Assembly: GCA_020631045.1 (NCBI GenBank)
Contig: JAHDHZ010000008.1
Coordinates: 1-61,514 of the forward strand
From: Flavobacteriales bacterium
GTDB lineage: Bacteria; Bacteroidota; Bacteroidia; Flavobacteriales_G; JALEGO01
DNA length: 61,514 bases
Reading direction: 5' to 3'
Positions 1-61,514 of this stretch are shown here, in pieces. The position numbers and the translations under genes were made by a program. Below the pieces are notes generated by a model. That model had not been told where the DNA came from. It saw only the letters and a list, made by a program, of their open reading frames with translations, and ran no database searches. How positions within the stretch are numbered: the first letter of the stretch is position 1; each line of letters opens with the position of its first letter.

Positions 1-1850
1 CTAATTGGTATGGTAACGATACCATTGTGGTTGAAATCTGTGATTCAGGTACTCCATTGCCTGCCATTTGTGTGCTTGACACCATTTTCATTACAGTAAA
101 CTCGGTGAACGATCCACCCGTAGCCATTAATGATTACACAGGTGTTAACCCAGTTGATACAGTTATAATTTGTATTTTATGTAATGACTCTGATGTAGAA
201 GACACAACGGTGAGTAACCCAACCATTCTTGATGGGCCTGACAATGGAATGTTCACTCTTAACCCTGATGGAACAATCACCTACACCCCAAATCTTGGTT
301 TTGTAGATGGTACTGATACCATCACTTATGAAGTTTGTGATCTAGGTAGCCCCGTGCTTTGCGATACAGCAATTGTTGTCATTACTGTGCCAAATACACC
401 ACTACCTCCTGTAGCAGACGATGAAGATGAAACCACCAATGAAGATACACCAATTGACATTGATGTATTGGTCGGTGATTATGATCCTAACGGAGACTCA
501 TTAACTGTTTCTATTCCAACATCATTTGAGCCTGAGAATGGAACTGCAGATGTTGATCCTATAACAGGTATGGTAACTTATACGCCAGATCCTAACTTTA
601 ATGGGGTTGATAGTTTTATGTATGTAGTTTGTGATACTTCAAGCCCAGTGGCACTTTGTGATACAGCAACTGTTGTTGTTACTATTGATCCAATAAATGA
701 TGCACCTGTTGTTCAAGATACCTCAACTACAACTGGTGAGAATACGCCAATTTCAGTATGTATTGATGCAACTGACCCAGATCTAAACATGCCTGGAGAC
801 AGTTTAACATGTAGCATTCTAAACAACGGAACCAATGGAAATGCGGTAACAGATGCATTTGGATGCATTACATATACACCAGATTCTAATTACTGGGGAT
901 ACGACACCATATTGAAAGTTGTTTGTGATACAGCTGGATTATGTGATACTTCTGAAATTGTGATTTTTGTTACACCAGACAACGATCCACCAACAGTAGA
1001 AGACACCACTTCATCTACTCCAGAAGATATGCCTATCACTGTTTGTTTAGAGATTGATGATCCTAACCTCACGCAATTGGGTGATCAATTAGAGTGCTCT
1101 ATTTTAGGCAATCCATCCAATGGAACAGCAGTAGTTGATTCAAATGGTTGTATCACCTACACGCCAAATGCAAATTTCAATGGAACTGACACCATAATCA
1201 AAATAGTTTGTGATTCTTCAGGATTGTGCGATACTGCAACTGTGATAATCAACATTACGCCAGTGAATGATCCTCCTGTAGGCGTTGACACATCAGGCAC
1301 TACTGATTCAGATACGCCTATTACGCTTTGTCCTCAAATGAGTGATCCTGACTTGCTTTATGGTGATTCTCTTTCTTGCTCAGTAATCAATCAACCTTTG
1401 GGTGGATCGGTAAGTATTGATGAGAATGGATGCGTAACTTATGTTCCGAATCCTGGTTTTATGGGTGTTGAAGTACTTGAAAAAGTAGTTTGTGATACGG
1501 CTGGGTTATGTGATACTATAAACATCACTATTACAGTTACTTCAGCTTCTGAATCTGGGCTTACCATCTTTGAAGGGTTCTCTCCTGATGGAGATGGAAA
1601 CAATGAAACTTGGGTTGTTGAAGGTATTGAAAACTTCCCCGAAAATACCTTGAAGATTTTCAACAGATGGGGCAACCTTGTATTTGAGGGTGACAATTAT
1701 CTCAATACATGGGACGGAACTACCAATTTGGGGCTCTCATATGGTGATGACCTGCTGCCTATTGGCACCTATTTCTACATCTTAGAATTTGACGAACCAT
1801 TGCTTAATGGTCAGACCGTTCTAAAAGGATACATCTATCTACAATATTAA
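1..1850 (+). CDS. Cadherin-like repeat adhesin with T9SS type B sorting domain (5' partial)
   Basis: A very large secreted or surface adhesin, of which only the C-terminal part is visible. The reading frame is open to the left edge, so the GTG at 27 is not the real start. It holds one partial and five full repeats of roughly 90 residues of the bacterial cadherin-like/Ig type, each with an 'NDPPV'-like linker, an acidic stretch, an 'ITYTP' strand and a 'VCDT..LCDT' strand. The last ~85 residues, from 'FSPDGDGNNETW' through 'IFNRWGNLVFEGDNYLNTWDGT' region to 'GTYFYILEF', are the gliding-motility-associated (type B) C-terminal domain, the T9SS export and surface-anchoring signal. It is followed after 20 bases by a PorP/SprF gene and then a PorE-like gene, the usual arrangement for this family. 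The domain calls are secure; the ligand is unknown. Confidence 0.9.
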   Translation, partial: NWYGNDTIVVEICDSGTPLPAICVLDTIFITVNSVNDPPVAINDYTGVNPVDTVIICILCNDSDVEDTTVSNPTILDGPDNGMFTLNPDGTITYTPNLGFVDGTDTITYEVCDLGSPVLCDTAIVVITVPNTPLPPVADDEDETTNEDTPIDIDVLVGDYDPNGDSLTVSIPTSFEPENGTADVDPITGMVTYTPDPNFNGVDSFMYVVCDTSSPVALCDTATVVVTIDPINDAPVVQDTSTTTGENTPISVCIDATDPDLNMPGDSLTCSILNNGTNGNAVTDAFGCITYTPDSNYWGYDTILKVVCDTAGLCDTSEIVIFVTPDNDPPTVEDTTSSTPEDMPITVCLEIDDPNLTQLGDQLECSILGNPSNGTAVVDSNGCITYTPNANFNGTDTIIKIVCDSSGLCDTATVIINITPVNDPPVGVDTSGTTDSDTPITLCPQMSDPDLLYGDSLSCSVINQPLGGSVSIDENGCVTYVPNPGFMGVEVLEKVVCDTAGLCDTINITITVTSASESGLTIFEGFSPDGDGNNETWVVEGIENFPENTLKIFNRWGNLVFEGDNYLNTWDGTTNLGLSYGDDLLPIGTYFYILEFDEPLLNGQTVLKGYIYLQY

Positions 1851-1870
1851 TCTTGAGAATAAATAGATTT

Positions 1871-2785
1871 ATGAAAACAATCAAAATCATATCAGCAGTG
1901 TTTTTACTGAGCACTGCTGCTTTTGCTCAGCAAGATGCGATGTATACGCATTATGCTTTCAATACTTTAAACGTCAACCCTGGCTATGCAGGTTCGCGTG
2001 GAGTAACCACTGCTACGCTTTTACATCGCTCACAATGGGTCGGTTTTGAAGGGGCGCCCACTACTCAAACATTTACTTTGCATTCTCCCGTATTTAGAGA
2101 ATCGTTTGGCGCGGGCTTATCAGTTATTAATGATAAAATTGGGCCGATCAATACTACTTCTTTTTACCTTGATTTGAGTTATACTTTAAAATTAACTACT
2201 CAAGCCAAACTTGCTTTTGGCCTTAAGGGAGGGGGTAATTTCATTCAAAATAGCTTGAACAACGTCACCACTCAAAATACTGACCCAAGTTTTTTTGGAA
2301 TTGGCAACTCGTTTAATCCTAACATCGGCGCGGGGGCTTATCTATATAAAGAACGTTGGTATGTAGGGCTGTCAGCACCTCGTTTTATTGAAAATAGCTT
2401 TACTAGTAATGGTACGGGTGGAGTTGAAGGTGAAAAAAGACACTTCTTTCTCATTGGTGGATACATTACTAAACTCACCCATAAAATACAGTTTAAACCA
2501 ACCGCCTTTGTAAAAGCAACAGAATCAGCTCCAATTGAAGCTGACTTAACTGCCATGTTTGTTTTCAATCAGAAACTTGAATTAGGTGTAATGGGTAGAA
2601 CTGGTGATGCTCTTGGCTTTTTGGTTGGATATAATTTTACCGATCAACTCAGAGCAGGATACTCTTTTGACTTCTCTTTTGTGAATACTACCATTAAATA
2701 CAATGCAGGTTCACATGAGGTCATGTTGAGATATGACCTGATCAATCCAAACAAATATAAAATTCACTCGCCTAGGTATTTTTAA
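1871..2785 (+). CDS. PorP/SprF-family T9SS outer-membrane protein
   Basis: A 304-residue outer-membrane protein of the PorP/SprF family, which in Bacteroidota works with the type IX secretion machinery and is often needed for surface display of the type B protein encoded next to it. The open frame reaches back to a TTG at 1853, but the ATG at 1871 is preferred because it begins a clean signal peptide (MKTIKIISAVFLLSTAAFAQ). The mature start 'QDAMYTHYAFNTLNVNPGYAG' region and the 'HRSQWVGFEGAP' segment are hallmarks of the family. The rest is alternating amphipathic strands ending in an aromatic residue (RYF), as expected for a beta-barrel. It lies between the type B adhesin and the OmpA protein, probably in one operon. 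Confidence 0.9.
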   Translation: MKTIKIISAVFLLSTAAFAQQDAMYTHYAFNTLNVNPGYAGSRGVTTATLLHRSQWVGFEGAPTTQTFTLHSPVFRESFGAGLSVINDKIGPINTTSFYLDLSYTLKLTTQAKLAFGLKGGGNFIQNSLNNVTTQNTDPSFFGIGNSFNPNIGAGAYLYKERWYVGLSAPRFIENSFTSNGTGGVEGEKRHFFLIGGYITKLTHKIQFKPTAFVKATESAPIEADLTAMFVFNQKLELGVMGRTGDALGFLVGYNFTDQLRAGYSFDFSFVNTTIKYNAGSHEVMLRYDLINPNKYKIHSPRYF

Positions 2786-2797
2786 GCATCATTTAAT

Positions 2798-4837
2798 ATG
2801 AAAAACTTCTTATTACTCACACTCTTCTTCTCTATATTAAATCAAGTTGAAGCGCAAACTTCAACTATTGAATTAAAAGCAGATCAGCATTTCAACAAGT
2901 TTGATTTTGATAAAGCAATTGACAAGTATCTTGAAGTAGGTGTCGAGGTACTTTCTACTGATGGCCTGAGAAATTTAGCAACATCATACAGGCTCTTGCA
3001 TATTGATACTTCTGCTGAACAATATTATGCTTTACTTATCGAGCGTGAAGACCATAAAACTGAAGACTTATTTATGTATGCTGAAATGCTTCAAATGAAT
3101 CAAAAAACTTCAGAATCTGAAGTTTACATGAATAAGTTTCATAAAGAGCTTGAAGCTCAAGGTAAAGCAACAGCATATAATACCAAGGAGGGATCTTCAA
3201 AAGGTTTAGAGCAAGACTTGGGAGAATTTAAAGTTGTACACCTTGATATAAATACTCCAAAAGAAGATTTTGGTCCTGCATTTTATGGCGATAAAATTGT
3301 ATTTGCATCTTCAAGAACTCACTCATTGCCCCAACAAACGAAATGGAATTGGAATGATTTTCCGTTTTTAAATATTTATGAGGCAAAAAAAATAGACTCT
3401 TCTGAATATGCATTAGAAAAGCCTAAAATGCTTTCAAAAGAAGTGAATAAAAAATATCATGAAGGTCCTGCTAGTTTTTCAAAAGATGGTAAACTTATGG
3501 TGTTTACCAGAAACAATTACGAACAAGTCAGTTCAGATGGTGCTCGTAAACTAAAAATGTTTTATCGTGATTTAAATGAGCAAGGTGAGTGGTCAGATCC
3601 AGTGGGTTATAGTTTTAACAACAAAGAATATTCGGTGGGTCACCCTTCAGTTTCTGAAGATGGAAAAACGGTTTATTTTGCCTCAGATATGCCTGGTGGA
3701 AAAGGCAAATCTGATATTTATAGAATTACAAGAGCAGAAGATGGGTCTTGGTCAAGCCCAGAAAATTTAGGGGCTCCTATCAATACAGAAGAAGATGAAA
3801 TGTTTCCTTTTTATCACCAAAATAACATGCTCTTTTTTGCTTCAAAAGGACATGTCGGGCTTGGTGGGCACGATATTTTTGTGAGTAATGTCAAAGAAAA
3901 TGCATTTGCGTATCCAAGAAATCTAAGATCTCCTATCAATGGATATAAAGACGATTTTGCGTTGATTTTAGATGAAAATCAAAAATTTGGTTACTTCTCT
4001 TCTAACCGAGAAGGAGGTAAAGGTAGTGATGATATTTATGCCTTTACTCTTTCGAAGCCTATTACATTTTGTATTGATGTAAAAGGATATGTTAAAAGTG
4101 AAACAGGTGAGTTGCTTCCTGAAACTCAAGTGCTTGTTTTTGATGATCAAGGCCAAGAGATTCAACGCGTACTTTCAACTAAAGAATCTAGTTATCAAAC
4201 TTGCTTAGAAGAAGGAGATTACACAGTTCAATCTCTTGTTGAAGGGTATGAACAATACAATAAAAACATTACAATCACTCAAAACACTGAGAACCCTTTG
4301 TTAAAAGACATTATCTTAAAGAAGTTGCCTGAGGTTTCTCAAGACACAGACACAAACAAAAGTTCAATTGCAGGTGTGACTATTGAAGATGGAAACATTA
4401 AAGGTTTTGTAGATGAAAAAGGTGAAGTAATTTATATTGAAAACATCTACTTTGATTTTGATAAATCATACATAAGAAAAGATGCCTCTGAAGAGCTTGA
4501 CAAAATCGTTTCTATTATGAACAAATATCCTGAAATGATGCTTGAATTAGGATCTCATACAGATTGTAGGGCACCTAAATCTTATAATGTTGCACTCTCA
4601 TCTCGCAGAGCAAAATCTTCAGCAGCCTATATCAAAAAACGCATTTCAAATCCTGACAGAATATTTGGCAGAGGTTACGGTGAAGATCGCTTACTTGTTG
4701 ATTGTCCTTGTGAGCCTACAAATGTATCAGATTGTTCTGAAGCACAGCATCAAATGAACAGGCGTACTGAATTTAAAGTTGTAAAAACTGGTGGAGCAAA
4801 CATCATCAATAAATCTACCAACTCATTTGATAAATAG
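2798..4837 (+). CDS. PorE-like OmpA-family protein with TPR and PD40 propeller
   Basis: A 679-residue envelope protein. It has a signal peptide (MKNFLLLTLFFSILNQVEAQ), a TPR-like helical segment at about residues 25-110, WD40-like PD40 propeller repeats at about 150-410 (several 'DGKTVYFASD', 'GYFSSNREGG' blades), a carboxypeptidase-regulatory-like beta domain at about 430-520, and a C-terminal OmpA domain at about 545-660 with 'YFDFDKSYIRKDA' and 'LELGSHTDCRA'. This order is that of PorE, which links the T9SS to peptidoglycan. It starts 12 bases after the PorP/SprF gene. Whether it is the main PorE or one of several paralogues serving the neighbouring adhesin cannot be told from the sequence; genomes of this group often carry several copies. 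Confidence 0.87.
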   Translation: MKNFLLLTLFFSILNQVEAQTSTIELKADQHFNKFDFDKAIDKYLEVGVEVLSTDGLRNLATSYRLLHIDTSAEQYYALLIEREDHKTEDLFMYAEMLQMNQKTSESEVYMNKFHKELEAQGKATAYNTKEGSSKGLEQDLGEFKVVHLDINTPKEDFGPAFYGDKIVFASSRTHSLPQQTKWNWNDFPFLNIYEAKKIDSSEYALEKPKMLSKEVNKKYHEGPASFSKDGKLMVFTRNNYEQVSSDGARKLKMFYRDLNEQGEWSDPVGYSFNNKEYSVGHPSVSEDGKTVYFASDMPGGKGKSDIYRITRAEDGSWSSPENLGAPINTEEDEMFPFYHQNNMLFFASKGHVGLGGHDIFVSNVKENAFAYPRNLRSPINGYKDDFALILDENQKFGYFSSNREGGKGSDDIYAFTLSKPITFCIDVKGYVKSETGELLPETQVLVFDDQGQEIQRVLSTKESSYQTCLEEGDYTVQSLVEGYEQYNKNITITQNTENPLLKDIILKKLPEVSQDTDTNKSSIAGVTIEDGNIKGFVDEKGEVIYIENIYFDFDKSYIRKDASEELDKIVSIMNKYPEMMLELGSHTDCRAPKSYNVALSSRRAKSSAAYIKKRISNPDRIFGRGYGEDRLLVDCPCEPTNVSDCSEAQHQMNRRTEFKVVKTGGANIINKSTNSFDK

Positions 4838-4855
4838 AACGTAACTCTAGCGATT

Positions 4856-4897
4856 AAAAAGCGTATCATATAAAAAAAAGATCATGATGCGCTTTTT
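4856..4897 (+). terminator. Terminator-like hairpin overlapping the next start codon
   Basis: Arms at 4856-4869 and 4884-4897 pair over 14 positions (one G-U), with a T-run at 4893-4898. It sits 18 bases after the stop of the OmpA gene, so it fits an intrinsic terminator, but its right arm contains the ATG codons at 4884 and 4887 of the peptidase gene. Confidence 0.7.
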
Positions 4898-6167
4898 TCA
4901 TATTCTATTTTTGAGCCTTATAACATCTGGGTTAGTTGCACAAGAACAACAAGCTCAAACTGTAGAAGCTGAGCACACTCGCTATGCTCGAAAAATAATT
5001 GATCGATTGGCTTCTGATAATTTTTATGGAAGAGGCTACATTAAAGATGGTCACAAAAAGGCTGCTAAATTCATTAAAAATGAGTTTACAAATATTGGTC
5101 TCACTCCTTTTACAGGATCCTTTGAGCAATTCTATGACATTAAAGTCAATACTTTTCCTGATCACGTAGGGTTTTATGTGGGTGAGAAAAGATTAAAAAC
5201 CGGAGAAGACTTTATTGTACACGCCTCTTGCCCTACTTACAATCGAGCACATGAAGTCGTAAAGATTAAAAAACTCCCTAAAAAGCCCTCAAAAAAATAT
5301 ACTGATAAACTAGTTGTTGTTGATGAGTCCTTGATCAATAACGCTGAAGATAAAGCATCAGCAAGATCAGCAGTTTATAACAATATTTTTGGAGCTTCCG
5401 GGGTAGTTATTGCTAGAGAAAAAAACTTAACACACAGTTTTGATCAAAGCCAAAAAGACTATCCAATTATAGAGGTTTTAAAAAGCAAACTACCCTTGAT
5501 TTACAACAGAATGCATATTGTTGTTGATGCTGAGCTGAAAGATGTAAAAGCTGAAAATGTATTGGGGTATGTGCCAGGCACTGAGGTAAGCGACTCTTTT
5601 ATTGTCTTTACAGCCCATTATGACCATTTAGGAATGATGGGGTCTGATGTGATGTTCCCGGGCGCTAACGACAATGCCTCCGGCACAGCTATGCTACTGT
5701 CGTTAGCTCGCTACTTCAAAGAACACCCTGCTCGTTACTCAGTCGCATTCATCGCATTCGGAGCAGAAGAAGTAGGCTTATTAGGCTCTAAATACTATGT
5801 TGAACACCCAAAATTCTCACTCTCTAAAATTCGATTTTTAACCAACCTTGATATTTTTGGAACGGGCGATGATGGCATTCAAATTGTCAATTCAACTATT
5901 TATGAAAAAGAATATCAAATGTTGGCCAACATCAACGAGCGCAACAAGATGCTCATCCCTCAAATCAAAACAAGAGGCCAGGCAGCCAACTCTGACCACC
6001 ATCCATTTCACCAAAAAGGAGTGCCCAGTTTCTTTATCTACACCTTAGGAGGCATTGCCCACTACCACAACATTCACGACAAGGCAGAAACCCTTCCTTT
6101 AACAGAATTTGAAGACATATTCAGATTACTGGCTATTTTTGTAGGAGAATTAAGTGGAGAAAGATAA
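4884..6167 (+). CDS. M28-family metallopeptidase, exported
   Basis: A 427-residue zinc aminopeptidase-type protein of peptidase family M28, probably periplasmic or outer-membrane associated. A signal peptide (about residues 1-20, ending VAQ) supports the start at 4884 or 4887. The family's zinc ligands are all visible in order: His/Asp in 'FTAHYDHLG', Asp in 'PGANDNASG', the Glu pair in 'FGAEEVG', Asp in 'TNLDIFG' and His in 'NSDHHPFHQ'. The middle (about 95-200) is a PA-domain-like insert. Its 3' end overlaps rsmI by 14 bases, suggesting one transcript. The oddity is the terminator-like hairpin that covers its start codon. The substrate is not predictable. Confidence 0.88.
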   Translation: MMRFFHILFLSLITSGLVAQEQQAQTVEAEHTRYARKIIDRLASDNFYGRGYIKDGHKKAAKFIKNEFTNIGLTPFTGSFEQFYDIKVNTFPDHVGFYVGEKRLKTGEDFIVHASCPTYNRAHEVVKIKKLPKKPSKKYTDKLVVVDESLINNAEDKASARSAVYNNIFGASGVVIAREKNLTHSFDQSQKDYPIIEVLKSKLPLIYNRMHIVVDAELKDVKAENVLGYVPGTEVSDSFIVFTAHYDHLGMMGSDVMFPGANDNASGTAMLLSLARYFKEHPARYSVAFIAFGAEEVGLLGSKYYVEHPKFSLSKIRFLTNLDIFGTGDDGIQIVNSTIYEKEYQMLANINERNKMLIPQIKTRGQAANSDHHPFHQKGVPSFFIYTLGGIAHYHNIHDKAETLPLTEFEDIFRLLAIFVGELSGER

Positions 6168-6834
6168 TTGCTTATATATTGTAGCCACTCCCATTGGAAA
6201 TCTGGGTGACATTAGCTACCGAGCTGTTGAAGTATTGAAGAGTGTCGATCTTATTTTGGCAGAAGATACACGTCAAAGTCAAAAACTAATGCATCATTAC
6301 ACTATTTCGACCCCATTAAAAGCTTATCACCAACACAACGAACACCACAAAACCCAAGAATACATAGATCAAATCATAGCGGGCAAAAGCATTGCTGTTG
6401 TCTCTGATGCAGGTACTCCTGGTATTTCTGACCCAGGCTTCTTAATTGTTCGAGAAGCCATAAAAAACAACATTTCAATCATCTCTATTCCTGGCCCAGC
6501 AGCTTTTTTAACCGCCTTAGTAGCCAGCGGATTACCCTTAGAAAAATTCAGCTATGAAGGATTCCTTCCACCTAAAAAAGGTCGAAAAACCAAACTCGAA
6601 GAAATCACCATGAGCACTAAAACAATTGTTTTTTATGAGTCTCCTCACAAACTCATAAAAACCTTAACTTCTCTCACCGAATTACTCGCCCCTGAACGCC
6701 AAATAGTAGTGGCACGAGAACTGACCAAAATATTTGAAGAATTTATAAGAGGCAGTGCTCATGAAGTCTTAGAGCATTTCACCACACACAAACCTAAAGG
6801 AGAATTTGTTGTGCTTGTCGAGCCTGTTAAGTAA
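6154..6834 (+). CDS. rsmI: 16S rRNA (cytidine-1402-2'-O)-methyltransferase RsmI
   Basis: A 226-residue SAM-dependent methyltransferase of the tetrapyrrole-methylase fold that 2'-O-methylates C1402 of 16S rRNA in the decoding centre. Family marks are 'LYIVATPIGNLGDI' at the N-terminus, 'LAEDTRQSQKLM', 'VSDAGTPGISDPG', 'IPGPAAFLTALVASG', 'FEGFLP'-like 'YEGFLPPKKGRK', and 'VFYESPHKL'. The start is a GTG at 6154 inside the end of the M28 gene, with a good AGGAG ribosome site at 6143-6147; no closer in-frame start fits. It is somewhat shorter than the E. coli enzyme, as is usual in Bacteroidota. No partner of ribosome maturation is adjacent. Confidence 0.95.
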   Translation: MEKDNCLYIVATPIGNLGDISYRAVEVLKSVDLILAEDTRQSQKLMHHYTISTPLKAYHQHNEHHKTQEYIDQIIAGKSIAVVSDAGTPGISDPGFLIVREAIKNNISIISIPGPAAFLTALVASGLPLEKFSYEGFLPPKKGRKTKLEEITMSTKTIVFYESPHKLIKTLTSLTELLAPERQIVVARELTKIFEEFIRGSAHEVLEHFTTHKPKGEFVVLVEPVK

Positions 6835-6905
6835 ACAGTTTTTCAATGACTTTTCGAAAGAATTTTTTAGGAAAGCACACCAGTAATAGTTTAACAATAA
6901 AAAAT

Positions 6906-6920
6906 AATAGTAATACTATT
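6906..6920. promoter_or_regulatory. 15-base perfect palindrome before the TPR gene
   Basis: AATAGTA-A-TACTATT: 7-base arms around one base, overlapping the possible -33 TTG of the promoter that follows. It could be an operator; nothing identifies the protein that would bind it. Confidence 0.35.
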
Positions 6921-6945
6921 GTTTTGGTTTTATTTACTACCTTTG
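6919..6945 (+). promoter_or_regulatory. Bacteroidota-type promoter, TPR gene
   Basis: A consensus -7 box TACCTTTG lies at 6938-6945, with TTG at 6919-6921 upstream (spacing 16, shorter than usual). The box ends only 4 bases before the ATG at 6950, so the start of transcription would fall on or near the start codon. Confidence 0.55.
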
Positions 6946-6949
6946 ATTT

Positions 6950-8188
6950 ATGAAAACATTTACATCTATCTATTTGGTTCTTTTAACATTTTTAAGTTAT
7001 TCTCAAAACAGTACTCCAGCTAGAGAAGAAGCTATACGCTTAATTCAGCAGGCAGATGTGGCTGTTAGAGGCGGATCAATTGAAGATGCTTTGCTTGGTT
7101 ATTCTAATGCAATTCTTGCCGATCCAACATTTGCTGAAAGCTACATGAAGCGCGCTCGATTTGAGTATCTAATTGGAAGAATCGATGATGCAAGCAAAGA
7201 TTATCAAACAGCCATTAATTTAAATCCTTATTCTGCTTACATCTATGATGAAAGAGCAAAAATCCGATTCTTACAAAGTGACTACAAAGGAGCTGTAAAT
7301 GACATTAAAAAAGCACTAGATATTAACCCCGAAAACAATACCATTCGCTATGAATTAGTAGATCATTTTATAGAGATGAAAGACTATGAAAAAGCAATTG
7401 ATTTAATCAAACAAGACACTATTAATAAAACAGATAGTAATTTACATAGACTTTACAGATTGGCACTTATTCGTTTTTATGAGAATGATTATGTATCCTC
7501 TATTCAGGTGGTTGATTCTATTTTAAAGATTCAAGAAAGCTTCATGGCTTATGAAATTAAGGGCTTAGTTGAAAAAAAGCAAAAACAGTTTGACAAAGCA
7601 ATTCAAAGCTTTACAAAATCAATTGAACTTAACCCAAGCTTTCAACTCTCTTATATCAATAGAGCAACTGTTTATCGTTTAATAAATCAGTCAGAACTAG
7701 CCGTAAAAGACCTCAACAATGCACTTAAAAATAGTGCGTTAGATAACCTTGCTTATTTTAAACGAGCCCTTGTTCGAAAAGAAACAGGAGATTTAAGCGG
7801 AGCAATCGAAGATTATAATTCATGTCTAGAAGTCAACCATGAGCATATTAATGCCATTTACAACAGAGCATTTACATTTAAAATTCTTGGTAATTATACT
7901 CATGCTTTAAACGATATCGAAAAACTTTTAAAACTTGATCCAGAGAATGCAGGTGCTTGGAATTTAAAAGGCAACCTTCAAGTATTGTTCAAAGACTATA
8001 ATCAGGCCATTGATTCTTATTCAAAAGCAATTGATCTTTCAAGCGAAAATGGCAAATACTATTACAATAGAGGTCTTGCTTACATGATGAATTTTCAGAT
8101 TTTTCTTGGGTGTTTAGATTTTAAAGAAAGTGAAACATTAGAGTTCAATAAAGCATCAGAGGCTTTGCGTTATTTCTGTAGTCACTAA
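6950..8188 (+). CDS. Exported tetratricopeptide-repeat protein
   Basis: A 412-residue protein with a signal peptide (MKTFTSIYLVLLTFLSYSQ) and about ten TPR units over nearly its whole length. Typical helix-pair motifs are 'AILADPTFAESYMKRARFEY', 'AINLNPYSAYIYDERAKIRF', 'SIELNPSFQLSYINRATVYR' and 'AIDLSSENGKYYYNRGLAYM'. TPR proteins of this kind are scaffolds for protein contact in the periplasm or at the outer membrane; no catalytic domain is present. It has its own promoter and stands alone: the following gene is convergent with only 4 bases between them and no terminator. Partner and role are unknown. Confidence 0.85.
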   Translation: MKTFTSIYLVLLTFLSYSQNSTPAREEAIRLIQQADVAVRGGSIEDALLGYSNAILADPTFAESYMKRARFEYLIGRIDDASKDYQTAINLNPYSAYIYDERAKIRFLQSDYKGAVNDIKKALDINPENNTIRYELVDHFIEMKDYEKAIDLIKQDTINKTDSNLHRLYRLALIRFYENDYVSSIQVVDSILKIQESFMAYEIKGLVEKKQKQFDKAIQSFTKSIELNPSFQLSYINRATVYRLINQSELAVKDLNNALKNSALDNLAYFKRALVRKETGDLSGAIEDYNSCLEVNHEHINAIYNRAFTFKILGNYTHALNDIEKLLKLDPENAGAWNLKGNLQVLFKDYNQAIDSYSKAIDLSSENGKYYYNRGLAYMMNFQIFLGCLDFKESETLEFNKASEALRYFCSH

Positions 8189-8192
8189 ATAT

Positions 8193-8975
8193 TTAAAAGC
8201 CCCTACTTTCCCCAACATTGTGTACATGTTTAAAAACCTTAGAGTTGTTGTGCATCAATCTTTGTAATTCTTGATTAAAAAAACCATCAAGGTGCTGATT
8301 CCATTTTCCAGGATGTTTTTTTAATTCTAAAAAACTATTTTCTAAAGTCTTTACATACAGTTTCCTTTCTTTAGAATCAGAAATAAAAATAGGAGCATTC
8401 ATCTCGTGCATTAACATCCAGTTTTTAGCTACTCGTATGGTTCTACCATTTCCGTCAACAAAGGGGTGTATTCTAATAAGCTCATGATGAAGATAAATAG
8501 CTTTAATAATAGGCTCTTCAATCAATTTTATATTTTCAAAAACTTGACTTACTAAAGAATTGATAATTTTTGGTTCAGGGCATAAAAAACCACCAATTTG
8601 CACATCACTTTTACGAAATCCATTCGGATGCCTTGAATGTGCATCGGGTGAAATAAGTCTAAATAATTGAAAAAGTTGCACTTGAGAAGTGAAATTAACC
8701 TGGTTTTTTAGCTCTTCTGTAACAAAATCAACTGTATTTTTTAAATAAACTTCATACTGCTTAGCTTCTTGTTCAGATTGCGCTTCAAGTTGAGCGTTCT
8801 TTATACTGAGCAAGGTTTTGTAATCCGTTATTTTTGACAAATATGCATTGAGTAAATCATCTGCAAAATGAGCTCTACTATAAGCAATAAGTCTTAGCGT
8901 ATCTGCAGCCTTTTTTTTAATCTGGTTTAAAAAGTTAGAATCGTATCTGATTTTTTCTGGCGACAATATGATCAT
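8193..8975 (-). CDS. Fic-family protein (AMPylase-type) coupled to SbtA gene
   Basis: A 260-residue Fic-domain protein. Fic enzymes transfer AMP, or another nucleotide part, from a nucleotide to a hydroxyl side chain of a target protein. The complete active-site motif HPFVDGNGRTIR is at residues 170-181, and a flap-like strand ('FRKSDVQIGG') is at 120-129, so it should be active. Residues 60-65 (NAQLEA) align with the inhibitory motif S/TxxxEG/N of class II Fic proteins: the key Glu is kept, but flanking residues differ. The open frame reaches to 9017, but the ATG at 8975 is chosen because it overlaps the SbtA stop as ATGA, a classic translational coupling. The target is unknown; the transporter or its small neighbours are candidates by position only. 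Confidence 0.88.
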   Translation of the reverse strand: MIILSPEKIRYDSNFLNQIKKKAADTLRLIAYSRAHFADDLLNAYLSKITDYKTLLSIKNAQLEAQSEQEAKQYEVYLKNTVDFVTEELKNQVNFTSQVQLFQLFRLISPDAHSRHPNGFRKSDVQIGGFLCPEPKIINSLVSQVFENIKLIEEPIIKAIYLHHELIRIHPFVDGNGRTIRVAKNWMLMHEMNAPIFISDSKERKLYVKTLENSFLELKKHPGKWNQHLDGFFNQELQRLMHNNSKVFKHVHNVGESRGF

Positions 8976-9931
8976 AAAGCATTGATTAAAAAGAAATAGT
9001 ATGGTATCCCTATACATATGTTAAAAGGAAACGTAATGGCCAATGCCATTGGAACAAATATCCCCTCATCAGCTTTTGGAACAGCTAGCTTCATTGAAGC
9101 AGGAACAGCTATGTATGAAGCACTTGCGCCAAGTATGCAAAATAATAGCGCATCACCTTTTAAAATATCAATGTAAGAACAGATTAAAGCCATTATAGTA
9201 CCTATTAGCAAAGGAAATAATAGAGCTAAGAAAACATAATAAACACTATTTTTTAAGAAAGACTTTATCTTAGAACCACACTTAATGCCCATATCTAATA
9301 AAAAGACGCATAAAAATCCAACAAATAAATCTGTTGTAAAGGGTTTTATTCCTTGTGCTTGTTGATCACTTGACAGCATGCCCACCAGAAGACTCCCCAG
9401 AATTAAAACAACACTACTGTTAGTAAAAGCGTGTTTGAGAACTTTTGTGAGAGAACTTACATGTTCATCTTTTCTGCATAAGTTTAACATAATTAATCCA
9501 ACAACAATGGCTGGTGCTTCCATTAAAGCCATCACAGCAATCATATTACCACTGTAATTTATGTTGTTCATTTCTAAAAAAGAAACTGCCGTAATAAATG
9601 TCACAGCACTTACTGATCCATAAGATGCTGCCACAGCAGTAGAATTATGAATGCCCAGTTTGTGTTTAGTCAATAAAAAAACAATACATGGTATAATTAA
9701 TGCCAAAGAAATTCCAATAAAAAAAGATTGGTATATATCTTCAATCAAGTAATTATGCGTTAATTCCTGCCCTCCCTTAAATCCAAGTGCAAAAAGTAAG
9801 TAAAGGGCAATGAATTTAGATGAAGACTCCGGAACTTTTAAATCACTTTTAATGACACTTGAGAATAAACCCAACACAAAAAATAAAAGTGCTGGGTTTT
9901 TTAAATTATCTATAATAACGTGTGCATTCAT
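8972..9931 (-). CDS. sbtA: SbtA-type sodium-dependent bicarbonate transporter
   Basis: A 319-residue integral membrane protein with about ten hydrophobic segments in two similar halves. It matches the SbtA family, known in cyanobacteria as Na+/HCO3- symporters with high bicarbonate affinity. Recognisable parts are 'NPALLFFVLGLFSSVIKSDL', 'LYLLFALGFKGGQEL' and, in the second half, 'FVGFLCVFLLDMGIKCGSKI' and 'GASASYIAVPASMKLAVPKA'. In a heterotroph the likely role is supply of bicarbonate for anaplerotic carboxylation or pH control; that is inference. No SbtB (PII-like) gene, carbonic anhydrase or SulP gene is adjacent. It begins 1 base after the stop of the 88-residue gene and overlaps the Fic gene by 4 bases. 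Confidence 0.87.
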   Translation of the reverse strand: MNAHVIIDNLKNPALLFFVLGLFSSVIKSDLKVPESSSKFIALYLLFALGFKGGQELTHNYLIEDIYQSFFIGISLALIIPCIVFLLTKHKLGIHNSTAVAASYGSVSAVTFITAVSFLEMNNINYSGNMIAVMALMEAPAIVVGLIMLNLCRKDEHVSSLTKVLKHAFTNSSVVLILGSLLVGMLSSDQQAQGIKPFTTDLFVGFLCVFLLDMGIKCGSKIKSFLKNSVYYVFLALLFPLLIGTIMALICSYIDILKGDALLFCILGASASYIAVPASMKLAVPKADEGIFVPMALAITFPFNICIGIPYYFFLINAL

Positions 9932-9932
9932 T

Positions 9933-10199
9933 TTAATGCGTGATTTCTAATTTACAGTTTATTTTAAACTGATGTCTTTCACTAGACAATAGAGCCTCCC
10001 TTAATGTTTTTTTAATAGAATTAAGCTCATCTACTTCTTTCTTTAGAATAGTATCTGAAGTACTGTGATCTTTTTCCCATTTGGTCAAAAATTCTAACTT
10101 TTTGGTATTGATAATCTGATCATAAAACTGATCAGTAAATTGTAATGCATTTAAATAAGACATTTCTATTTCAATATTTTTATCTTCACTATTTTTCAT
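9933..10199 (-). CDS. Small acidic-basic helical protein of unknown function (88 aa)
   Basis: I do not recognise this protein. It is 88 residues, soluble, rich in Lys, Glu and Asp, with no signal peptide or membrane segment, and mostly predicted helical by eye ('LKKEVDELNSIKKTLREALL' looks like a short coiled coil). It overlaps the upstream 63-residue membrane gene by 11 bases and stops 1 base before SbtA, so the three are almost certainly made from one mRNA. Its size and position resemble the SbtB regulator that accompanies SbtA in cyanobacteria, but it lacks the features of a PII-like fold, so it is not called SbtB. Confidence 0.7.
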   Translation of the reverse strand: MKNSEDKNIEIEMSYLNALQFTDQFYDQIINTKKLEFLTKWEKDHSTSDTILKKEVDELNSIKKTLREALLSSERHQFKINCKLEITH

Positions 10200-10380
10200 G
10201 TGGTTTTTTATTTAAAAAGTTGATAATTATACAAAGTGTAATAACCCAAAAGGCAACAATGGTTTTTTGAGTCATTATATGTTCTGTTGATATAAATGCA
10301 TTTATTAAAAGAATATTTAGACCAACAAAAAGACTTAAGCTAAAAAGCTGTTTTAGAAAATATAAACCCGAGTTATTCAT
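10189..10380 (-). CDS. Small two-helix membrane protein (63 aa)
   Basis: A 63-residue protein with two hydrophobic helices (about residues 7-30 and 38-56) and a short basic tail. I recognise no family. It is the first gene of the SbtA operon and overlaps the 88-residue gene by 11 bases. Small membrane proteins of this kind often act as subunits or modulators of a transporter; that is inference from position only. The coding call rests on the clean overlap with its neighbour and sensible membrane topology. Confidence 0.65.
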   Translation of the reverse strand: MNNSGLYFLKQLFSLSLFVGLNILLINAFISTEHIMTQKTIVAFWVITLCIIINFLNKKPHEK

Positions 10381-10384
10381 AGTT

Positions 10385-10392
10385 CAAATATT
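10385..10392 (-). promoter_or_regulatory. Possible -7 box of the SbtA operon
   Basis: Minus-strand AATATTTG differs by one base from TAnnTTTG and ends 4 bases before the ATG at 10380. It is a weak match, listed because the same close spacing recurs elsewhere in the window. Confidence 0.3.
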
Positions 10393-10424
10393 GAAAAATA
10401 AATACATAAGTAAAAAGTTATATT

Positions 10425-10443
10425 TCTTATATTAGATATAAGA
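10425..10443. promoter_or_regulatory. LysR-type operator candidate
   Basis: TCTTATAT-TAG-ATATAAGA: 8-base perfect arms around 3 bases, containing the T-N11-A pattern bound by LysR-type regulators. It lies in the 74-base divergent region between the SbtA operon and the LysR gene, 11 bases before the regulator's ATG, where it could also serve autoregulation. Confidence 0.6.
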
Positions 10444-10454
10444 TAAACTTATAG

Positions 10455-11342
10455 ATGAACTATTCATTACATCAATTAAGAATTTTTTTAAAAGTTGTAG
10501 AGCTTAAAAACATCACTAAGGCTGCAGAACAAATGCATATTACTCAGCCTGCTCTTTCTATGCAATTAAAAAACTTTCAAGGGCAATTTAACATGCCTTT
10601 ATATGAGTATGTTTCTAAAAGAATTATTATTACAGATTTTGGGCAAAAAATTGCCACCCTTGCTAAATCAACAGTAGAACAATCTGATCAAATTAAATAT
10701 CACACAAAGGCCTATCAAAATCTATTTTCAGGTGAACTCAAAATATCTTCAGCATCAACCGGAAAGTATGTAATACCCTATTTTTTAGAAGGATTTATAG
10801 AAAAGCATAAAGGAATCGACTTGAATTTAGATGTTTCAAATAAGCGAAAAGTCATTGAGGATCTTAATCATAAATTGATTGACTTTGCTCTTGTTTCAGT
10901 AGTTCCTGATAATTTAGAAATTGAACAAGAACTACTTATAGACAATAAATTGTATTTAGTTGGAAAAAACACGACCTATGATCATACAACTCGTTTAATA
11001 TACCGTGAAGAAGGCTCTGCAACCCGAGCTGTGATGGATGCTTTTTTTGAAGCTGAAAATCAAAGAAAAAGCTTAAAACTTACATCAAATGAAGCTGTAA
11101 AGCAAGCTGTAATTGCTGGCTTGGGAATTTCTATTTTGCCTATTATTGGCATTAAACACGAACTAAGTTCAGGAACCCTAAAAATTATACCTAAAAAGAT
11201 ACTGCCTATTGTGACTAAATGGCGTTTAATTTGGTTAAAAAACAGAGTTTTATCACCAGTAGCGCAAGCATATTTGGCATATGTTAGGGAACATAAAGAA
11301 TCTATACAGAAAAACAACTTTAAATGGGTAAAAAAATTCTAA
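10455..11342 (+). CDS. LysR-family regulator, divergent to SbtA operon
   Basis: A 295-residue LysR-type transcription factor. Residues 1-60 form the winged helix-turn-helix ('LKNITKAAEQMHITQPALSM', then 'FQGQFNMPLYEY'), and about 90-290 form the periplasmic-binding-protein-like effector domain. It resembles the CbbR/CmpR branch that controls carbon-fixation or bicarbonate genes, which fits its place opposite the SbtA operon, but the effector cannot be read from the sequence. A palindromic T-N11-A site lies in the shared promoter region. Its 3' end overlaps the next gene by 19 bases, so it probably leads a three-gene operon. Confidence 0.88.
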   Translation: MNYSLHQLRIFLKVVELKNITKAAEQMHITQPALSMQLKNFQGQFNMPLYEYVSKRIIITDFGQKIATLAKSTVEQSDQIKYHTKAYQNLFSGELKISSASTGKYVIPYFLEGFIEKHKGIDLNLDVSNKRKVIEDLNHKLIDFALVSVVPDNLEIEQELLIDNKLYLVGKNTTYDHTTRLIYREEGSATRAVMDAFFEAENQRKSLKLTSNEAVKQAVIAGLGISILPIIGIKHELSSGTLKIIPKKILPIVTKWRLIWLKNRVLSPVAQAYLAYVREHKESIQKNNFKWVKKF

Positions 11343-11908
11343 TATTTAAGGTTTTATTTCTTTTTATGTCAGTCATATTAAACAGCAAATCTTATGCTCA
11401 AAATTGCTATGAAAAAGAAGATAAAATAAAAGAAAAAAAGGTTCCATACAGAGCAAAAAAATGGATTGAAAGTCTCTCATTAAAAAGGGTAAAGTGGTTT
11501 ATTGAACAAGACTGTAAAGAAATTTTAATTGAAGCCCAAGTCAATATAGAACATGAAAAATGCAATATAGAATTTGATACTTTAGGATATTTTTTAGTTT
11601 TAGAACAGCACATGAATTTTTTAGAGTTAAAAGACTCTATTAGATTTAAAATTACACACTATTTTGAAGCACATTATCCAAAATTTAAAGTACTAAAAAC
11701 GCAAAAACACTGGATCAATTCTAACAACGTAAATCAAGAAAAAAAATATTGGGGAGCTCATCTTTTATCGCCATACTTATATGAGCTTACTCTCAGCTGC
11801 AAGAAAGATGGTCAATTTCTTGTTTTGGATGTACTTATAAGTCTACAGGGTAACTTCATCACTGAAGAAGAAATTATTTTATCAATAGACGAAAATCTTG
11901 AGTATTGA
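11324..11908 (+). CDS. Exported PepSY-like protein (194 aa)
   Basis: A 194-residue protein with a signal peptide (about residues 1-25, ending SYAQ). No family is certain, but the pattern 'CNIEFDTLGYFLVLEQ' followed by 'LKDSIRFKITHYFEAHYPKF' looks like the PepSY-like/BLIP-like fold: a strand pair, a conserved 'fD..G' turn, then a helix and 'yp' before the next strand. Such domains sit in the periplasm and often bind or inhibit other proteins. It overlaps the LysR gene by 19 bases and the DUF2490 gene by 4 bases (TTGA), so all three are likely translated from one message. The function is unknown. Confidence 0.7.
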   Translation: MGKKILIFKVLFLFMSVILNSKSYAQNCYEKEDKIKEKKVPYRAKKWIESLSLKRVKWFIEQDCKEILIEAQVNIEHEKCNIEFDTLGYFLVLEQHMNFLELKDSIRFKITHYFEAHYPKFKVLKTQKHWINSNNVNQEKKYWGAHLLSPYLYELTLSCKKDGQFLVLDVLISLQGNFITEEEIILSIDENLEY

Positions 11909-12546
11909 GCTTTAAGTTTAAAATAGTATTAATTTTAAGTGCTCCTTTTTTGCTATTTGCACAAGAGCATCAAGTAGGTTTTTTGCCAAAGATTAATTTG
12001 AATACAAAGCTTGGCAACACTTTTACAATTAATAACAAAATAGAATCTCGTTTTACAAGCAGATTTCAACTTCTTGATTTAAATGCTTTACTATCAAAGT
12101 CAGTAAGGTTTAATCAAAAAATCTCACTAGGTTATTTATATCGACTAGCCAATAGCCACAATCAACAGAGATTCATTCAACAATTCACAATTAAAAATAA
12201 AAAATCAAGACTTACGTTAACCCATAGATTTGTAACAGATCAAACATTTAGACTTAACTTCACTCAAGGGGTTTATCGCTTGAGATATAGAATTTCTGGA
12301 CAAATTCCCTTTAGTGGTAATACCTTAAATCATAACGAGTTTTACTTAAAGTTTTCACCTGAATATCTATTTATATATGACTCTAAAAATATATTTCATG
12401 AATTTAGAACAATATGGGCCGTAGGAAGAACCGTATCTAAATTAAATAAGCTAGAGTTTTTGATTGACAATCGCATTAGAACCATTGAAAACACAAATAT
12501 TACTAGTTGGTTTCAAATCGCATGGTACAGATTGATTAGAAGGTAA
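11905..12546 (+). CDS. DUF2490-like outer-membrane protein
   Basis: A 213-residue protein with a signal peptide ending 'LLFAQ' and then alternating amphipathic strands rich in Arg, Phe and Tyr, like small beta-barrel outer-membrane proteins of the DUF2490 family ('RFTSRFQLLDLNALLSKSV', 'YLYRLANSHNQQRFIQQF', 'HRFVTDQTFRLN', 'LEFLIDNRIRTI'). The start is TTG at 11905, overlapping the stop of the previous gene as TTGA, which suggests coupled translation. DUF2490 proteins have no settled function. It ends 22 bases before the convergent oxyR gene with no terminator visible between. Confidence 0.72.
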   Translation: MSFKFKIVLILSAPFLLFAQEHQVGFLPKINLNTKLGNTFTINNKIESRFTSRFQLLDLNALLSKSVRFNQKISLGYLYRLANSHNQQRFIQQFTIKNKKSRLTLTHRFVTDQTFRLNFTQGVYRLRYRISGQIPFSGNTLNHNEFYLKFSPEYLFIYDSKNIFHEFRTIWAVGRTVSKLNKLEFLIDNRIRTIENTNITSWFQIAWYRLIRR

Positions 12547-12568
12547 TTCAACTCTTTTAAAGATACAT

Positions 12569-13474
12569 TCACAAACCTGACAAGGTAGCATTGACCCGAT
12601 CTCTAATCAACCTAACCAATTCATTTAACAAACTCTTTTTGGCAAAGTTTTTATGCGTAATAGCACCAATAGTTCTATAAGGACAAACACCAGAAAAGTG
12701 CCTTATAAAAGACCTTTGCTTTTCTGATAAATGATTGATTGCAAGTTTAGGCAGCACAGTCATTCCCTTACTACTATAAGTAAAATTAATCAGGCTTTCC
12801 ATTGAGCCCGATTCAAAATAAAGATTAGAAAAGCTTTGTTCTTTTTTAATATGGCATAAGTCTAAAATCTGAGTTCTAAGGCAATGCCCTTCTTCTAACA
12901 AGAATAATTTTTTTCGATCAATTTGATTTGCTGAAATATTTTTTTGACTAGGCTCGTCCTCTCTACAATCATATACTACAAATTCTTCGTTATACAATTC
13001 TATTTCTTGCATCTGATGTTCAATAATCGACAGGGCTAATATTCCAACATCTATAGTTCTAAGTTCTAAAGCTTTTTTTATTTCATCAGTAGTGAGCTCT
13101 TTTACATAAACCTTTACTCCTTTGTGTTTATTGGCAAATTCTTTTAAAAAAACAGGAATTAAATAAGGTGCTACTGTAGGTATAATTCCAATTTTAAGCA
13201 CACCATGCTGCTCTCCCTTAATTTCTAAAGAAATGTTTTTCAATACCTCAACCTCGTGATTAATCACTCTAATTTGTTGCATTAACATAGCACCTTCTTT
13301 AGTCAAAGAAACTGGTTTTGTTTTTCGATTAAATATGGTAATGCCTATTTGGTTTTCAAATTTTGAAATCATGTTACTCAAGGTAGATTGGGTTACATAA
13401 CAATGTTCTGCTGCAAGCTGAAAATTTTTAAAATCTACTACTGATTGAATGTATTTTAACTGCTGAATACTCAT
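12569..13474 (-). CDS. oxyR: Hydrogen-peroxide sensor OxyR
   Basis: A 301-residue LysR-type regulator. The N-terminal helix-turn-helix ('FQLAAEHCYVTQSTLSNMIS') is followed by an effector domain carrying the two redox cysteines of OxyR: C198 and C207 in 'LLEEGHCLRTQILDLCHI', almost the same spacing and numbering as C199 and C208 of the E. coli protein. Oxidation of this pair by peroxide switches target transcription. It is divergent from katG with an 85-base AT-rich region between the two start codons, the standard arrangement for a sensor and its main target. The identification is strong because both cysteines and their context are kept. Confidence 0.93.
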   Translation of the reverse strand: MSIQQLKYIQSVVDFKNFQLAAEHCYVTQSTLSNMISKFENQIGITIFNRKTKPVSLTKEGAMLMQQIRVINHEVEVLKNISLEIKGEQHGVLKIGIIPTVAPYLIPVFLKEFANKHKGVKVYVKELTTDEIKKALELRTIDVGILALSIIEHQMQEIELYNEEFVVYDCREDEPSQKNISANQIDRKKLFLLEEGHCLRTQILDLCHIKKEQSFSNLYFESGSMESLINFTYSSKGMTVLPKLAINHLSEKQRSFIRHFSGVCPYRTIGAITHKNFAKKSLLNELVRLIRDRVNATLSGL

Positions 13475-13502
13475 TATTCATATTATAAATGTTAATATTT
13501 AA

Positions 13503-15833
<2,331 letters not shown>

Positions 15834-15841
15834 ATATTATA

Positions 15842-18154
15842 TTATTGGCCCTTCTTTAACTCATCAATCTCTCTTTGTTGCTTCTCAACAATTTCACTGA
15901 GTTCTTGAAGGGCTTTAATTAATGCAAAATTCAGCTCATTGGCATCAAACTCATGTTGATCTTTCAAGTAATTTGTCTCTTTGATATGCACTGATCTAGG
16001 AAAGATTTCTTTAACCTCTTGGGCAATAATACCCACTTGAGTTTCGTGTAAAACAGGAACATTCACGCGTTTTTTTACCATTTTTGAATCGATAAGCTCT
16101 CCTTGGTCATCATACTCTTCTTCATACTCTTCATGGGTTTCCATCAATTCAATATAATCTGACTTATAGTCATATTCTACTACTCTTACTTTTTTAATCT
16201 TATCTAAGGCACTTGGGTAATCTCTTACATTGGTTTTAATTCTTCGATCTGAAAATACTGCCCAAGTACCTCCTCCTATTTTATTGGCTGTTCCATTTAC
16301 AGATAAATTAGCTGTCGGATTAGTTGTATTCACGCCAATATTTCCAGAAAAATAGTTTTTATCTTCACCCGTCATATATACTCCATATCGATGCGTAACA
16401 TCACCAGAAATTGGGCTGTATGTTCCGTAATATAAATAGGCATTGGTAATTGTGCCTCTAGAAGCTGTGTGATATAATCTTGCATAATTTGCAAAAAAGC
16501 TTGGAATGTTCCCTGTACCTACATGCTTGTAAAAGAAGTTGTAATTTCCGAATACATTGCCATAATTGTTATTGCTATACAATGTGCCATAGTTTCGATT
16601 AAAATATACATTGCCCACTGTTGCATTATTTCCTAATGCAAAATGATTGTAGGTTCCTGTAAGGTTAGTAATTACACCATTATTGTGATTAATATAATTT
16701 CTAGTACCAATAAAATTTGTAATTGTTCCGGTAGAAGTAGCATTGTGCTTGTAAAACACATTGTCTGTCCCATACACTGATGAAAGATTGGTTGTAGTAT
16801 ATAAATAACCTCGATTTCTGGTCAATTGAATAATTCCAGTTACAGCAGTATTCTCACCTAAAGTAAGATTTCGATCTGATCCATAAAAATTACCTAATTT
16901 AGAATTGGTTCCAAAGATGAAGTTATCATTGCTTCCCCTTGCATTTGCAACAGAGCCATAACCATTATTAAAATAAGTATACGTTCCTGTGAAATTAGTC
17001 ACAGAACCCGTTGCATCTGCTACATGCTTATAGAATCTCTGAAAAGTTCCGTAAATATTAGTAAAGTTAGCAGGTGTGTAAAGTGTCCCTTGTGTGTATG
17101 TACCATATATAGTTCCTACATCTCCAGAATTTGTGTTAAAAGCAAAATTGTTAGCAAAACCTCTTATGTTGGTAATGCTTCCAGTGCCTGTATTTGAAAA
17201 GCTGTTGTAAACTCCTCTTAGATCTGAAACAGTTCCACTAGAGGCTTGTTGTAAATAGTTATAGTTTCCGAAACTTTGATTGGCCTGAGAGGTTCCTAAC
17301 AAACTGACGCTTGTTTGATGACCATAAAGCCTGTGAGCTCCGCCAGTAACATTATTGATATCTATATCTGTATACAACCCTCTTGAATATTTTGTTCCAG
17401 ACAGCACCTGAGAAGACCTGTTTTGATCTATTAAAATCCCATTCTCATTTGCTGTTGTAGGGTCAGATTGCACTTCAAGTTTACCTCCTGGAGTAGTTGC
17501 TCCAATACCCACAAAACCATTGTCTTCTATACGCATTCGCTCTAAAGCTGGCTGATTTTCATCTGTGTCAGTAGGTTTAGTTTCAAAGGTCAAAAATCCA
17601 CCCTTATCACTAGCACTGTGTGCCTCAGAAGCATATGCGCGAATCATCACAGAAGCATCTGTAGTTGAAATGGCATCATCTGTACTTTCAAAGAGTATTT
17701 GACCTAATAAATTATTGTTGGCAGTCGTTGCATCATCTCTACTAAGCATTATATTGGCGCCAGTATTTTCTGCAACATGTAGTTTTTCAGATGGTATTTT
17801 AACGCCTATACCTACATTATTGTTGTTGCTATTGTAAATGTTTGTTCCGTCTAATGTCCACAAACTTGCTGTAGAGAGATCATCTAATAAAGCTGCCCAA
17901 TCATGAGTTGCATCTGCCTTATTGATCATATACTGATTCAAATCAGTATCAAAGACCATCAAGCCCAAAGCTGGATTTGTAATTACTGTACGCTGCACAG
18001 TTGTCATTCTGGGTACCAAAAGCCCTTGGGTAGTGCTTTCTAATTCAAGTAGCGCACTGGCATCAATTGTAGTGGGATTATCTCCTACTTTTAACTGTGC
18101 GTAAAAGCCAGATACACTCAATAAAAGTAAGCATATAGTTAATAAGTTCTTCAT
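15842..18154 (-). CDS. Tail-fibre-like surface protein with peptidase S74 chaperone domain
   Basis: A 770-residue exported protein with a signal peptide ending 'SGFYAQ'. Residues 21-100 form a tail-fibre-like N-terminal module ('ASALLELESTTQGLLVPRM', 'LGLMVFDTDLNQYMI'). Residues about 300-590 consist of a degenerate ~18-residue repeat. Residues about 630-720 are the S74 intramolecular chaperone/auto-protease domain, with the Ser of 'SDRRIKTNV' at 636 and 'VGIIAQEVKEIFP', and the end (about 745-768) is a coiled coil. In phage tail spikes the S74 domain helps trimerise a beta-helical stalk and then cuts itself off. No T9SS tail is present. It follows the T9SS gene by 1 base (18156-20420), so both are one transcript. 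No phage genes surround it. Confidence 0.85.
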   Translation of the reverse strand: MKNLLTICLLLLSVSGFYAQLKVGDNPTTIDASALLELESTTQGLLVPRMTTVQRTVITNPALGLMVFDTDLNQYMINKADATHDWAALLDDLSTASLWTLDGTNIYNSNNNNVGIGVKIPSEKLHVAENTGANIMLSRDDATTANNNLLGQILFESTDDAISTTDASVMIRAYASEAHSASDKGGFLTFETKPTDTDENQPALERMRIEDNGFVGIGATTPGGKLEVQSDPTTANENGILIDQNRSSQVLSGTKYSRGLYTDIDINNVTGGAHRLYGHQTSVSLLGTSQANQSFGNYNYLQQASSGTVSDLRGVYNSFSNTGTGSITNIRGFANNFAFNTNSGDVGTIYGTYTQGTLYTPANFTNIYGTFQRFYKHVADATGSVTNFTGTYTYFNNGYGSVANARGSNDNFIFGTNSKLGNFYGSDRNLTLGENTAVTGIIQLTRNRGYLYTTTNLSSVYGTDNVFYKHNATSTGTITNFIGTRNYINHNNGVITNLTGTYNHFALGNNATVGNVYFNRNYGTLYSNNNYGNVFGNYNFFYKHVGTGNIPSFFANYARLYHTASRGTITNAYLYYGTYSPISGDVTHRYGVYMTGEDKNYFSGNIGVNTTNPTANLSVNGTANKIGGGTWAVFSDRRIKTNVRDYPSALDKIKKVRVVEYDYKSDYIELMETHEEYEEEYDDQGELIDSKMVKKRVNVPVLHETQVGIIAQEVKEIFPRSVHIKETNYLKDQHEFDANELNFALIKALQELSEIVEKQQREIDELKKGQ

Positions 18155-18155
18155 G

Positions 18156-20420
18156 TTATTTGATGATTAAATGTTGTTTTAGTGTTGTTGTTTCAGTGTT
18201 TACAATAACAGTGTATACTCCAGAAGCAAGATTAGGTAAGGTAAGTTGAGTGCTTGCGTTACTGGGAGTGAAAAAGTAATTGCTTGAAAATACTTGCTGG
18301 CCTGCACTGTTATACAATGTAAATGTTACTTGATCATGATCCATACCAGGCACACTAAGTCGAAGCTCAGAAGCACTTGAAGCTGGATTAGGATACAATT
18401 CAAATTGATCAAACACCTGAATATCTGAAATTTCTGCTTTGTTTGTTAGTGTGATTTTATAAGCCAGAGAATCTTGACATTGATTTTGATCAGTAATGTA
18501 CAACATACCTGCAAATGGATTGTAATCGATCATATTTTGAGTTTGACCATTTGACCACAGGTATTGATAAGGAGGGGTTCCGCCTTCAACTTGAGCTATA
18601 AACTGTTGGGTGAATGTATCAACTTGAATACTCGTAGTAAATGGTTGAATTGAAATGATTTCTATGTTTTCTGTTGTTTTAGCAGCACATTGTCCCAAAC
18701 TACTTTTAATGCTATACCATCCACCTTGCAAAGAATCAAGAACAATAGAAGTATTAAGCAAGTCATTACTGTATATGGTATCTTGACCACGTAAGATATG
18801 TAAATCACGTAAAGTACTTTGATTGGTATTCAACTCAATTGACGCAACATCTTCAACACACAATGGGTTGGTATGAGTATGAGTAGCACTTTGGTGATAA
18901 TTAATCTGAAAACGCTCCACCAAAGTATCAGCAGTACTTGTAAAAGTATAGGCAAAACTATCATTTAGCTCAAAAGTTTCGTTGGTTAATAAATCTGTGA
19001 GGGTTAAACAAGCAACATCAACATTTTCAAAACGTTCAACAGAAAGCGTTACCTGAGAATTGTTTGGCGCGCGACTCTTAAGTACTTTGTTTGAAATCTC
19101 ATCATCTTTCAAACTCATAATAGCATAATCTTTCAAAGAATCTTGAATACTCAATTGCGGCACATGCAACTCATAAGCATTGTAAAACTTATACGCATCG
19201 TATTGATGGTCAAAGCCATCGACTGAGAAGTCATTCCATCGAAAAGCAATTTCATCATACGAACTTTGATTGGTCAATCTAAGTTTGATAATCGCTTTAT
19301 CTATTTGCTGAGTAGTCGTACTCAAAAACGCAGTATTGTCTCCTATTTTACATGATTCTTTTACCCTGAGCAATGGGCTTGGAGCATTGGCCTTGACCCA
19401 AAAGCCTTGTGAAGAAGCAATATTGGCTGAGCCCCCATTTAGACCAATGCCTGCAACATAAGAAGCGTAATTAGCAATGTCTGGATTCCAGATATACAAA
19501 GCATTGTCAATATTGGTTTTATCCCAATCAGCATCATCCCAATTTATAGGGCACGGATACGGATTGCCCACCATTGACCATCCATCATCATCAGCACTAC
19601 CTGTATTGGTATATGAAACTGGCAAATCAATATCCCCTTGATTCATTGCCTCTGTATGATCTATTAAAAAAGGTTGTGTACCAGTAATGGTATCCCCACA
19701 CCAAATCCAAAGACCTTGACCAACCGTTGGAGTGTAAGTCATATCAACTGGATTGTAAAATCCTACGTCAGAACCCCCTGCGTCTGATTCATCATAATAG
19801 AGCATCGAGTAGAAAACTTCTGTCCAAAGGGGCGGAATCCACCCCGGATAATCACTACCCAACATTCCGCTAGTTAAAAAATCATCGTCATACTGTTCTA
19901 GATCAATCCCATTGGTTGCACTACTTAAAAAGCGCCATTGAGTTGACCCAGCATCAATATATCTCTGCATGGTGATTTTACCACTCACCGAACCGTTTGA
20001 AACATCGTCGATCCAACCGGTAAGTGTATCACTAGATAAAACTGTTAGAGAATCTGAGGATTGAAAATTTCCGTTCTCTATATCAAAGCTTCTGATGATG
20101 TAATTGTGCCCTGAGCTCGTGTTCACTCCACTCAAATTATCCATTTGTAGTTTATAGAACTCTGTTTTTCCGTCTAAGTTTTGGGTGGATGAGCCTTGCA
20201 AATAAAAGGTGCCCGTTCCCACGCGAGCCTTGCCATCATTTTGCCAATCATCCATCAAAAAAACATGTCCATCATTGGCTATTGTATCAAGGTTGGTGCA
20301 TTTTGTATGCATGCCTACCCCAGTATTATTTTCTATGTAAAGCGTGCCAAAATTAGTAATGCCTTGTTGAGCATTTACTTGAGTAAACAAGAAGAAGAAT
20401 ATAACTGTATAGATACGCAC
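18156..20420 (-). CDS. Large secreted protein with T9SS type A sorting domain
   Basis: A 754-residue secreted protein with a signal peptide ending 'FTQVNAQ' and a C-terminal type A sorting domain of about 75 residues ('FELYPNPASSASELRLSV' to 'LASGVYTVIVNTET'), the T9SS signal cleaved at the cell surface. The body has beta-rich segments: strands with 'NTGVGMHTKCTNLDTIANDG', a 'WSMVGNPYPCPINWDD' motif common in Bacteroidota surface proteins, and an SprB/PKD-like repeat near 'GTPPYQYLWSNGQ'. No enzyme motif is seen. The start is GTG at 20420; a stop lies immediately upstream in frame and no ATG is available nearby. It is co-transcribed with the S74 protein and may display or anchor it. Confidence 0.83.
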   Translation of the reverse strand: MRIYTVIFFFLFTQVNAQQGITNFGTLYIENNTGVGMHTKCTNLDTIANDGHVFLMDDWQNDGKARVGTGTFYLQGSSTQNLDGKTEFYKLQMDNLSGVNTSSGHNYIIRSFDIENGNFQSSDSLTVLSSDTLTGWIDDVSNGSVSGKITMQRYIDAGSTQWRFLSSATNGIDLEQYDDDFLTSGMLGSDYPGWIPPLWTEVFYSMLYYDESDAGGSDVGFYNPVDMTYTPTVGQGLWIWCGDTITGTQPFLIDHTEAMNQGDIDLPVSYTNTGSADDDGWSMVGNPYPCPINWDDADWDKTNIDNALYIWNPDIANYASYVAGIGLNGGSANIASSQGFWVKANAPSPLLRVKESCKIGDNTAFLSTTTQQIDKAIIKLRLTNQSSYDEIAFRWNDFSVDGFDHQYDAYKFYNAYELHVPQLSIQDSLKDYAIMSLKDDEISNKVLKSRAPNNSQVTLSVERFENVDVACLTLTDLLTNETFELNDSFAYTFTSTADTLVERFQINYHQSATHTHTNPLCVEDVASIELNTNQSTLRDLHILRGQDTIYSNDLLNTSIVLDSLQGGWYSIKSSLGQCAAKTTENIEIISIQPFTTSIQVDTFTQQFIAQVEGGTPPYQYLWSNGQTQNMIDYNPFAGMLYITDQNQCQDSLAYKITLTNKAEISDIQVFDQFELYPNPASSASELRLSVPGMDHDQVTFTLYNSAGQQVFSSNYFFTPSNASTQLTLPNLASGVYTVIVNTETTTLKQHLIIK

Positions 20421-20477
20421 TTACGTGTTTGTACGGTAAGCTTACTACAATAGTTATAAATACTTAGTTGTTTTTTG

Positions 20478-20600
20478 GTAAACTCCCTGTTTTTAAAGGT
20501 GAAAGTTTTAAAAATAATTGGTAAAAATCAAAGAAAAATGCGTGATTAACTAAACATTAAAATACTGATCAGTGTACCTAAAGTTTAATACCTATTTATT
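20478..20600 (-). pseudogene. Decayed duplicate of the 3' end of the gene at 21869-23089
   Basis: Read on the minus strand this stretch gives 'RYTDQYFNV' then a stop, and then 'THFSLIFTNYF' and a stop, matching 'RYTNQHFDIQL' and 'THFSLIFTTYF' at the C-terminus of the outer-membrane protein gene at 21869-23089. On the plus strand three blocks match in order: 20478-20488 with 21860-21870, 20510-20550 with 21871-21911, and 20559-20579 with 21965-21985. About 55 bases are missing inside, and a frameshift and stops are present, so it is a remnant. It lies in direct orientation relative to the intact copy. Confidence 0.75.
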
Positions 20601-20632
20601 TCTCCATGATTAAAGCATGCCACAAAAAATTC

Positions 20633-20663
20633 TTGACAAGGGTCATCTAAGACAATAACTTTG
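20633..20663 (+). promoter_or_regulatory. Strong Bacteroidota-type promoter
   Basis: TTG at 20633-20635 (within TTGACA), 20 bases, then the perfect -7 box TAACTTTG at 20656-20663. The ATG of the leucine-rich-like gene follows 17 bases later. Confidence 0.72.
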
Positions 20664-20680
20664 CAAAACAAACTAAATGA

Positions 20681-21706
20681 ATGATTATGAATATTAAAAC
20701 AATAATACCTAAAAAAACCATTAAATTTTTCACAAATATTTCTTTCGTTCTTGCGATTGGATTTATAAGCTCAAATGAAGGTTGTAGTTCTGACCAAGAC
20801 GCTTTCTCTAGTGCTGTAATTACAGATAAAGAAATGATTTTCACTAACCAAGAGCAAATTGATAATTTCAGTATAGATTATCCAGATTTAGCTAGTACCG
20901 ACAAAATGGTAGTTATAAAGGTGTCAGACGCCTATGATTTGAGCGGCTTAGAACAATTAACATCAGTTGAAGGGCTTGTGATTGAAAATATGAATAATTT
21001 AAAAAGCCTTAAAGGTCTTGAAAATCTTAATTATGCAGGCAGTATCAAAATTAGTAATTGTGAAAGCCTAGATGACTTAAGCCATATTAGTGATATAACA
21101 ATATCAGAAGGCCATCCTAGCAGTCCGCATTTTAATAGACCTGAAGGTGATATTTATATAAAAAATATAAAAGCTAGTGAATTTGAATTTCTGAGAAAAG
21201 TTACAGAAGCAAGAGATATTACACTAGCATTTCTGCCAAACATTTCATCTTTAGATTGGTTAAAAAATTTAGTTAAATGTGTAGAATTAAATTTAGTTGC
21301 AATGGATAACATTCATGGCTTATCAGGCCTAGAATCCTTTGAATTTAGTCAATCTTTACACATTAGTGGAATGAACGGCCTAAACAGTTTAGATGGATTA
21401 CAAAATGGAGTTGAAATAAATACAAAATTTACTTTACACTCATCAAATTCCATCACCAACCTAAATGCAATCAATTCTTGGAATTTAGGAGCACAAGATC
21501 ATAGATTATATAGTTTGAATATTGAATCTAATGAATCTTTAATAGATATCTTGGCCCTGAATCAAGTAGATCTAGCCTCATGGCTTACGATAACAGATAA
21601 TCCACTTCTTGAGTGTGATCAATTTGATCAATTTGAACTTTGGGGCTACCAAGTTTCAAATGTAAAGATTAAAGATAATGCTGTGGCAAATTGCAATTCA
21701 TTGTAA
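20681..21706 (+). CDS. Leucine-rich / L-domain-like exported protein
   Basis: A 341-residue protein with a long N-terminal hydrophobic segment (about residues 15-34) followed by 'EGCSS', so it may be a lipoprotein, though the residues before Cys are not a classic lipobox. The body repeats a leucine-rich pattern of about 22-25 residues similar to receptor L-domains: 'DLSGLEQLTSVEGLVIENM', 'LKSLKGLENLNYAGSIKISN', 'IHGLSGLESFEFSQSLHISG', 'LNSLDGLQNGVEI'. Such solenoids bind proteins or glycans at the surface. The gene has its own strong promoter and strong terminator and is flanked by direct repeats of a neighbour's 3' end, as if it had been inserted as a unit. An in-frame ATG at 20687 is an alternative start. 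Confidence 0.75.
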   Translation: MIMNIKTIIPKKTIKFFTNISFVLAIGFISSNEGCSSDQDAFSSAVITDKEMIFTNQEQIDNFSIDYPDLASTDKMVVIKVSDAYDLSGLEQLTSVEGLVIENMNNLKSLKGLENLNYAGSIKISNCESLDDLSHISDITISEGHPSSPHFNRPEGDIYIKNIKASEFEFLRKVTEARDITLAFLPNISSLDWLKNLVKCVELNLVAMDNIHGLSGLESFEFSQSLHISGMNGLNSLDGLQNGVEINTKFTLHSSNSITNLNAINSWNLGAQDHRLYSLNIESNESLIDILALNQVDLASWLTITDNPLLECDQFDQFELWGYQVSNVKIKDNAVANCNSL

Positions 21707-21729
21707 TAAAGTTGTAAATATATATATTT

Positions 21730-21759
21730 AAAAAGGGGAAAACTTATTTTCCCCTTTTT
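21730..21759 (+). terminator. Intrinsic terminator
   Basis: Perfect 13-base arms at 21730-21742 (AAAAAGGGGAAAA) and 21747-21759, loop CTTA, with a T-run at the end. It closes the leucine-rich-like gene and is nearly symmetrical, so it can also act on the opposite strand. Confidence 0.85.
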
Positions 21760-21868
21760 AGATTGTGCCAAGTCTATCGCCTTTCTATAAATTCGTATTT
21801 ATTTGCAATTGAGAGCTACCATACTCAATAATTTCTTTTTTTAATTAACTCATTTCTTAGTAAACTCC

Positions 21869-23089
21869 CTAAAAATAAGTTGTAAAAATCAAAGAAAAGT
21901 GCGTATTTAACCTATTTTTTTGAGCTAAAAAGGCTGTGATGTTTCGTGTATTTAACTGTATGTCAAAATGCTGATTGGTGTACCTCAATCCAGATCCTAA
22001 ATTAAAGTAGCTGTACCCCCCATACCCAAGTTGATAAAGGGCAGAAAAATGATCAGATAAACGGTGGTAATCAGAAAGGTATACATAGGTTTTATAGGCT
22101 TCTAAGTTTCTATTGATCACACCTATTTTTAAACTGTGTTGAGCAAATTTTTGCTCAAGTGATAAATGCGCATAAAAAGGCAAAGTATAGTTAAAAGACT
22201 CTGTATTTTCTTGTAGGTTAAAATCAAGCATTTCAGAAAGAGAGTCTAGATTGTTTATTTCAAATAAATCAACTCCCCTGTATCCTAAAATAAGAGTGTC
22301 TTGTTTGAATTGACGCACATTTTTATTCAAATTCAAAAAGCCTACATCAGTCAATTCTAAGGTTAGATTTGCATGTGGTTTTTCTGAATCTAAAAGTTGA
22401 ATTTGGGTATTTAAAAACACATTTAAACTCACCCCACTACCATTCGACCTTAAAAAACCATTATTTAAACTCCCTGCACTCTGCCCTTCAAGCTCTGAGC
22501 TTAAATCAAGATAACTGCCATTTTCAGCTGTGTATAAATACCCTGTTAGGCTTTTGGCTCGAAAGAAAAAATTCGGATTTAAATAATTCAATTGCAAACC
22601 AAGAGAAACCTGATTGGTTCTTGAACTAAAAAAAGTACCTAGGCCCAAAGACTGAACTCTAAAATTGGTAAAATTAGACCCTGAAAAAATCATTTGCTGA
22701 TCTTCAAAAAACTGATTCCCCATGATTGAAAACTCATAAAGATCATCAGTAAATTGAGCATGAGCATGTAAGCGATCTTCAAGACTTACAAAAAAAGGCT
22801 GATCTTTAATGTACGAAGAGAAACTCAAACCAGAAGTATAGTCTACCCCCACATTGACAATGGGTCGTGAGTGTGAAAGTAAATTTGCTGGCTGATCAGG
22901 TGTAGAGCCAAAAACACTAAACAAATAGCGATTGCTATAGGCATTGCTTGCTGCATATGCATCTGTGGCAAGCACTAGAGAAATTGAGTCGTCTTTAAGC
23001 CTCAAATCATTCAATGAAACAGGTAATTGCGCAAAAGAAGATAGACTACAAAAAAGCAATATGACCTGCAGTATTCTTTTAAAAATCAT
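21869..23089 (-). CDS. DUF5723-like outer-membrane protein
   Basis: A 406-residue protein with a signal peptide ending 'LSSFAQ' and a long series of beta strands rich in Ser, Asn and aromatic residues that ends in 'FTTYF', typical of an outer-membrane barrel. The pattern of 'AYAASNAYSNRYLFSVFGS' and 'SLGLGTFFSSRTNQVSLGLQ' resembles the DUF5723 family of Bacteroidota; this is a moderate match. The ATG at 23089 is preferred over the GTG at 23095 since it begins the signal peptide. It overlaps the end of the lipoprotein gene by 11 bases, so rarA, the lipoprotein and this gene form one operon. A decayed copy of its 3' end lies at 20478-20600. Confidence 0.72.
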   Translation of the reverse strand: MIFKRILQVILLFCSLSSFAQLPVSLNDLRLKDDSISLVLATDAYAASNAYSNRYLFSVFGSTPDQPANLLSHSRPIVNVGVDYTSGLSFSSYIKDQPFFVSLEDRLHAHAQFTDDLYEFSIMGNQFFEDQQMIFSGSNFTNFRVQSLGLGTFFSSRTNQVSLGLQLNYLNPNFFFRAKSLTGYLYTAENGSYLDLSSELEGQSAGSLNNGFLRSNGSGVSLNVFLNTQIQLLDSEKPHANLTLELTDVGFLNLNKNVRQFKQDTLILGYRGVDLFEINNLDSLSEMLDFNLQENTESFNYTLPFYAHLSLEQKFAQHSLKIGVINRNLEAYKTYVYLSDYHRLSDHFSALYQLGYGGYSYFNLGSGLRYTNQHFDIQLNTRNITAFLAQKNRLNTHFSLIFTTYF

Positions 23090-24623
23090 ACGCACTTTGT
23101 AAACTAAATTGAAGGTCTAAATAATCTGAATCAAGCAGCTCGACAAAACCAGACTGATCTTCATTAACCCTTGCGTGAATCACAATTCTCTGATCGTTTG
23201 AAAGATTATTTTGCCATGAGCTCAAAGCACTTTTATGCAACGATTCTGATAAGCTATGGTTGGATGAGCCCACTGCTTGAATCTGACCAATACTATCTAA
23301 AACCATCTGCTGAGCATCAATTCTAAAGAGCTCTAATTCAAGGGTAATGGGCATGGTATTTTGAGTTTGTACACACAACACAGGGTCTTTTAATTTCAAG
23401 AATTGATCTATAAAACTTTGAGTAAGCTCTAAAGTATCTTTAAACCTAAGGTTTTCTAGATCTACAGCCAACTCAATATCTGTATTCAAAACAAGCTCAA
23501 GCCCATGATCTTTATGTATAAAATTGCTGCTGTTGTGATGATTTCCCAGTGGATTAAGCATAAAATCTGCTTGCATAAATAGTTTCGAAGGCAGCTGTTC
23601 AATAAAATCAATAATGTTAGACGATTGATCATCTATACTCAATAGATAGTTAGACGCAGTAATATTGCCCAGTGGTAAATTGATAGAATAAGCAGCATTG
23701 ATGTTCTGGTTTTGCCCTACAAAAGGAGCTTGAAAAAGCATTTGAGATTCAAGATTTTTAAGTTGGTTTAAAACAAAAGAAGCTTCAACTCCAATTGAAT
23801 TAATCAATTGCAAACTTGCCTGTAGTTGTTGTAATTGAAATACATCTACAGAAAATTGTTCTAAAAAATCAAGATTTATCGTATCGCTAAGCTGTTCTTG
23901 ATAATTACCAAAATACCCTGTGATGTATAGAGGCTTTACATCTTTTAATTGCATTGAAAAATCAACTTGCTCACCAGGGTTTACTGTAATGGTTTGCCCC
24001 TGTGGATCTAAACTAATCGTATAGTCTAAAATTAAATTGTTATACAGGTTATTCATTGGTCCTGTAAGATCAATGATGGCTCCTGTTAAATCAATTTCAC
24101 CTTGGTAAAATCCACCCTGATCAGCTGAAGGCACCAACACCTCAACCTTTATGGTATCATTGTTTAAATTACTTTGAAGAATCTTAAATTCAACCAATAA
24201 TCGCTCAGAGAAATTATTGTTCAAAGTGAACATTAACTTCCCTTCGGCAAATGCGACTTGTGTTAATTGTGTTTCGTTAAAATCGTACTCAAAGGTTTTT
24301 TGTTCCGTAAAAATAGGAGCTCCTGGCGATATAGGAAATGCCGGAAACGTCCACACAAAGGTATCTGCCAAAGCGGTGTCTGAAATACTCAACAAAGAAT
24401 CAATAGTAAAATTGGCAATGGTATCTGAAAACAACAATGCCAAATTGCCTTGATTGTTTTGCCCAAACAACTGATCTGACTCATACTCAATGTCATCGAT
24501 ATCAATGCGCGCATAGGCAAGCGGAGCTAAAAAACGCACATGATCGTCAGGTATACTCGGCTTTTCACACCCTGTCAATAAAACAAGTACAAAAAAGAAT
24601 ATAAAAATGCGATCAATAGCCAT
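23079..24623 (-). CDS. Large lipoprotein of unknown function
   Basis: A 514-residue protein with a lipoprotein signal peptide: hydrophobic residues 5-16 and the lipobox LLTGC with Cys19. The rest is acidic and beta-rich with many Asn, Gln and Leu residues ('NLDFLEQFSVDVFQLQQLQ', 'LDLTGAIIDLTGPMNN'-like segments) and shows no enzyme motif. I do not recognise the family. It overlaps rarA by 11 bases upstream and the DUF5723-like barrel by 11 bases downstream, so a lipoprotein-barrel pair made from one mRNA is likely and the two products may work together in the outer membrane. Linkage to rarA is probably only transcriptional. Confidence 0.7.
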   Translation of the reverse strand: MAIDRIFIFFFVLVLLTGCEKPSIPDDHVRFLAPLAYARIDIDDIEYESDQLFGQNNQGNLALLFSDTIANFTIDSLLSISDTALADTFVWTFPAFPISPGAPIFTEQKTFEYDFNETQLTQVAFAEGKLMFTLNNNFSERLLVEFKILQSNLNNDTIKVEVLVPSADQGGFYQGEIDLTGAIIDLTGPMNNLYNNLILDYTISLDPQGQTITVNPGEQVDFSMQLKDVKPLYITGYFGNYQEQLSDTINLDFLEQFSVDVFQLQQLQASLQLINSIGVEASFVLNQLKNLESQMLFQAPFVGQNQNINAAYSINLPLGNITASNYLLSIDDQSSNIIDFIEQLPSKLFMQADFMLNPLGNHHNSSNFIHKDHGLELVLNTDIELAVDLENLRFKDTLELTQSFIDQFLKLKDPVLCVQTQNTMPITLELELFRIDAQQMVLDSIGQIQAVGSSNHSLSESLHKSALSSWQNNLSNDQRIVIHARVNEDQSGFVELLDSDYLDLQFSLQSAYDF

Positions 24624-25887
24624 ATTTACCTTTCCAACAAGTGTGAAGATACGTTTTTATTTGTGCTTCTCTTTGATTTTCAGCAGGCACATACAAGATC
24701 GTTTCTTTGATCTTTTCTGGTAAAAATTCTTGTTCTACAAAATGTCCACTGTAGTCATGAGCGTACTTATAGCCTTTACTGTAATCAAGGTCTTTCATCA
24801 ATTTGGTCGGGGCATTTCTCAAATGTTTGGGCACTGCAGCATTGGGCTGATCTCTTACCAATTGTTGCGCCTTATTAATGGCCATATACGCGCTGTTTGA
24901 TTTTGCGCTGCACGCTAGGTAAACTACAGCCTGAGAAAGTACAATTCTCGCCTCAGGCATTCCAATCACCTCAACGGCTTTAAAACAGTTATTCGCCATT
25001 ACAAGTGCGGTTGGATTGGCCAGGCCTATATCTTCACTGGCTGCTATGATCAAACGTCTTGCAATAAATTTAGGATCTTCTCCACCCTCTATCATGCGTG
25101 CCAACCAATACACAGCAGCATTGGGGTCAGATCCTCGAATTGATTTAATTAAGGCAGAGGCAATGTCGTAGTGCTGTTCTCCGCCCTTATCAAAAAGACT
25201 TGAAGGACTATGTTGTAAAAAGGCCTCTACCTTTTTATTGGTAATCTCAATGTTTTGCTCAGCAGCACAAATAAGCTCAAGTAAGTTCAATAGTTTTCGA
25301 GCATCTCCTCCACTAAAACTCAACAAAGCTTCATCTTCTTTGATGGTAATTTTTTTGGTTTTCAGTAGCGCATCTGTTTCAACTGCTCTTTGTACGATCG
25401 CTCTGAGATCTTCGATCTTGTGATGCTCTAAGGTGTATACTTGACACCTTGAAAGCAAAGCTGAAATCACTTCAAAAGAAGGGTTCTCAGTGGTAGCACC
25501 AATTAAAACAACAACCCCTTTCTCAACAGCCATCAACAAAGCATCTTGCTGGGCTTTATTAAATCTGTGAATCTCATCAATAAATAAAATTGGGGCAAGC
25601 TCTGGGGTAAACAGATCATTTTTTTTAGCCTTTTCAATGATGGCTCGTACATCTTTGATGCTTGATTCTACTGCACTTAGCTGAAAAAATGGACGGTCAA
25701 TCTCAGCGGCAATGAGTTGAGCTATGGTGGTTTTTCCTGTTCCTGGAGGACCCCAAAAAATCATTGAAGAGACAACCCCTTGTTTGATGTGCTTTCTAAG
25801 TACTGCTTGCTTACCCAATAAATGATTTTGTCCGATGTACTGATCAAGTGATTTAGGCCGTATGCGTTCAGCAAGTGGAGTGCTCAT
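24613..25887 (-). CDS. rarA: Replication-associated recombination protein RarA (MgsA)
   Basis: A 424-residue AAA+ ATPase of the RarA/MgsA/WRNIP1 family, which acts at stalled replication forks. The Walker A is GPPGTGKT at residues 46-53, Walker B is '[10 protein letters not shown]', and sensor 1 is '[11 protein letters not shown]'. The C-terminal tetramerisation region is present ('[20 protein letters not shown]', '[10 protein letters not shown]', '[17 protein letters not shown]'). Length and order are normal for the family. It is the first gene of an operon with a lipoprotein and an outer-membrane barrel, which have no obvious link to replication. A consensus -7 box (minus strand, 25901-25908) lies 13 bases before the ATG. 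Confidence 0.95.
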
Positions 25888-25900
25888 GGTGTTTACCCCT

Positions 25901-25908
25901 CAAAGGTA
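25901..25908 (-). promoter_or_regulatory. -7 box of the rarA operon
   Basis: Minus-strand TACCTTTG, a perfect TAnnTTTG box, 13 bases before the rarA ATG. No convincing -33 at the right distance. Confidence 0.55.
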
Positions 25909-25944
25909 CAAATCTTTAGATAGATGAGTTTTTACCAAATAAAA

Positions 25945-25974
25945 TTTGGTTCACGTATTTTTTATGTACATTTG
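25945..25974 (+). promoter_or_regulatory. Bacteroidota-type promoter, PKD lipoprotein
   Basis: TTTG at 25945-25948, 18 bases, then TACATTTG at 25967-25974. It overlaps an upstream in-frame start at 25946 and so supports the ATG at 26000 as the true start. Confidence 0.7.
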
Positions 25975-25999
25975 CGGCCAAAACATTAAACTTTTAACC

Positions 26000-26689
26000 A
26001 TGAAAATGAAAGATTTATTTATTGCTGGTGTTGCAATGTTAGCCATTTCAAGCTGTCAAAAAACACAACCTAATGCATGTTTCTCTTCATCTACTGATGA
26101 TTTTGAGGCTTATATTCCTGTTCAATTCACCTCTTGCTCTGAAGATGGTGCTGAGTATAACTGGGATTTTGGTAACGGAGAGACTTCAACTGAAGAAAAT
26201 CCAAGCACGACATTTATTGAAGAAGGTACTTACCTTGTAAAACTTGAAGTGGTTTCTAAAAACGGAAAACTAAGAAACACTGAAACAATGTTGGTTGAAG
26301 TAGATTATACTTCTAACAGTGCTGATGCTGAATTGGCATATCAATTAAACAACACAACTGCAACTCCAATTTCTTTAACAACTGACGGAACACACACTGG
26401 ATATACTTTAAATGATCCGTTTATGGTATTAGAATTTGATGGTGTCTCAGGATCAATCTATCAAGTTTCTTGGGATGACAGCTTTCAAGGAAGCGACACT
26501 TACGATTTAGACATCAGAGTAAGTGTTTTAAACGCTGATGGATCTGTTGTTTACATCAATAGCCAAGACAGTGGTTACAACACTCCAGAAACGTTTACTG
26601 CTTCTGAGACTGGTAAAATTAAAATTTTAGTTGAACCATACAGTTCAGGTAATACTGGTACTTTCGGATTATACGTTCAACAACTATAA
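26000..26689 (+). CDS. PKD-domain lipoprotein
   Basis: A 229-residue lipoprotein. The ATG at 26000 begins a lipoprotein signal with lipobox ISSC (Cys19). Residues about 25-105 are a PKD domain ('FTSCSEDGAEYNWDFGNGE', 'PSTTFIEEGTYLVKLEV'), an immunoglobulin-like fold found in surface proteins. The rest (about 110-229) resembles the pre-peptidase C-terminal (PPC) beta-sandwich ('LEFDGVSGSIYQVSWDDS', 'DLDIRVSVLNADGSVVY', 'TGKIKILVEPYSSGNTGTFG'). These domains usually mediate binding rather than catalysis. It has its own promoter and an intrinsic terminator, so it is a single-gene unit. The open frame starts earlier, but that part lies inside the promoter. Confidence 0.82.
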   Translation: MKMKDLFIAGVAMLAISSCQKTQPNACFSSSTDDFEAYIPVQFTSCSEDGAEYNWDFGNGETSTEENPSTTFIEEGTYLVKLEVVSKNGKLRNTETMLVEVDYTSNSADAELAYQLNNTTATPISLTTDGTHTGYTLNDPFMVLEFDGVSGSIYQVSWDDSFQGSDTYDLDIRVSVLNADGSVVYINSQDSGYNTPETFTASETGKIKILVEPYSSGNTGTFGLYVQQL

Positions 26690-26711
26690 TCTTAAAGATT
26701 ATAAAAAAATC

Positions 26712-26737
26712 AAAGGGGCTCAACAGCCCCTTTTTTT
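26712..26737 (+). terminator. Intrinsic terminator ending at the ung start codon
   Basis: Arms AAAGGGGCT (26712-26720) and AGCCCCTTT (26725-26733) with loop CAAC and T-run 26731-26737. The next base is the first of the ung ATG (26738). Confidence 0.88.
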
Positions 26738-27415
26738 ATGACCAAAACCAAGGTACATATTCAAGAAAGTTGGAAACCTTTGCTCAACGATTTTTTTCAA
26801 AGCAATGATTTTCAAAGTCTTTCAAAAAACTTGAAAGAAGAAATCAAGATGGGTAAAATCATCTACCCGCCATCTCACCTGATCTTTCATGCCTTTCATC
26901 TCTGTCCGTTTCACAAACTCAAAGTAGTTTTAATTGGTCAAGACCCCTACCACAACCAAGGTGAGGCGATGGGTTTAAGTTTTTCTGTACCCAAAGGCAT
27001 CAAAATTCCACCCTCTTTAAAAAACATCTACAAAGAACTTGAAAACGACGTGCCTTTTCACCTGCCAGATCATGGAGATTTAACCCACTGGGCAAAACAA
27101 GGCGTATTGCTACTCAATGCCATGCTCACTGTTGAGCATAAAAAAGCAGGATCTCACCAAAAAATTGGGTGGCAAAACTTCACTGACCATGTCATTCAAA
27201 AAATATCAGATGAAAAACAGCACATCGTTTTTCTTTTGTGGGGCAATTTTGCAAAATCAAAAGCGCATTTAATCGATCAAAATAAACACCTAATCTTACA
27301 AGCAGCTCATCCATCACCATTGGCTAGAGGAGCATTTTTTGGCTCTAAACACTTTTCAAAAACCAATGCTTATTTAAAAAAGATGGGAAAAACTCCTATT
27401 GACTGGCAGATTTAG
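26738..27415 (+). CDS. ung: Uracil-DNA glycosylase
   Basis: A 225-residue family 1 uracil-DNA glycosylase that removes uracil from DNA. Catalytic motifs are 'GQDPYHN' with Asp69 as the water-activating residue, 'LLLNAMLTVEHKKAGSH', and the DNA-intercalation loop 'AAHPSPLA'. The length is that of bacterial Ung, and the N-terminus ('VHIQESWKPLL') aligns with other Ung proteins, so the start at 26738 is right although it follows directly on the terminator of the upstream gene. The 3' end overlaps the convergent acyltransferase gene by 20 bases. Confidence 0.96.
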   Translation: MTKTKVHIQESWKPLLNDFFQSNDFQSLSKNLKEEIKMGKIIYPPSHLIFHAFHLCPFHKLKVVLIGQDPYHNQGEAMGLSFSVPKGIKIPPSLKNIYKELENDVPFHLPDHGDLTHWAKQGVLLLNAMLTVEHKKAGSHQKIGWQNFTDHVIQKISDEKQHIVFLLWGNFAKSKAHLIDQNKHLILQAAHPSPLARGAFFGSKHFSKTNAYLKKMGKTPIDWQI

Positions 27416-28274
27416 GTTCAGAGTAGTGTTCGTGCTTCCATCTGCGGTGGGTCCACAACCAATAGGCAGGATCTTGCTCTATACTCTGTTCAATGGCTTT
27501 GACATGCAGTTGGGTAGCCTCTCCTTTCAATAAATCAGAAACATCATCACTCAATACTTTTACTTCTAACTGATAACGACCCCTTTCTTGTTTTGTCATC
27601 TCTCCATACACAAGTGCACAATCATATGTTTTGGCATATTTTTCAGCTCCGAATAAAACAGGTGTTTTGCGACCTAAAAATTCAGTAAAATAAGCTTTTG
27701 CTGGATTAGAAGGGCTTTGATCTGTTAAAAATACCATCACAAAAGGCTTTTGTTTTCTGGTTTCAAAAATTTCTTTCACCTCTTTTGATGAGATAAACTT
27801 AATGCCAGTTCTTGATCTTGAAGCTTTGAGTTTTTGATTGATAAAGGCATTTTTCAAAGGGGTATAAATAGCATAGACATCTGCCTTTATTGCAAGTGGC
27901 GTTGCCAAAGCAGCCCATTCCCAATTGTTGTAATGCCCCCCGGTATAAATCACCGATTTTCCTTGCTCAATCAACTGATCAATCAGCTTAGCATTTTTAT
28001 AAACCACTCTTTTTTTAAGCTGCTCTTCAGTGATGCTAAATCCTTTAATAGACTCAACAATTAAATCACACAAATGCTTGTAAAACCGCTGAGTAATTTC
28101 TTGTATTTCTGATTTACTCTTATAGTTATACGTCTTTTTTAAATTGTTAAGCACCACTTTTTTTCGATACTCAAAGCATTTATATATAAAAAAGTATAAA
28201 ATATTTGAAATTCTATAAATAACTCTAAAAGAGAGTTTTGAGAGCGGAATGATAACTAAATAATATAAAATCAT
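27396..28274 (-). CDS. LpxL/HtrB-like lysophospholipid acyltransferase
   Basis: A 292-residue inner-membrane acyltransferase of the LpxL/LpxM (lipid A late acyltransferase) family, which adds secondary acyl chains to lipid A. It has an N-terminal hydrophobic anchor (about residues 1-24), the catalytic His/Glu motif in 'YTGGHYNNWEW', 'LTDQSPSNP' and 'YWLWTHRRWKHE' near the end. The open frame reaches to 28331, but the ATG at 28274 is preferred: it begins the membrane anchor (MILYYLVIIPL) and a perfect -7 box TACATTTG sits just before it. Bacteroidota lipid A is often under-acylated, so the exact acceptor is not predicted. The C-terminus overlaps ung tail to tail. Confidence 0.85.
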   Translation of the reverse strand: MILYYLVIIPLSKLSFRVIYRISNILYFFIYKCFEYRKKVVLNNLKKTYNYKSKSEIQEITQRFYKHLCDLIVESIKGFSITEEQLKKRVVYKNAKLIDQLIEQGKSVIYTGGHYNNWEWAALATPLAIKADVYAIYTPLKNAFINQKLKASRSRTGIKFISSKEVKEIFETRKQKPFVMVFLTDQSPSNPAKAYFTEFLGRKTPVLFGAEKYAKTYDCALVYGEMTKQERGRYQLEVKVLSDDVSDLLKGEATQLHVKAIEQSIEQDPAYWLWTHRRWKHEHYSEPKSASQ

Positions 28275-28280
28275 TGCCCT

Positions 28281-28288
28281 CAAATGTA
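28281..28288 (-). promoter_or_regulatory. -7 box of the acyltransferase gene
   Basis: Minus-strand TACATTTG, a perfect TAnnTTTG box only 6 bases before the ATG at 28274; transcription would start at or next to the start codon. Confidence 0.5.
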
Positions 28289-28333
28289 ACTTTATTTTTT
28301 GTTTTGCAGTAAAGAAGAACAAATCACACACAA

Positions 28334-28729
28334 ATGTTTTTGAAAAGACTTTGTATTTCAGGTTTCACTTTAGGTCTTGCGTTCAGCGTGCAAGCTCAAT
28401 CAAGTGTAGATGATGTAAAAAACCCTAAACAAAAACTCATCATCAAAGGCATTGTTAAAGATGATGTCACCAAAAAGGGTATTGAAGGAGCTACTGTTAT
28501 CTTAACAGGTACCAACGGAACTATGGTCAGTAAGACGACCAAAAAAAACGGAAAATACAAGTTTTATAAAGACAAGAAAACAAAAGAAAAACTCATTTTA
28601 GCCGATGAAGAATATTCGGTTAAGATTACTAAGAAAGGTTTTCAAGACTTTTCTTACACAGAATCAACTTCAGGTATTTATGACAATGAGGTGTTTGAAG
28701 ATGATGTAATTTTGCAATTGAAACAATAA
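28334..28729 (+). CDS. Small exported carboxypeptidase-regulatory-like protein
   Basis: A 131-residue protein with a signal peptide ending 'FSVQAQ' and one beta-sandwich of the carboxypeptidase-regulatory-like family ('LIIKGIVKDDVTKKGIEGA', 'VILTGTNGTMVSKTTKKNGK', 'YSVKITKKGFQDF'). In Bacteroidota this domain is normally an N-terminal part of TonB-dependent receptors or surface proteins; here it stands alone. It is lysine-rich. It is divergent from the acyltransferase gene with a short region between them. The 241 bases after it, before sdhC, carry no gene but several short inverted repeats and the sdh promoter. Confidence 0.72.
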   Translation: MFLKRLCISGFTLGLAFSVQAQSSVDDVKNPKQKLIIKGIVKDDVTKKGIEGATVILTGTNGTMVSKTTKKNGKYKFYKDKKTKEKLILADEEYSVKITKKGFQDFSYTESTSGIYDNEVFEDDVILQLKQ

Positions 28730-28918
28730 AAGAAGCTGTAAAAGCTTAGAAGACATAGTTTTTTGTTGTTTGTTTTCAAGCGGGCTCAGGCTCGCTGGTG
28801 TTTACCTTAAGATTGCAGCGTTTGAGTAGTTAAAACCACTGAAGCGCTGTAACCTTCAGGTTTTTAAAACCATTTAATTTAGAGCGGCTCTAAAAATCCT
28901 GAATTTCAATCAATTTTC

Positions 28919-28948
28919 TTGGCCAGCATTCAATAGTTTGTAGTTTTG
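28919..28948 (+). promoter_or_regulatory. Promoter of the sdhCAB operon
   Basis: TTG at 28919-28921, 19 bases, then TAGTTTTG at 28941-28948, a perfect TAnnTTTG box, 22 bases before the sdhC ATG. Confidence 0.72.
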
Positions 28949-28960
28949 TTATACTACAAA
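28937..28960. promoter_or_regulatory. Inverted repeat over the sdh transcription start
   Basis: TTTGTAG (28937-28943) and CTACAAA (28954-28960), 10 bases apart, overlap the -7 box and the expected start site. It could be an operator or a short leader hairpin. Confidence 0.4.
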
Positions 28961-28970
28961 ATCTCTTTTT

Positions 28971-29657
28971 ATGGCAAATTCTTACTTTCTTAAAAATTCG
29001 CTCACAAAAAAATATTGGATGGCCGCCTCAGGCTTATTTCTATGCATTTTTCTACTGGGTCACTTGGCGGGCAACCTGCAGCTTTTATTGCCCCCTGAAA
29101 AAGCCAAAGATGCCTTTAATGCCTATGCTCTTTTTATGACCACTTTTCCGGCGGTAAAAATCTTATCTTACCTTACCTATTTTAGTATTTTATTTCATGC
29201 TTTTGACGGTATTTTGTTGACCATTGAAAACAACAAAGCTCGCCCGGTAAACTACGCTTATTCTAAGCCTTCTGCTAATTCTGCATGGACCTCTCGTTAC
29301 ATGGGTATTTTAGGTACTGCTATTTTAGTTTTTTTAGTCATTCACCTTTGGGCTTTTTGGGCAGGTATGCATTTTAGATCAATTCCCACTTATGCTTTGG
29401 CTGACGGAACCATCGTAAAAGACCTCTATTCTGAAGTATACAACGCTTTTAAAAATCTCCCTTACGTAATTTTATATGTGGTATGTATGATCCCTTTAGG
29501 CTTACACCTCTCTCATGGATTTGCCTCAGCATTTCAATCTTGGGGCTTAAACCACGCAAAGTACAACAACTTAATTTCTATGACCGGAATAGCATTCAGC
29601 GTACTTGTACCGCTAGGGTTTGCTGCTATTCCGCTTGTAGTATATTTTATGTATTAA
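28971..29657 (+). CDS. sdhC: Succinate dehydrogenase diheme cytochrome b subunit
   Basis: A 228-residue membrane subunit with five hydrophobic helices, the one-polypeptide diheme cytochrome b of type B succinate:quinone oxidoreductases (Wolinella/Bacillus type). Heme-ligand histidines are visible in '[11 protein letters not shown]', '[11 protein letters not shown]', '[10 protein letters not shown]' and '[16 protein letters not shown]'. It anchors the SdhAB head and passes electrons to menaquinone, the usual quinone of this phylum. It is the first gene of sdhCAB with its own promoter; sdhA starts 4 bases after its stop. Order C-A-B is standard in Bacteroidota. Confidence 0.95.
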
Positions 29658-29661
29658 GATT

Positions 29662-31665
29662 ATGGCTAAACTAAAATCAGTTACTCCAAAAGGTGCATTG
29701 AAAGACCAATGGACCAACCATAAAAATGACATTAATTTGGTCAATCCTGCCAACAAGCGTTTGATCGATGTGATTGTTATCGGAACTGGCCTTGCTGGAA
29801 GCTCTGCAGCAGCCTCTTTGGCTGAGATGGGATACAATGTAAAGGCATTTTGTTTTCAAGACACCCCACGTAGAGCGCACTCAATTGCAGCTCAAGGAGG
29901 CATCAATGCAGCTAAAAACTATCAAAACGATGGCGATTCTACCTTTAGATTGTTTTATGACACCATCAAGGGCGGAGATTACCGTTCAAGGGAAAGCAAT
30001 ACCTACCGTTTAGCTGAAGTATCAGCCAACATTATTGATCAATGCGTCGCTCAAGGTGTGCCTTTTGCACGTGATTACGGCGGGTTGTTAGACAACCGTT
30101 CTTTTGGTGGAGTACTGGTATCACGTACCTTTTACGCGAAAGGTCAAACAGGTCAGCAGTTATTGTTAGGAGCTTATTCAGCACTTTCTCGTCAGGTAGC
30201 TAAAGGCAAAGTAACTATGTATACCCGTCATGAAATGATGGATGTGGTCATGGTCGATGGTAAAGCTCGAGGTATTATCGCTAGAAACTTAATCACAGGA
30301 GAGTTAGAGCGTCATGGAGCTCATGCAGTTGTCTTGTGTTCGGGTGGATATGGCAACGTGTTTTTCTTATCGACCAATGCGATGGGATCCAATGTTTCTG
30401 CTGCTTGGAAAGCCCATAAAAAAGGGGCTTATTTTGCCAATCCTTGCTATACACAAATTCACCCTACTTGTATTCCAGTTTCAGGCGATCATCAGTCTAA
30501 ATTGACCTTGATGTCTGAGTCGTTGAGAAACGATGGACGTATTTGGGTACCTAAGAAAAAAGAAGATTGCAAGGCGATCATCGAGAAGAGCAAAAGAGCA
30601 GAAGATATCCCAGAAGAAGACAGAGATTATTACCTAGAGCGCAGGTATCCTTCATTTGGTAATTTGGTACCCAGAGATGTCGCCTCACGTGCTGCAAAAG
30701 AGCGTTGTGATGCAGGTTTTGGAGTAAATAAAACTGGCAATGCGGTGTTCTTAGATTTTGCCTCTGCTATTGTACGTTACGGGAAACTAGAAGCCAATAT
30801 CAAGAACGTAAAAAATCCAACCGATAAACAAATTAAAGAATGGGGTCGTGCGGTAGTGAAATCAAAGTACGGCAACTTGTTTGATATGTATAAGCAAATC
30901 ACAGATGATGATCCATATTTCACAGCTATGAAAATCTATCCTGCGGTGCACTATACGATGGGTGGATTGTGGGTCGATTACAACCTAATGACAAATGTAC
31001 CAGGATTGTATGCTTGTGGAGAGGCCAACTTCTCAGATCACGGTGCCAACAGACTAGGAGCCTCTGCTTTGATGCAAGGACTGGCTGATGGCTATTTTGT
31101 CTTACCTTACACGATCGGAGATTACTTATCAAAAGACATTCGTACAGGCGCCATTGATACTGAACAAAAAGCTTTTGAAGAGGCTGAGCAAAATGTACAA
31201 ACGCGTATTGACAAACTGATTAACAATAATGGAACCAAATCTGTAGATCATTTTCACAAACGACTGGGTAAGGTGATGTGGGACAAAGTAGGTATGGCCC
31301 GTAACGAAAAAGGATTGAAAGATGCCATTAAAGAAATTACTGAAATTCGTGAAGATTTCTGGAAAAACGTCAAAGTGCCAGGCAGCGCAAATGCCTTTAA
31401 CCCAGAGCTTGACAAGGCGGGCCGAGTGGCCGACTTTTTAGAGTTGGGTGAGTTGTTTGCACAAGATGCTTTAGATCGTAAAGAGTCGTGCGGAGGGCAT
31501 TTTAGAGAAGAGTACCAAACCAAAGAAGGTGAAGCACTTAGAGACGATAAAAAGTACGCTTACGTTGCCGCTTGGGAATACAACGAAGTGCCAAGCAAAG
31601 CAAAACTCCACAAAGAAGAACTTACCTTTAAAGAAGTCGAATTAAAAACACGTTCATACAAATAA
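29662..31665 (+). CDS. sdhA: Succinate dehydrogenase flavoprotein subunit
   Basis: A 667-residue flavoprotein that oxidises succinate to fumarate (citric acid cycle and respiratory complex II). The FAD-binding fold starts with '[20 protein letters not shown]'; '[18 protein letters not shown]' carries the His that binds FAD covalently; '[15 protein letters not shown]', '[10 protein letters not shown]' and '[11 protein letters not shown]' contribute to the active site. The length (about 660) is that of the Bacteroidota type B enzymes, longer than the E. coli one. It lies between sdhC and sdhB with gaps of 4 and 5 bases. In vivo it could also run in the fumarate-reductase direction. Confidence 0.96.
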
Positions 31666-31670
31666 GCCCT

Positions 31671-32420
31671 ATGAAACTTACATTAAAAATCTGGAGACAA
31701 AGTGGCCCTGAAGATAAAGGTGCTATGAAAACATATCCTGTTGAAGGCATTGATGGAGACATGTCATTCTTAGAAATGATGGATGTGTTAAACGAACAAT
31801 TAATCGAGCAAGGAGAAGAACCCGTTGCCTTTGATCATGATTGTAGAGAAGGTATCTGTGGCATGTGTTCGATGTACATCAACGGACAAGCACACGGACC
31901 TAAAAGAGGAGTTACAACCTGTCAGTTACACATGCGTTCATTTAAAGATGGCGACACCATTTACATAGAGCCCTGGAGAAGTAAAGCCTTCCCAGTTGTC
32001 AAAGATTTGGTGGTTGACCGTTCTTCTTTTGATCGCATCATTCAGTCCGGTGGATTTGTGTCTGTAAATACTTCTGGTAATACCATCGATGCAAACGCTA
32101 CTCCAATCGAAAAAGAAAATGCAGACAAGGCATTTGATGCCGCTACCTGTATTGGGTGTGGAGCTTGTGTAGCGAGCTGCAAAAACGCTTCTGCTATGCT
32201 ATTTGTTTCTGCAAAAGTTTCTCAGCTGTCATTGCTTCCACAAGGAGATCCTGAACGCAAATCAAGAGCACTTAACATGGTCAATCAGATGGACGAAGAA
32301 GGTTTTGGTAACTGTACCAACACTGGAGCGTGTTCTGTTGAGTGCCCTAAAGAAATCTCACTTGAGAACATTGCCAGAATGAACCGTGAGTTTTTAAAGG
32401 CATCGGTAAGCAAAGAATAA
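31671..32420 (+). CDS. sdhB: Succinate dehydrogenase iron-sulfur subunit
   Basis: A 249-residue electron-transfer subunit. The N-terminal half binds [2Fe-2S] through '[15 protein letters not shown]' and a later Cys in 'GVTTCQLHM'; the C-terminal half binds [4Fe-4S] through '[15 protein letters not shown]' and [3Fe-4S] through '[15 protein letters not shown]'. All ligands are present. It relays electrons from SdhA FAD to SdhC heme. It is the last gene of the respiratory operon, but a methyltransferase gene follows after 4 bases and is probably on the same transcript. Confidence 0.96.
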
Positions 32421-32424
32421 TTAT

Positions 32425-32982
32425 TTGTTTGGCCGAATCAAATTTTTTATTGAGTCTTTAAAAAAGATTCGTCAAGTAGGCACCATCACGCCTAGCGGAA
32501 GTGCTCTAAGCAAAAAAGCAGCTAGTTTTCTTGACACACAACACAAAACCCTTATCGTTGAATTAGGTGCAGGAAATGGCCCTATTACTAGAAAAATTTT
32601 AGAGCGCATATCAGAAGATTCATGTTTAATTGCCATTGAATTAGACTCTAAATTTTGTGATCAATTAAGAACAATTCAAGATGATCGTTTAATTGTAGTA
32701 AACGATTCTATTGAAAATATTGCTGAAATTTTAAAAGCTCATAATAAGCAAAAAATCGATTACGTAGTCAGTGCAATCCCATTTATTTTGTTTGACAGAA
32801 GCAAAGCCAAGATAATGATTCAAACCGTGCAAAAACACATGAAAAACCAATCAAAATGGCTTCAAATACACTACTCTAAATCAATAATTGATCTTTATAA
32901 AAGCCTTTTCAAAGAAGTACATACACACAGAATATTTAAGAACATTCCACCAGCATATGTGTTTGAGTGCTTACATCAATGA
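32425..32982 (+). CDS. SAM-dependent methyltransferase, phospholipid-methylase-like
   Basis: A 185-residue class I methyltransferase. 'LIVELGAGNGPITRKILERI' is the SAM-binding motif I, followed by 'IAIELDSKFCDQL' (acidic motif), and 'VVSAIPF' fits motif IV. The N-terminal 'IRQVGTITPSGSALSKKAA' is typical of the PmtA-like phosphatidylethanolamine N-methyltransferase group related to KsgA, so a phospholipid substrate is likely but not shown. The start is TTG at 32425, 4 bases after sdhB; no ATG is available at the right place. It overlaps the convergent bestrophin gene by 7 bases. Confidence 0.78.
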   Translation: MFGRIKFFIESLKKIRQVGTITPSGSALSKKAASFLDTQHKTLIVELGAGNGPITRKILERISEDSCLIAIELDSKFCDQLRTIQDDRLIVVNDSIENIAEILKAHNKQKIDYVVSAIPFILFDRSKAKIMIQTVQKHMKNQSKWLQIHYSKSIIDLYKSLFKEVHTHRIFKNIPPAYVFECLHQ

Positions 32983-33911
32983 TGTACGTCTGCCTCACGA
33001 GCAATTTGCACGCGCTCAAAAGTTGATTTTACTTGTAAGATCTCATACACATTTTCTCTAATCACATCTGCTAATCTTCCGGTAGGCAAGTCATTGGCAT
33101 CTAACCCAAAAGGATTTTCAATTTCATCAGAGATCACCTCAATGCCAAACATCGCAAAACCCATTATTATTACAGCAGGTATTGTCAGCCAATGAAACAT
33201 ATCAATCAATCCAAAAGGCAAGACAAGAATATAGATCACCGTAAAAAGTTTAATAAATGTAGAATGCGAAAACGGAATAGGCGTATTTTTAATGCGCTCA
33301 CAAGCTCCTAGTACATCAATCAAGCCTTGCAATACTTCTTTGAGTTGAAACTTATCCATATCATTCATCAAGCCTTGCTTGTGCATATTCTCAACCTCAT
33401 TGAACATGTGTGAGGCAATCTCATTGGGTACATGTGCAGCACGCTCAATATCTTCAGTGATTTTACTATTGATATGAATAAAATTTCCGTACTGCACACC
33501 TTCTCTTAAATGCCATTGCAAACAAGTACAGAAATTGGCAATACTTTTTACAAAGAACCTTCTGCGTTTTTTCTCATCAGCAGGAATCAAACTATTTAGA
33601 TTCAATGAGAGGGTTCTGCAATCGTTGACTAGCTTACCCCACTGCTTTCTACCTTCCCACCAACGGTCATAAGCACTGTTTAATCTAAAAACCAAAAAGA
33701 GTGATAGAATAACCCCTAAAAGTGAAAAAAACACCGTGTCAATGGCTATTTTATTGGGCATTAGCTTAATGTTTATAAAAGTGACTACTACTGCATAAAT
33801 TGCTGTAAAGACCACAAATTTGAACAATTGACGCATGTTATAGCTGTCTTTAAACGTCTTTAAAAGCACCTTAAAAAGGCTACCCCACTTTTTAGAATTG
33901 TATACAATCAT
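32976..33911 (-). CDS. Bestrophin-family ion channel
   Basis: A 311-residue membrane protein of the bacterial bestrophin family, pentameric ion channels (cation-selective in one bacterial member, anion-selective in eukaryotes). Marks are the N-terminal 'YNSKKWGSLFKVL', a first helix pair (about residues 30-75), 'VFRLNSAYDRWWEGRKQWGK', and the late 'HWLTIPAVIIMGFAMFGIEV' followed by 'DEIENPFGLDANDLP', the conserved acidic stretch. It is transcribed away from the thioredoxin-like gene at 33959 and overlaps the methyltransferase tail. The ion carried is not predictable here. Confidence 0.9.
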   Translation of the reverse strand: MIVYNSKKWGSLFKVLLKTFKDSYNMRQLFKFVVFTAIYAVVVTFINIKLMPNKIAIDTVFFSLLGVILSLFLVFRLNSAYDRWWEGRKQWGKLVNDCRTLSLNLNSLIPADEKKRRRFFVKSIANFCTCLQWHLREGVQYGNFIHINSKITEDIERAAHVPNEIASHMFNEVENMHKQGLMNDMDKFQLKEVLQGLIDVLGACERIKNTPIPFSHSTFIKLFTVIYILVLPFGLIDMFHWLTIPAVIIMGFAMFGIEVISDEIENPFGLDANDLPTGRLADVIRENVYEILQVKSTFERVQIAREADVHH

Positions 33912-33921
33912 GATTTTTGTG

Positions 33922-33954
33922 TTTGGCCACTAAAGTAAGAAAATGGTATATTTA
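33922..33954 (+). promoter_or_regulatory. Promoter of the thioredoxin-like / Kelch operon
   Basis: TTTG at 33922-33925, 21 bases, then TATATTTA at 33947-33954 (one base from TAnnTTTG). Only 4 bases separate it from the ATG at 33959. Confidence 0.55.
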
Positions 33955-33958
33955 AACC

Positions 33959-34444
33959 ATGAAGAAACTCATCTTTCCAATTGTTTTACTACTCTTTTCA
34001 CATTGTTCATTTTTTAAAGAACGCCCTATGTTAACTGGAATTACCCAAAGTGAAGCATTCACTAAAGAACCTTATGCTTCTGATTGGTACACTAGAAACT
34101 ACAATAGTTACTCTGTTGACACTACTCAAAATCTAAAGAGTGATTCTATTGAAATCGATGTGTTTTTTGGTTCATGGTGTGGCGATTGTCACAAACACCT
34201 ACCCGCATTTATAAAAATTGCTGAGCATTACAAGCTCAACTACCGTCTAATTGGTTTAAACACAAAAAAAGTGAGTCATACTGGTCTTGAAGATAGCCAA
34301 AACATTAAACGCGCACCTACTTTTATTGTTAAAAAACAAGGCTCTGAAATCGGTAGAATCATTGAATACCCAGTTGAGAGTTTAGAAAAAGATTTGGGCA
34401 AAATTTTTAATGCAGAGCCATATACTCCAAATTATGCTGATTAG
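33959..34444 (+). CDS. Exported thioredoxin-fold protein (WCGDC)
   Basis: A 161-residue thioredoxin-like protein with an N-terminal hydrophobic segment (residues 4-15) followed by Cys16; a lipoprotein is possible but His before the Cys is unusual. The redox motif is WCGDC (Cys74, Cys77) in 'DVFFGSWCGDCHKHLPAF', and the cis-Pro strand is 'RAPTFIVKKQGSEIGRI'. It probably works as a periplasmic thiol-disulfide protein. It is a clear paralogue of the protein at 38379-38849, with shared length, 'Y..NY..YSV' region before the motif and 'IGRI.E' after it. The next gene overlaps its end by 11 bases. Confidence 0.82.
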   Translation: MKKLIFPIVLLLFSHCSFFKERPMLTGITQSEAFTKEPYASDWYTRNYNSYSVDTTQNLKSDSIEIDVFFGSWCGDCHKHLPAFIKIAEHYKLNYRLIGLNTKKVSHTGLEDSQNIKRAPTFIVKKQGSEIGRIIEYPVESLEKDLGKIFNAEPYTPNYAD

Positions 34445-35702
34445 AATTATAGCCTTTATCTTATTTGCTAACCAAATTCAAGGTCAAGAATTTGTAAGTA
34501 CTTCGGTTGCAAACCTCCCTTTTAAAACTTCTAACAACGCTGTGTGTTCAGGTGTATTAAACGACACAGACTATGTTTTTTCTTTTGGTGGAATTGATTC
34601 TTCGTTACAATACAGTGGTATTCACTTGCGCAGTGCTCGCTACAATACATTTACAGGAGTAGTTCAAGAAATTGCCCCATTACCAGACACATTGGGTAAA
34701 ATTGCACCAGCAGCATCTTGCATTGGTGATGTCATTTATATTGTGGGTGGATATCATGTCTTTTCTGACGGGCACGAACTTTCTTCTAATAAAGTGCACC
34801 GTTACCAAATTAGTACCAATAGCTACTTACCAGATGCAGCAAATATTCCCGTAGCCATTGATGATCACGTGCAAGATGTCTGGAGAGACAGCTTGTTATT
34901 TATCATCACTGGTTGGAGCAACACCACCAACGTACCCAACGTACAGGTATACAACCCTACAAATAACACTTGGAATACAGCTACACCTGTGCCTAACAAC
35001 AACATCTATAAATCATTTGGCGCATCTGGAGTGATTATAGAAGACACCATTTATTATTTTGGTGGAGCCCGTTTTGGCTTTAATTTTTCTTTGCAAAAAA
35101 ATTTGCGAAAAGGCATTATTAATCCCGAAAATCCATTAGAGATTAATTGGTCAGATACACTTTTAGATATTGGGCTGTACCGTGCTGCTTGTGCCGATTT
35201 TTTAGGCCATCCAACTTGGTTTGGCGGCAGTGAACTTACCTATAATTTCAACGGGCTTTCTTATGCTTCAAACTCAGGGGTTGAGCCCAGCGAAACAGTT
35301 GCTTGTTTTAATGCAGATAGCCTGAAGCTTTATAACAATAATTTCTCTTTAATGGATCTAAGAGGCATTGCCAAAACCTCATCCACCACCTTTTACACCA
35401 TGGGCGGAATGCTTGAAAATCAACAGGCCACCAACCAAGTGTTTAAGCATGAGTTTGAGTTCGCTTTATCAAACAATCTTCAAGCAAAAAAACAGGCTTT
35501 GCAAGTATTTCCAAACCCAACAAAAGAAGGCATTATAAATCTCTTAAGCACAAATAATAAAGAAGGGTATATCTACAGTTTAGATGGTCAACTGGTAAAG
35601 AAAGTTCTAGTAAAGAACAATCAAATTGATTTAGGGGCAATCACCAAGGGTATATACATATTAAAACTTGGCCGCTCAACCCAAAAAATAGGTGTGCAAT
35701 AA
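34434..35702 (+). CDS. Kelch-repeat secreted protein with T9SS type A sorting domain
   Basis: A 422-residue secreted protein. The ATG at 34434 begins a signal peptide ending 'QIQGQ'; an earlier in-frame start at 34410 would add eight residues that break it. Kelch-type beta-propeller blades follow ('DYVFSFGGIDSSLQYSG', 'GDVIYIVGGYHVFSDGHELS', 'LLFIITGWSNTTNVPNVQVY', 'DTIYYFGGARFGF', 'TFYTMGGMLENQQ'). The last ~65 residues ('LQVFPNPTKEGIINLLS' to 'ITKGIYILKLG') are a type A T9SS sorting domain. It overlaps the thioredoxin-like gene by 11 bases. It ends directly against the convergent DUF4476 gene without a terminator. Confidence 0.82.
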   Translation: MLIRIIAFILFANQIQGQEFVSTSVANLPFKTSNNAVCSGVLNDTDYVFSFGGIDSSLQYSGIHLRSARYNTFTGVVQEIAPLPDTLGKIAPAASCIGDVIYIVGGYHVFSDGHELSSNKVHRYQISTNSYLPDAANIPVAIDDHVQDVWRDSLLFIITGWSNTTNVPNVQVYNPTNNTWNTATPVPNNNIYKSFGASGVIIEDTIYYFGGARFGFNFSLQKNLRKGIINPENPLEINWSDTLLDIGLYRAACADFLGHPTWFGGSELTYNFNGLSYASNSGVEPSETVACFNADSLKLYNNNFSLMDLRGIAKTSSTTFYTMGGMLENQQATNQVFKHEFEFALSNNLQAKKQALQVFPNPTKEGIINLLSTNNKEGYIYSLDGQLVKKVLVKNNQIDLGAITKGIYILKLGRSTQKIGVQ

Positions 35703-36527
35703 TTACTGATTAGCAATATATTGGCTCAACTCTCTCACATTTTTATCAAAGTCAAACACATCATTAACAATAAAATAATTACCAACATCGTAGGTATGAT
35801 CATAAGCAAATTTTGCAAACTCTAAACGACCACTATCAAAACTAAAGAGCCTTGCAATTTGCTTTACTTGTGCAGATGTTAAACAATTCGCTCTTGTGAT
35901 TTGTTTGGCAACTACTAATTTGGTTCGATCAAAATCTTTTGCCTGAATACTTCTCAAAGCTCTACTAAATTGAGCATCTTCAATAGGCCAATCTGCACAA
36001 CCAATAGGGCCGTTGTAATTTGGTATTGGCGATTGAATCGTTTGTGTTTGATTTTCTTGCCCATTGACTACTGTTGTAGTTTGACTGTGATATACTGGAG
36101 CTTGAGTATATGCTGTGCTATGATATTGTACAACATGATGCGCATGATTGGTAGGCATTAAAGTAAAACCCGGAAAGAATTGCTTGAGTTGCATTTGATA
36201 ATACCCAAGTTGATTTAAGCTTAATTCATAAATACTTTGACCGTACTGAAAGGTAGCATCGACAACAGGGCAAGCAATAGGTCCAATTTTGCCTAAGTAT
36301 TTATTTTTAAAGATAATTTCAACTGAATAATTATCTGCAACTAGGCCGCTGATCTGAACATTACTTTGCGGATAATAATTTTGTCTTACTCCATTTAAAA
36401 CTAAGTAAAAAGCCTCCCCATTGCTCTCATATACATATATGCTGCTAGACTGATTTTGAGATTGAGCTTTACCTATTTGAAAAGCAAAAAGAAATGAAAG
36501 TGATAAAAGAAGAATATAATTTCTCAT
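35703..36527 (-). CDS. DUF4476 exported protein, copy 2
   Basis: A 274-residue exported protein with a signal peptide ending 'IGKAQ'. The N-terminal part ('YESNGEAFYLVLNGVRQN') is shared with its upstream neighbour, and the C-terminal ~95 residues are a DUF4476 domain ('FSRALRSIQAKDFDRTKLVV', 'NCLTSAQVKQIARLFSFDSG', 'VGNYFIVNDVFDFD'). The middle is a low-complexity linker rich in Gln, Thr and His. The function of DUF4476 is unknown. It follows its paralogue at 36534-37499 by 6 bases, an apparent tandem duplication in one operon. Confidence 0.85.
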   Translation of the reverse strand: MRNYILLLSLSFLFAFQIGKAQSQNQSSSIYVYESNGEAFYLVLNGVRQNYYPQSNVQISGLVADNYSVEIIFKNKYLGKIGPIACPVVDATFQYGQSIYELSLNQLGYYQMQLKQFFPGFTLMPTNHAHHVVQYHSTAYTQAPVYHSQTTTVVNGQENQTQTIQSPIPNYNGPIGCADWPIEDAQFSRALRSIQAKDFDRTKLVVAKQITRANCLTSAQVKQIARLFSFDSGRLEFAKFAYDHTYDVGNYFIVNDVFDFDKNVRELSQYIANQ

Positions 36528-36533
36528 AGCTAA

Positions 36534-37499
36534 TTATCTAATATAGTTGTTTAATTGGTTTACACTGTGGTCAAAATCAAAAGCATCATTTACAATGAAA
36601 TAATTATCAATGTCAATGGTTCTTGAATAAGCATATTTTGCAAAATCTAACTTTCCATTTTCAAAATCAAAGGTCTGAACGAGCTCTTTTACTTGTTGAG
36701 CGGTCAAACAGTTCGAGCTAGCAATCTGTTTTGCTTGAGACATTCTTGAGTTAGGAAAATCTTTATCTTGAACACTTCTAAGGGCTGTACTAAATCTATT
36801 TTGATCCATAGGAAAACCGTTACATCCGATTCTTCCAGTATAACCAGGAACAGGAGCACTTATCTGTGTATGTACAACTTGCGTATTGTTTGGCGTCCCA
36901 TACACTACAGCTGTGTTTGAAGAGGTCGTTGTCGTTGTTGTTGTAGAGCTTTGGGTAGTAGCATTTCTACCTCCTAAATTTACATTTACACCTAGGTTTA
37001 CCCCACCTAGATTCAAGCCCATATTTACATTATCTGCAGATCCATTTGTGGTAGTGGTTGTTGTCTCTGTAACACTTACTCCACCAGAAATAGCAGGCAT
37101 TGGCTGAGTGTTATGTGGCACAACTACAACAGTTGAAGCTGGTGGTGGCATTTGAGCATAAGGCGCAAAGTCACGGTACCTAAGTTTATACTCACCCTTT
37201 CTGTTTAATTTAATTGCATAGGTCACTTTTCCCCACTGATCATCTGTATTTTGAACCCTAAAATAGCGCTGCTCAATCTCTGGAATACCTCCTTCTACAA
37301 AAATTATTTTTGCATGATAATAACTTGAAGTTAAACCTTGTACTAAAATATTTGTTACTGGTTGTTCATTTTGTCTAATGCCATTCAAAATTAAATAAAA
37401 GGGTTCTCCGTTCTCACTATAAACCTCAGCATCAGAACTATTTTGGCCAAATAATGCACAAGAAAGTAGAAGTGCAAAAAATGTAAAAATTCTATTCAT
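36534..37499 (-). CDS. DUF4476 exported protein, copy 1 (Thr-rich linker)
   Basis: A 321-residue protein with a signal peptide ending 'CALFGQ', an N-terminal beta domain ('YSENGEPFYLILNGIRQNEQ') and a C-terminal DUF4476 domain ('FSTALRSVQDKDFPNSRMSQ', 'NCLTAQQVKELVQTFDFENG', 'IDNYFIVNDAFDFDHS'). The linker at about residues 125-215 has two Thr/Ser runs around a Gly/Asn/Leu-rich 'LGGVNLGVNVNLGGRN' segment, longer than in copy 2. It is the first gene of the pair, with a consensus -7 box (minus, 37521-37528) 21 bases upstream. Role unknown. Confidence 0.85.
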   Translation of the reverse strand: MNRIFTFFALLLSCALFGQNSSDAEVYSENGEPFYLILNGIRQNEQPVTNILVQGLTSSYYHAKIIFVEGGIPEIEQRYFRVQNTDDQWGKVTYAIKLNRKGEYKLRYRDFAPYAQMPPPASTVVVVPHNTQPMPAISGGVSVTETTTTTTNGSADNVNMGLNLGGVNLGVNVNLGGRNATTQSSTTTTTTTSSNTAVVYGTPNNTQVVHTQISAPVPGYTGRIGCNGFPMDQNRFSTALRSVQDKDFPNSRMSQAKQIASSNCLTAQQVKELVQTFDFENGKLDFAKYAYSRTIDIDNYFIVNDAFDFDHSVNQLNNYIR

Positions 37500-37520
37500 T
37501 GTTGTGTGTTTTTAAGATTA

Positions 37521-37528
37521 CAAATCTA
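37521..37528 (-). promoter_or_regulatory. -7 box of the DUF4476 operon
   Basis: Minus-strand TAGATTTG (perfect TAnnTTTG), 21 bases before the ATG at 37499. A TTTG lies 17 bases further upstream (37546-37549), slightly close for a -33. Confidence 0.55.
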
Positions 37529-37560
37529 CAAAACAAAATGCATGCCAAAAATTTTAATTT

Positions 37561-37591
37561 TTGACACAAGCCCTATTAATTAATAGTTTTA
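37561..37591 (+). promoter_or_regulatory. Promoter of kdsA
   Basis: TTG at 37561-37563 (TTGACA), 20 bases, then TAGTTTTA at 37584-37591 (one base from TAnnTTTG); ATG follows 9 bases later. Confidence 0.5.
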
Positions 37592-37600
37592 CAGTCAATT

Positions 37601-38389
37601 ATGACTGAACTCATTAAAAATAAAAGCTTTTTTCTGCTAGCAGGCCCATGTGTGGTAGAATCTGAAAAAATCTGTTTAGATATCGCTGAGCACATTAAAA
37701 GCGTTACCGATCAACTTAACATTCCTTATGTATTCAAAGCTTCTTTTGAAAAAGCCAATAGAACATCACTAGATTCTTTTACTACAATTGGCAGAGAAAA
37801 ATCCTTAAAAATTTTACAAAAAGTAGGCCGCACATTTGATGTAAAAACCATTACTGATATACATACGGCTGAGCAAGCAGGGCTGGCTGCTGAATATGTC
37901 GACATGCTACAAATTCCTGCCTTTTTGTTTCGTCAAACTGAATTATTGATTGCAGCTGGTAAAACAGGCCTTCCTGTAAACATTAAAAAAGGACAATTTT
38001 CGGGTCCCAAGGCAATGCAACATGCTGCTGAAAAAGTATTATCCACCCAAAACAACAACATCATGCTCACTGAACGCGGCAACAGTTTCGGGTACTCAGA
38101 CTTAGTGGTTGACTTTCGAAACATCACAAAAATGAAAGCCTTTGGTTACCCTGTTGTGATGGATGTCACACACGCCCTTCAAAAACCCAATGCAGGAGCT
38201 GTGACTGGCGGAGAACCCCAAATGATTGAAACGATTGCCAAAGCTGCAATCGCTGTAGGTGCTGACGGATTATTTATTGAAACGCATCCTAACCCCAGTA
38301 AAGCCTTATCAGACGGAGCAAACATGCTTTTGCTTGATCGTTTAGAAGATTTATTAAAAAAGCTAATTCAGATTAAACATGCCATTTAA
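37601..38389 (+). CDS. kdsA: 3-deoxy-8-phosphooctulonate synthase KdsA
   Basis: A 262-residue aldolase-type enzyme that joins phosphoenolpyruvate and arabinose-5-phosphate to form Kdo-8-phosphate, the precursor of Kdo in lipopolysaccharide. Motifs are 'FLLAGPCVVESEK', 'VFKASFEKANRTS', 'LQIPAFLFRQTELL', 'TERGNSFGYSDLVVDFR', 'VMDVTHALQKPNAG' and 'DGLFIETHPNPSKALSDGAN'. Cys17 in 'AGPC' together with the later His, Glu and Asp marks the metal-dependent class, unlike the metal-free E. coli enzyme which has Asn there. A thioredoxin-like gene overlaps its 3' end by 11 bases. Its presence shows the organism makes Kdo-containing lipopolysaccharide. Confidence 0.95.
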   Translation: MTELIKNKSFFLLAGPCVVESEKICLDIAEHIKSVTDQLNIPYVFKASFEKANRTSLDSFTTIGREKSLKILQKVGRTFDVKTITDIHTAEQAGLAAEYVDMLQIPAFLFRQTELLIAAGKTGLPVNIKKGQFSGPKAMQHAAEKVLSTQNNNIMLTERGNSFGYSDLVVDFRNITKMKAFGYPVVMDVTHALQKPNAGAVTGGEPQMIETIAKAAIAVGADGLFIETHPNPSKALSDGANMLLLDRLEDLLKKLIQIKHAI

Positions 38390-38849
38390 ACCCTTTTTAT
38401 CTCTATGTATTTCTGTTATAAGCATAGCCTTATTTAGTGTAGCAAGTTGCAACAAATACGATACTGAAATCACAGGAAACGTTACTGTTGCTCAATTATT
38501 TGAAGCGCCTTACAAAGGTTGGTTTGAATCTAATTACCTCAACTATAATGTAAAAAACGGGTATGACATTAATAATGAAGATATTCACATCGAAGTATAT
38601 TTTGCTTCTTGGTGTTGGATGAGTAGAAAATACTTGCCTGAATTTATTAAAGTTGCACAAATGTATCAGCTGAAATTTACAGTTTTTGAGCTTGATGAAA
38701 ACAAGCAATCTGAAGAGGGTTTTGAGGTAGGAAAGAACATTGAGTTTGTACCCACTTTTGTAGTATATCGAAACAATCTAGAAATTGGCAGAATTGTAGA
38801 GCAGTCAGATAATTTTGAAAGCGCTCTTGAGTTGTTAACTCAACCCTAA
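38379..38849 (+). CDS. Thioredoxin-like lipoprotein lacking the second cysteine
   Basis: A 156-residue lipoprotein (lipobox VASC, Cys24) with a thioredoxin fold. It is a paralogue of the protein at 33959-34444: 'EVYFASWCWMSRKYLPEFIK' aligns with 'DVFFGSWCGDCHKHLPAF', and 'FVPTFVVYRNNLEIGRIVEQ' aligns with the cis-Pro strand. Here the redox motif is WCWMS, so only Cys79 remains and the resolving Cys is Ser82. It cannot do normal two-cysteine thioredoxin chemistry; a monothiol, isomerase-like or purely binding role is possible. It overlaps kdsA by 11 bases and ends 7 bases from the convergent next gene. Confidence 0.8.
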   Translation: MPFKPFLSLCISVISIALFSVASCNKYDTEITGNVTVAQLFEAPYKGWFESNYLNYNVKNGYDINNEDIHIEVYFASWCWMSRKYLPEFIKVAQMYQLKFTVFELDENKQSEEGFEVGKNIEFVPTFVVYRNNLEIGRIVEQSDNFESALELLTQP

Positions 38850-38856
38850 TGAAAAT

Positions 38857-40365
38857 TTAATTGTCGACCCTACTGAGTTCTATGTAGTTGTTATCAGCTA
38901 AAACAAGTAAAATAATTACATCATTTACCCCTGGTGTCCAATCTGAAGTCAAACTAAAATTACCTGCATCTGTAATGGTAGATGCATTGGTAGAAGAACC
39001 ACAAATAATAGTTACTTGTTGACCCGCTACCACATTATCTAAATCAGTAATTTCAGTAGCAACCGTGTTGGCAGAAGTTAAAAACGTATTGGCTGTACTC
39101 ACATCAGGTGTAACGTCATCTATTGCAATGGTGTCAATATCAAGCGCTAAAACTCCTTGTTTAATTTCAAGTTTTGCTTGAGGGGATTGAGTACCCAAGC
39201 CAAGATTTCCATTAATGGCTAAAATATTGTTATCAAACTCTCCATAAATTAATGCATTTGCGCTGTCTGCATTAGAGTTTTCAATGTAGAGTTTGTTGTT
39301 CCCTAGTTCGTTATAGCCTGATTGATAGCCTAAAAAGATATTGCCTGTGCCTGTTTTTGATGTAAAAGCACTTTGATAGCCAATAAATACATTGTTTGAC
39401 TTATTGCCATTTGTTTGACCCTCTCCAGCTTGATGACCTATCGCAACATTTCTTTGAGAGAGTGTATCTCTCCAAAGAGTAGAATTTCCTACAGCAACAT
39501 TATTTCCTCCACTTTTATTTGCCCTAATTGCCCACATTCCGACACCAACATTGTTTGAACCTGAAACTCCTTCTCCTAATGAATAATAACCCAAAGCACT
39601 ATTGTTTACTCCTGATTGATTGAACTCCATACTATATGCACCAAAAGCACTGTTTTTATCTCCACTTAAATCTGCATTTAAAGCATAATCTCCAACTGCA
39701 GTATTTCCAGCTCCAGTTAAATGATTAGGCATTGCAAAAGTTCCAACAGCAACATTACTCCACCCTTGAGAAACCCTCAAGGCTTTATGACCAATGGCTA
39801 TATTTCTTCCTCCTGGAGTTAAACCACTTAAAGCTGAATCTCCAATTGCAATAGATCGTTTCCAAGGCTGAGCATAATTCACCTCTAAACCTGCACCTTG
39901 CCCAATTAATATATAACCCCCCGTATTTTTCTCTTCAATTCGACCACTGTCCATTACAAAATATTCTACTCCACCGATATCAAAATGGATTTTATCTTCA
40001 TCTGCTGACTCTTCAACTTGTATTTTGGTATCTGAATCTGAATCTTCTAATGATACAGAAACATCAATACGCACCCATTTTGATCCATTGTGAAAATAAA
40101 AACCAGGATTAACAGAAGTAGATCCACTTGACACTGTGGCAGTGTTGTAAATCATCAATCCCGTTGTCGGAGAAGCAATCGTTAAAACATCAGTATTGCT
40201 TGTAAGTGCAATTCTAGGAATCAACAATCCAGCATCTGTAGCTTGAATATCAAGCATTGAGCTAGCATCAGGGGCAGCACCTGTTTTATTTATTGCGACT
40301 TGGGCATATGCACATACATTCAAAAGAAAGAAGCAAAGCAAAGAATTAAAATATCTCCATCCCAT
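38857..40365 (-). CDS. YadA-head-like beta-roll surface protein
   Basis: A 502-residue exported protein (signal peptide ending 'CAYAQ'). The N-terminal module ('DASSMLDIQATDAGLLIPRI', 'TGLMIYNTATV') is the same type as in the S74 protein at 15842-18154. Residues about 165-350 hold around ten ~24-residue repeats such as 'GRNIAIGHKALRVSQ', 'GAGNTAVGDYALNADLS', 'GSNNVGVGMWAIRANKS' and 'GNIFLGYQSGYNE', the left-handed beta-roll of trimeric YadA-type heads. A tail-fibre-like 'NGNLGLGTQSPQAKLEI' strand follows. There is no autotransporter barrel, S74 domain or T9SS tail, so how it reaches and stays on the surface is open. Confidence 0.8.
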   Translation of the reverse strand: MGWRYFNSLLCFFLLNVCAYAQVAINKTGAAPDASSMLDIQATDAGLLIPRIALTSNTDVLTIASPTTGLMIYNTATVSSGSTSVNPGFYFHNGSKWVRIDVSVSLEDSDSDTKIQVEESADEDKIHFDIGGVEYFVMDSGRIEEKNTGGYILIGQGAGLEVNYAQPWKRSIAIGDSALSGLTPGGRNIAIGHKALRVSQGWSNVAVGTFAMPNHLTGAGNTAVGDYALNADLSGDKNSAFGAYSMEFNQSGVNNSALGYYSLGEGVSGSNNVGVGMWAIRANKSGGNNVAVGNSTLWRDTLSQRNVAIGHQAGEGQTNGNKSNNVFIGYQSAFTSKTGTGNIFLGYQSGYNELGNNKLYIENSNADSANALIYGEFDNNILAINGNLGLGTQSPQAKLEIKQGVLALDIDTIAIDDVTPDVSTANTFLTSANTVATEITDLDNVVAGQQVTIICGSSTNASTITDAGNFSLTSDWTPGVNDVIILLVLADNNYIELSRVDN

Positions 40366-40442
40366 ATTATATAAAATATAAATTCAAGTTTTTAATTGCA
40401 AATTTTAATCTGTGTGAAAAAAGTCTTTCTAACTTAGTAGCC

Positions 40443-41735
40443 ATGAAATATACAAAAATAGACAGTAGTTTATTCATCAAAAACCGTCAAAAGTTTACCG
40501 CTCAATTAAAGCCAAATTCTTTAGCCGTTTTCAACTCTAACGACATCTTTTTAACCTCGGCAGACTCCACCCTGCCTTTCAAACAACACTCAGATATCTT
40601 TTACCTTTCAGGCATTGACCAAGAAGAAAGTATTTTGGTTTTGTTTCCTGACGCTAAAGATGGAAAACACAAAGAAATTCTGTTTCTAAAAGAAACTTCA
40701 GATTTGATTAAGATTTGGGAAGGCGAAAAACACACCAAGCAATCTGCTTTTGAGTACTCAGGCATTCAAACAGTTTACTGGTTAGATGAGTTTGAAACTG
40801 TATTTGAATCACTGGTCAAGCAAGCTGAAAACATCTACATCAATGAAAACATCCACACGCGTGCAAATAAAGAAATGCAGACACGTGAAGATCGTTTTAT
40901 TGCAACATGCAAAGCAAAATTTAGCGCTCAAAACTACGAGGCTTCAGCCCCGATCTTGCACAGCATAAGAGCCATTAAAGAGCCTGAAGAAATTCAGTTG
41001 ATGCAACAAGCTTGCAACATCACTGAGAAAGGATTCAGACGCATTTTAAACTTCATCAAGCCTGGTGTGCACGAATATGAAATAGAAGCTGAATTGATTT
41101 ATGAATTTACGCGCAATAGATCTGGTGGATTTGCCTACACGCCTATTATTGCAAGCGGATCAAACGCCTGTGTGTTGCATTATATTGACAACAATCAAAT
41201 GTGTAAAAATGGTGATATAATTCTGATGGATTTCGGTGCTAATTATGCCAATTACTGTTCTGATTTAACCCGTTGTGTGCCTGTGAGTGGATGTTTTACC
41301 GACAGACAAAAGGCAGTATACAATGCTGTTTTACACGTTAAAAAAGAGGCTACAAAACTCTTGGTTCCTGGCACCATACTTTCTGAATACCACAAAGAGG
41401 TCGGATTGATCATGCAAGATCAACTATTGTCTTTGGGTTTAATAGACAAGGCAGATATTCAACATCAAGATGCTAAACATCCAGCTTACCGCAAATACTT
41501 CATGCATGGCACCTCTCATTTTATTGGGTTAGACACCCATGATGTGGGCCATTGGGACAAACCCATTGAAGCTGGAATGTGTTTTACTGTTGAGCCCGGT
41601 ATTTATATTTTAGAAGAATCTTTAGGAATTCGCCTAGAAGATGATGTAGTTGTACAAGCTACAGGGGCACCTAAAAACTTAATGCAAAACATTCCCATCG
41701 AGATTGAAGAGATTGAAGATTTGATGAACGGGTGA
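40443..41735 (+). CDS. pepP: Xaa-Pro aminopeptidase (M24B)
   Basis: A 430-residue metallo-aminopeptidase of family M24B that removes N-terminal residues before proline. The N-terminal creatinase-like domain covers about 1-170, and the pita-bread catalytic domain has all five metal ligands: Asp in 'LMDFGANY', Asp in 'CSDLTRCV', His in 'GTSHFIGLDTHDVGH', Glu in 'FTVEPGIYI' and Glu in 'IRLEDDVVV'. Length is normal. It overlaps the AddA-type helicase gene by 4 bases (GTGA), so the two are translationally coupled, though no functional link is known. No clear promoter is seen upstream. Confidence 0.93.
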   Translation: MKYTKIDSSLFIKNRQKFTAQLKPNSLAVFNSNDIFLTSADSTLPFKQHSDIFYLSGIDQEESILVLFPDAKDGKHKEILFLKETSDLIKIWEGEKHTKQSAFEYSGIQTVYWLDEFETVFESLVKQAENIYINENIHTRANKEMQTREDRFIATCKAKFSAQNYEASAPILHSIRAIKEPEEIQLMQQACNITEKGFRRILNFIKPGVHEYEIEAELIYEFTRNRSGGFAYTPIIASGSNACVLHYIDNNQMCKNGDIILMDFGANYANYCSDLTRCVPVSGCFTDRQKAVYNAVLHVKKEATKLLVPGTILSEYHKEVGLIMQDQLLSLGLIDKADIQHQDAKHPAYRKYFMHGTSHFIGLDTHDVGHWDKPIEAGMCFTVEPGIYILEESLGIRLEDDVVVQATGAPKNLMQNIPIEIEEIEDLMNG

Positions 41736-44700
41736 AAAACCTTTTAGTATATCGCTCTTCTGCCGGAAGCGGCAAAACTTTTACCCTTGTCAAGCAATAC
41801 CTCATCTTTATTCTAAAAGATGCGAATCCGGGCATGTATAAGCATGTATTGGCCATTACCTTTACCAATAAGGCTACTGCCGAGATGAAAGATCGGGTAT
41901 TAAAAAACCTGCAAGAGATCAGTGAAGGTAAAAACAAAGTACTCATTGATTTACTGAGTGAAGAGCTTAAACTATCTAAGTCTACTCTTAAAAACAGAGC
42001 CAAAGAAAACCTCAACCACATCATTCACAATTACAGTGATCTGTCGATCTTAACCATTGATAAGTTCATTTATAAAATTGCCAAGAGTTTTGCTTTAGAG
42101 CTTGATTTTGCGCCAAACGTAAATGTTGATTTAGATCAAAACAAAATCATTGAACTTGCCGTTTCACCTGTCATAGAAGCGATCGGAACCGATTTAAACC
42201 TTCAAGAAATTACCCTTGAATACCTTAACAATTTAAGCGATCAAAAAGCAGGTTTCAATCTAGAAAAAAACATTACCTCCCTAGCCCACCTCTTGCTCGA
42301 CGAGAAAACCTTCAACTACGTCAAATCAAACCAAAAAACCTTCACCACCAACGTTTTTTTCCAAACGCTAAAACGCATTTCATCTCACAAAAACCACTTC
42401 GAAAAAACCCGACTCATCCACCTAAAAGAAATCCACCAACACATCAAACAAACGCCTTTTAGCTCCCTAAAAGGTGGCTCCAGAACCAGCATCAAATCTT
42501 GGATAGAAAAACAACTCACCCTTGAAAACAACATAAAATTCTCAGATTTTCAAATCAAGAGCTACATCCAAAAAATGATGCAGACCGAAAGTTTTGTAAA
42601 TGCAAAAACTAACACAGAGTTTACACAAGAAATCACTGAGCACACCCATGAAATTTTAGAAGCGCTGAAAGCTTTAGAAAATTTAATCGAGCAAAAAGGG
42701 CAAACTTACGCTTTGTTTAATCTGATTGAAAAAACGATGTTTCCTATGTTTTTGATGGGTTTAATTCAAAAACAATTGGCCTTAGTTTATCAAAAAGAAA
42801 ACAGGGTACATCTCTCAGAATTTTCTAAAAAAATTGCCCACATCGTCAATACAGAACCCATTCCCTTTGTCTATGAACGGGTCGGAGAACGCTACCACCA
42901 TTACCTTTTAGACGAGTTTCAAGACACCTCTTCTTTGCAGTTTTTTAACATGCTGCCCCTAGTCAGTGAAGCGCTTTCAAGAAACAATCAAAACCTTTTG
43001 GTGGGCGATTCCAAACAAGCAATTTACCGGTGGAGGGGCTCTGAGCTCATGCAATTTGCCAATCTACCCAACTTAGAGCAAAATAGTTTTCACGCCACCT
43101 ACCAATCAGAACACCAACCCACTATTGCACACAACTTCAAAGCATCAGTCTTGGGGTTCAATTACAGAAGTGCTCAAAATATTGTAAGCTTCAACAACAC
43201 TCTTTTCAAGGGACTAAAAACCCATTTGATTGATCGTTTTAAACCGCTTTATAAAGACCATGAACAAATAGCCAAGTCAAACGATAAAGGCTATGTGTGC
43301 ATTGAAAAACAAGCACAAGAAAATAAAGAAGACTTTTCTCATATCGCTCAAAAAATTCATGAGTGTCTTGATGATGGATATCTTCTCAACGAGATTACTA
43401 TACTAAGCAGAAGTAATAGCCGACTAGTCAAAATATCAGACTTTTTGACTAGTCAAAACATTGCGGTACAATCTTCAGAAAGCCTGCTGATTAAAAATGA
43501 TGCTAGGGTTATTCAGCTCTTGCTTTTTTTAGCTTGGTACATTGATCAACACTCAAAAGAAGCCAAGCTCAAATTACTCAACGTGCTTGATTTGAATTTA
43601 TCAACACATCAAACCATTAAGCTTTTACAGAAAGATCAAAGCTTATATAATTTTTTAGATCAACGTTATAACATTAGCTCTGTTTTCAGTGAAAAAGACT
43701 CTTTGTATGCTCTTTGTAGCGCACTAAAGACCCAACTTACAAGCAATGAAGAGCAAAGTGCTTACGTAGATCATTTTTTATCGATTGTGCACCATTACGA
43801 GATCAAATACTCAAGTAACATTCAAGGGTTTTTAACCTTTTTTACAGAGCAACAAGATCGCTTTTCATTGCAAGGGTCAGATGAAAAACAGGCAGTAAAA
43901 CTAATGACCATTCACAAATCTAAGGGCCTTGAATTTAAAGTAGTAATTATTGAAAGTATTGATTTTAAATCGACCAATGCATCAAAAACATCTTATAAGT
44001 GGGTTCAAAACACACTACAAGATTTCAAAGAAATTGCATATTGGTTGGTGCCTTTAAGTAAAGAGCTTGAACACACCATTTACAGCGATGCATACATAGA
44101 AGAATCTCAAAAAAACCTAGTTGACAATTTAAATTTAATTTATGTTGCCTTCACAAGACCAGTAGATCGTTTGTACGGTTTTTATTCAAGTGAAAAAGAC
44201 GGATTAATGCCTTTGATGTTACCCATATTAAATGAACATTTTCAAACCAGTGAGCAGCAATTTACTTTGGGTGATTTAGAGAAAACCAACTCTTCAAGTG
44301 TAAGTCATCAAGCGCACAAAATCGCCCCTTATGAAAAGGTAGAAGATTTTAAATCAAAAATCAGTCTAAGCTACGCTTATCAAAAAGAAAGCTTAATTCA
44401 AAAAACTGCCAATGGCACTTTGATTCATACGCTATTAGAGCAAATTATCGAACCCCAAGACATTAGTAAAGTCTGTCAACTTGCATTGGCAAGAGGTTTG
44501 TTTTTAAAACATGAACTCCCCTTAATTGAGCAAAAACTTCAACAAATCATCTCACACCCCGACTTAAAAGAAGGTTATCAAGATCATGTAAAAGCTAAAA
44601 ACGAAGTTACTTTAGTCAACAACAAGCAAGAGCTTATGCGCATTGATCGATTGGTTTATTTTAAAGATAAAGTACAGGTGATTGACTTTAAGACTGGTAA

Positions 44701-44824
44701 ACCTGAACAAAAACACAAAAAACAAGTCATCAAATACAAACAAGCCCTCAGTGAGATAGGGCATGTAAATATCCAGGCCATGTTATTTTACACAGAAAGT
44801 CTTGAGGTTGTTTTTGTCTCTTAA
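41732..44824 (+). CDS. AddA-type UvrD-like helicase with C-terminal nuclease domain
   Basis: A 1030-residue superfamily 1 helicase-nuclease resembling AddA/RecB, which processes DNA double-strand ends for recombination. Helicase motifs: Walker A 'SSAGSGKTFTLV' near residue 10, 'LLDEFQDTSSLQF' (motif II), 'LLVGDSKQAIYRWRGSE' (III), 'LMTIHKSKGLEFKVV' (V) and 'YVAFTRPVDRLYGF' (VI). The C-terminal PD-(D/E)XK nuclease looks complete: 'GTLIHTLLEQI', 'IDRLVYFKDKVQVIDFKTGK' and 'QVIKYKQAL'. The start is GTG at 41732 within the pepP stop. AddB is usually the neighbour of AddA in this phylum but is not adjacent here, so it must be elsewhere or replaced. Confidence 0.88.
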   Translation: MKNLLVYRSSAGSGKTFTLVKQYLIFILKDANPGMYKHVLAITFTNKATAEMKDRVLKNLQEISEGKNKVLIDLLSEELKLSKSTLKNRAKENLNHIIHNYSDLSILTIDKFIYKIAKSFALELDFAPNVNVDLDQNKIIELAVSPVIEAIGTDLNLQEITLEYLNNLSDQKAGFNLEKNITSLAHLLLDEKTFNYVKSNQKTFTTNVFFQTLKRISSHKNHFEKTRLIHLKEIHQHIKQTPFSSLKGGSRTSIKSWIEKQLTLENNIKFSDFQIKSYIQKMMQTESFVNAKTNTEFTQEITEHTHEILEALKALENLIEQKGQTYALFNLIEKTMFPMFLMGLIQKQLALVYQKENRVHLSEFSKKIAHIVNTEPIPFVYERVGERYHHYLLDEFQDTSSLQFFNMLPLVSEALSRNNQNLLVGDSKQAIYRWRGSELMQFANLPNLEQNSFHATYQSEHQPTIAHNFKASVLGFNYRSAQNIVSFNNTLFKGLKTHLIDRFKPLYKDHEQIAKSNDKGYVCIEKQAQENKEDFSHIAQKIHECLDDGYLLNEITILSRSNSRLVKISDFLTSQNIAVQSSESLLIKNDARVIQLLLFLAWYIDQHSKEAKLKLLNVLDLNLSTHQTIKLLQKDQSLYNFLDQRYNISSVFSEKDSLYALCSALKTQLTSNEEQSAYVDHFLSIVHHYEIKYSSNIQGFLTFFTEQQDRFSLQGSDEKQAVKLMTIHKSKGLEFKVVIIESIDFKSTNASKTSYKWVQNTLQDFKEIAYWLVPLSKELEHTIYSDAYIEESQKNLVDNLNLIYVAFTRPVDRLYGFYSSEKDGLMPLMLPILNEHFQTSEQQFTLGDLEKTNSSSVSHQAHKIAPYEKVEDFKSKISLSYAYQKESLIQKTANGTLIHTLLEQIIEPQDISKVCQLALARGLFLKHELPLIEQKLQQIISHPDLKEGYQDHVKAKNEVTLVNNKQELMRIDRLVYFKDKVQVIDFKTGKPEQKHKKQVIKYKQALSEIGHVNIQAMLFYTESLEVVFVS

Positions 44825-45058
44825 TTGAGTTTCAGGGTCTACAACGCGCACATGGTAAATACCACTTGAAAGAGTCGATAGGTTTATATCATGTTGTGTA
44901 ACTTTTGAAGTTAGTGTCTCACTATAAACTTGTTGACCAGCAATATTTAAAATTTCAAGCTTTAAGTCTTTCTTAGTTTTTTGATCAAACAAAAGAGTCA
45001 ACACATCTTCTATAGGATTAGAAAGAATAGAAAAATCATCTAGAAAAGAAGATTGAAT
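44783..45058 (-). pseudogene. Orphan T9SS type A sorting domain
   Basis: Directly after the TAA of the 886-residue T9SS protein (45059-45061) the same frame runs on for about 91 codons: 'SSFLDDFSILSNPIEDVL', 'LKLEILNIAGQQVYSETLT', 'INLSTLSSGIYHVRVV'. This is a second, different type A sorting domain with no protein of its own; the only start candidate in frame (GTG at 45004) would remove its first strand. Its last 14 codons lie antisense to the end of the AddA-type gene. It is best read as the tail of a lost gene; extension by stop-codon readthrough cannot be excluded. Confidence 0.7.
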
Positions 45059-47719
45059 TTACTTATGTAGTATAAATGCCTTGTTTTTTAAAACACCAAA
45101 ATCATTGGTTATTTGTAATTGATAACTCCCGTTAGATAAATTTGAAAGATCAAGCTCTATATTTTTTTTAAACGGTGATGTGGCACTTGAATAGACAATT
45201 TGGCCCAAAGTATTTGTAATACTTATTTGAGTAGGATAAGGCAGAGAAGTGTTCAACATAATCCGCAAATTACCTTGATTAGGATTCGGATACAAAGAAA
45301 TATTCGGTAATTCTTGCAATGTATTACTTGTAGGGTCATCATTAATTAAAACAGTATCAACTAAATTACATCCTTGAGCATCAGTGAGGGTTAAAACGTA
45401 AATACCTGCTGATAAAGCACTGTTAAAATTTGAAGTATCTCCATTACTCCAATGATACTGGTAAGGTTCAGCCCCATTGAAGACTGTTGTTTGAATAGAT
45501 CCAACAGCACTTACAGAAGTGTCATGTACAACATGGTGAGTGACAGATAAGTTGTTTTCTACGCAAGAAAATTTACTCACATAAGAAGATTGATAAACCG
45601 TATTGTTGTTAGGATTAAAACTAAATGGCGTTGTAGGTATATCAGGAGAAGATGAATGCGCAGCCAAATATAAGGCGTTGTTATGAACTTTAATTGTTGT
45701 AGAAGTATTCCCACCTTCTGAAAAACTTCCACCCCAATAACTACCATATATTAAATTACTTAAATCACTACTCAATGAAGCTATAATAAAAGATGAATTG
45801 AAAGGGCCATTAGGCGCAGGGTTTGTGGGCATAAGGGCACCAGGGGTTGTCTCTATAGTACCCTGCTCATTGGCTGTGCCTGAAATTAAAAAGCTTCCTG
45901 ACTCTAAAACTTCTAAATTACTTTCTGATGCAAAAGAAGTTATAGGAAACTCACCAAAAAAAGTACTTGCAATTAAACCCGATGAAAAACTGAAGGTTGA
46001 AAGGGTAAAACTTCTGTCATTGTTAATTTCAAATGATCCTTGATAGACATTTTGCGTCACTGGAAAATCATGTGAACGGGTATGTCCTAAAACAGCTACT
46101 TCATTATCACCGATAACCTTGATAGAGGTAAGCGTATTAAATGATTCAGTCCCTGTAAGATAGGTAGCATAGTTTAAGGAGCTTAATGTTTGATCAAATT
46201 TAGCTATGAAACCATAATAATATTCTAAAGAACCAGAAGGATTATTTGGTACTGAAGACATAAAAGCATTAGAAGTACTTGGTAAATCAACTGATTGAGC
46301 TTGTCCGCAAACGACAATATCTTGATTTGGCATAATAGATACATCTAAAATGACATCTTTGTAACTTCCGCCATAATAGGTGCAGTAAATGATATTAGAT
46401 AAATCTTGAGTAAGTATCGCCACAAAAGCATCAGTATTTCCAGTAATATTTGTTTGATAAGCATTACTTGTGACAGGCAAAGAACTGGTGCTTAAAGGAT
46501 GGGTTTGACCAGCTATTAGAACATTCCCTGAGGCATCTAATTTAATTTGCTCAATCCAGGCATGGTTAAAATATGTACAAGCAATAATGGCTGTTCCATC
46601 TGCATTAAGTACTCCAACAATTTCATCTCCTGTAGAATATCCGTGTGCATTGGGCTGTAATGCATTTGCTGTGATCGGAAAATTACTTGACAAGCTTCTG
46701 CCTTCAAAAATCACTTTTTTATCATCAAGCAATACAATGTTGTTGATTTGGTCTCTATGATCACCTCCAATGTATGTACTGTATATTAAGGTACTTCCAT
46801 CTGCACTTATTCTTGAGATAAATCCATCGGTCAAACTATTGCCTTGTTGATTTCCTATGTTTGGCTGATAAGACCCTGGTGTAGTTAACAAATTCTCATG
46901 AGCATATCCAGAAACAATGGCATCACCGTTATCTGTTATCTCAATATCTGTAGACAATGTATATCCATCAACATCTAAAAATCCTGCCCACTCTAACATA
47001 AAGGGATCTATAATTAAAGGCTGGTGTTTATCATACTCTTCCAACACCTCAAATCCAAAAGTATTTTCGTCTAATAATCTATACACCACTTCAACCTCTT
47101 TTTGTTTCCCATCAATCACTTGATATGAATAAGGCGCCTTTTCTGTATAAGAACCCAAGGGTGTTTCTATCACTAAACGACCCTTTTTATCAATGCTAAG
47201 GCCTTTAATCCCCTCAAATTTGACTTGAATCTCCTGCACATTAGCGCTTGGATGCAAAATATAATCGTATTTGATCTCACCCTTTACACTGTAGTAAGCC
47301 AAATCAATATCGTCATACAAATTTTCATAGCTAATATTCTCATACTGATCGGCATTGATCACCCATTGATCAGCATCTTTTCCTTTTAAGTAATTGGTCT
47401 TACTTTTTGAATGACCAGAGCCTTTTAATACTGTATTCGTATTCGATCCTAAAAAACGTTGATTCCAAACAACATACTCAAAATGCTCTGCCTTATTATT
47501 TTTAACTGCAGCATAACTTACTCCATTGTTTAAAAATCGCAACACATTTTTATTAGCATGTGCTTTAAATAAAACATCATTTTGCCATTGCCCTTGATTT
47601 TCAATAAACTGAATGTGTTTATATGGATTGTAATTTGACGCTCTTTCTTTTAGATGTTTTTGAGAAAAAACAGCAATTGAACAAAAAATAAACAACAGAC
47701 TAATAAATTGGTTTTTCAT
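45059..47719 (-). CDS. SBBP-repeat secreted protein with T9SS type A sorting domain
   Basis: An 886-residue secreted protein. A signal peptide (about residues 1-19) is followed by the DUF7948-type N-terminal domain ('FIENQGQWQNDVLFKAHANK', 'DDIDLAYYSVKGEIKYDYIL', 'KHQPLIIDPFML') and then SBBP beta-propeller repeats ('GDAIVSGYAHENLLTTPGSY', 'STLIYSTYIGGDHRDQINNI', 'NIIYCTYYGGSYKDVILDV'). A short SprB-like unit ('GAEPYQYHWSNGDTSNFN') and a type A sorting domain ('ISLYPNPNQGNLRIML' to 'LSNGSYQLQIT') end the protein. Such proteins are common T9SS cargo of unknown role. Beyond its stop codon a second sorting domain lies in the same frame. Confidence 0.87.
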   Translation of the reverse strand: MKNQFISLLFIFCSIAVFSQKHLKERASNYNPYKHIQFIENQGQWQNDVLFKAHANKNVLRFLNNGVSYAAVKNNKAEHFEYVVWNQRFLGSNTNTVLKGSGHSKSKTNYLKGKDADQWVINADQYENISYENLYDDIDLAYYSVKGEIKYDYILHPSANVQEIQVKFEGIKGLSIDKKGRLVIETPLGSYTEKAPYSYQVIDGKQKEVEVVYRLLDENTFGFEVLEEYDKHQPLIIDPFMLEWAGFLDVDGYTLSTDIEITDNGDAIVSGYAHENLLTTPGSYQPNIGNQQGNSLTDGFISRISADGSTLIYSTYIGGDHRDQINNIVLLDDKKVIFEGRSLSSNFPITANALQPNAHGYSTGDEIVGVLNADGTAIIACTYFNHAWIEQIKLDASGNVLIAGQTHPLSTSSLPVTSNAYQTNITGNTDAFVAILTQDLSNIIYCTYYGGSYKDVILDVSIMPNQDIVVCGQAQSVDLPSTSNAFMSSVPNNPSGSLEYYYGFIAKFDQTLSSLNYATYLTGTESFNTLTSIKVIGDNEVAVLGHTRSHDFPVTQNVYQGSFEINNDRSFTLSTFSFSSGLIASTFFGEFPITSFASESNLEVLESGSFLISGTANEQGTIETTPGALMPTNPAPNGPFNSSFIIASLSSDLSNLIYGSYWGGSFSEGGNTSTTIKVHNNALYLAAHSSSPDIPTTPFSFNPNNNTVYQSSYVSKFSCVENNLSVTHHVVHDTSVSAVGSIQTTVFNGAEPYQYHWSNGDTSNFNSALSAGIYVLTLTDAQGCNLVDTVLINDDPTSNTLQELPNISLYPNPNQGNLRIMLNTSLPYPTQISITNTLGQIVYSSATSPFKKNIELDLSNLSNGSYQLQITNDFGVLKNKAFILHK

Positions 47720-47756
47720 GTAAATGACTTTGTGATTTCTTACATGCGTAAGAGCA

Positions 47757-47764
47757 CAAAGTTA
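47757..47764 (-). promoter_or_regulatory. -7 box of the SBBP-repeat gene
   Basis: Minus-strand TAACTTTG, a perfect TAnnTTTG box 37 bases before the ATG at 47719. A 14-base imperfect palindrome (CTTAC-ATGC-GTAAG, 47739-47752) lies between box and start and might bind a regulator. Confidence 0.5.
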
Positions 47765-47812
47765 ACACTATTTCACTACAATAAACTGCCTATTTTTCTT
47801 AAAATCAGATTA

Positions 47813-47820
47813 TATTTTTG
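47813..47820 (+). promoter_or_regulatory. -7 box of the beta-repeat gene
   Basis: TATTTTTG fits TAnnTTTG and lies 34 bases before the ATG at 47855; the expected -33 region is only a T-run. It supports the later ATG over the in-frame start at 47708. Confidence 0.45.
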
Positions 47821-47854
47821 GCACACTTCTTGTTACAAATTACAAAACACTATT

Positions 47855-48304
47855 ATGCACTACAAATCACTATTTTTTACAGCCCTATTATCGGCTGGCA
47901 TGCATTTTTTAAATGCTCAAACTACTGTAAAATTCACTAATTCAGGATTTGCTGATAAAACCATTGTCTTTAAAGATGGGATTGCAGATTATGATCTTCA
48001 GATTGTATATGATGACCTAAGGGCTGATTTTACTATCGGATTTACCCGTTTTAAAAATAAGGCCGATTACATTGTCGATGATGCCTTTGAAGATGTACAA
48101 ATACGTATTCGAGAATCAGGTTTCGCAGATGTGCGCTTTAGATTGCGTGATGGGGGATTTCCTGACCTAAGAGTCTATGTGTCTGATGATGATCGCAATG
48201 CCGATGTATTGATTTTTATTGAGGATGAAGATCAGTATGTTGGAGCAAAACAAGCCATTGCTATTGCACATCAAGAGATTGTTGCTTTTGCAAAAAATAG
48301 GTGA
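47855..48304 (+). CDS. Exported protein of short acidic beta-repeats (DUF6150-like)
   Basis: A 149-residue protein. The ATG at 47855 begins a signal peptide ending 'FLNAQ'; the longer frame from 47708 would add 49 residues with no matching feature. The mature part is built of about eight 10-13-residue units that start with Ala-Asp or Pro-Asp and go on with alternating hydrophobic residues: 'ADKTIVFKDGI', 'ADYDLQIVYDDLR', 'ADFTIGFTRFKNK', 'ADVRFRLRDGGF', 'PDLRVYVSDDDRN', 'ADVLIFIEDEDQ'. This resembles DUF6150-type proteins and suggests a small beta-solenoid or sheet stack. The C-terminal 25 residues are helical. The function is unknown. Confidence 0.72.
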   Translation: MHYKSLFFTALLSAGMHFLNAQTTVKFTNSGFADKTIVFKDGIADYDLQIVYDDLRADFTIGFTRFKNKADYIVDDAFEDVQIRIRESGFADVRFRLRDGGFPDLRVYVSDDDRNADVLIFIEDEDQYVGAKQAIAIAHQEIVAFAKNR

Positions 48305-48323
48305 TCTATAATAAAACAAACCA

Positions 48324-48331
48324 TATATTTG
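48324..48331 (+). promoter_or_regulatory. -7 box of the DUF4177-like gene
   Basis: TATATTTG, a perfect TAnnTTTG box, 32 bases before the ATG at 48364; no -33 at the usual distance. Confidence 0.5.
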
Positions 48332-48363
48332 AACTTAATTTTTAACCCTTTAATATTACACTT

Positions 48364-48807
48364 ATGAAAACCATAAAACTATTTACACTTCTTACACTAG
48401 GATTCATTTCTACACTTTCAGCTCAAGAATACAAAGTGATTACGGTCGTTGAATCTATTGTTCCTATGGGTGTTGGCCGTTCTAGAATTGTCGAACATCA
48501 ACAAAAAGCAAACGTCAATGATTTCACAACAGAACGTGTTGAAGGCAAAGACTCGAAGCAAAAAGGAGTGTCAAGAAAAGCTGCTAAAATTGATAACCTA
48601 TCTGAAACCAAACTCTTAAACTTTTATTCAGGTGTGGGAATCAACTTTCAAAATGTAGCTTCTAATGACGCTTTAATCTCAGATAAAATCAATAAGATGG
48701 TGGCTGCAGGATGGGAACTTGCTCATGTACTTTCAGGTGTTGAAAGTAATGCAGGAAAAGACGACGGAAAAGGCATTTACATTACCCGTTTAATCTTTAA
48801 AAAATAA
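48364..48807 (+). CDS. Small exported protein with a DUF4177-like end
   Basis: A 147-residue protein with a signal peptide ending 'TLSAQ'. 'EYKVITVVES' at the mature start and 'ISDKINKMVAAGWELAHVLS' near the end recall the DUF4177 pattern (a first strand 'YKVv' and a later 'l..~GWElv.v' helix-strand), with a polar insert of about 60 residues between. No enzyme motif is present. It stands alone with its own -7 box and a strong bidirectional terminator after it. The DUF4177 link is tentative and the function unknown. Confidence 0.68.
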   Translation: MKTIKLFTLLTLGFISTLSAQEYKVITVVESIVPMGVGRSRIVEHQQKANVNDFTTERVEGKDSKQKGVSRKAAKIDNLSETKLLNFYSGVGINFQNVASNDALISDKINKMVAAGWELAHVLSGVESNAGKDDGKGIYITRLIFKK

Positions 48808-48813
48808 GGTTAC

Positions 48814-48899
48814 ATCTAAACAAAAAGGAAAGGTGCTTTTGCAATGACTTCAAACCTCTGGTTTGTGGAATAGCAAAAGCACCTTTCCTTTTTTTAGAT
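48814..48899. terminator. Long bidirectional terminator with nested hairpin
   Basis: Perfect 21-base arms at 48822-48842 and 48873-48893, extended by ATCTAAA at the foot on the left and TTTAGAT on the right. The 30-base loop itself holds a hairpin, CAAACC (48851-48856) with GGTTTG (48860-48865). T-runs on both strands let it stop the convergent genes at 48807 and 48915. Confidence 0.85.
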
Positions 48900-48914
48900 A
48901 AAATCCATGTAATT

Positions 48915-51900
48915 TTACACCCATTTATACTTCAACCGCATCTTCAACACATACATCACTGGCACAACCACTAAAGTCAAAAAAGTAGCAAAAGTCAATC
49001 CGAAAATCACCGTCCAACTCATCGGACCCCAAAACACTACATTGTCTCCTCCAATGTAAAAACCAGGGTTAAAGTCAGTAAACAATCCAAAGAAATCAAT
49101 GTTTAACCCTACCGCTAAAGGAATCAATCCAAGTACGGTGGTAATGGCAGTTAACAACACAGGGCGTAAACGCTTAGAGCCTGCTAAGATTACGCATTCA
49201 ATCATCACATCAAAAGGCAAATAAGCATCTTCATCTATGCCCAGTTCAATCTTTTTTCGTTCAATTAAAAGTCCTGTATAATCTAATAATACAATAGCAT
49301 TATTTACCACAACTCCTGCCAGAGAAATGATGCCAATCATCGTCATAATAATGATAAAGTCCATTTGAAAAATCACCAAACCTAACAACACCCCAATCAA
49401 TGAAAAGCCCACAGACCCCATTATTATAAAAGGTGTACCAACAGAGTTAAATTGCGTGACAATAATTAACAAAATTAAAAATACAGCAACCAACAGCGCA
49501 GTGCCCAAAAAAGCCATTTCTTTGGCCTGATCTTCTTGCTGACCGGTAAACTTATAATCTACTCCTTTAGGAAAATCATAGCCTTGCATTTCCTCTTTAA
49601 TTTGCGCCACAATTTCATTGGCATTATACCCTTCTTTCACGTTTGAGAAAAGCGTGACTACCCGATCATGATCTTTGCGTTTTACTTGCGAGAAATTTGA
49701 GGTATACCGCACACTTGCCACCGCCGATACTGGTATTTGCACAATACGACCATTGGTTTGATTTCTAAAGGTGATCTTTTGATTCATGATCGCATCTAAA
49801 TTGTTGCGATAATGCTCATCTAATCTAATATTCACCTCATACTCATCATCAGCTATTTTATAGCGCGAGATTTCTTTACCATAAAGTGCTGTTCTGATGG
49901 TAGCCGCTACTTGCATAGTGCTTAAGTTTAATCGACGAGCTTTTTCACGATCAACATCAATCATTAATTCAGGCTTTCCTAAATCAACATCTAGTTTCAG
50001 GTTGTCAATGCCTAAAATGTTTTTTGAGTTGATGTACTGCTTGAGTTTTTGCGCCTGGGTTAAGAGCAATAAGTAATCATCACCAGATAATTCCATGTTG
50101 ATAGGTGGAGGCATGGGCGGGCCAGCCTGATCTTTAGCAATAGATACCGACACTCCAGGAAATTTTCCTACCACCGATCGAATCTCTTCTAATACTTCTT
50201 GTGTGCTTACTCCTCTACGGTCTTTAAACTCAACAAAAGAAACTTGAATTCTTGCTTTATTAGGCGTCTCTCCCATCGAAGGGCCCGCTGCGGGGTCAGA
50301 AGTACCTTCGCCAACTTGTGCAATAAAACTCTTGACCAAAAAATTGTGTTTCATAGAGTCTTCTTCTACTTCATATTTGGTTAAAAGGGCCGCTACTTCT
50401 TTTTCAATTTGCTTGGTCACTACATCAACATTATTGATGTCAGCTCCTACTGGTCTTTCAATAAACACATTTACATACTTGGGCATATTTACTGGAAAGA
50501 ACTCTACTTTAGGTGTAAACAAACCGATTAGTAAAAACGATAAAAACAACAATCCAAACATTCCTAAAAACACGCGTTTTGGTGTTTTACCAGCTAAAAT
50601 ACGGGTTAAAAACCCTTGATACCAAGCTTCTAAAGCAGGCAGATGTTTGTTTTTCACGGTTTCAGACCAAGGCAAAAAGAATCTAAAATACAAGGCCATA
50701 AATCCAAAATAAGAAAAGGCCAATAAGACAATTACGCGCAATGGAGTGATCGCTTCAAAAGTTTCAGATCCACCCAAAAGACCTAACAAAACCAACACAA
50801 TAAGTGCTGCCAAACTGATCAGAAAACGTCTAGTAAACTTCTTTATTTTTTGATCTACCTCAGTGATAGGATCAATGTTCATATACGAGGTCAACGCCGG
50901 ATTAATCACCAAAGCCACAAACAAAGAAGAACCCAGAACAATGATCAAAGTAATGGGTAGATACCCCATAAACTCCCCCATCATGCCGGGCCAGAAAATC
51001 ATGGGTAAAAAGGCTGCTAGTGTTGTCGCAGTTGAGGCAATAATTGGCCAAGCAATCTCACCCACTCCATACAAAGCAGCGTCTTTTTTCTTGTAACCTT
51101 CTTTCATCAAACGGTGTACGTTTTCAACCACTACAATTCCATTGTCAACCAACATTCCTAAACCAAGTACCAATGAAAAGAGTACAATCATGTTGATGGT
51201 TACTCCCATAAAAGCCAAGATCATAAAACTCATCAGCATCGATAGCGGAATGGCAATACCCACAAAAATGGCATCTTTCAGCCCTAAGAAAAACATCAAC
51301 ACCAAGACTACCAACAACACCCCAAAAATAATGCTGTTCAATAGGTTGTCAACCTGATTTTTGGTGTCTTCACTCATATCATTAGTGATGGTAACCTGCA
51401 AGTTTTCAGGAAATTCATTTTGCTTGGCCTCTTCTACTGTTGCTAATATTTTTTCGGTGGCAGCCAATAAATTTTCACCCGCCTTTTTCACTACATCTAA
51501 CATCAATACAGGTTTGTGAAACTCGCGAGCAAAAGAAGTTGCCTCTTTAAAACCAAAACGCACAGTGGCAATGTCTTTTAAATACACCACTTTTTGCGCC
51601 TCTCGTTTTACAATGATGTTTTCAACGTCTTTCAAATTTTTGAAATCTCCGACCACACGTAACGAGCGCTTAAATCCATCCATTAGCAATTCTCCGCCCG
51701 CCATGGTCATGTTTTCCATCGCGATAGATTGCTCAATGTCATTGAATGAGATTTTCAAAGCCTCCATTTTTAGACGGTCGACCTTGATTTCAAGCTCTTT
51801 GTCTTGCACCCCACGAATCTCGACTTTTGAAATCTCAGAAATGTTCTCCAATTTATCTTCTAAATACTCGGCATAGACCTTTAGTTGTTGGGTCGAGAAA

Positions 51901-52367
51901 TCACCTGATAGGTTCACGTTTAAAATCGGAAACTCAGAGAAATTCATCTCAAAAATATTGGGCTCCATCGGCAAATCAGTCGGAAATCCTGGTGCTGCTT
52001 TGGCTTTGTCAACTGCATCTTTTACCCTTTGCAAAGCCACTTGAGGAGAAATCTTTGAGTCAAACTCAGCTAAAATTACCGAATACCCTTGCATCGATGT
52101 CGAGGTGAGTTTATCAACATCGTTCACTGTTTTAATTTCTTTTTCAATGGGCTTTGTGATGAGTTTTTCCATATCCATCGGTGCATTACCAGGATAGGGC
52201 ACTCCCACATAAATCTGAGGCATTACAATATCAGGAAAAGCCGCTTTTGGCATGGTGTTGTATGAGACTAAGCCAAACAATACAATCATAAAGGTGATGA
52301 ACAAGACCGTACTTCTGTTGTTTACAGAAAAGGTTGATAGGGCAAATGTTTTGAGTTTATTTTCCAT
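48915..52367 (-). CDS. RND efflux pump inner-membrane transporter
   Basis: A 1150-residue proton-driven efflux transporter of the RND (AcrB/SwrC-like HAE) superfamily. The N-terminal helix ('VLFITFMIVLFGLVSYNTM') is followed by a periplasmic porter domain; 'LGLGMLVDNGIVVVENVHR' on helix 4 holds the proton-relay Asp; the second half repeats the layout ('GIISLAGVVVNNAIVLLDYT', 'GSKRLRPVLLTAITTVLGLI'). It is about 100 residues longer than AcrB, with an insert near residues 505-580 that adds hydrophobic helices. It is the last gene of the operon tetR-tolC-adaptor-pump. Drug, bile-type or lipid substrates cannot be chosen between. Confidence 0.93.
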   Translation of the reverse strand: MENKLKTFALSTFSVNNRSTVLFITFMIVLFGLVSYNTMPKAAFPDIVMPQIYVGVPYPGNAPMDMEKLITKPIEKEIKTVNDVDKLTSTSMQGYSVILAEFDSKISPQVALQRVKDAVDKAKAAPGFPTDLPMEPNIFEMNFSEFPILNVNLSGDFSTQQLKVYAEYLEDKLENISEISKVEIRGVQDKELEIKVDRLKMEALKISFNDIEQSIAMENMTMAGGELLMDGFKRSLRVVGDFKNLKDVENIIVKREAQKVVYLKDIATVRFGFKEATSFAREFHKPVLMLDVVKKAGENLLAATEKILATVEEAKQNEFPENLQVTITNDMSEDTKNQVDNLLNSIIFGVLLVVLVLMFFLGLKDAIFVGIAIPLSMLMSFMILAFMGVTINMIVLFSLVLGLGMLVDNGIVVVENVHRLMKEGYKKKDAALYGVGEIAWPIIASTATTLAAFLPMIFWPGMMGEFMGYLPITLIIVLGSSLFVALVINPALTSYMNIDPITEVDQKIKKFTRRFLISLAALIVLVLLGLLGGSETFEAITPLRVIVLLAFSYFGFMALYFRFFLPWSETVKNKHLPALEAWYQGFLTRILAGKTPKRVFLGMFGLLFLSFLLIGLFTPKVEFFPVNMPKYVNVFIERPVGADINNVDVVTKQIEKEVAALLTKYEVEEDSMKHNFLVKSFIAQVGEGTSDPAAGPSMGETPNKARIQVSFVEFKDRRGVSTQEVLEEIRSVVGKFPGVSVSIAKDQAGPPMPPPINMELSGDDYLLLLTQAQKLKQYINSKNILGIDNLKLDVDLGKPELMIDVDREKARRLNLSTMQVAATIRTALYGKEISRYKIADDEYEVNIRLDEHYRNNLDAIMNQKITFRNQTNGRIVQIPVSAVASVRYTSNFSQVKRKDHDRVVTLFSNVKEGYNANEIVAQIKEEMQGYDFPKGVDYKFTGQQEDQAKEMAFLGTALLVAVFLILLIIVTQFNSVGTPFIIMGSVGFSLIGVLLGLVIFQMDFIIIMTMIGIISLAGVVVNNAIVLLDYTGLLIERKKIELGIDEDAYLPFDVMIECVILAGSKRLRPVLLTAITTVLGLIPLAVGLNIDFFGLFTDFNPGFYIGGDNVVFWGPMSWTVIFGLTFATFLTLVVVPVMYVLKMRLKYKWV

Positions 52368-52390
52368 AACAGAAATATCTGTGTGTTATT

Positions 52391-53548
52391 TTATTGTGCT
52401 GCAATTTGAGCTTCTACAATGTTGATTTTTTCATTATCAGCAATAAGTCTACTGCCTTGTAAAATCAATTCATCAGATGAATTTAATCCAGCAATTACCA
52501 ATTGATTACCATTTGATGTTTGACCAATTTCTATGGTACGCTTCTCAGCTCTTAAAATGCCAGATTCAGAAGCCTTGGTCACATAAACAAAACTATTGCC
52601 TTCAGCATCTTGCTGAATCACACTGCTGGGTATAACAATAGCTGAGTCTAAAGCAAAATCGTTGATCCAAACATAACCCAGTAGATTGGGGCGCAGCTTT
52701 CCACCCAAATTATCACGCAAATCAACTTCTACTAAAAAGGTTCTATTATTAGGGTCAATAAAGCTACCGACTCTTGAAATGCTAGAGGTTTTCTTCAAAT
52801 CAAGTGAAGGAAACTCTATCTGTACTTTTTGCCCTTTTTGAACACTTTTTAAGTGATTCTCAGAAAGCTCTGCTTTGATGTATGCACCATTCAAACTCAC
52901 CATTCGAATCAGCGGAAAACCAGGTGAGGCCAATTGCCCAAGCTTTACATTTACCTGATCAACTACTCCTGAGAAAGGCGCTCTGATGTATGACTTTGAG
53001 GCTTGAGAATCAAGGGTTTTAATCTTAAGCTCTAAGCTCTCTACATTGTTTTTCGCTGTAATGTATTCAATTTCTGAACCTATGTTTTGCTTCCAAAGTT
53101 TTTCTTGTCTTGAAAACACGTCTTTGGCCAATGAAAGGGCATTTTCAAGCTCCTTTTTATTTTGTGCGATGATTTCCCCATCTATCACTGCCAACACAGT
53201 GCCTTTTACTACGCGATCACCAGTTTTTACTTTTACTGAAGTAATTCTTCCAGGAGTTTCAGCTGAAAGCGAAGCATTGCCATTGGTCTCAACTACCCCT
53301 TGGGCCATAAAAAAATGTTCAAAGCGTTTAGCCTTGATTTTTTGAGTCGTTACGTTTTTCACTTGAGCCCCCAACGAAGGATCTAAAGCAATAATTTGAT
53401 CTTCAGTCTGGGCCAGTAAACTCGCTGTTTCTTTATAAGCGGCCTTCAATGAATCTCTTTTTTCAATCAGGGTTTGCAAATCAGACTCTGGAGTTGAAGA
53501 GCAAGCTGCAATCGTAAGGGCAATAGAGGTGTAAATAAATGTGCGCAT
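52391..53548 (-). CDS. RND efflux periplasmic adaptor lipoprotein
   Basis: A 385-residue membrane-fusion protein with a lipoprotein signal (lipobox IAAC, Cys16). A coiled-coil start (about 22-55), a lipoyl-like half motif 'ISVKVKTGDRVVKGTVLAVI', a helical hairpin (about 125-180), the second lipoyl half 'SYIRAPFSGVVDQVNVKLGQ', a beta-barrel domain, and a C-terminal membrane-proximal domain give the standard order. It links the inner-membrane RND pump to the TolC channel. Gaps of 4 bases to the tolC-like gene and 23 bases to the pump gene show a single operon. Confidence 0.92.
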   Translation of the reverse strand: MRTFIYTSIALTIAACSSTPESDLQTLIEKRDSLKAAYKETASLLAQTEDQIIALDPSLGAQVKNVTTQKIKAKRFEHFFMAQGVVETNGNASLSAETPGRITSVKVKTGDRVVKGTVLAVIDGEIIAQNKKELENALSLAKDVFSRQEKLWKQNIGSEIEYITAKNNVESLELKIKTLDSQASKSYIRAPFSGVVDQVNVKLGQLASPGFPLIRMVSLNGAYIKAELSENHLKSVQKGQKVQIEFPSLDLKKTSSISRVGSFIDPNNRTFLVEVDLRDNLGGKLRPNLLGYVWINDFALDSAIVIPSSVIQQDAEGNSFVYVTKASESGILRAEKRTIEIGQTSNGNQLVIAGLNSSDELILQGSRLIADNEKINIVEAQIAAQ

Positions 53549-53552
53549 GTGA

Positions 53553-54926
53553 TTAAGGGTTAAATTTTGATAGTTCTACTTTGGTGTTTGCCAAGTTCAT
53601 AAGCGAAGCAATGTAATTGCCTTGCGCGCCCATAACTTGATTTTGAGCAGTGGTCAATTCTAAAGAAGAGATCATGCCTTCTTTAAATTTAACGGTATTG
53701 ATTTGTTCAATTTCTTTGGCTAGCTCTAGGCCTTTTTTAGCATTTTGCAATTCTAAAAGCGCAGCAGTGTAATTGGTTTTAGCACTTGAAAATTCTAGCG
53801 CTAATCGATCTTTTGTAAAGGCTTTCATTTCGTTTGCCCTTGTAATTTCTACATCAGACTTTTTCATAGCAGAGATTAAGCTGCCGCCAGAAAAAATAGG
53901 CACTTGCAGTTGCAAGCCCCAAAGTGTGGTAGGATACCAACTCACACCACTGTATCCAAAATCATTTGAAAAAGCGTTTTGAGAGTGGTTGAAAAATCCA
54001 TATAATTTCGGAAAAGAATTTGCCCGATCTACCTTTTTCTGCAAACCCAATAAAGTAGTTCTGTACTCATCAATTTGATAATCTACATGATCGGTGGCAT
54101 CAAAACTATTGCCCGGGATTTTTGCTTGCTCTACTTTTGATATGTTATCGGTGAGTTCTATGGCGCTTTCTTGCTCATAGCCCATTTGAAATTTCAAAGC
54201 TGCCAGACTTAATTTTTCTTGATTTTTTGCCACTTCTAAACGGTTCTTTACTTGCAAAAGACTCAAAGCCAATTGATCTAAGGCTTGTTTTTCGATAAAT
54301 CCCTGTTCAAACAAGGCTTTGGTTTGCTTATGGGTGTTTTCAAGCACCTCTACACTTTGAGTGAGCGTAGTAATGTTTTCTTTAGAAATCAACGCCAAGT
54401 AATACGCCTTCTCAACATTTCTCAACAATTCTTCATTGGTTTGCTGTGTTTGCAAAAGGGTCATTTCTGTATAGGCTTTTGCAGCTTTCAGACCATAAAA
54501 ATAAACTCCATCAAATAAGAGTTGATTCGCCGTAATTTGAGCCGAAGTGTTATACTTGGTTCCAAACTGTAGTTCTGTAAATTCTGGTTGGGTGGATGGA
54601 TCAGGAAAATTAATCGGAATACCACTTTGCTGAGAGCTGGCCAATAAATAATCTGTAATGTAATCAGGAAATCCAAAAGCACCTGCTGGAGCCACCGAGG
54701 TGGGGATATCAATAAAATTTTGAAAATTAGCACTGCCATTAATTGATGGCAAGCCCATTGCTCTGGTTTCAGCTACCGTAAGCTCTGCCAATCGCTCTTC
54801 ATGTTTGGCATTTTTAGCTAAAAAGTGGTGCTCTAAAGCATACGTTTTAGCTTGTTCTAAAGAAAAGCTTTGAGCTGTTGCCTGGGCGCAAAAAACACTA
54901 ATCAATAGTAGTAATAATATTCTCAT
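53553..54926 (-). CDS. TolC-family outer-membrane efflux channel
   Basis: A 457-residue outer-membrane channel with a signal peptide ending 'CAQATAQ'. It has the two internal repeats of long helices typical of TolC ('LEQAKTYALEHHFLAKNAKH' and, in the second half, 'FTKDRLALEFSSAKTNYTAA', 'LELAKEIEQINTVKFKEGMI') and strand segments for the barrel ('SAQITANQLLFDGVYFYGLK', 'WGLQLQVPIFSGGSLISAMK'). It is the exit duct of the RND system. Its start overlaps the stop of the tetR gene by 4 bases (ATGA). Confidence 0.92.
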   Translation of the reverse strand: MRILLLLLISVFCAQATAQSFSLEQAKTYALEHHFLAKNAKHEERLAELTVAETRAMGLPSINGSANFQNFIDIPTSVAPAGAFGFPDYITDYLLASSQQSGIPINFPDPSTQPEFTELQFGTKYNTSAQITANQLLFDGVYFYGLKAAKAYTEMTLLQTQQTNEELLRNVEKAYYLALISKENITTLTQSVEVLENTHKQTKALFEQGFIEKQALDQLALSLLQVKNRLEVAKNQEKLSLAALKFQMGYEQESAIELTDNISKVEQAKIPGNSFDATDHVDYQIDEYRTTLLGLQKKVDRANSFPKLYGFFNHSQNAFSNDFGYSGVSWYPTTLWGLQLQVPIFSGGSLISAMKKSDVEITRANEMKAFTKDRLALEFSSAKTNYTAALLELQNAKKGLELAKEIEQINTVKFKEGMISSLELTTAQNQVMGAQGNYIASLMNLANTKVELSKFNP

Positions 54927-55540
54927 ATCAAATTCAGTTTATCTTTTTTTACAATCTCTTTTAAATAACTAATGCCTTCTTTGGTAGCAATTCCTCGAAT
55001 GTGGTACCGCATGAGTTCTGTAAAAACCTCTTCAAATTTATACCTAGACGGATCAAACACATCAGGATCAAATACCATATCTACTTTTTCAATGTGCAAT
55101 CGAGCAATCACCTCACTGTTGATGTTTTTACGATACAAGCCTTGCTTAATGCCTTTCTTTAGATTCTTTTTCACACAATCAAAATGAAAGGTCGATTTCA
55201 TATGATTTACCACCTCAAAGGCTTCTGTGTAATACTTCTGCAAATCATAGTGGATGGATGGATGCATTTCTCTGAGCAATGCTGAAAAATGCTTGGTCAT
55301 CTCAACCAACTCATCAATGGCATTTTCATGTTCTGAGGCAATCTTATTGACCAATGCCTTTTCAATGTCTGAAAAGAAAAGCATGGTTTTTTTAACCAAA
55401 TCAGCTTTATCTGAACAATATTTATAAAGGGTTTTTTTAGAAATGGTTAAATGCCGCGAAATATCATCCATCGTTTGACTTTTAATGCCGTATCGCATAA
55501 AAAGCATATGGGTTTTCTGATAGAGTTCTTGCGGATCCAA
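54923..55540 (-). CDS. TetR-family regulator of the efflux operon
   Basis: A 205-residue TetR-type regulator. The helix-turn-helix is 'SQTMDDISRHLTISKKTLYK' about 20 residues from the start, followed by 'YCSDKADLVKKTMLFFSD', and an all-helical ligand domain. The open frame reaches back to 55630, but a strong promoter (-7 box 55556-55563, minus) lies inside that part, so the start must be later. The TTG at 55540 ('LDPQELYQKTHMLFMRYG') gives the usual short lead before the DNA-binding domain. It is the first gene of the operon with tolC, adaptor and RND pump, which it likely represses when no inducer is bound. Confidence 0.82.
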   Translation of the reverse strand: MDPQELYQKTHMLFMRYGIKSQTMDDISRHLTISKKTLYKYCSDKADLVKKTMLFFSDIEKALVNKIASEHENAIDELVEMTKHFSALLREMHPSIHYDLQKYYTEAFEVVNHMKSTFHFDCVKKNLKKGIKQGLYRKNINSEVIARLHIEKVDMVFDPDVFDPSRYKFEEVFTELMRYHIRGIATKEGISYLKEIVKKDKLNLI

Positions 55541-55555
55541 ACTATTGGTTTTACA

Positions 55556-55587
55556 CAAAGGTAAACAACGGAAACGATTTTTACAAA
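55556..55587 (-). promoter_or_regulatory. Promoter of the tetR-efflux operon
   Basis: On the minus strand TTTG (55584-55587), 20 bases, TACCTTTG (55556-55563): a full consensus match. It fixes the tetR start downstream of 55556. Confidence 0.75.
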
Positions 55588-55628
55588 AAATGTTTCTTAT
55601 AAATTTTAAAAGAGTAGTTAACCTGGAC

Positions 55629-55686
55629 AAATCAAGGATGTTTTCTAGTGCTTTTTTGTCGCTGAACTAGAAAACATCCTTGATTT
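55629..55686. terminator. Long perfect hairpin after the ABC operon
   Basis: Perfect 21-base arms at 55629-55649 and 55666-55686 around a 16-base loop; a further TAACCT/AGGTTA pair lies at 55619-55624 and 55692-55697, the latter reaching the ABC permease stop. There is no T-run after it on either strand, so it may act as a Rho-independent barrier, an mRNA 3' end stabiliser, or something else. Confidence 0.6.
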
Positions 55687-55694
55687 ACCCGAGG

Positions 55695-57014
55695 TTATTT
55701 AAAGAGTCGAAACACATCTTTAAACCCAATATTCTTGCCTTGCATCAAAATAGTGCCCCGATAGATTTTAGCGCCTATAAAAATGGTCAATACAAAACCA
55801 AAGATCAACAAACCCATTGAAAGAGCCACTTGCCAATACGGAATACCAACACCACTACCCATTCCAATAGCTGCTAAAATCATCATGATAATGGGTGAGG
55901 TAAGCGGAAAAATAGAGGTGAAAAAAGCCAAAGAACTATCAGGGTTATTGATAATTGATTGCGATAAATACAGTGCTAAGGTTAAGGGCAGAGTCAAAGG
56001 CAAAATAAATTGCTGGGTATCAGATTCATTGTCAATCATGGCTCCTACAGCTGCAAAAAGCGCACTGTACAATAAATATCCACCCAAAAAATAAAACAAA
56101 AACAACGGAATCATCACTGAGAAATTAATACGGCTTAAAATGTGATTTGCTTGATCGGTATTGAAAGAAGCTGCGCTTTGTTTAGCAACCTCTGCGGTCA
56201 TTTGCAACTCTGCTAGATTGGCACTGTTGTAAAAACTGTCAAAAAAGAAATACTGAGCAGCAATAAATAATATTAATGTCAATACTGCCCACAATACAAA
56301 CTGTGTTAAGCCCACCAAGGCCACTCCGATTACTTTTCCCATCATCAACTCAAAGGGCTTTACTGTCGAGATAATGACCTCGACAATGCGGTTCACCTTC
56401 TCTTCAATAACACCGCGCATGACCATGGTAGCATACATGAAAATCATCATATAAATAGCAATAGCAAAAAACCAGCCTACATAGGCTTTTTCACGATCAA
56501 TCTTTGTGTCTTTACCTTCTTGTATCTTATAAGGCGAGAGTTTAAATTCAGTATTGATTTTCGTGTAAAGCTTGGGTGATATTTTATAAGCCAGTAATTT
56601 TTGCCCCTCTATAATGTTCTCAATTTGTTTTTCAATACGTCTTTGGGTAATGGCATTAGGCATGTCATTTACATAGAATTTTGCGGTATTTGAAGCCAAA
56701 ATGTTTTTGGGTAAATACATTACAGCGGTGACTCCTTCAACCTCTTCTTTTAAGAGTTTTTTTGCTTTTTCTAAGCTGATGTCTTGATAGATATAATTGA
56801 GCTTAGTCTCGTTTTTGATGTGCTGAAAAGCAGGGTAATTATCATCAACAACAATGATGTTTTGGGTCTTATTCTCATTTAAACTTGCCCAAACCGATAT
56901 GGCAAGTATTGATGCAATTAAGATCGGAAAAAGCAAGGTCATGATAATAAAACTGAGTTTTTTAACCCGCACCAAATACTCGCGTTCTATGATCAGCTTT
57001 ATTCTTCTAAGCAT
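55695..57014 (-). CDS. ABC-2 type transporter permease (NatB-like)
   Basis: A 439-residue permease of the NatB/ABC-2 family. The N-terminal helix ('LSFIIMTLLFPILIASILAI') is followed by a ~150-residue extracytoplasmic domain and then about five helices in the C-terminal part ('YMMIFMYATMVMRGVIEEK', 'VALVGLTQFVLWAVLTLILF', 'FFLGGYLLYSALFAAVGAMI'). 'EEKVNRIVEVIISTVKPFEL' is the family's coupling-helix motif. It pairs with the ATPase whose 3' end overlaps its start by 8 bases. NatAB exports Na+ in Bacillus; the cargo here is unknown. Confidence 0.9.
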   Translation of the reverse strand: MLRRIKLIIEREYLVRVKKLSFIIMTLLFPILIASILAISVWASLNENKTQNIIVVDDNYPAFQHIKNETKLNYIYQDISLEKAKKLLKEEVEGVTAVMYLPKNILASNTAKFYVNDMPNAITQRRIEKQIENIIEGQKLLAYKISPKLYTKINTEFKLSPYKIQEGKDTKIDREKAYVGWFFAIAIYMMIFMYATMVMRGVIEEKVNRIVEVIISTVKPFELMMGKVIGVALVGLTQFVLWAVLTLILFIAAQYFFFDSFYNSANLAELQMTAEVAKQSAASFNTDQANHILSRINFSVMIPLFLFYFLGGYLLYSALFAAVGAMIDNESDTQQFILPLTLPLTLALYLSQSIINNPDSSLAFFTSIFPLTSPIIMMILAAIGMGSGVGIPYWQVALSMGLLIFGFVLTIFIGAKIYRGTILMQGKNIGFKDVFRLFK

Positions 57015-57933
57015 CTTGAGTGGGCTTTATGGTTCTTAGAAAAATATCTTGCATTGAGGGTAGTATTTCTTTGAAGGCAATTACCTCTACCTTGTCAATC
57101 ACTGATTTGATCAATTCATTCATCGATAAGTGATTGGTGAACTTTACAATTGCTTTAGTGCTATCTTCTTGTTGTTTGAAGGATACTATTTTAGCACCCG
57201 TCCATAAAGCGTTTGAAAAAGCACTTACCTCACCCTTAAACTCTATGCTAAAATGATCAGCACTGTGTTTCTTTTTTACTGTTGACACCTTTCCTGATAA
57301 AACTATTTCTCCTTTGTTGATCAGCGCTATTTTATCACACAACTCTTCAACCGAGGCCATGTTATGGGTCGAGAGCACAATGCTTTTGCCTTGTTTTTTT
57401 AAAGCTAAAATTTCGCGTTTAATAATTTCAGCATTCACGGGATCAAACCCAGAAAAAGGCTCATCTAAGATGATCAACTCTGGGTCATGAATCAAACATG
57501 AGATAAACTGCACTTTTTGCTGCATGCCTTTTGAAAGGCTTTCTATGGGCTTGTAGTTCCAACCAGTGATCTCTAGTTTTTCAAACCACTTGTTCATGTT
57601 CTGAATCGCATCAAAGCGGCTCAGCCCACGAAGTTTTGCTAAATAGACCAATTGGTCTTGTACCGTCATTTTTTTATATAACCCACGCTCTTCAGGTAAG
57701 TATCCAATGTCTCTAAGGGCATCTTGACTCAAGGCACTACCCATCAGATACACCTCTCCTTGATCATAGGTAATGATGTTGTTGATGATTCTAATCAATG
57801 TTGATTTTCCTGCCCCATTTGGGCCTAAAAGACCTAGTATTTGACCAGAATATAAACTTAAATCTACTGAATGTAAGGCTTTGGTTTGGTTGTATGATTT
57901 ACTTAGGTCTTTGACCTTTAAAACCTCTGACAT
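57007..57933 (-). CDS. ABC transporter ATP-binding protein (NatA-like)
   Basis: A 308-residue ATPase: Walker A 'GLLGPNGAGKSTLIRI', Q-loop, signature 'LSKGMQQKVQFISCL', Walker B 'LIILDEPFSGFDP', H-loop 'VLSTHNMASVE', and a C-terminal DUF4162 domain (about 215-300) common in NatA-like exporters. Its start lies right after the stop of the SprB-like type B gene with no gap, and its end overlaps the permease gene by 8 bases, so all three are likely on one transcript. Confidence 0.93.
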   Translation of the reverse strand: MSEVLKVKDLSKSYNQTKALHSVDLSLYSGQILGLLGPNGAGKSTLIRIINNIITYDQGEVYLMGSALSQDALRDIGYLPEERGLYKKMTVQDQLVYLAKLRGLSRFDAIQNMNKWFEKLEITGWNYKPIESLSKGMQQKVQFISCLIHDPELIILDEPFSGFDPVNAEIIKREILALKKQGKSIVLSTHNMASVEELCDKIALINKGEIVLSGKVSTVKKKHSADHFSIEFKGEVSAFSNALWTGAKIVSFKQQEDSTKAIVKFTNHLSMNELIKSVIDKVEVIAFKEILPSMQDIFLRTIKPTQDA

Positions 57934-60900
57934 TTATCTTGAAGAGTTGGGTAATACAAGCACTTTGCCAGTATGTTTTTTACGACCAGCAAAAGACTCT
58001 GAAAACTTGATTGTCCATAAGTAAATACCCTCTTGAACTTTAAGACCTAATTCAGGATCAGTACCATCCCACTTATCTTCTGTATTATTTGTCAAAAACA
58101 TAACATTCCCCCAACGATCTCTTACTGTAAGCTCATAGTCTTTTTCAGTATAGCTCATCACAGGATAAAACAATTCATTGTCTTGATTGCCATCAGGAGT
58201 AAAGGTATTGGGTACATATAGATATTCATGGCCTTGCACAAAAATATCTTTGCAAATCACCTTTTCACAAGATCCCTTTCTAAACTTTAAACAAACCTCG
58301 TACGTGTGTTCTGCAGTATCAGGAAATTCAAATACAGGATCAATCAACCTAGAAGAGTCTAAAGCATCAAAATACCAGGTTAACTCACTGGCTGTTTCAG
58401 AAGTATTTTCAAACCACACGGTAGGTTCTAAGGTTGAAGGATCACTCGGTGTATATTCAAAAGAAACCTGCAAGCTTGTATCTCCCATCTGAATAGAGAT
58501 TAAGCTATCTTGTGTACATCCATCATCACCAATGGCACTTACTAAATACTGCCCTTCAGGCAGTTGTAAAAAAGTATTGCTTACTTGTGCTGCAGAACCA
58601 TCAATACTGTACTGATAAGTATTGGCTGCACCTGAGGCATTTACAATAAGATTACCCAAATTAAAACAGTTGACATCATTGGTTGTAATGCCCATTAAAA
58701 TAGGACAACAATCTGAAGAAGCATTGATGAAAAAAGTTTCAACCTCAGAGCAACCATTTACATCTGTAATGGTCACCGTATAGTTTCCTGGAGTTATTTG
58801 ATCAGCAAAAGAATCTTGAACATTCAAAAGAGTAGCGTCCCAATTTAATGTAAATGGAGCAGCACCAGAACCAATTTTAATCAATGCTGAGCCATCTTGA
58901 GCATTGATGCAAGACTCGTGAGTCAAATCAATATTGGCAGCAATATCAGGTGAATTAAAGACATTTAAACTTGTGTCAGCCTTACATGTTGGATCTAAAT
59001 CATCGTATACAGTTACAGCATAACTTCCTGCTATAACCCCAGTTAAATCATCGGTAGTAGAACCGTCTGACCAACTGTACTGATAATTGCCAGATGCTCC
59101 ACCTACCATAGTTGTAAGATCAGCTGTTTGGCCAGTGCATATAATATCTGGAGCAGAAACCTGTAAGGTAATATCACAACAAGGTCCAGGAGAAGAAACC
59201 ATAAAAGGCAAGATCAATTCACAACCTATAGCATCTGTAACTGTAACTGTATAATTTCCTGAAGTTAGATTGGTTGCATGACTATCAACATAATTTGTAA
59301 TGTTGGCGCTCCAATCAAATTGATAAGGCAAAGCACCATCATTAATTTGAGCAATTGCCTGACCATTGCCTATACCTGTACATGTTTCATCTAAAACTTG
59401 AACGTTACCAGTAGGAAAACCTGAATCAAAAACCTGAATAGTTGTATCACCCTCACAACCAGTAATGTTGTCTTGAACAGAAATTTGATAAGTACCCGCC
59501 ATGATGTTTAATGAATCCTGTGGGCCTAATCCTGAATTATCCCAAATATAATTCAAATTGTTACTACCTCCAGTAACCGTAAGATCTACCGACCCGTTTG
59601 CTTGACCACAAGTAGAATTGGTGATTGCAGCATCAAAAGAAACCCAATTTTCAGTAGTAATAGTAAAAGGTACTTCTGTTGAACAATTGGCTATATCAGT
59701 CACTGTTGCAGTGTAGGTTCCTGGAGCAATATTTGAAGCATTTGTGCCAGCTGATGTACCAATGTTTGGAGTAGTTGGCCAAGTATATGTAATAGGAGTT
59801 TGACTTGAAAAAACCAATAAAGTAACCTTTCCGTTGTTATCCCCTGGGCATTCTTCATTGGTAATGGTTGGATTAACCATCGGAGCTGCAAAACTCGCAA
59901 CAACAACACTAGTATCTAACGTACAGTTTGTATTTAGGTCTGTCACCAACAATTGGTAATTTCCACCATCAACATCAACCAAATCTTCAGATGTTTGACC
60001 GTTACTCCAAGCATATGTATAATTTCCAGAACCTCCAATTACTGTCTGAGCTACTGCTCCATTTGAAGTATCACAAGTGCTTTCATTGACAACAAATGAA
60101 GTTGACAATTCGGGTCCAGGAGCAATGGTATAATTTAAAGTATCTGAACATCCACTAGCGTCTACTACAGCCAGTTGGTAGTTTCCTGGAGCAATGTTAT
60201 TTTGATAATCAGAAGTATTGGTATTATTTACAGAAATCCAACTGAAAGAAAGGGGAGCCGATCCACCCGAAACAAAAGCCTGAGCGGTACCATTGTTTGA
60301 TCCAGAACACGTTTCTGAAGAAACCTGAATATTGTCAATTGAAGGACTAGAACCTGAAGCGCCTTGCAAAATAAATAAGGTGTCTTTGCTGCATCCAAAA
60401 GTGTTGTCAGTTACCGTTAAACCATACTGCCCGTTAGCAATGTTGTTATTGGTATTAGAAGTTGCACCATTCGACCAAGCATAAGAATAATTGCCGCTAC
60501 CGCCTTGAATATTCACTGAAATATCGTTGCTTACTCCTCCACAAGCACCTGCAAAATTAATGGTGGGAGAAAATGTAAAGGGGCAACACGCAGGACCATT
60601 TGCTACATCAACAGTAATGTCATCTGTAGCTGTTGTACATTGGTTTGAATCTTGTGCAGTGATTGTATATGTTGTTTGGCTTGAAGGACAAACAGTAGGG
60701 TTTAAAGTATTTTCATTAACCATATCTGTATTGGGAGACCAAGAAAACATTGCTGGAAACTCTTGATCTTCATCTTTCACTGTGATGCATCCGCTCAAAA
60801 AGGTTCCGCCAATAAAGTCACTTTCATTGCGCACTCTAATAATCCACTCTCCTTGCAAATCACAACCTAAAAATGCATTTTCTAAAGACTGGCCAAATGC

Positions 60901-61514
60901 TGGAGAAAACGTACCAGAATAAGGCGCATTACCTGTCGCTAATAAATTTCCAGAAGGTCCAAAACAGGTATTGGTAAAATCTGAACCACTAGCACCATTT
61001 TGAGGAACCAAAATAAGCTCTGTACCACCAGGGCAGACCAATGAAACTTGAAGATTCCCTAGATCTCCAAAGAAAAAATTACCATCATAATCTATGTTAA
61101 AACACACACTTTGAATACTTGAGGCATTCACTGTAGTGCCGTTTAATCCATCAACTGTGATCGGAAAGTCAAGAATTGATGCACTTAAAAATCCACCCGG
61201 CAAAATATCTACCTCTGTGTTGTCACAAATTTCTCGAACTCCACCAGGAATTGAAACCAAAGCTGCCTCACCAGGAAGATCAATACAAGTTCCGGGACAA
61301 ATGGTTGTATCGTTTCCGGCGTTCACGTTTAACAGTGGCGCTGAGACCTGCACATCAATTTGTGCAGTACAAGTATCGTCTATTCCGTTGGTATAAATCA
61401 CATCATAAGTAGTGTTTACTAGAGGCATTACCGGGGTTGGATTTACCCCTTCGTTACTGCCATCATGCAACCACTCATAATAATATGAAACATCATTTAA
61501 AGTAATTAAAACAT
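57934..61514 (-). CDS. SprB-like repeat adhesin with T9SS type B sorting domain (5' partial)
   Basis: A giant surface protein whose N-terminus lies beyond the right edge; the frame stays open there ('NDVSYYYEWLHDGSNEG'), so the TTG at 61470 is not the start. Visible parts in order: a PKD/Ig-like domain, a P-domain-like beta sandwich ('VSLVCPGGTELILVPQNGAS', 'LQGEWIIRVRNESDFIGGTF'), about eight SprB-type repeats of ~75 residues ('GGSGNYSYAWSNGATS', 'GSGNYTYAWSNGQTSED', 'GGSNNLNYIWDNSG', each with a 'G.Y...V.D...GC' end), a PKD-like domain, and the type B sorting domain ('VPNTFTPDGNQDNELFYP', 'VRDRWGNVMFLTN'). SprB-like adhesins carry gliding or attachment. It leads an operon with an ABC exporter. 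Confidence 0.88.
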   Translation of the reverse strand, partial: VLITLNDVSYYYEWLHDGSNEGVNPTPVMPLVNTTYDVIYTNGIDDTCTAQIDVQVSAPLLNVNAGNDTTICPGTCIDLPGEAALVSIPGGVREICDNTEVDILPGGFLSASILDFPITVDGLNGTTVNASSIQSVCFNIDYDGNFFFGDLGNLQVSLVCPGGTELILVPQNGASGSDFTNTCFGPSGNLLATGNAPYSGTFSPAFGQSLENAFLGCDLQGEWIIRVRNESDFIGGTFLSGCITVKDEDQEFPAMFSWSPNTDMVNENTLNPTVCPSSQTTYTITAQDSNQCTTATDDITVDVANGPACCPFTFSPTINFAGACGGVSNDISVNIQGGSGNYSYAWSNGATSNTNNNIANGQYGLTVTDNTFGCSKDTLFILQGASGSSPSIDNIQVSSETCSGSNNGTAQAFVSGGSAPLSFSWISVNNTNTSDYQNNIAPGNYQLAVVDASGCSDTLNYTIAPGPELSTSFVVNESTCDTSNGAVAQTVIGGSGNYTYAWSNGQTSEDLVDVDGGNYQLLVTDLNTNCTLDTSVVVASFAAPMVNPTITNEECPGDNNGKVTLLVFSSQTPITYTWPTTPNIGTSAGTNASNIAPGTYTATVTDIANCSTEVPFTITTENWVSFDAAITNSTCGQANGSVDLTVTGGSNNLNYIWDNSGLGPQDSLNIMAGTYQISVQDNITGCEGDTTIQVFDSGFPTGNVQVLDETCTGIGNGQAIAQINDGALPYQFDWSANITNYVDSHATNLTSGNYTVTVTDAIGCELILPFMVSSPGPCCDITLQVSAPDIICTGQTADLTTMVGGASGNYQYSWSDGSTTDDLTGVIAGSYAVTVYDDLDPTCKADTSLNVFNSPDIAANIDLTHESCINAQDGSALIKIGSGAAPFTLNWDATLLNVQDSFADQITPGNYTVTITDVNGCSEVETFFINASSDCCPILMGITTNDVNCFNLGNLIVNASGAANTYQYSIDGSAAQVSNTFLQLPEGQYLVSAIGDDGCTQDSLISIQMGDTSLQVSFEYTPSDPSTLEPTVWFENTSETASELTWYFDALDSSRLIDPVFEFPDTAEHTYEVCLKFRKGSCEKVICKDIFVQGHEYLYVPNTFTPDGNQDNELFYPVMSYTEKDYELTVRDRWGNVMFLTNNTEDKWDGTDPELGLKVQEGIYLWTIKFSESFAGRKKHTGKVLVLPNSSR

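Follow-up and report, generated by a model that had tools for sequence, protein, structure and literature searches.

An SbtA operon without detected SbtB in a Flavobacteriales bacterium carries small proteins that recur at LysR-linked inorganic-carbon loci of Bacteroidia

Introduction

The control of the transporter SbtA is known from cyanobacteria, where it is exerted by SbtB. The structures 7CYE and 7CYF, which we take to represent the cyanobacterial sbtA-sbtB system, involve the Synechocystis SbtA (slr1512) and the PII-like SbtB. In cyanobacteria, SbtA is a sodium/bicarbonate symporter (PMC8352866). A further component, SbtC of Synechocystis (Walke et al. 2026), is described in PMC13360264 as the product of a small ORF upstream of sbtAB that has a predicted transmembrane helix and restrains SbtA. 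The control of SbtA known so far thus consists of SbtB and, since 2026, of SbtC, both of them cyanobacterial. The literature searched contained no paper on the control of SbtA in Bacteroidota, many of which carry SbtA without a detectable SbtB.

Here, we analyse an SbtA locus within a stretch of 61,514 nucleotides (the window) from a Flavobacteriales bacterium (assembly GCA_020631045.1, contig JAHDHZ010000008.1). Like the cyanobacterial sbtA-sbtB pair, it combines an SbtA-family transporter and a small soluble protein in one operon. Unlike it, the genome has no match to the SbtB profile, the small protein (P88) is encoded upstream of SbtA, and its modelled fold is strand-helix-helix-strand, whereas SbtB has the ferredoxin-like fold of PII proteins. 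The second small protein, P63, shares with SbtC, as the latter is portrayed in PMC13360264, the origin from a small ORF upstream of sbtA and a predicted membrane helix, a likeness of position and helix alone: SbtC has one possible transmembrane helix and occurs with SbtB, whereas P63 has two and occurs without it. Some loci with P88 have the gene order LysR, P88, DabB, DabA (L164, L169, L177, and L183) and thereby recall the dabAB inorganic-carbon pumps, but the window carries SbtA, and DabA is absent from the source genome. Finally, the operon ends with a gene for a Fic-domain protein that resembles the AMPylases FICD and SoFic in its Fic domain and intact motif, and has FICD as its best match in the PDB (E = 1.6e-9); AMP transfer is putative here. 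It differs from them in that it lacks a TPR domain and any clear inhibitory motif, and belongs to a group of 260-aa proteins of which three other members were found.

Results

The four minus-strand genes of the original prediction are all present between 8193 and 10380: P63 (10189-10380; 63 aa, two predicted transmembrane helices), P88 (9933-10199; 88 aa, soluble), SbtA (8972-9931; 319 aa), and the Fic-domain protein (8193-8975; 260 aa). Its junctions hold as well, with an 11-base overlap between P63 and P88, a 1-base gap between P88 and SbtA, and an ATGA overlap between SbtA and Fic. The start of Fic is at 8975, the position to which three orthologues align (the mechanical list of ORFs gave 9017). 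A LysR-family regulator encoded divergently on the plus strand (10455-11342), absent from that earlier account, is a constant part of the system, and the 74 bases in between (10381-10454) form a divergent promoter region. The tight coupling of the genes had been read as the sign of a functional link, a reading that the rest of the window does not bear out: in 19 of its 27 codirectional pairs of ORFs of at least 120 aa, the two members are no more than 10 bases apart, and several of these close pairs consist of unrelated genes. Because most codirectional pairs are equally close, the tight junction between SbtA and Fic is no evidence of function.

The transporter is a clear member of Sbt_1 (PF05982, E = 1e-101, residues 13-316) and matches the structure of the Synechocystis SbtA (7CYE, E = 2e-21). 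Two of the residues proposed to bind bicarbonate, S114 and S324 in the numbering of the Synechocystis protein, are retained, and two are replaced (Y140 by M and S327 by A), as they are in nearly all homologues from Bacteroidia, those with SbtB included. Since two of the four proposed ligands differ, bicarbonate transport by the SbtA of the window is only assumed. The search for Sbt_1 covered 395 genomes of the class, 95 of which had a match, as well as the order, and provided 100 SbtA neighbourhoods, of which 99 were usable. In 25 of them, a gene for isocitrate dehydrogenase is located no further than 3.5 kb from SbtA. At one locus (L092), an MscS-like gene is found upstream of SbtA.

Three kinds of small protein occur at the 99 loci: SbtB, downstream of SbtA (13 loci in 8 families); P88, upstream (32 loci in 20 families); and a second family, T2, of about 85-130 aa, which takes the place of P88 at seven loci where LysR is always present (L110, L120, L122, L123, L125, L128, and L132). 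The possibility that P88 and T2 are a single family was ruled out by a profile comparison (0.4% probability). No two of the three kinds ever co-occur; for P88 and SbtB, the absence of any joint locus among the 99 has a Fisher p of 0.008, in a test on locus counts that ignores shared ancestry, and a single split between clades could explain this exclusion. In the SbtA tree, a clade of 81 rows (SH-aLRT 100) contains the SbtA of the window and every locus with P88 or T2, and all 13 loci with SbtB lie outside it. The branch of the window SbtA is unusually long (1.55, compared with a median of 0.25 for end branches), and its position inside the clade is therefore uncertain. Long branches are also seen in the SbtA copies L125 and L126, from a genome of the same family. 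At 47 of the 99 loci, none of SbtB, P88, and T2 was detected, and a small partner is therefore optional. When the SbtB profile was run genome-wide on 44 genomes, it recovered all five positive controls and matched nothing in the other 39, which include the source genome and 36 more of the P88 or T2 type; by this search, the genome encodes no PII-like SbtB with its SbtA.

The P88 of the window belongs, as a divergent member, to an undescribed, LysR-linked family of small beta-alpha-alpha-beta proteins. An iterated profile of this family, built without the protein of the window, retrieved it with E = 5e-5 (the next of the 229 ORFs of the window had 0.03), with a score higher than those of all 2000 shuffles preserving segment composition, and the gene has its expected place upstream of SbtA with a divergent LysR. 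No family of Pfam or NCBIfam matched this protein or the P88 set as a whole. The AlphaFold2 model (26 sequences, pLDDT 90) has two helices between two strands, and its comparison with the PDB by Foldseek returned nothing under E = 0.05. The top match, a protein of Synechococcus sp. WH 8102 (4DCI, E = 0.06), is non-significant and a weak lead. As for P63, Pfam offered DUF969 alone, below threshold. Small membrane proteins, mostly with two hydrophobic stretches, are encoded upstream of SbtA at about a dozen loci, and a profile of 12 of them, all from other SbtA loci, ranked P63 first in the window (E = 5e-5; next ORF 0.076). Its score exceeded, narrowly, those of all 2000 shuffles that preserve hydrophobic segments (17.1 vs a maximum of 16.3 bits). 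Both P88 and P63 are divergent in sequence, and their matches to the two profiles, clear as they are, remain modest.

The genome-wide search found P88 in 68 of the 395 genomes of the class. Within SbtA loci, P88 is mostly directly upstream of SbtA. The 36 loci where it lies away from SbtA have isocitrate dehydrogenase (26), DabA (6), or none of these systems (4); hence, P88 is not specific to SbtA but a companion of LysR and of inorganic-carbon genes generally. Many Bacteroidia encode an isocitrate dehydrogenase with the C-terminal bacterial domain followed by P88 and preceded by a divergent LysR (e.g., L158, where it spans 5381-6817 with P88 downstream, and likewise L157-L165, L167, L168, and others).

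The regulator itself has both LysR domains in Pfam (PF03466, 7e-29, and PF00126, 4e-16), and its best NCBIfam model is CbbR, at 153 bits and under the cut-off. The LysRs of SbtA and P88 loci form one close group, with 215-376 bits to that of the window, compared with 44.5 bits for the other, unrelated LysR of the window. LysR is found within 3.5 kb of P88 in 27 of the 32 SbtA loci that have P88 and in 25 of the 36 other P88 loci, and it is more frequent near SbtA in the presence of P88 (27/32) than in its absence (21/67, p = 1e-6, again ignoring shared ancestry). The divergent region of the window contains two T-N11-A dyads with 5/5 matches (10383-10395 and 10428-10440), possible LysR boxes; shuffles are expected to have 0.19, and two or more were seen in 1.2% of them. 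Judged from the sequence, this arrangement is compatible with LysR binding.

This linkage bears on the alternative that P88 interacts with LysR, as its partner or target, and is a protein of the inorganic-carbon regulon that never touches SbtA, in which case adjacency would reflect shared regulation only. That LysR is close to P88 in 52 of the 68 P88 loci, despite three unrelated downstream systems, is in favour of this alternative, and so are loci L156 and L176, where LysR and P88 stand without SbtA, DabAB, or isocitrate dehydrogenase. Yet the mutual exclusion of P88 and SbtB at SbtA loci and the usual position of P88 immediately 5' of SbtA argue against it, and we regard it as possible but somewhat doubtful. 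The genes next to P88 point to a common regulation in addition to a physical association, which is a reservation about the interpretation that we favour below.

The Fic-domain protein (PF02661, E = 1e-14) is the sole Fic match in the genome, and its catalytic motif is intact, as the original prediction had it: HPFVDGNGRTIR (HxFx(D/E)GNGRxxR), at residues 170-181 and conserved in the orthologues. Its one match to [S/T]xxxE[G/N], SQVFEN, lies mid-protein and is unconserved in the orthologues, and a predicted model of the protein (pLDDT 50) was set aside. Full-length orthologues were found in two of 42 genomes of the order (G018 and G031, 54-55% identity) and a third among the 395 genomes of the class (G135), with none in 16 other genomes of the family of G135. 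A scan of genome contigs with Fic as the query provided one distant Fic; viral contigs had no relatives, and plasmids had distant Fics only. At the 99 other loci, no homologue of this Fic is encoded in the 3.5 kb around SbtA on either side. At L051, a Fic-motif gene of another kind lies about 2 kb from SbtA, on the opposite strand and with two genes in between. G018, which also has P88, carries its SbtA operon on contig 22 but its Fic gene on contig 26, amid unrelated genes; in G031, Fic overlaps and precedes a YitT-like gene; and in G135 (L195, 2449-4474), it lies between MscS-like and TerC-like genes, with an ATGA overlap with the latter. A conserved SbtA-Fic unit is thus ruled out by about 100 neighbourhoods and by the orthologues lying elsewhere. 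Three of the four Fic copies abut membrane-protein genes, and four cases are too few to build on. Fic is patchy, its position behind SbtA was found once, and we interpret this position as a chance event in a single lineage. No paper naming SbtA together with a Fic domain was found in the literature searched.

These results weigh on two explanations that give Fic a role in the operon. According to the first, Fic would AMPylate SbtA or one of the small proteins (P63 or P88), and Fic and these proteins together would supplant SbtB in the control of bicarbonate uptake. The ATGA overlap and the intact HxFxDGNGRxxR motif speak for it, as does the adjacency of two of the three orthologues to membrane-protein genes. 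Against it, Fic adjoins SbtA in this genome alone among about 100 loci, G018 has SbtA, P88, and Fic with the latter on a separate contig, and tight junctions are the background of the window. We consider it very unlikely. The second builds on the FicTA and Doc-Phd modules, in which Fic domains are found. It would make Fic a toxin and P88 (or P63) its antitoxin, a pair inserted around SbtA, with which the lack of a clear inhibitory motif in Fic itself would agree. But many loci with P88 or two-helix membrane proteins have no Fic, no P88 lies beside the Fic orthologues, and neither P88 nor P63 contains the antitoxin motif [S/T]xxxE[G/N], which places the locus outside FicTA. We reject a Fic toxin with either small protein as its antitoxin and regard any such pair around SbtA as highly improbable.

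Discussion

The notable feature of this locus is its small proteins rather than the pairing of SbtA with Fic: they form part of a wider, LysR-linked set of loci around inorganic carbon, one component of which is an uncharacterised family of small proteins. We favour, as reasonably probable, the interpretation that this is an operon for inorganic-carbon uptake under the control of LysR, belonging to a type that is common in Bacteroidia and has no SbtB; P88 and P63 would modulate the uptake, and Fic would be a passenger. The analysis shows directly which genes the locus contains, which families they belong to, how they recur together, and that SbtB is not detectable. The roles that we infer for P63, P88, LysR, and Fic would be the following. 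LysR would sense the carbon status of the cell, bind the divergent promoter region, and turn on P63-P88-SbtA. SbtA would then import bicarbonate with sodium, most likely for the carboxylation reactions of a heterotroph. P63 may sit beside SbtA in the membrane, in a manner resembling SbtC, and P88 may modulate uptake by acting on the transporter itself or by a relay to LysR. The presence of P88 next to isocitrate dehydrogenase and DabAB suggests that it serves inorganic-carbon metabolism as a whole. Fic, probably co-transcribed with SbtA, would have landed behind it in this lineage and have its own separate target.

How does this compare with the initial idea that AMPylation and the small proteins together replace SbtB? 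The part on the small proteins receives indirect support: SbtB was not detected, and their families recur at SbtA loci that lack it. The part on Fic is unsupported, since the gene order is seen solely in this genome, an outcome named beforehand as refuting the idea, the three orthologues lie away from SbtA, and the junction is that of the background. Even for the small proteins, the association of P88 with isocitrate dehydrogenase and DabAB suggests that it acts with LysR or on inorganic-carbon metabolism and is not an SbtA-specific replacement of SbtB. One could go further and regard P88 as a new non-PII class of inorganic-carbon signalling proteins that, with one type of LysR, either controls three unrelated systems (SbtA, DabAB, and isocitrate dehydrogenase) or reports on them, and that has replaced SbtB in a large clade of SbtA; this is a speculative proposal that we hold to be rather unlikely.

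That one family of small proteins and one group of LysRs accompany SbtA, DabAB, and isocitrate dehydrogenase suggests that heterotrophs have a common regulon for inorganic carbon. Other genes are seen in these neighbourhoods. DUF6671 (PF20376) is often part of the P88 operon, with SbtA or with isocitrate dehydrogenase (L060, L067, L079, L080, L100, L162, L165, and L172), and Sua5, a bicarbonate-using enzyme, joins some of the loci (L041, L088, L093, L103, and L106).
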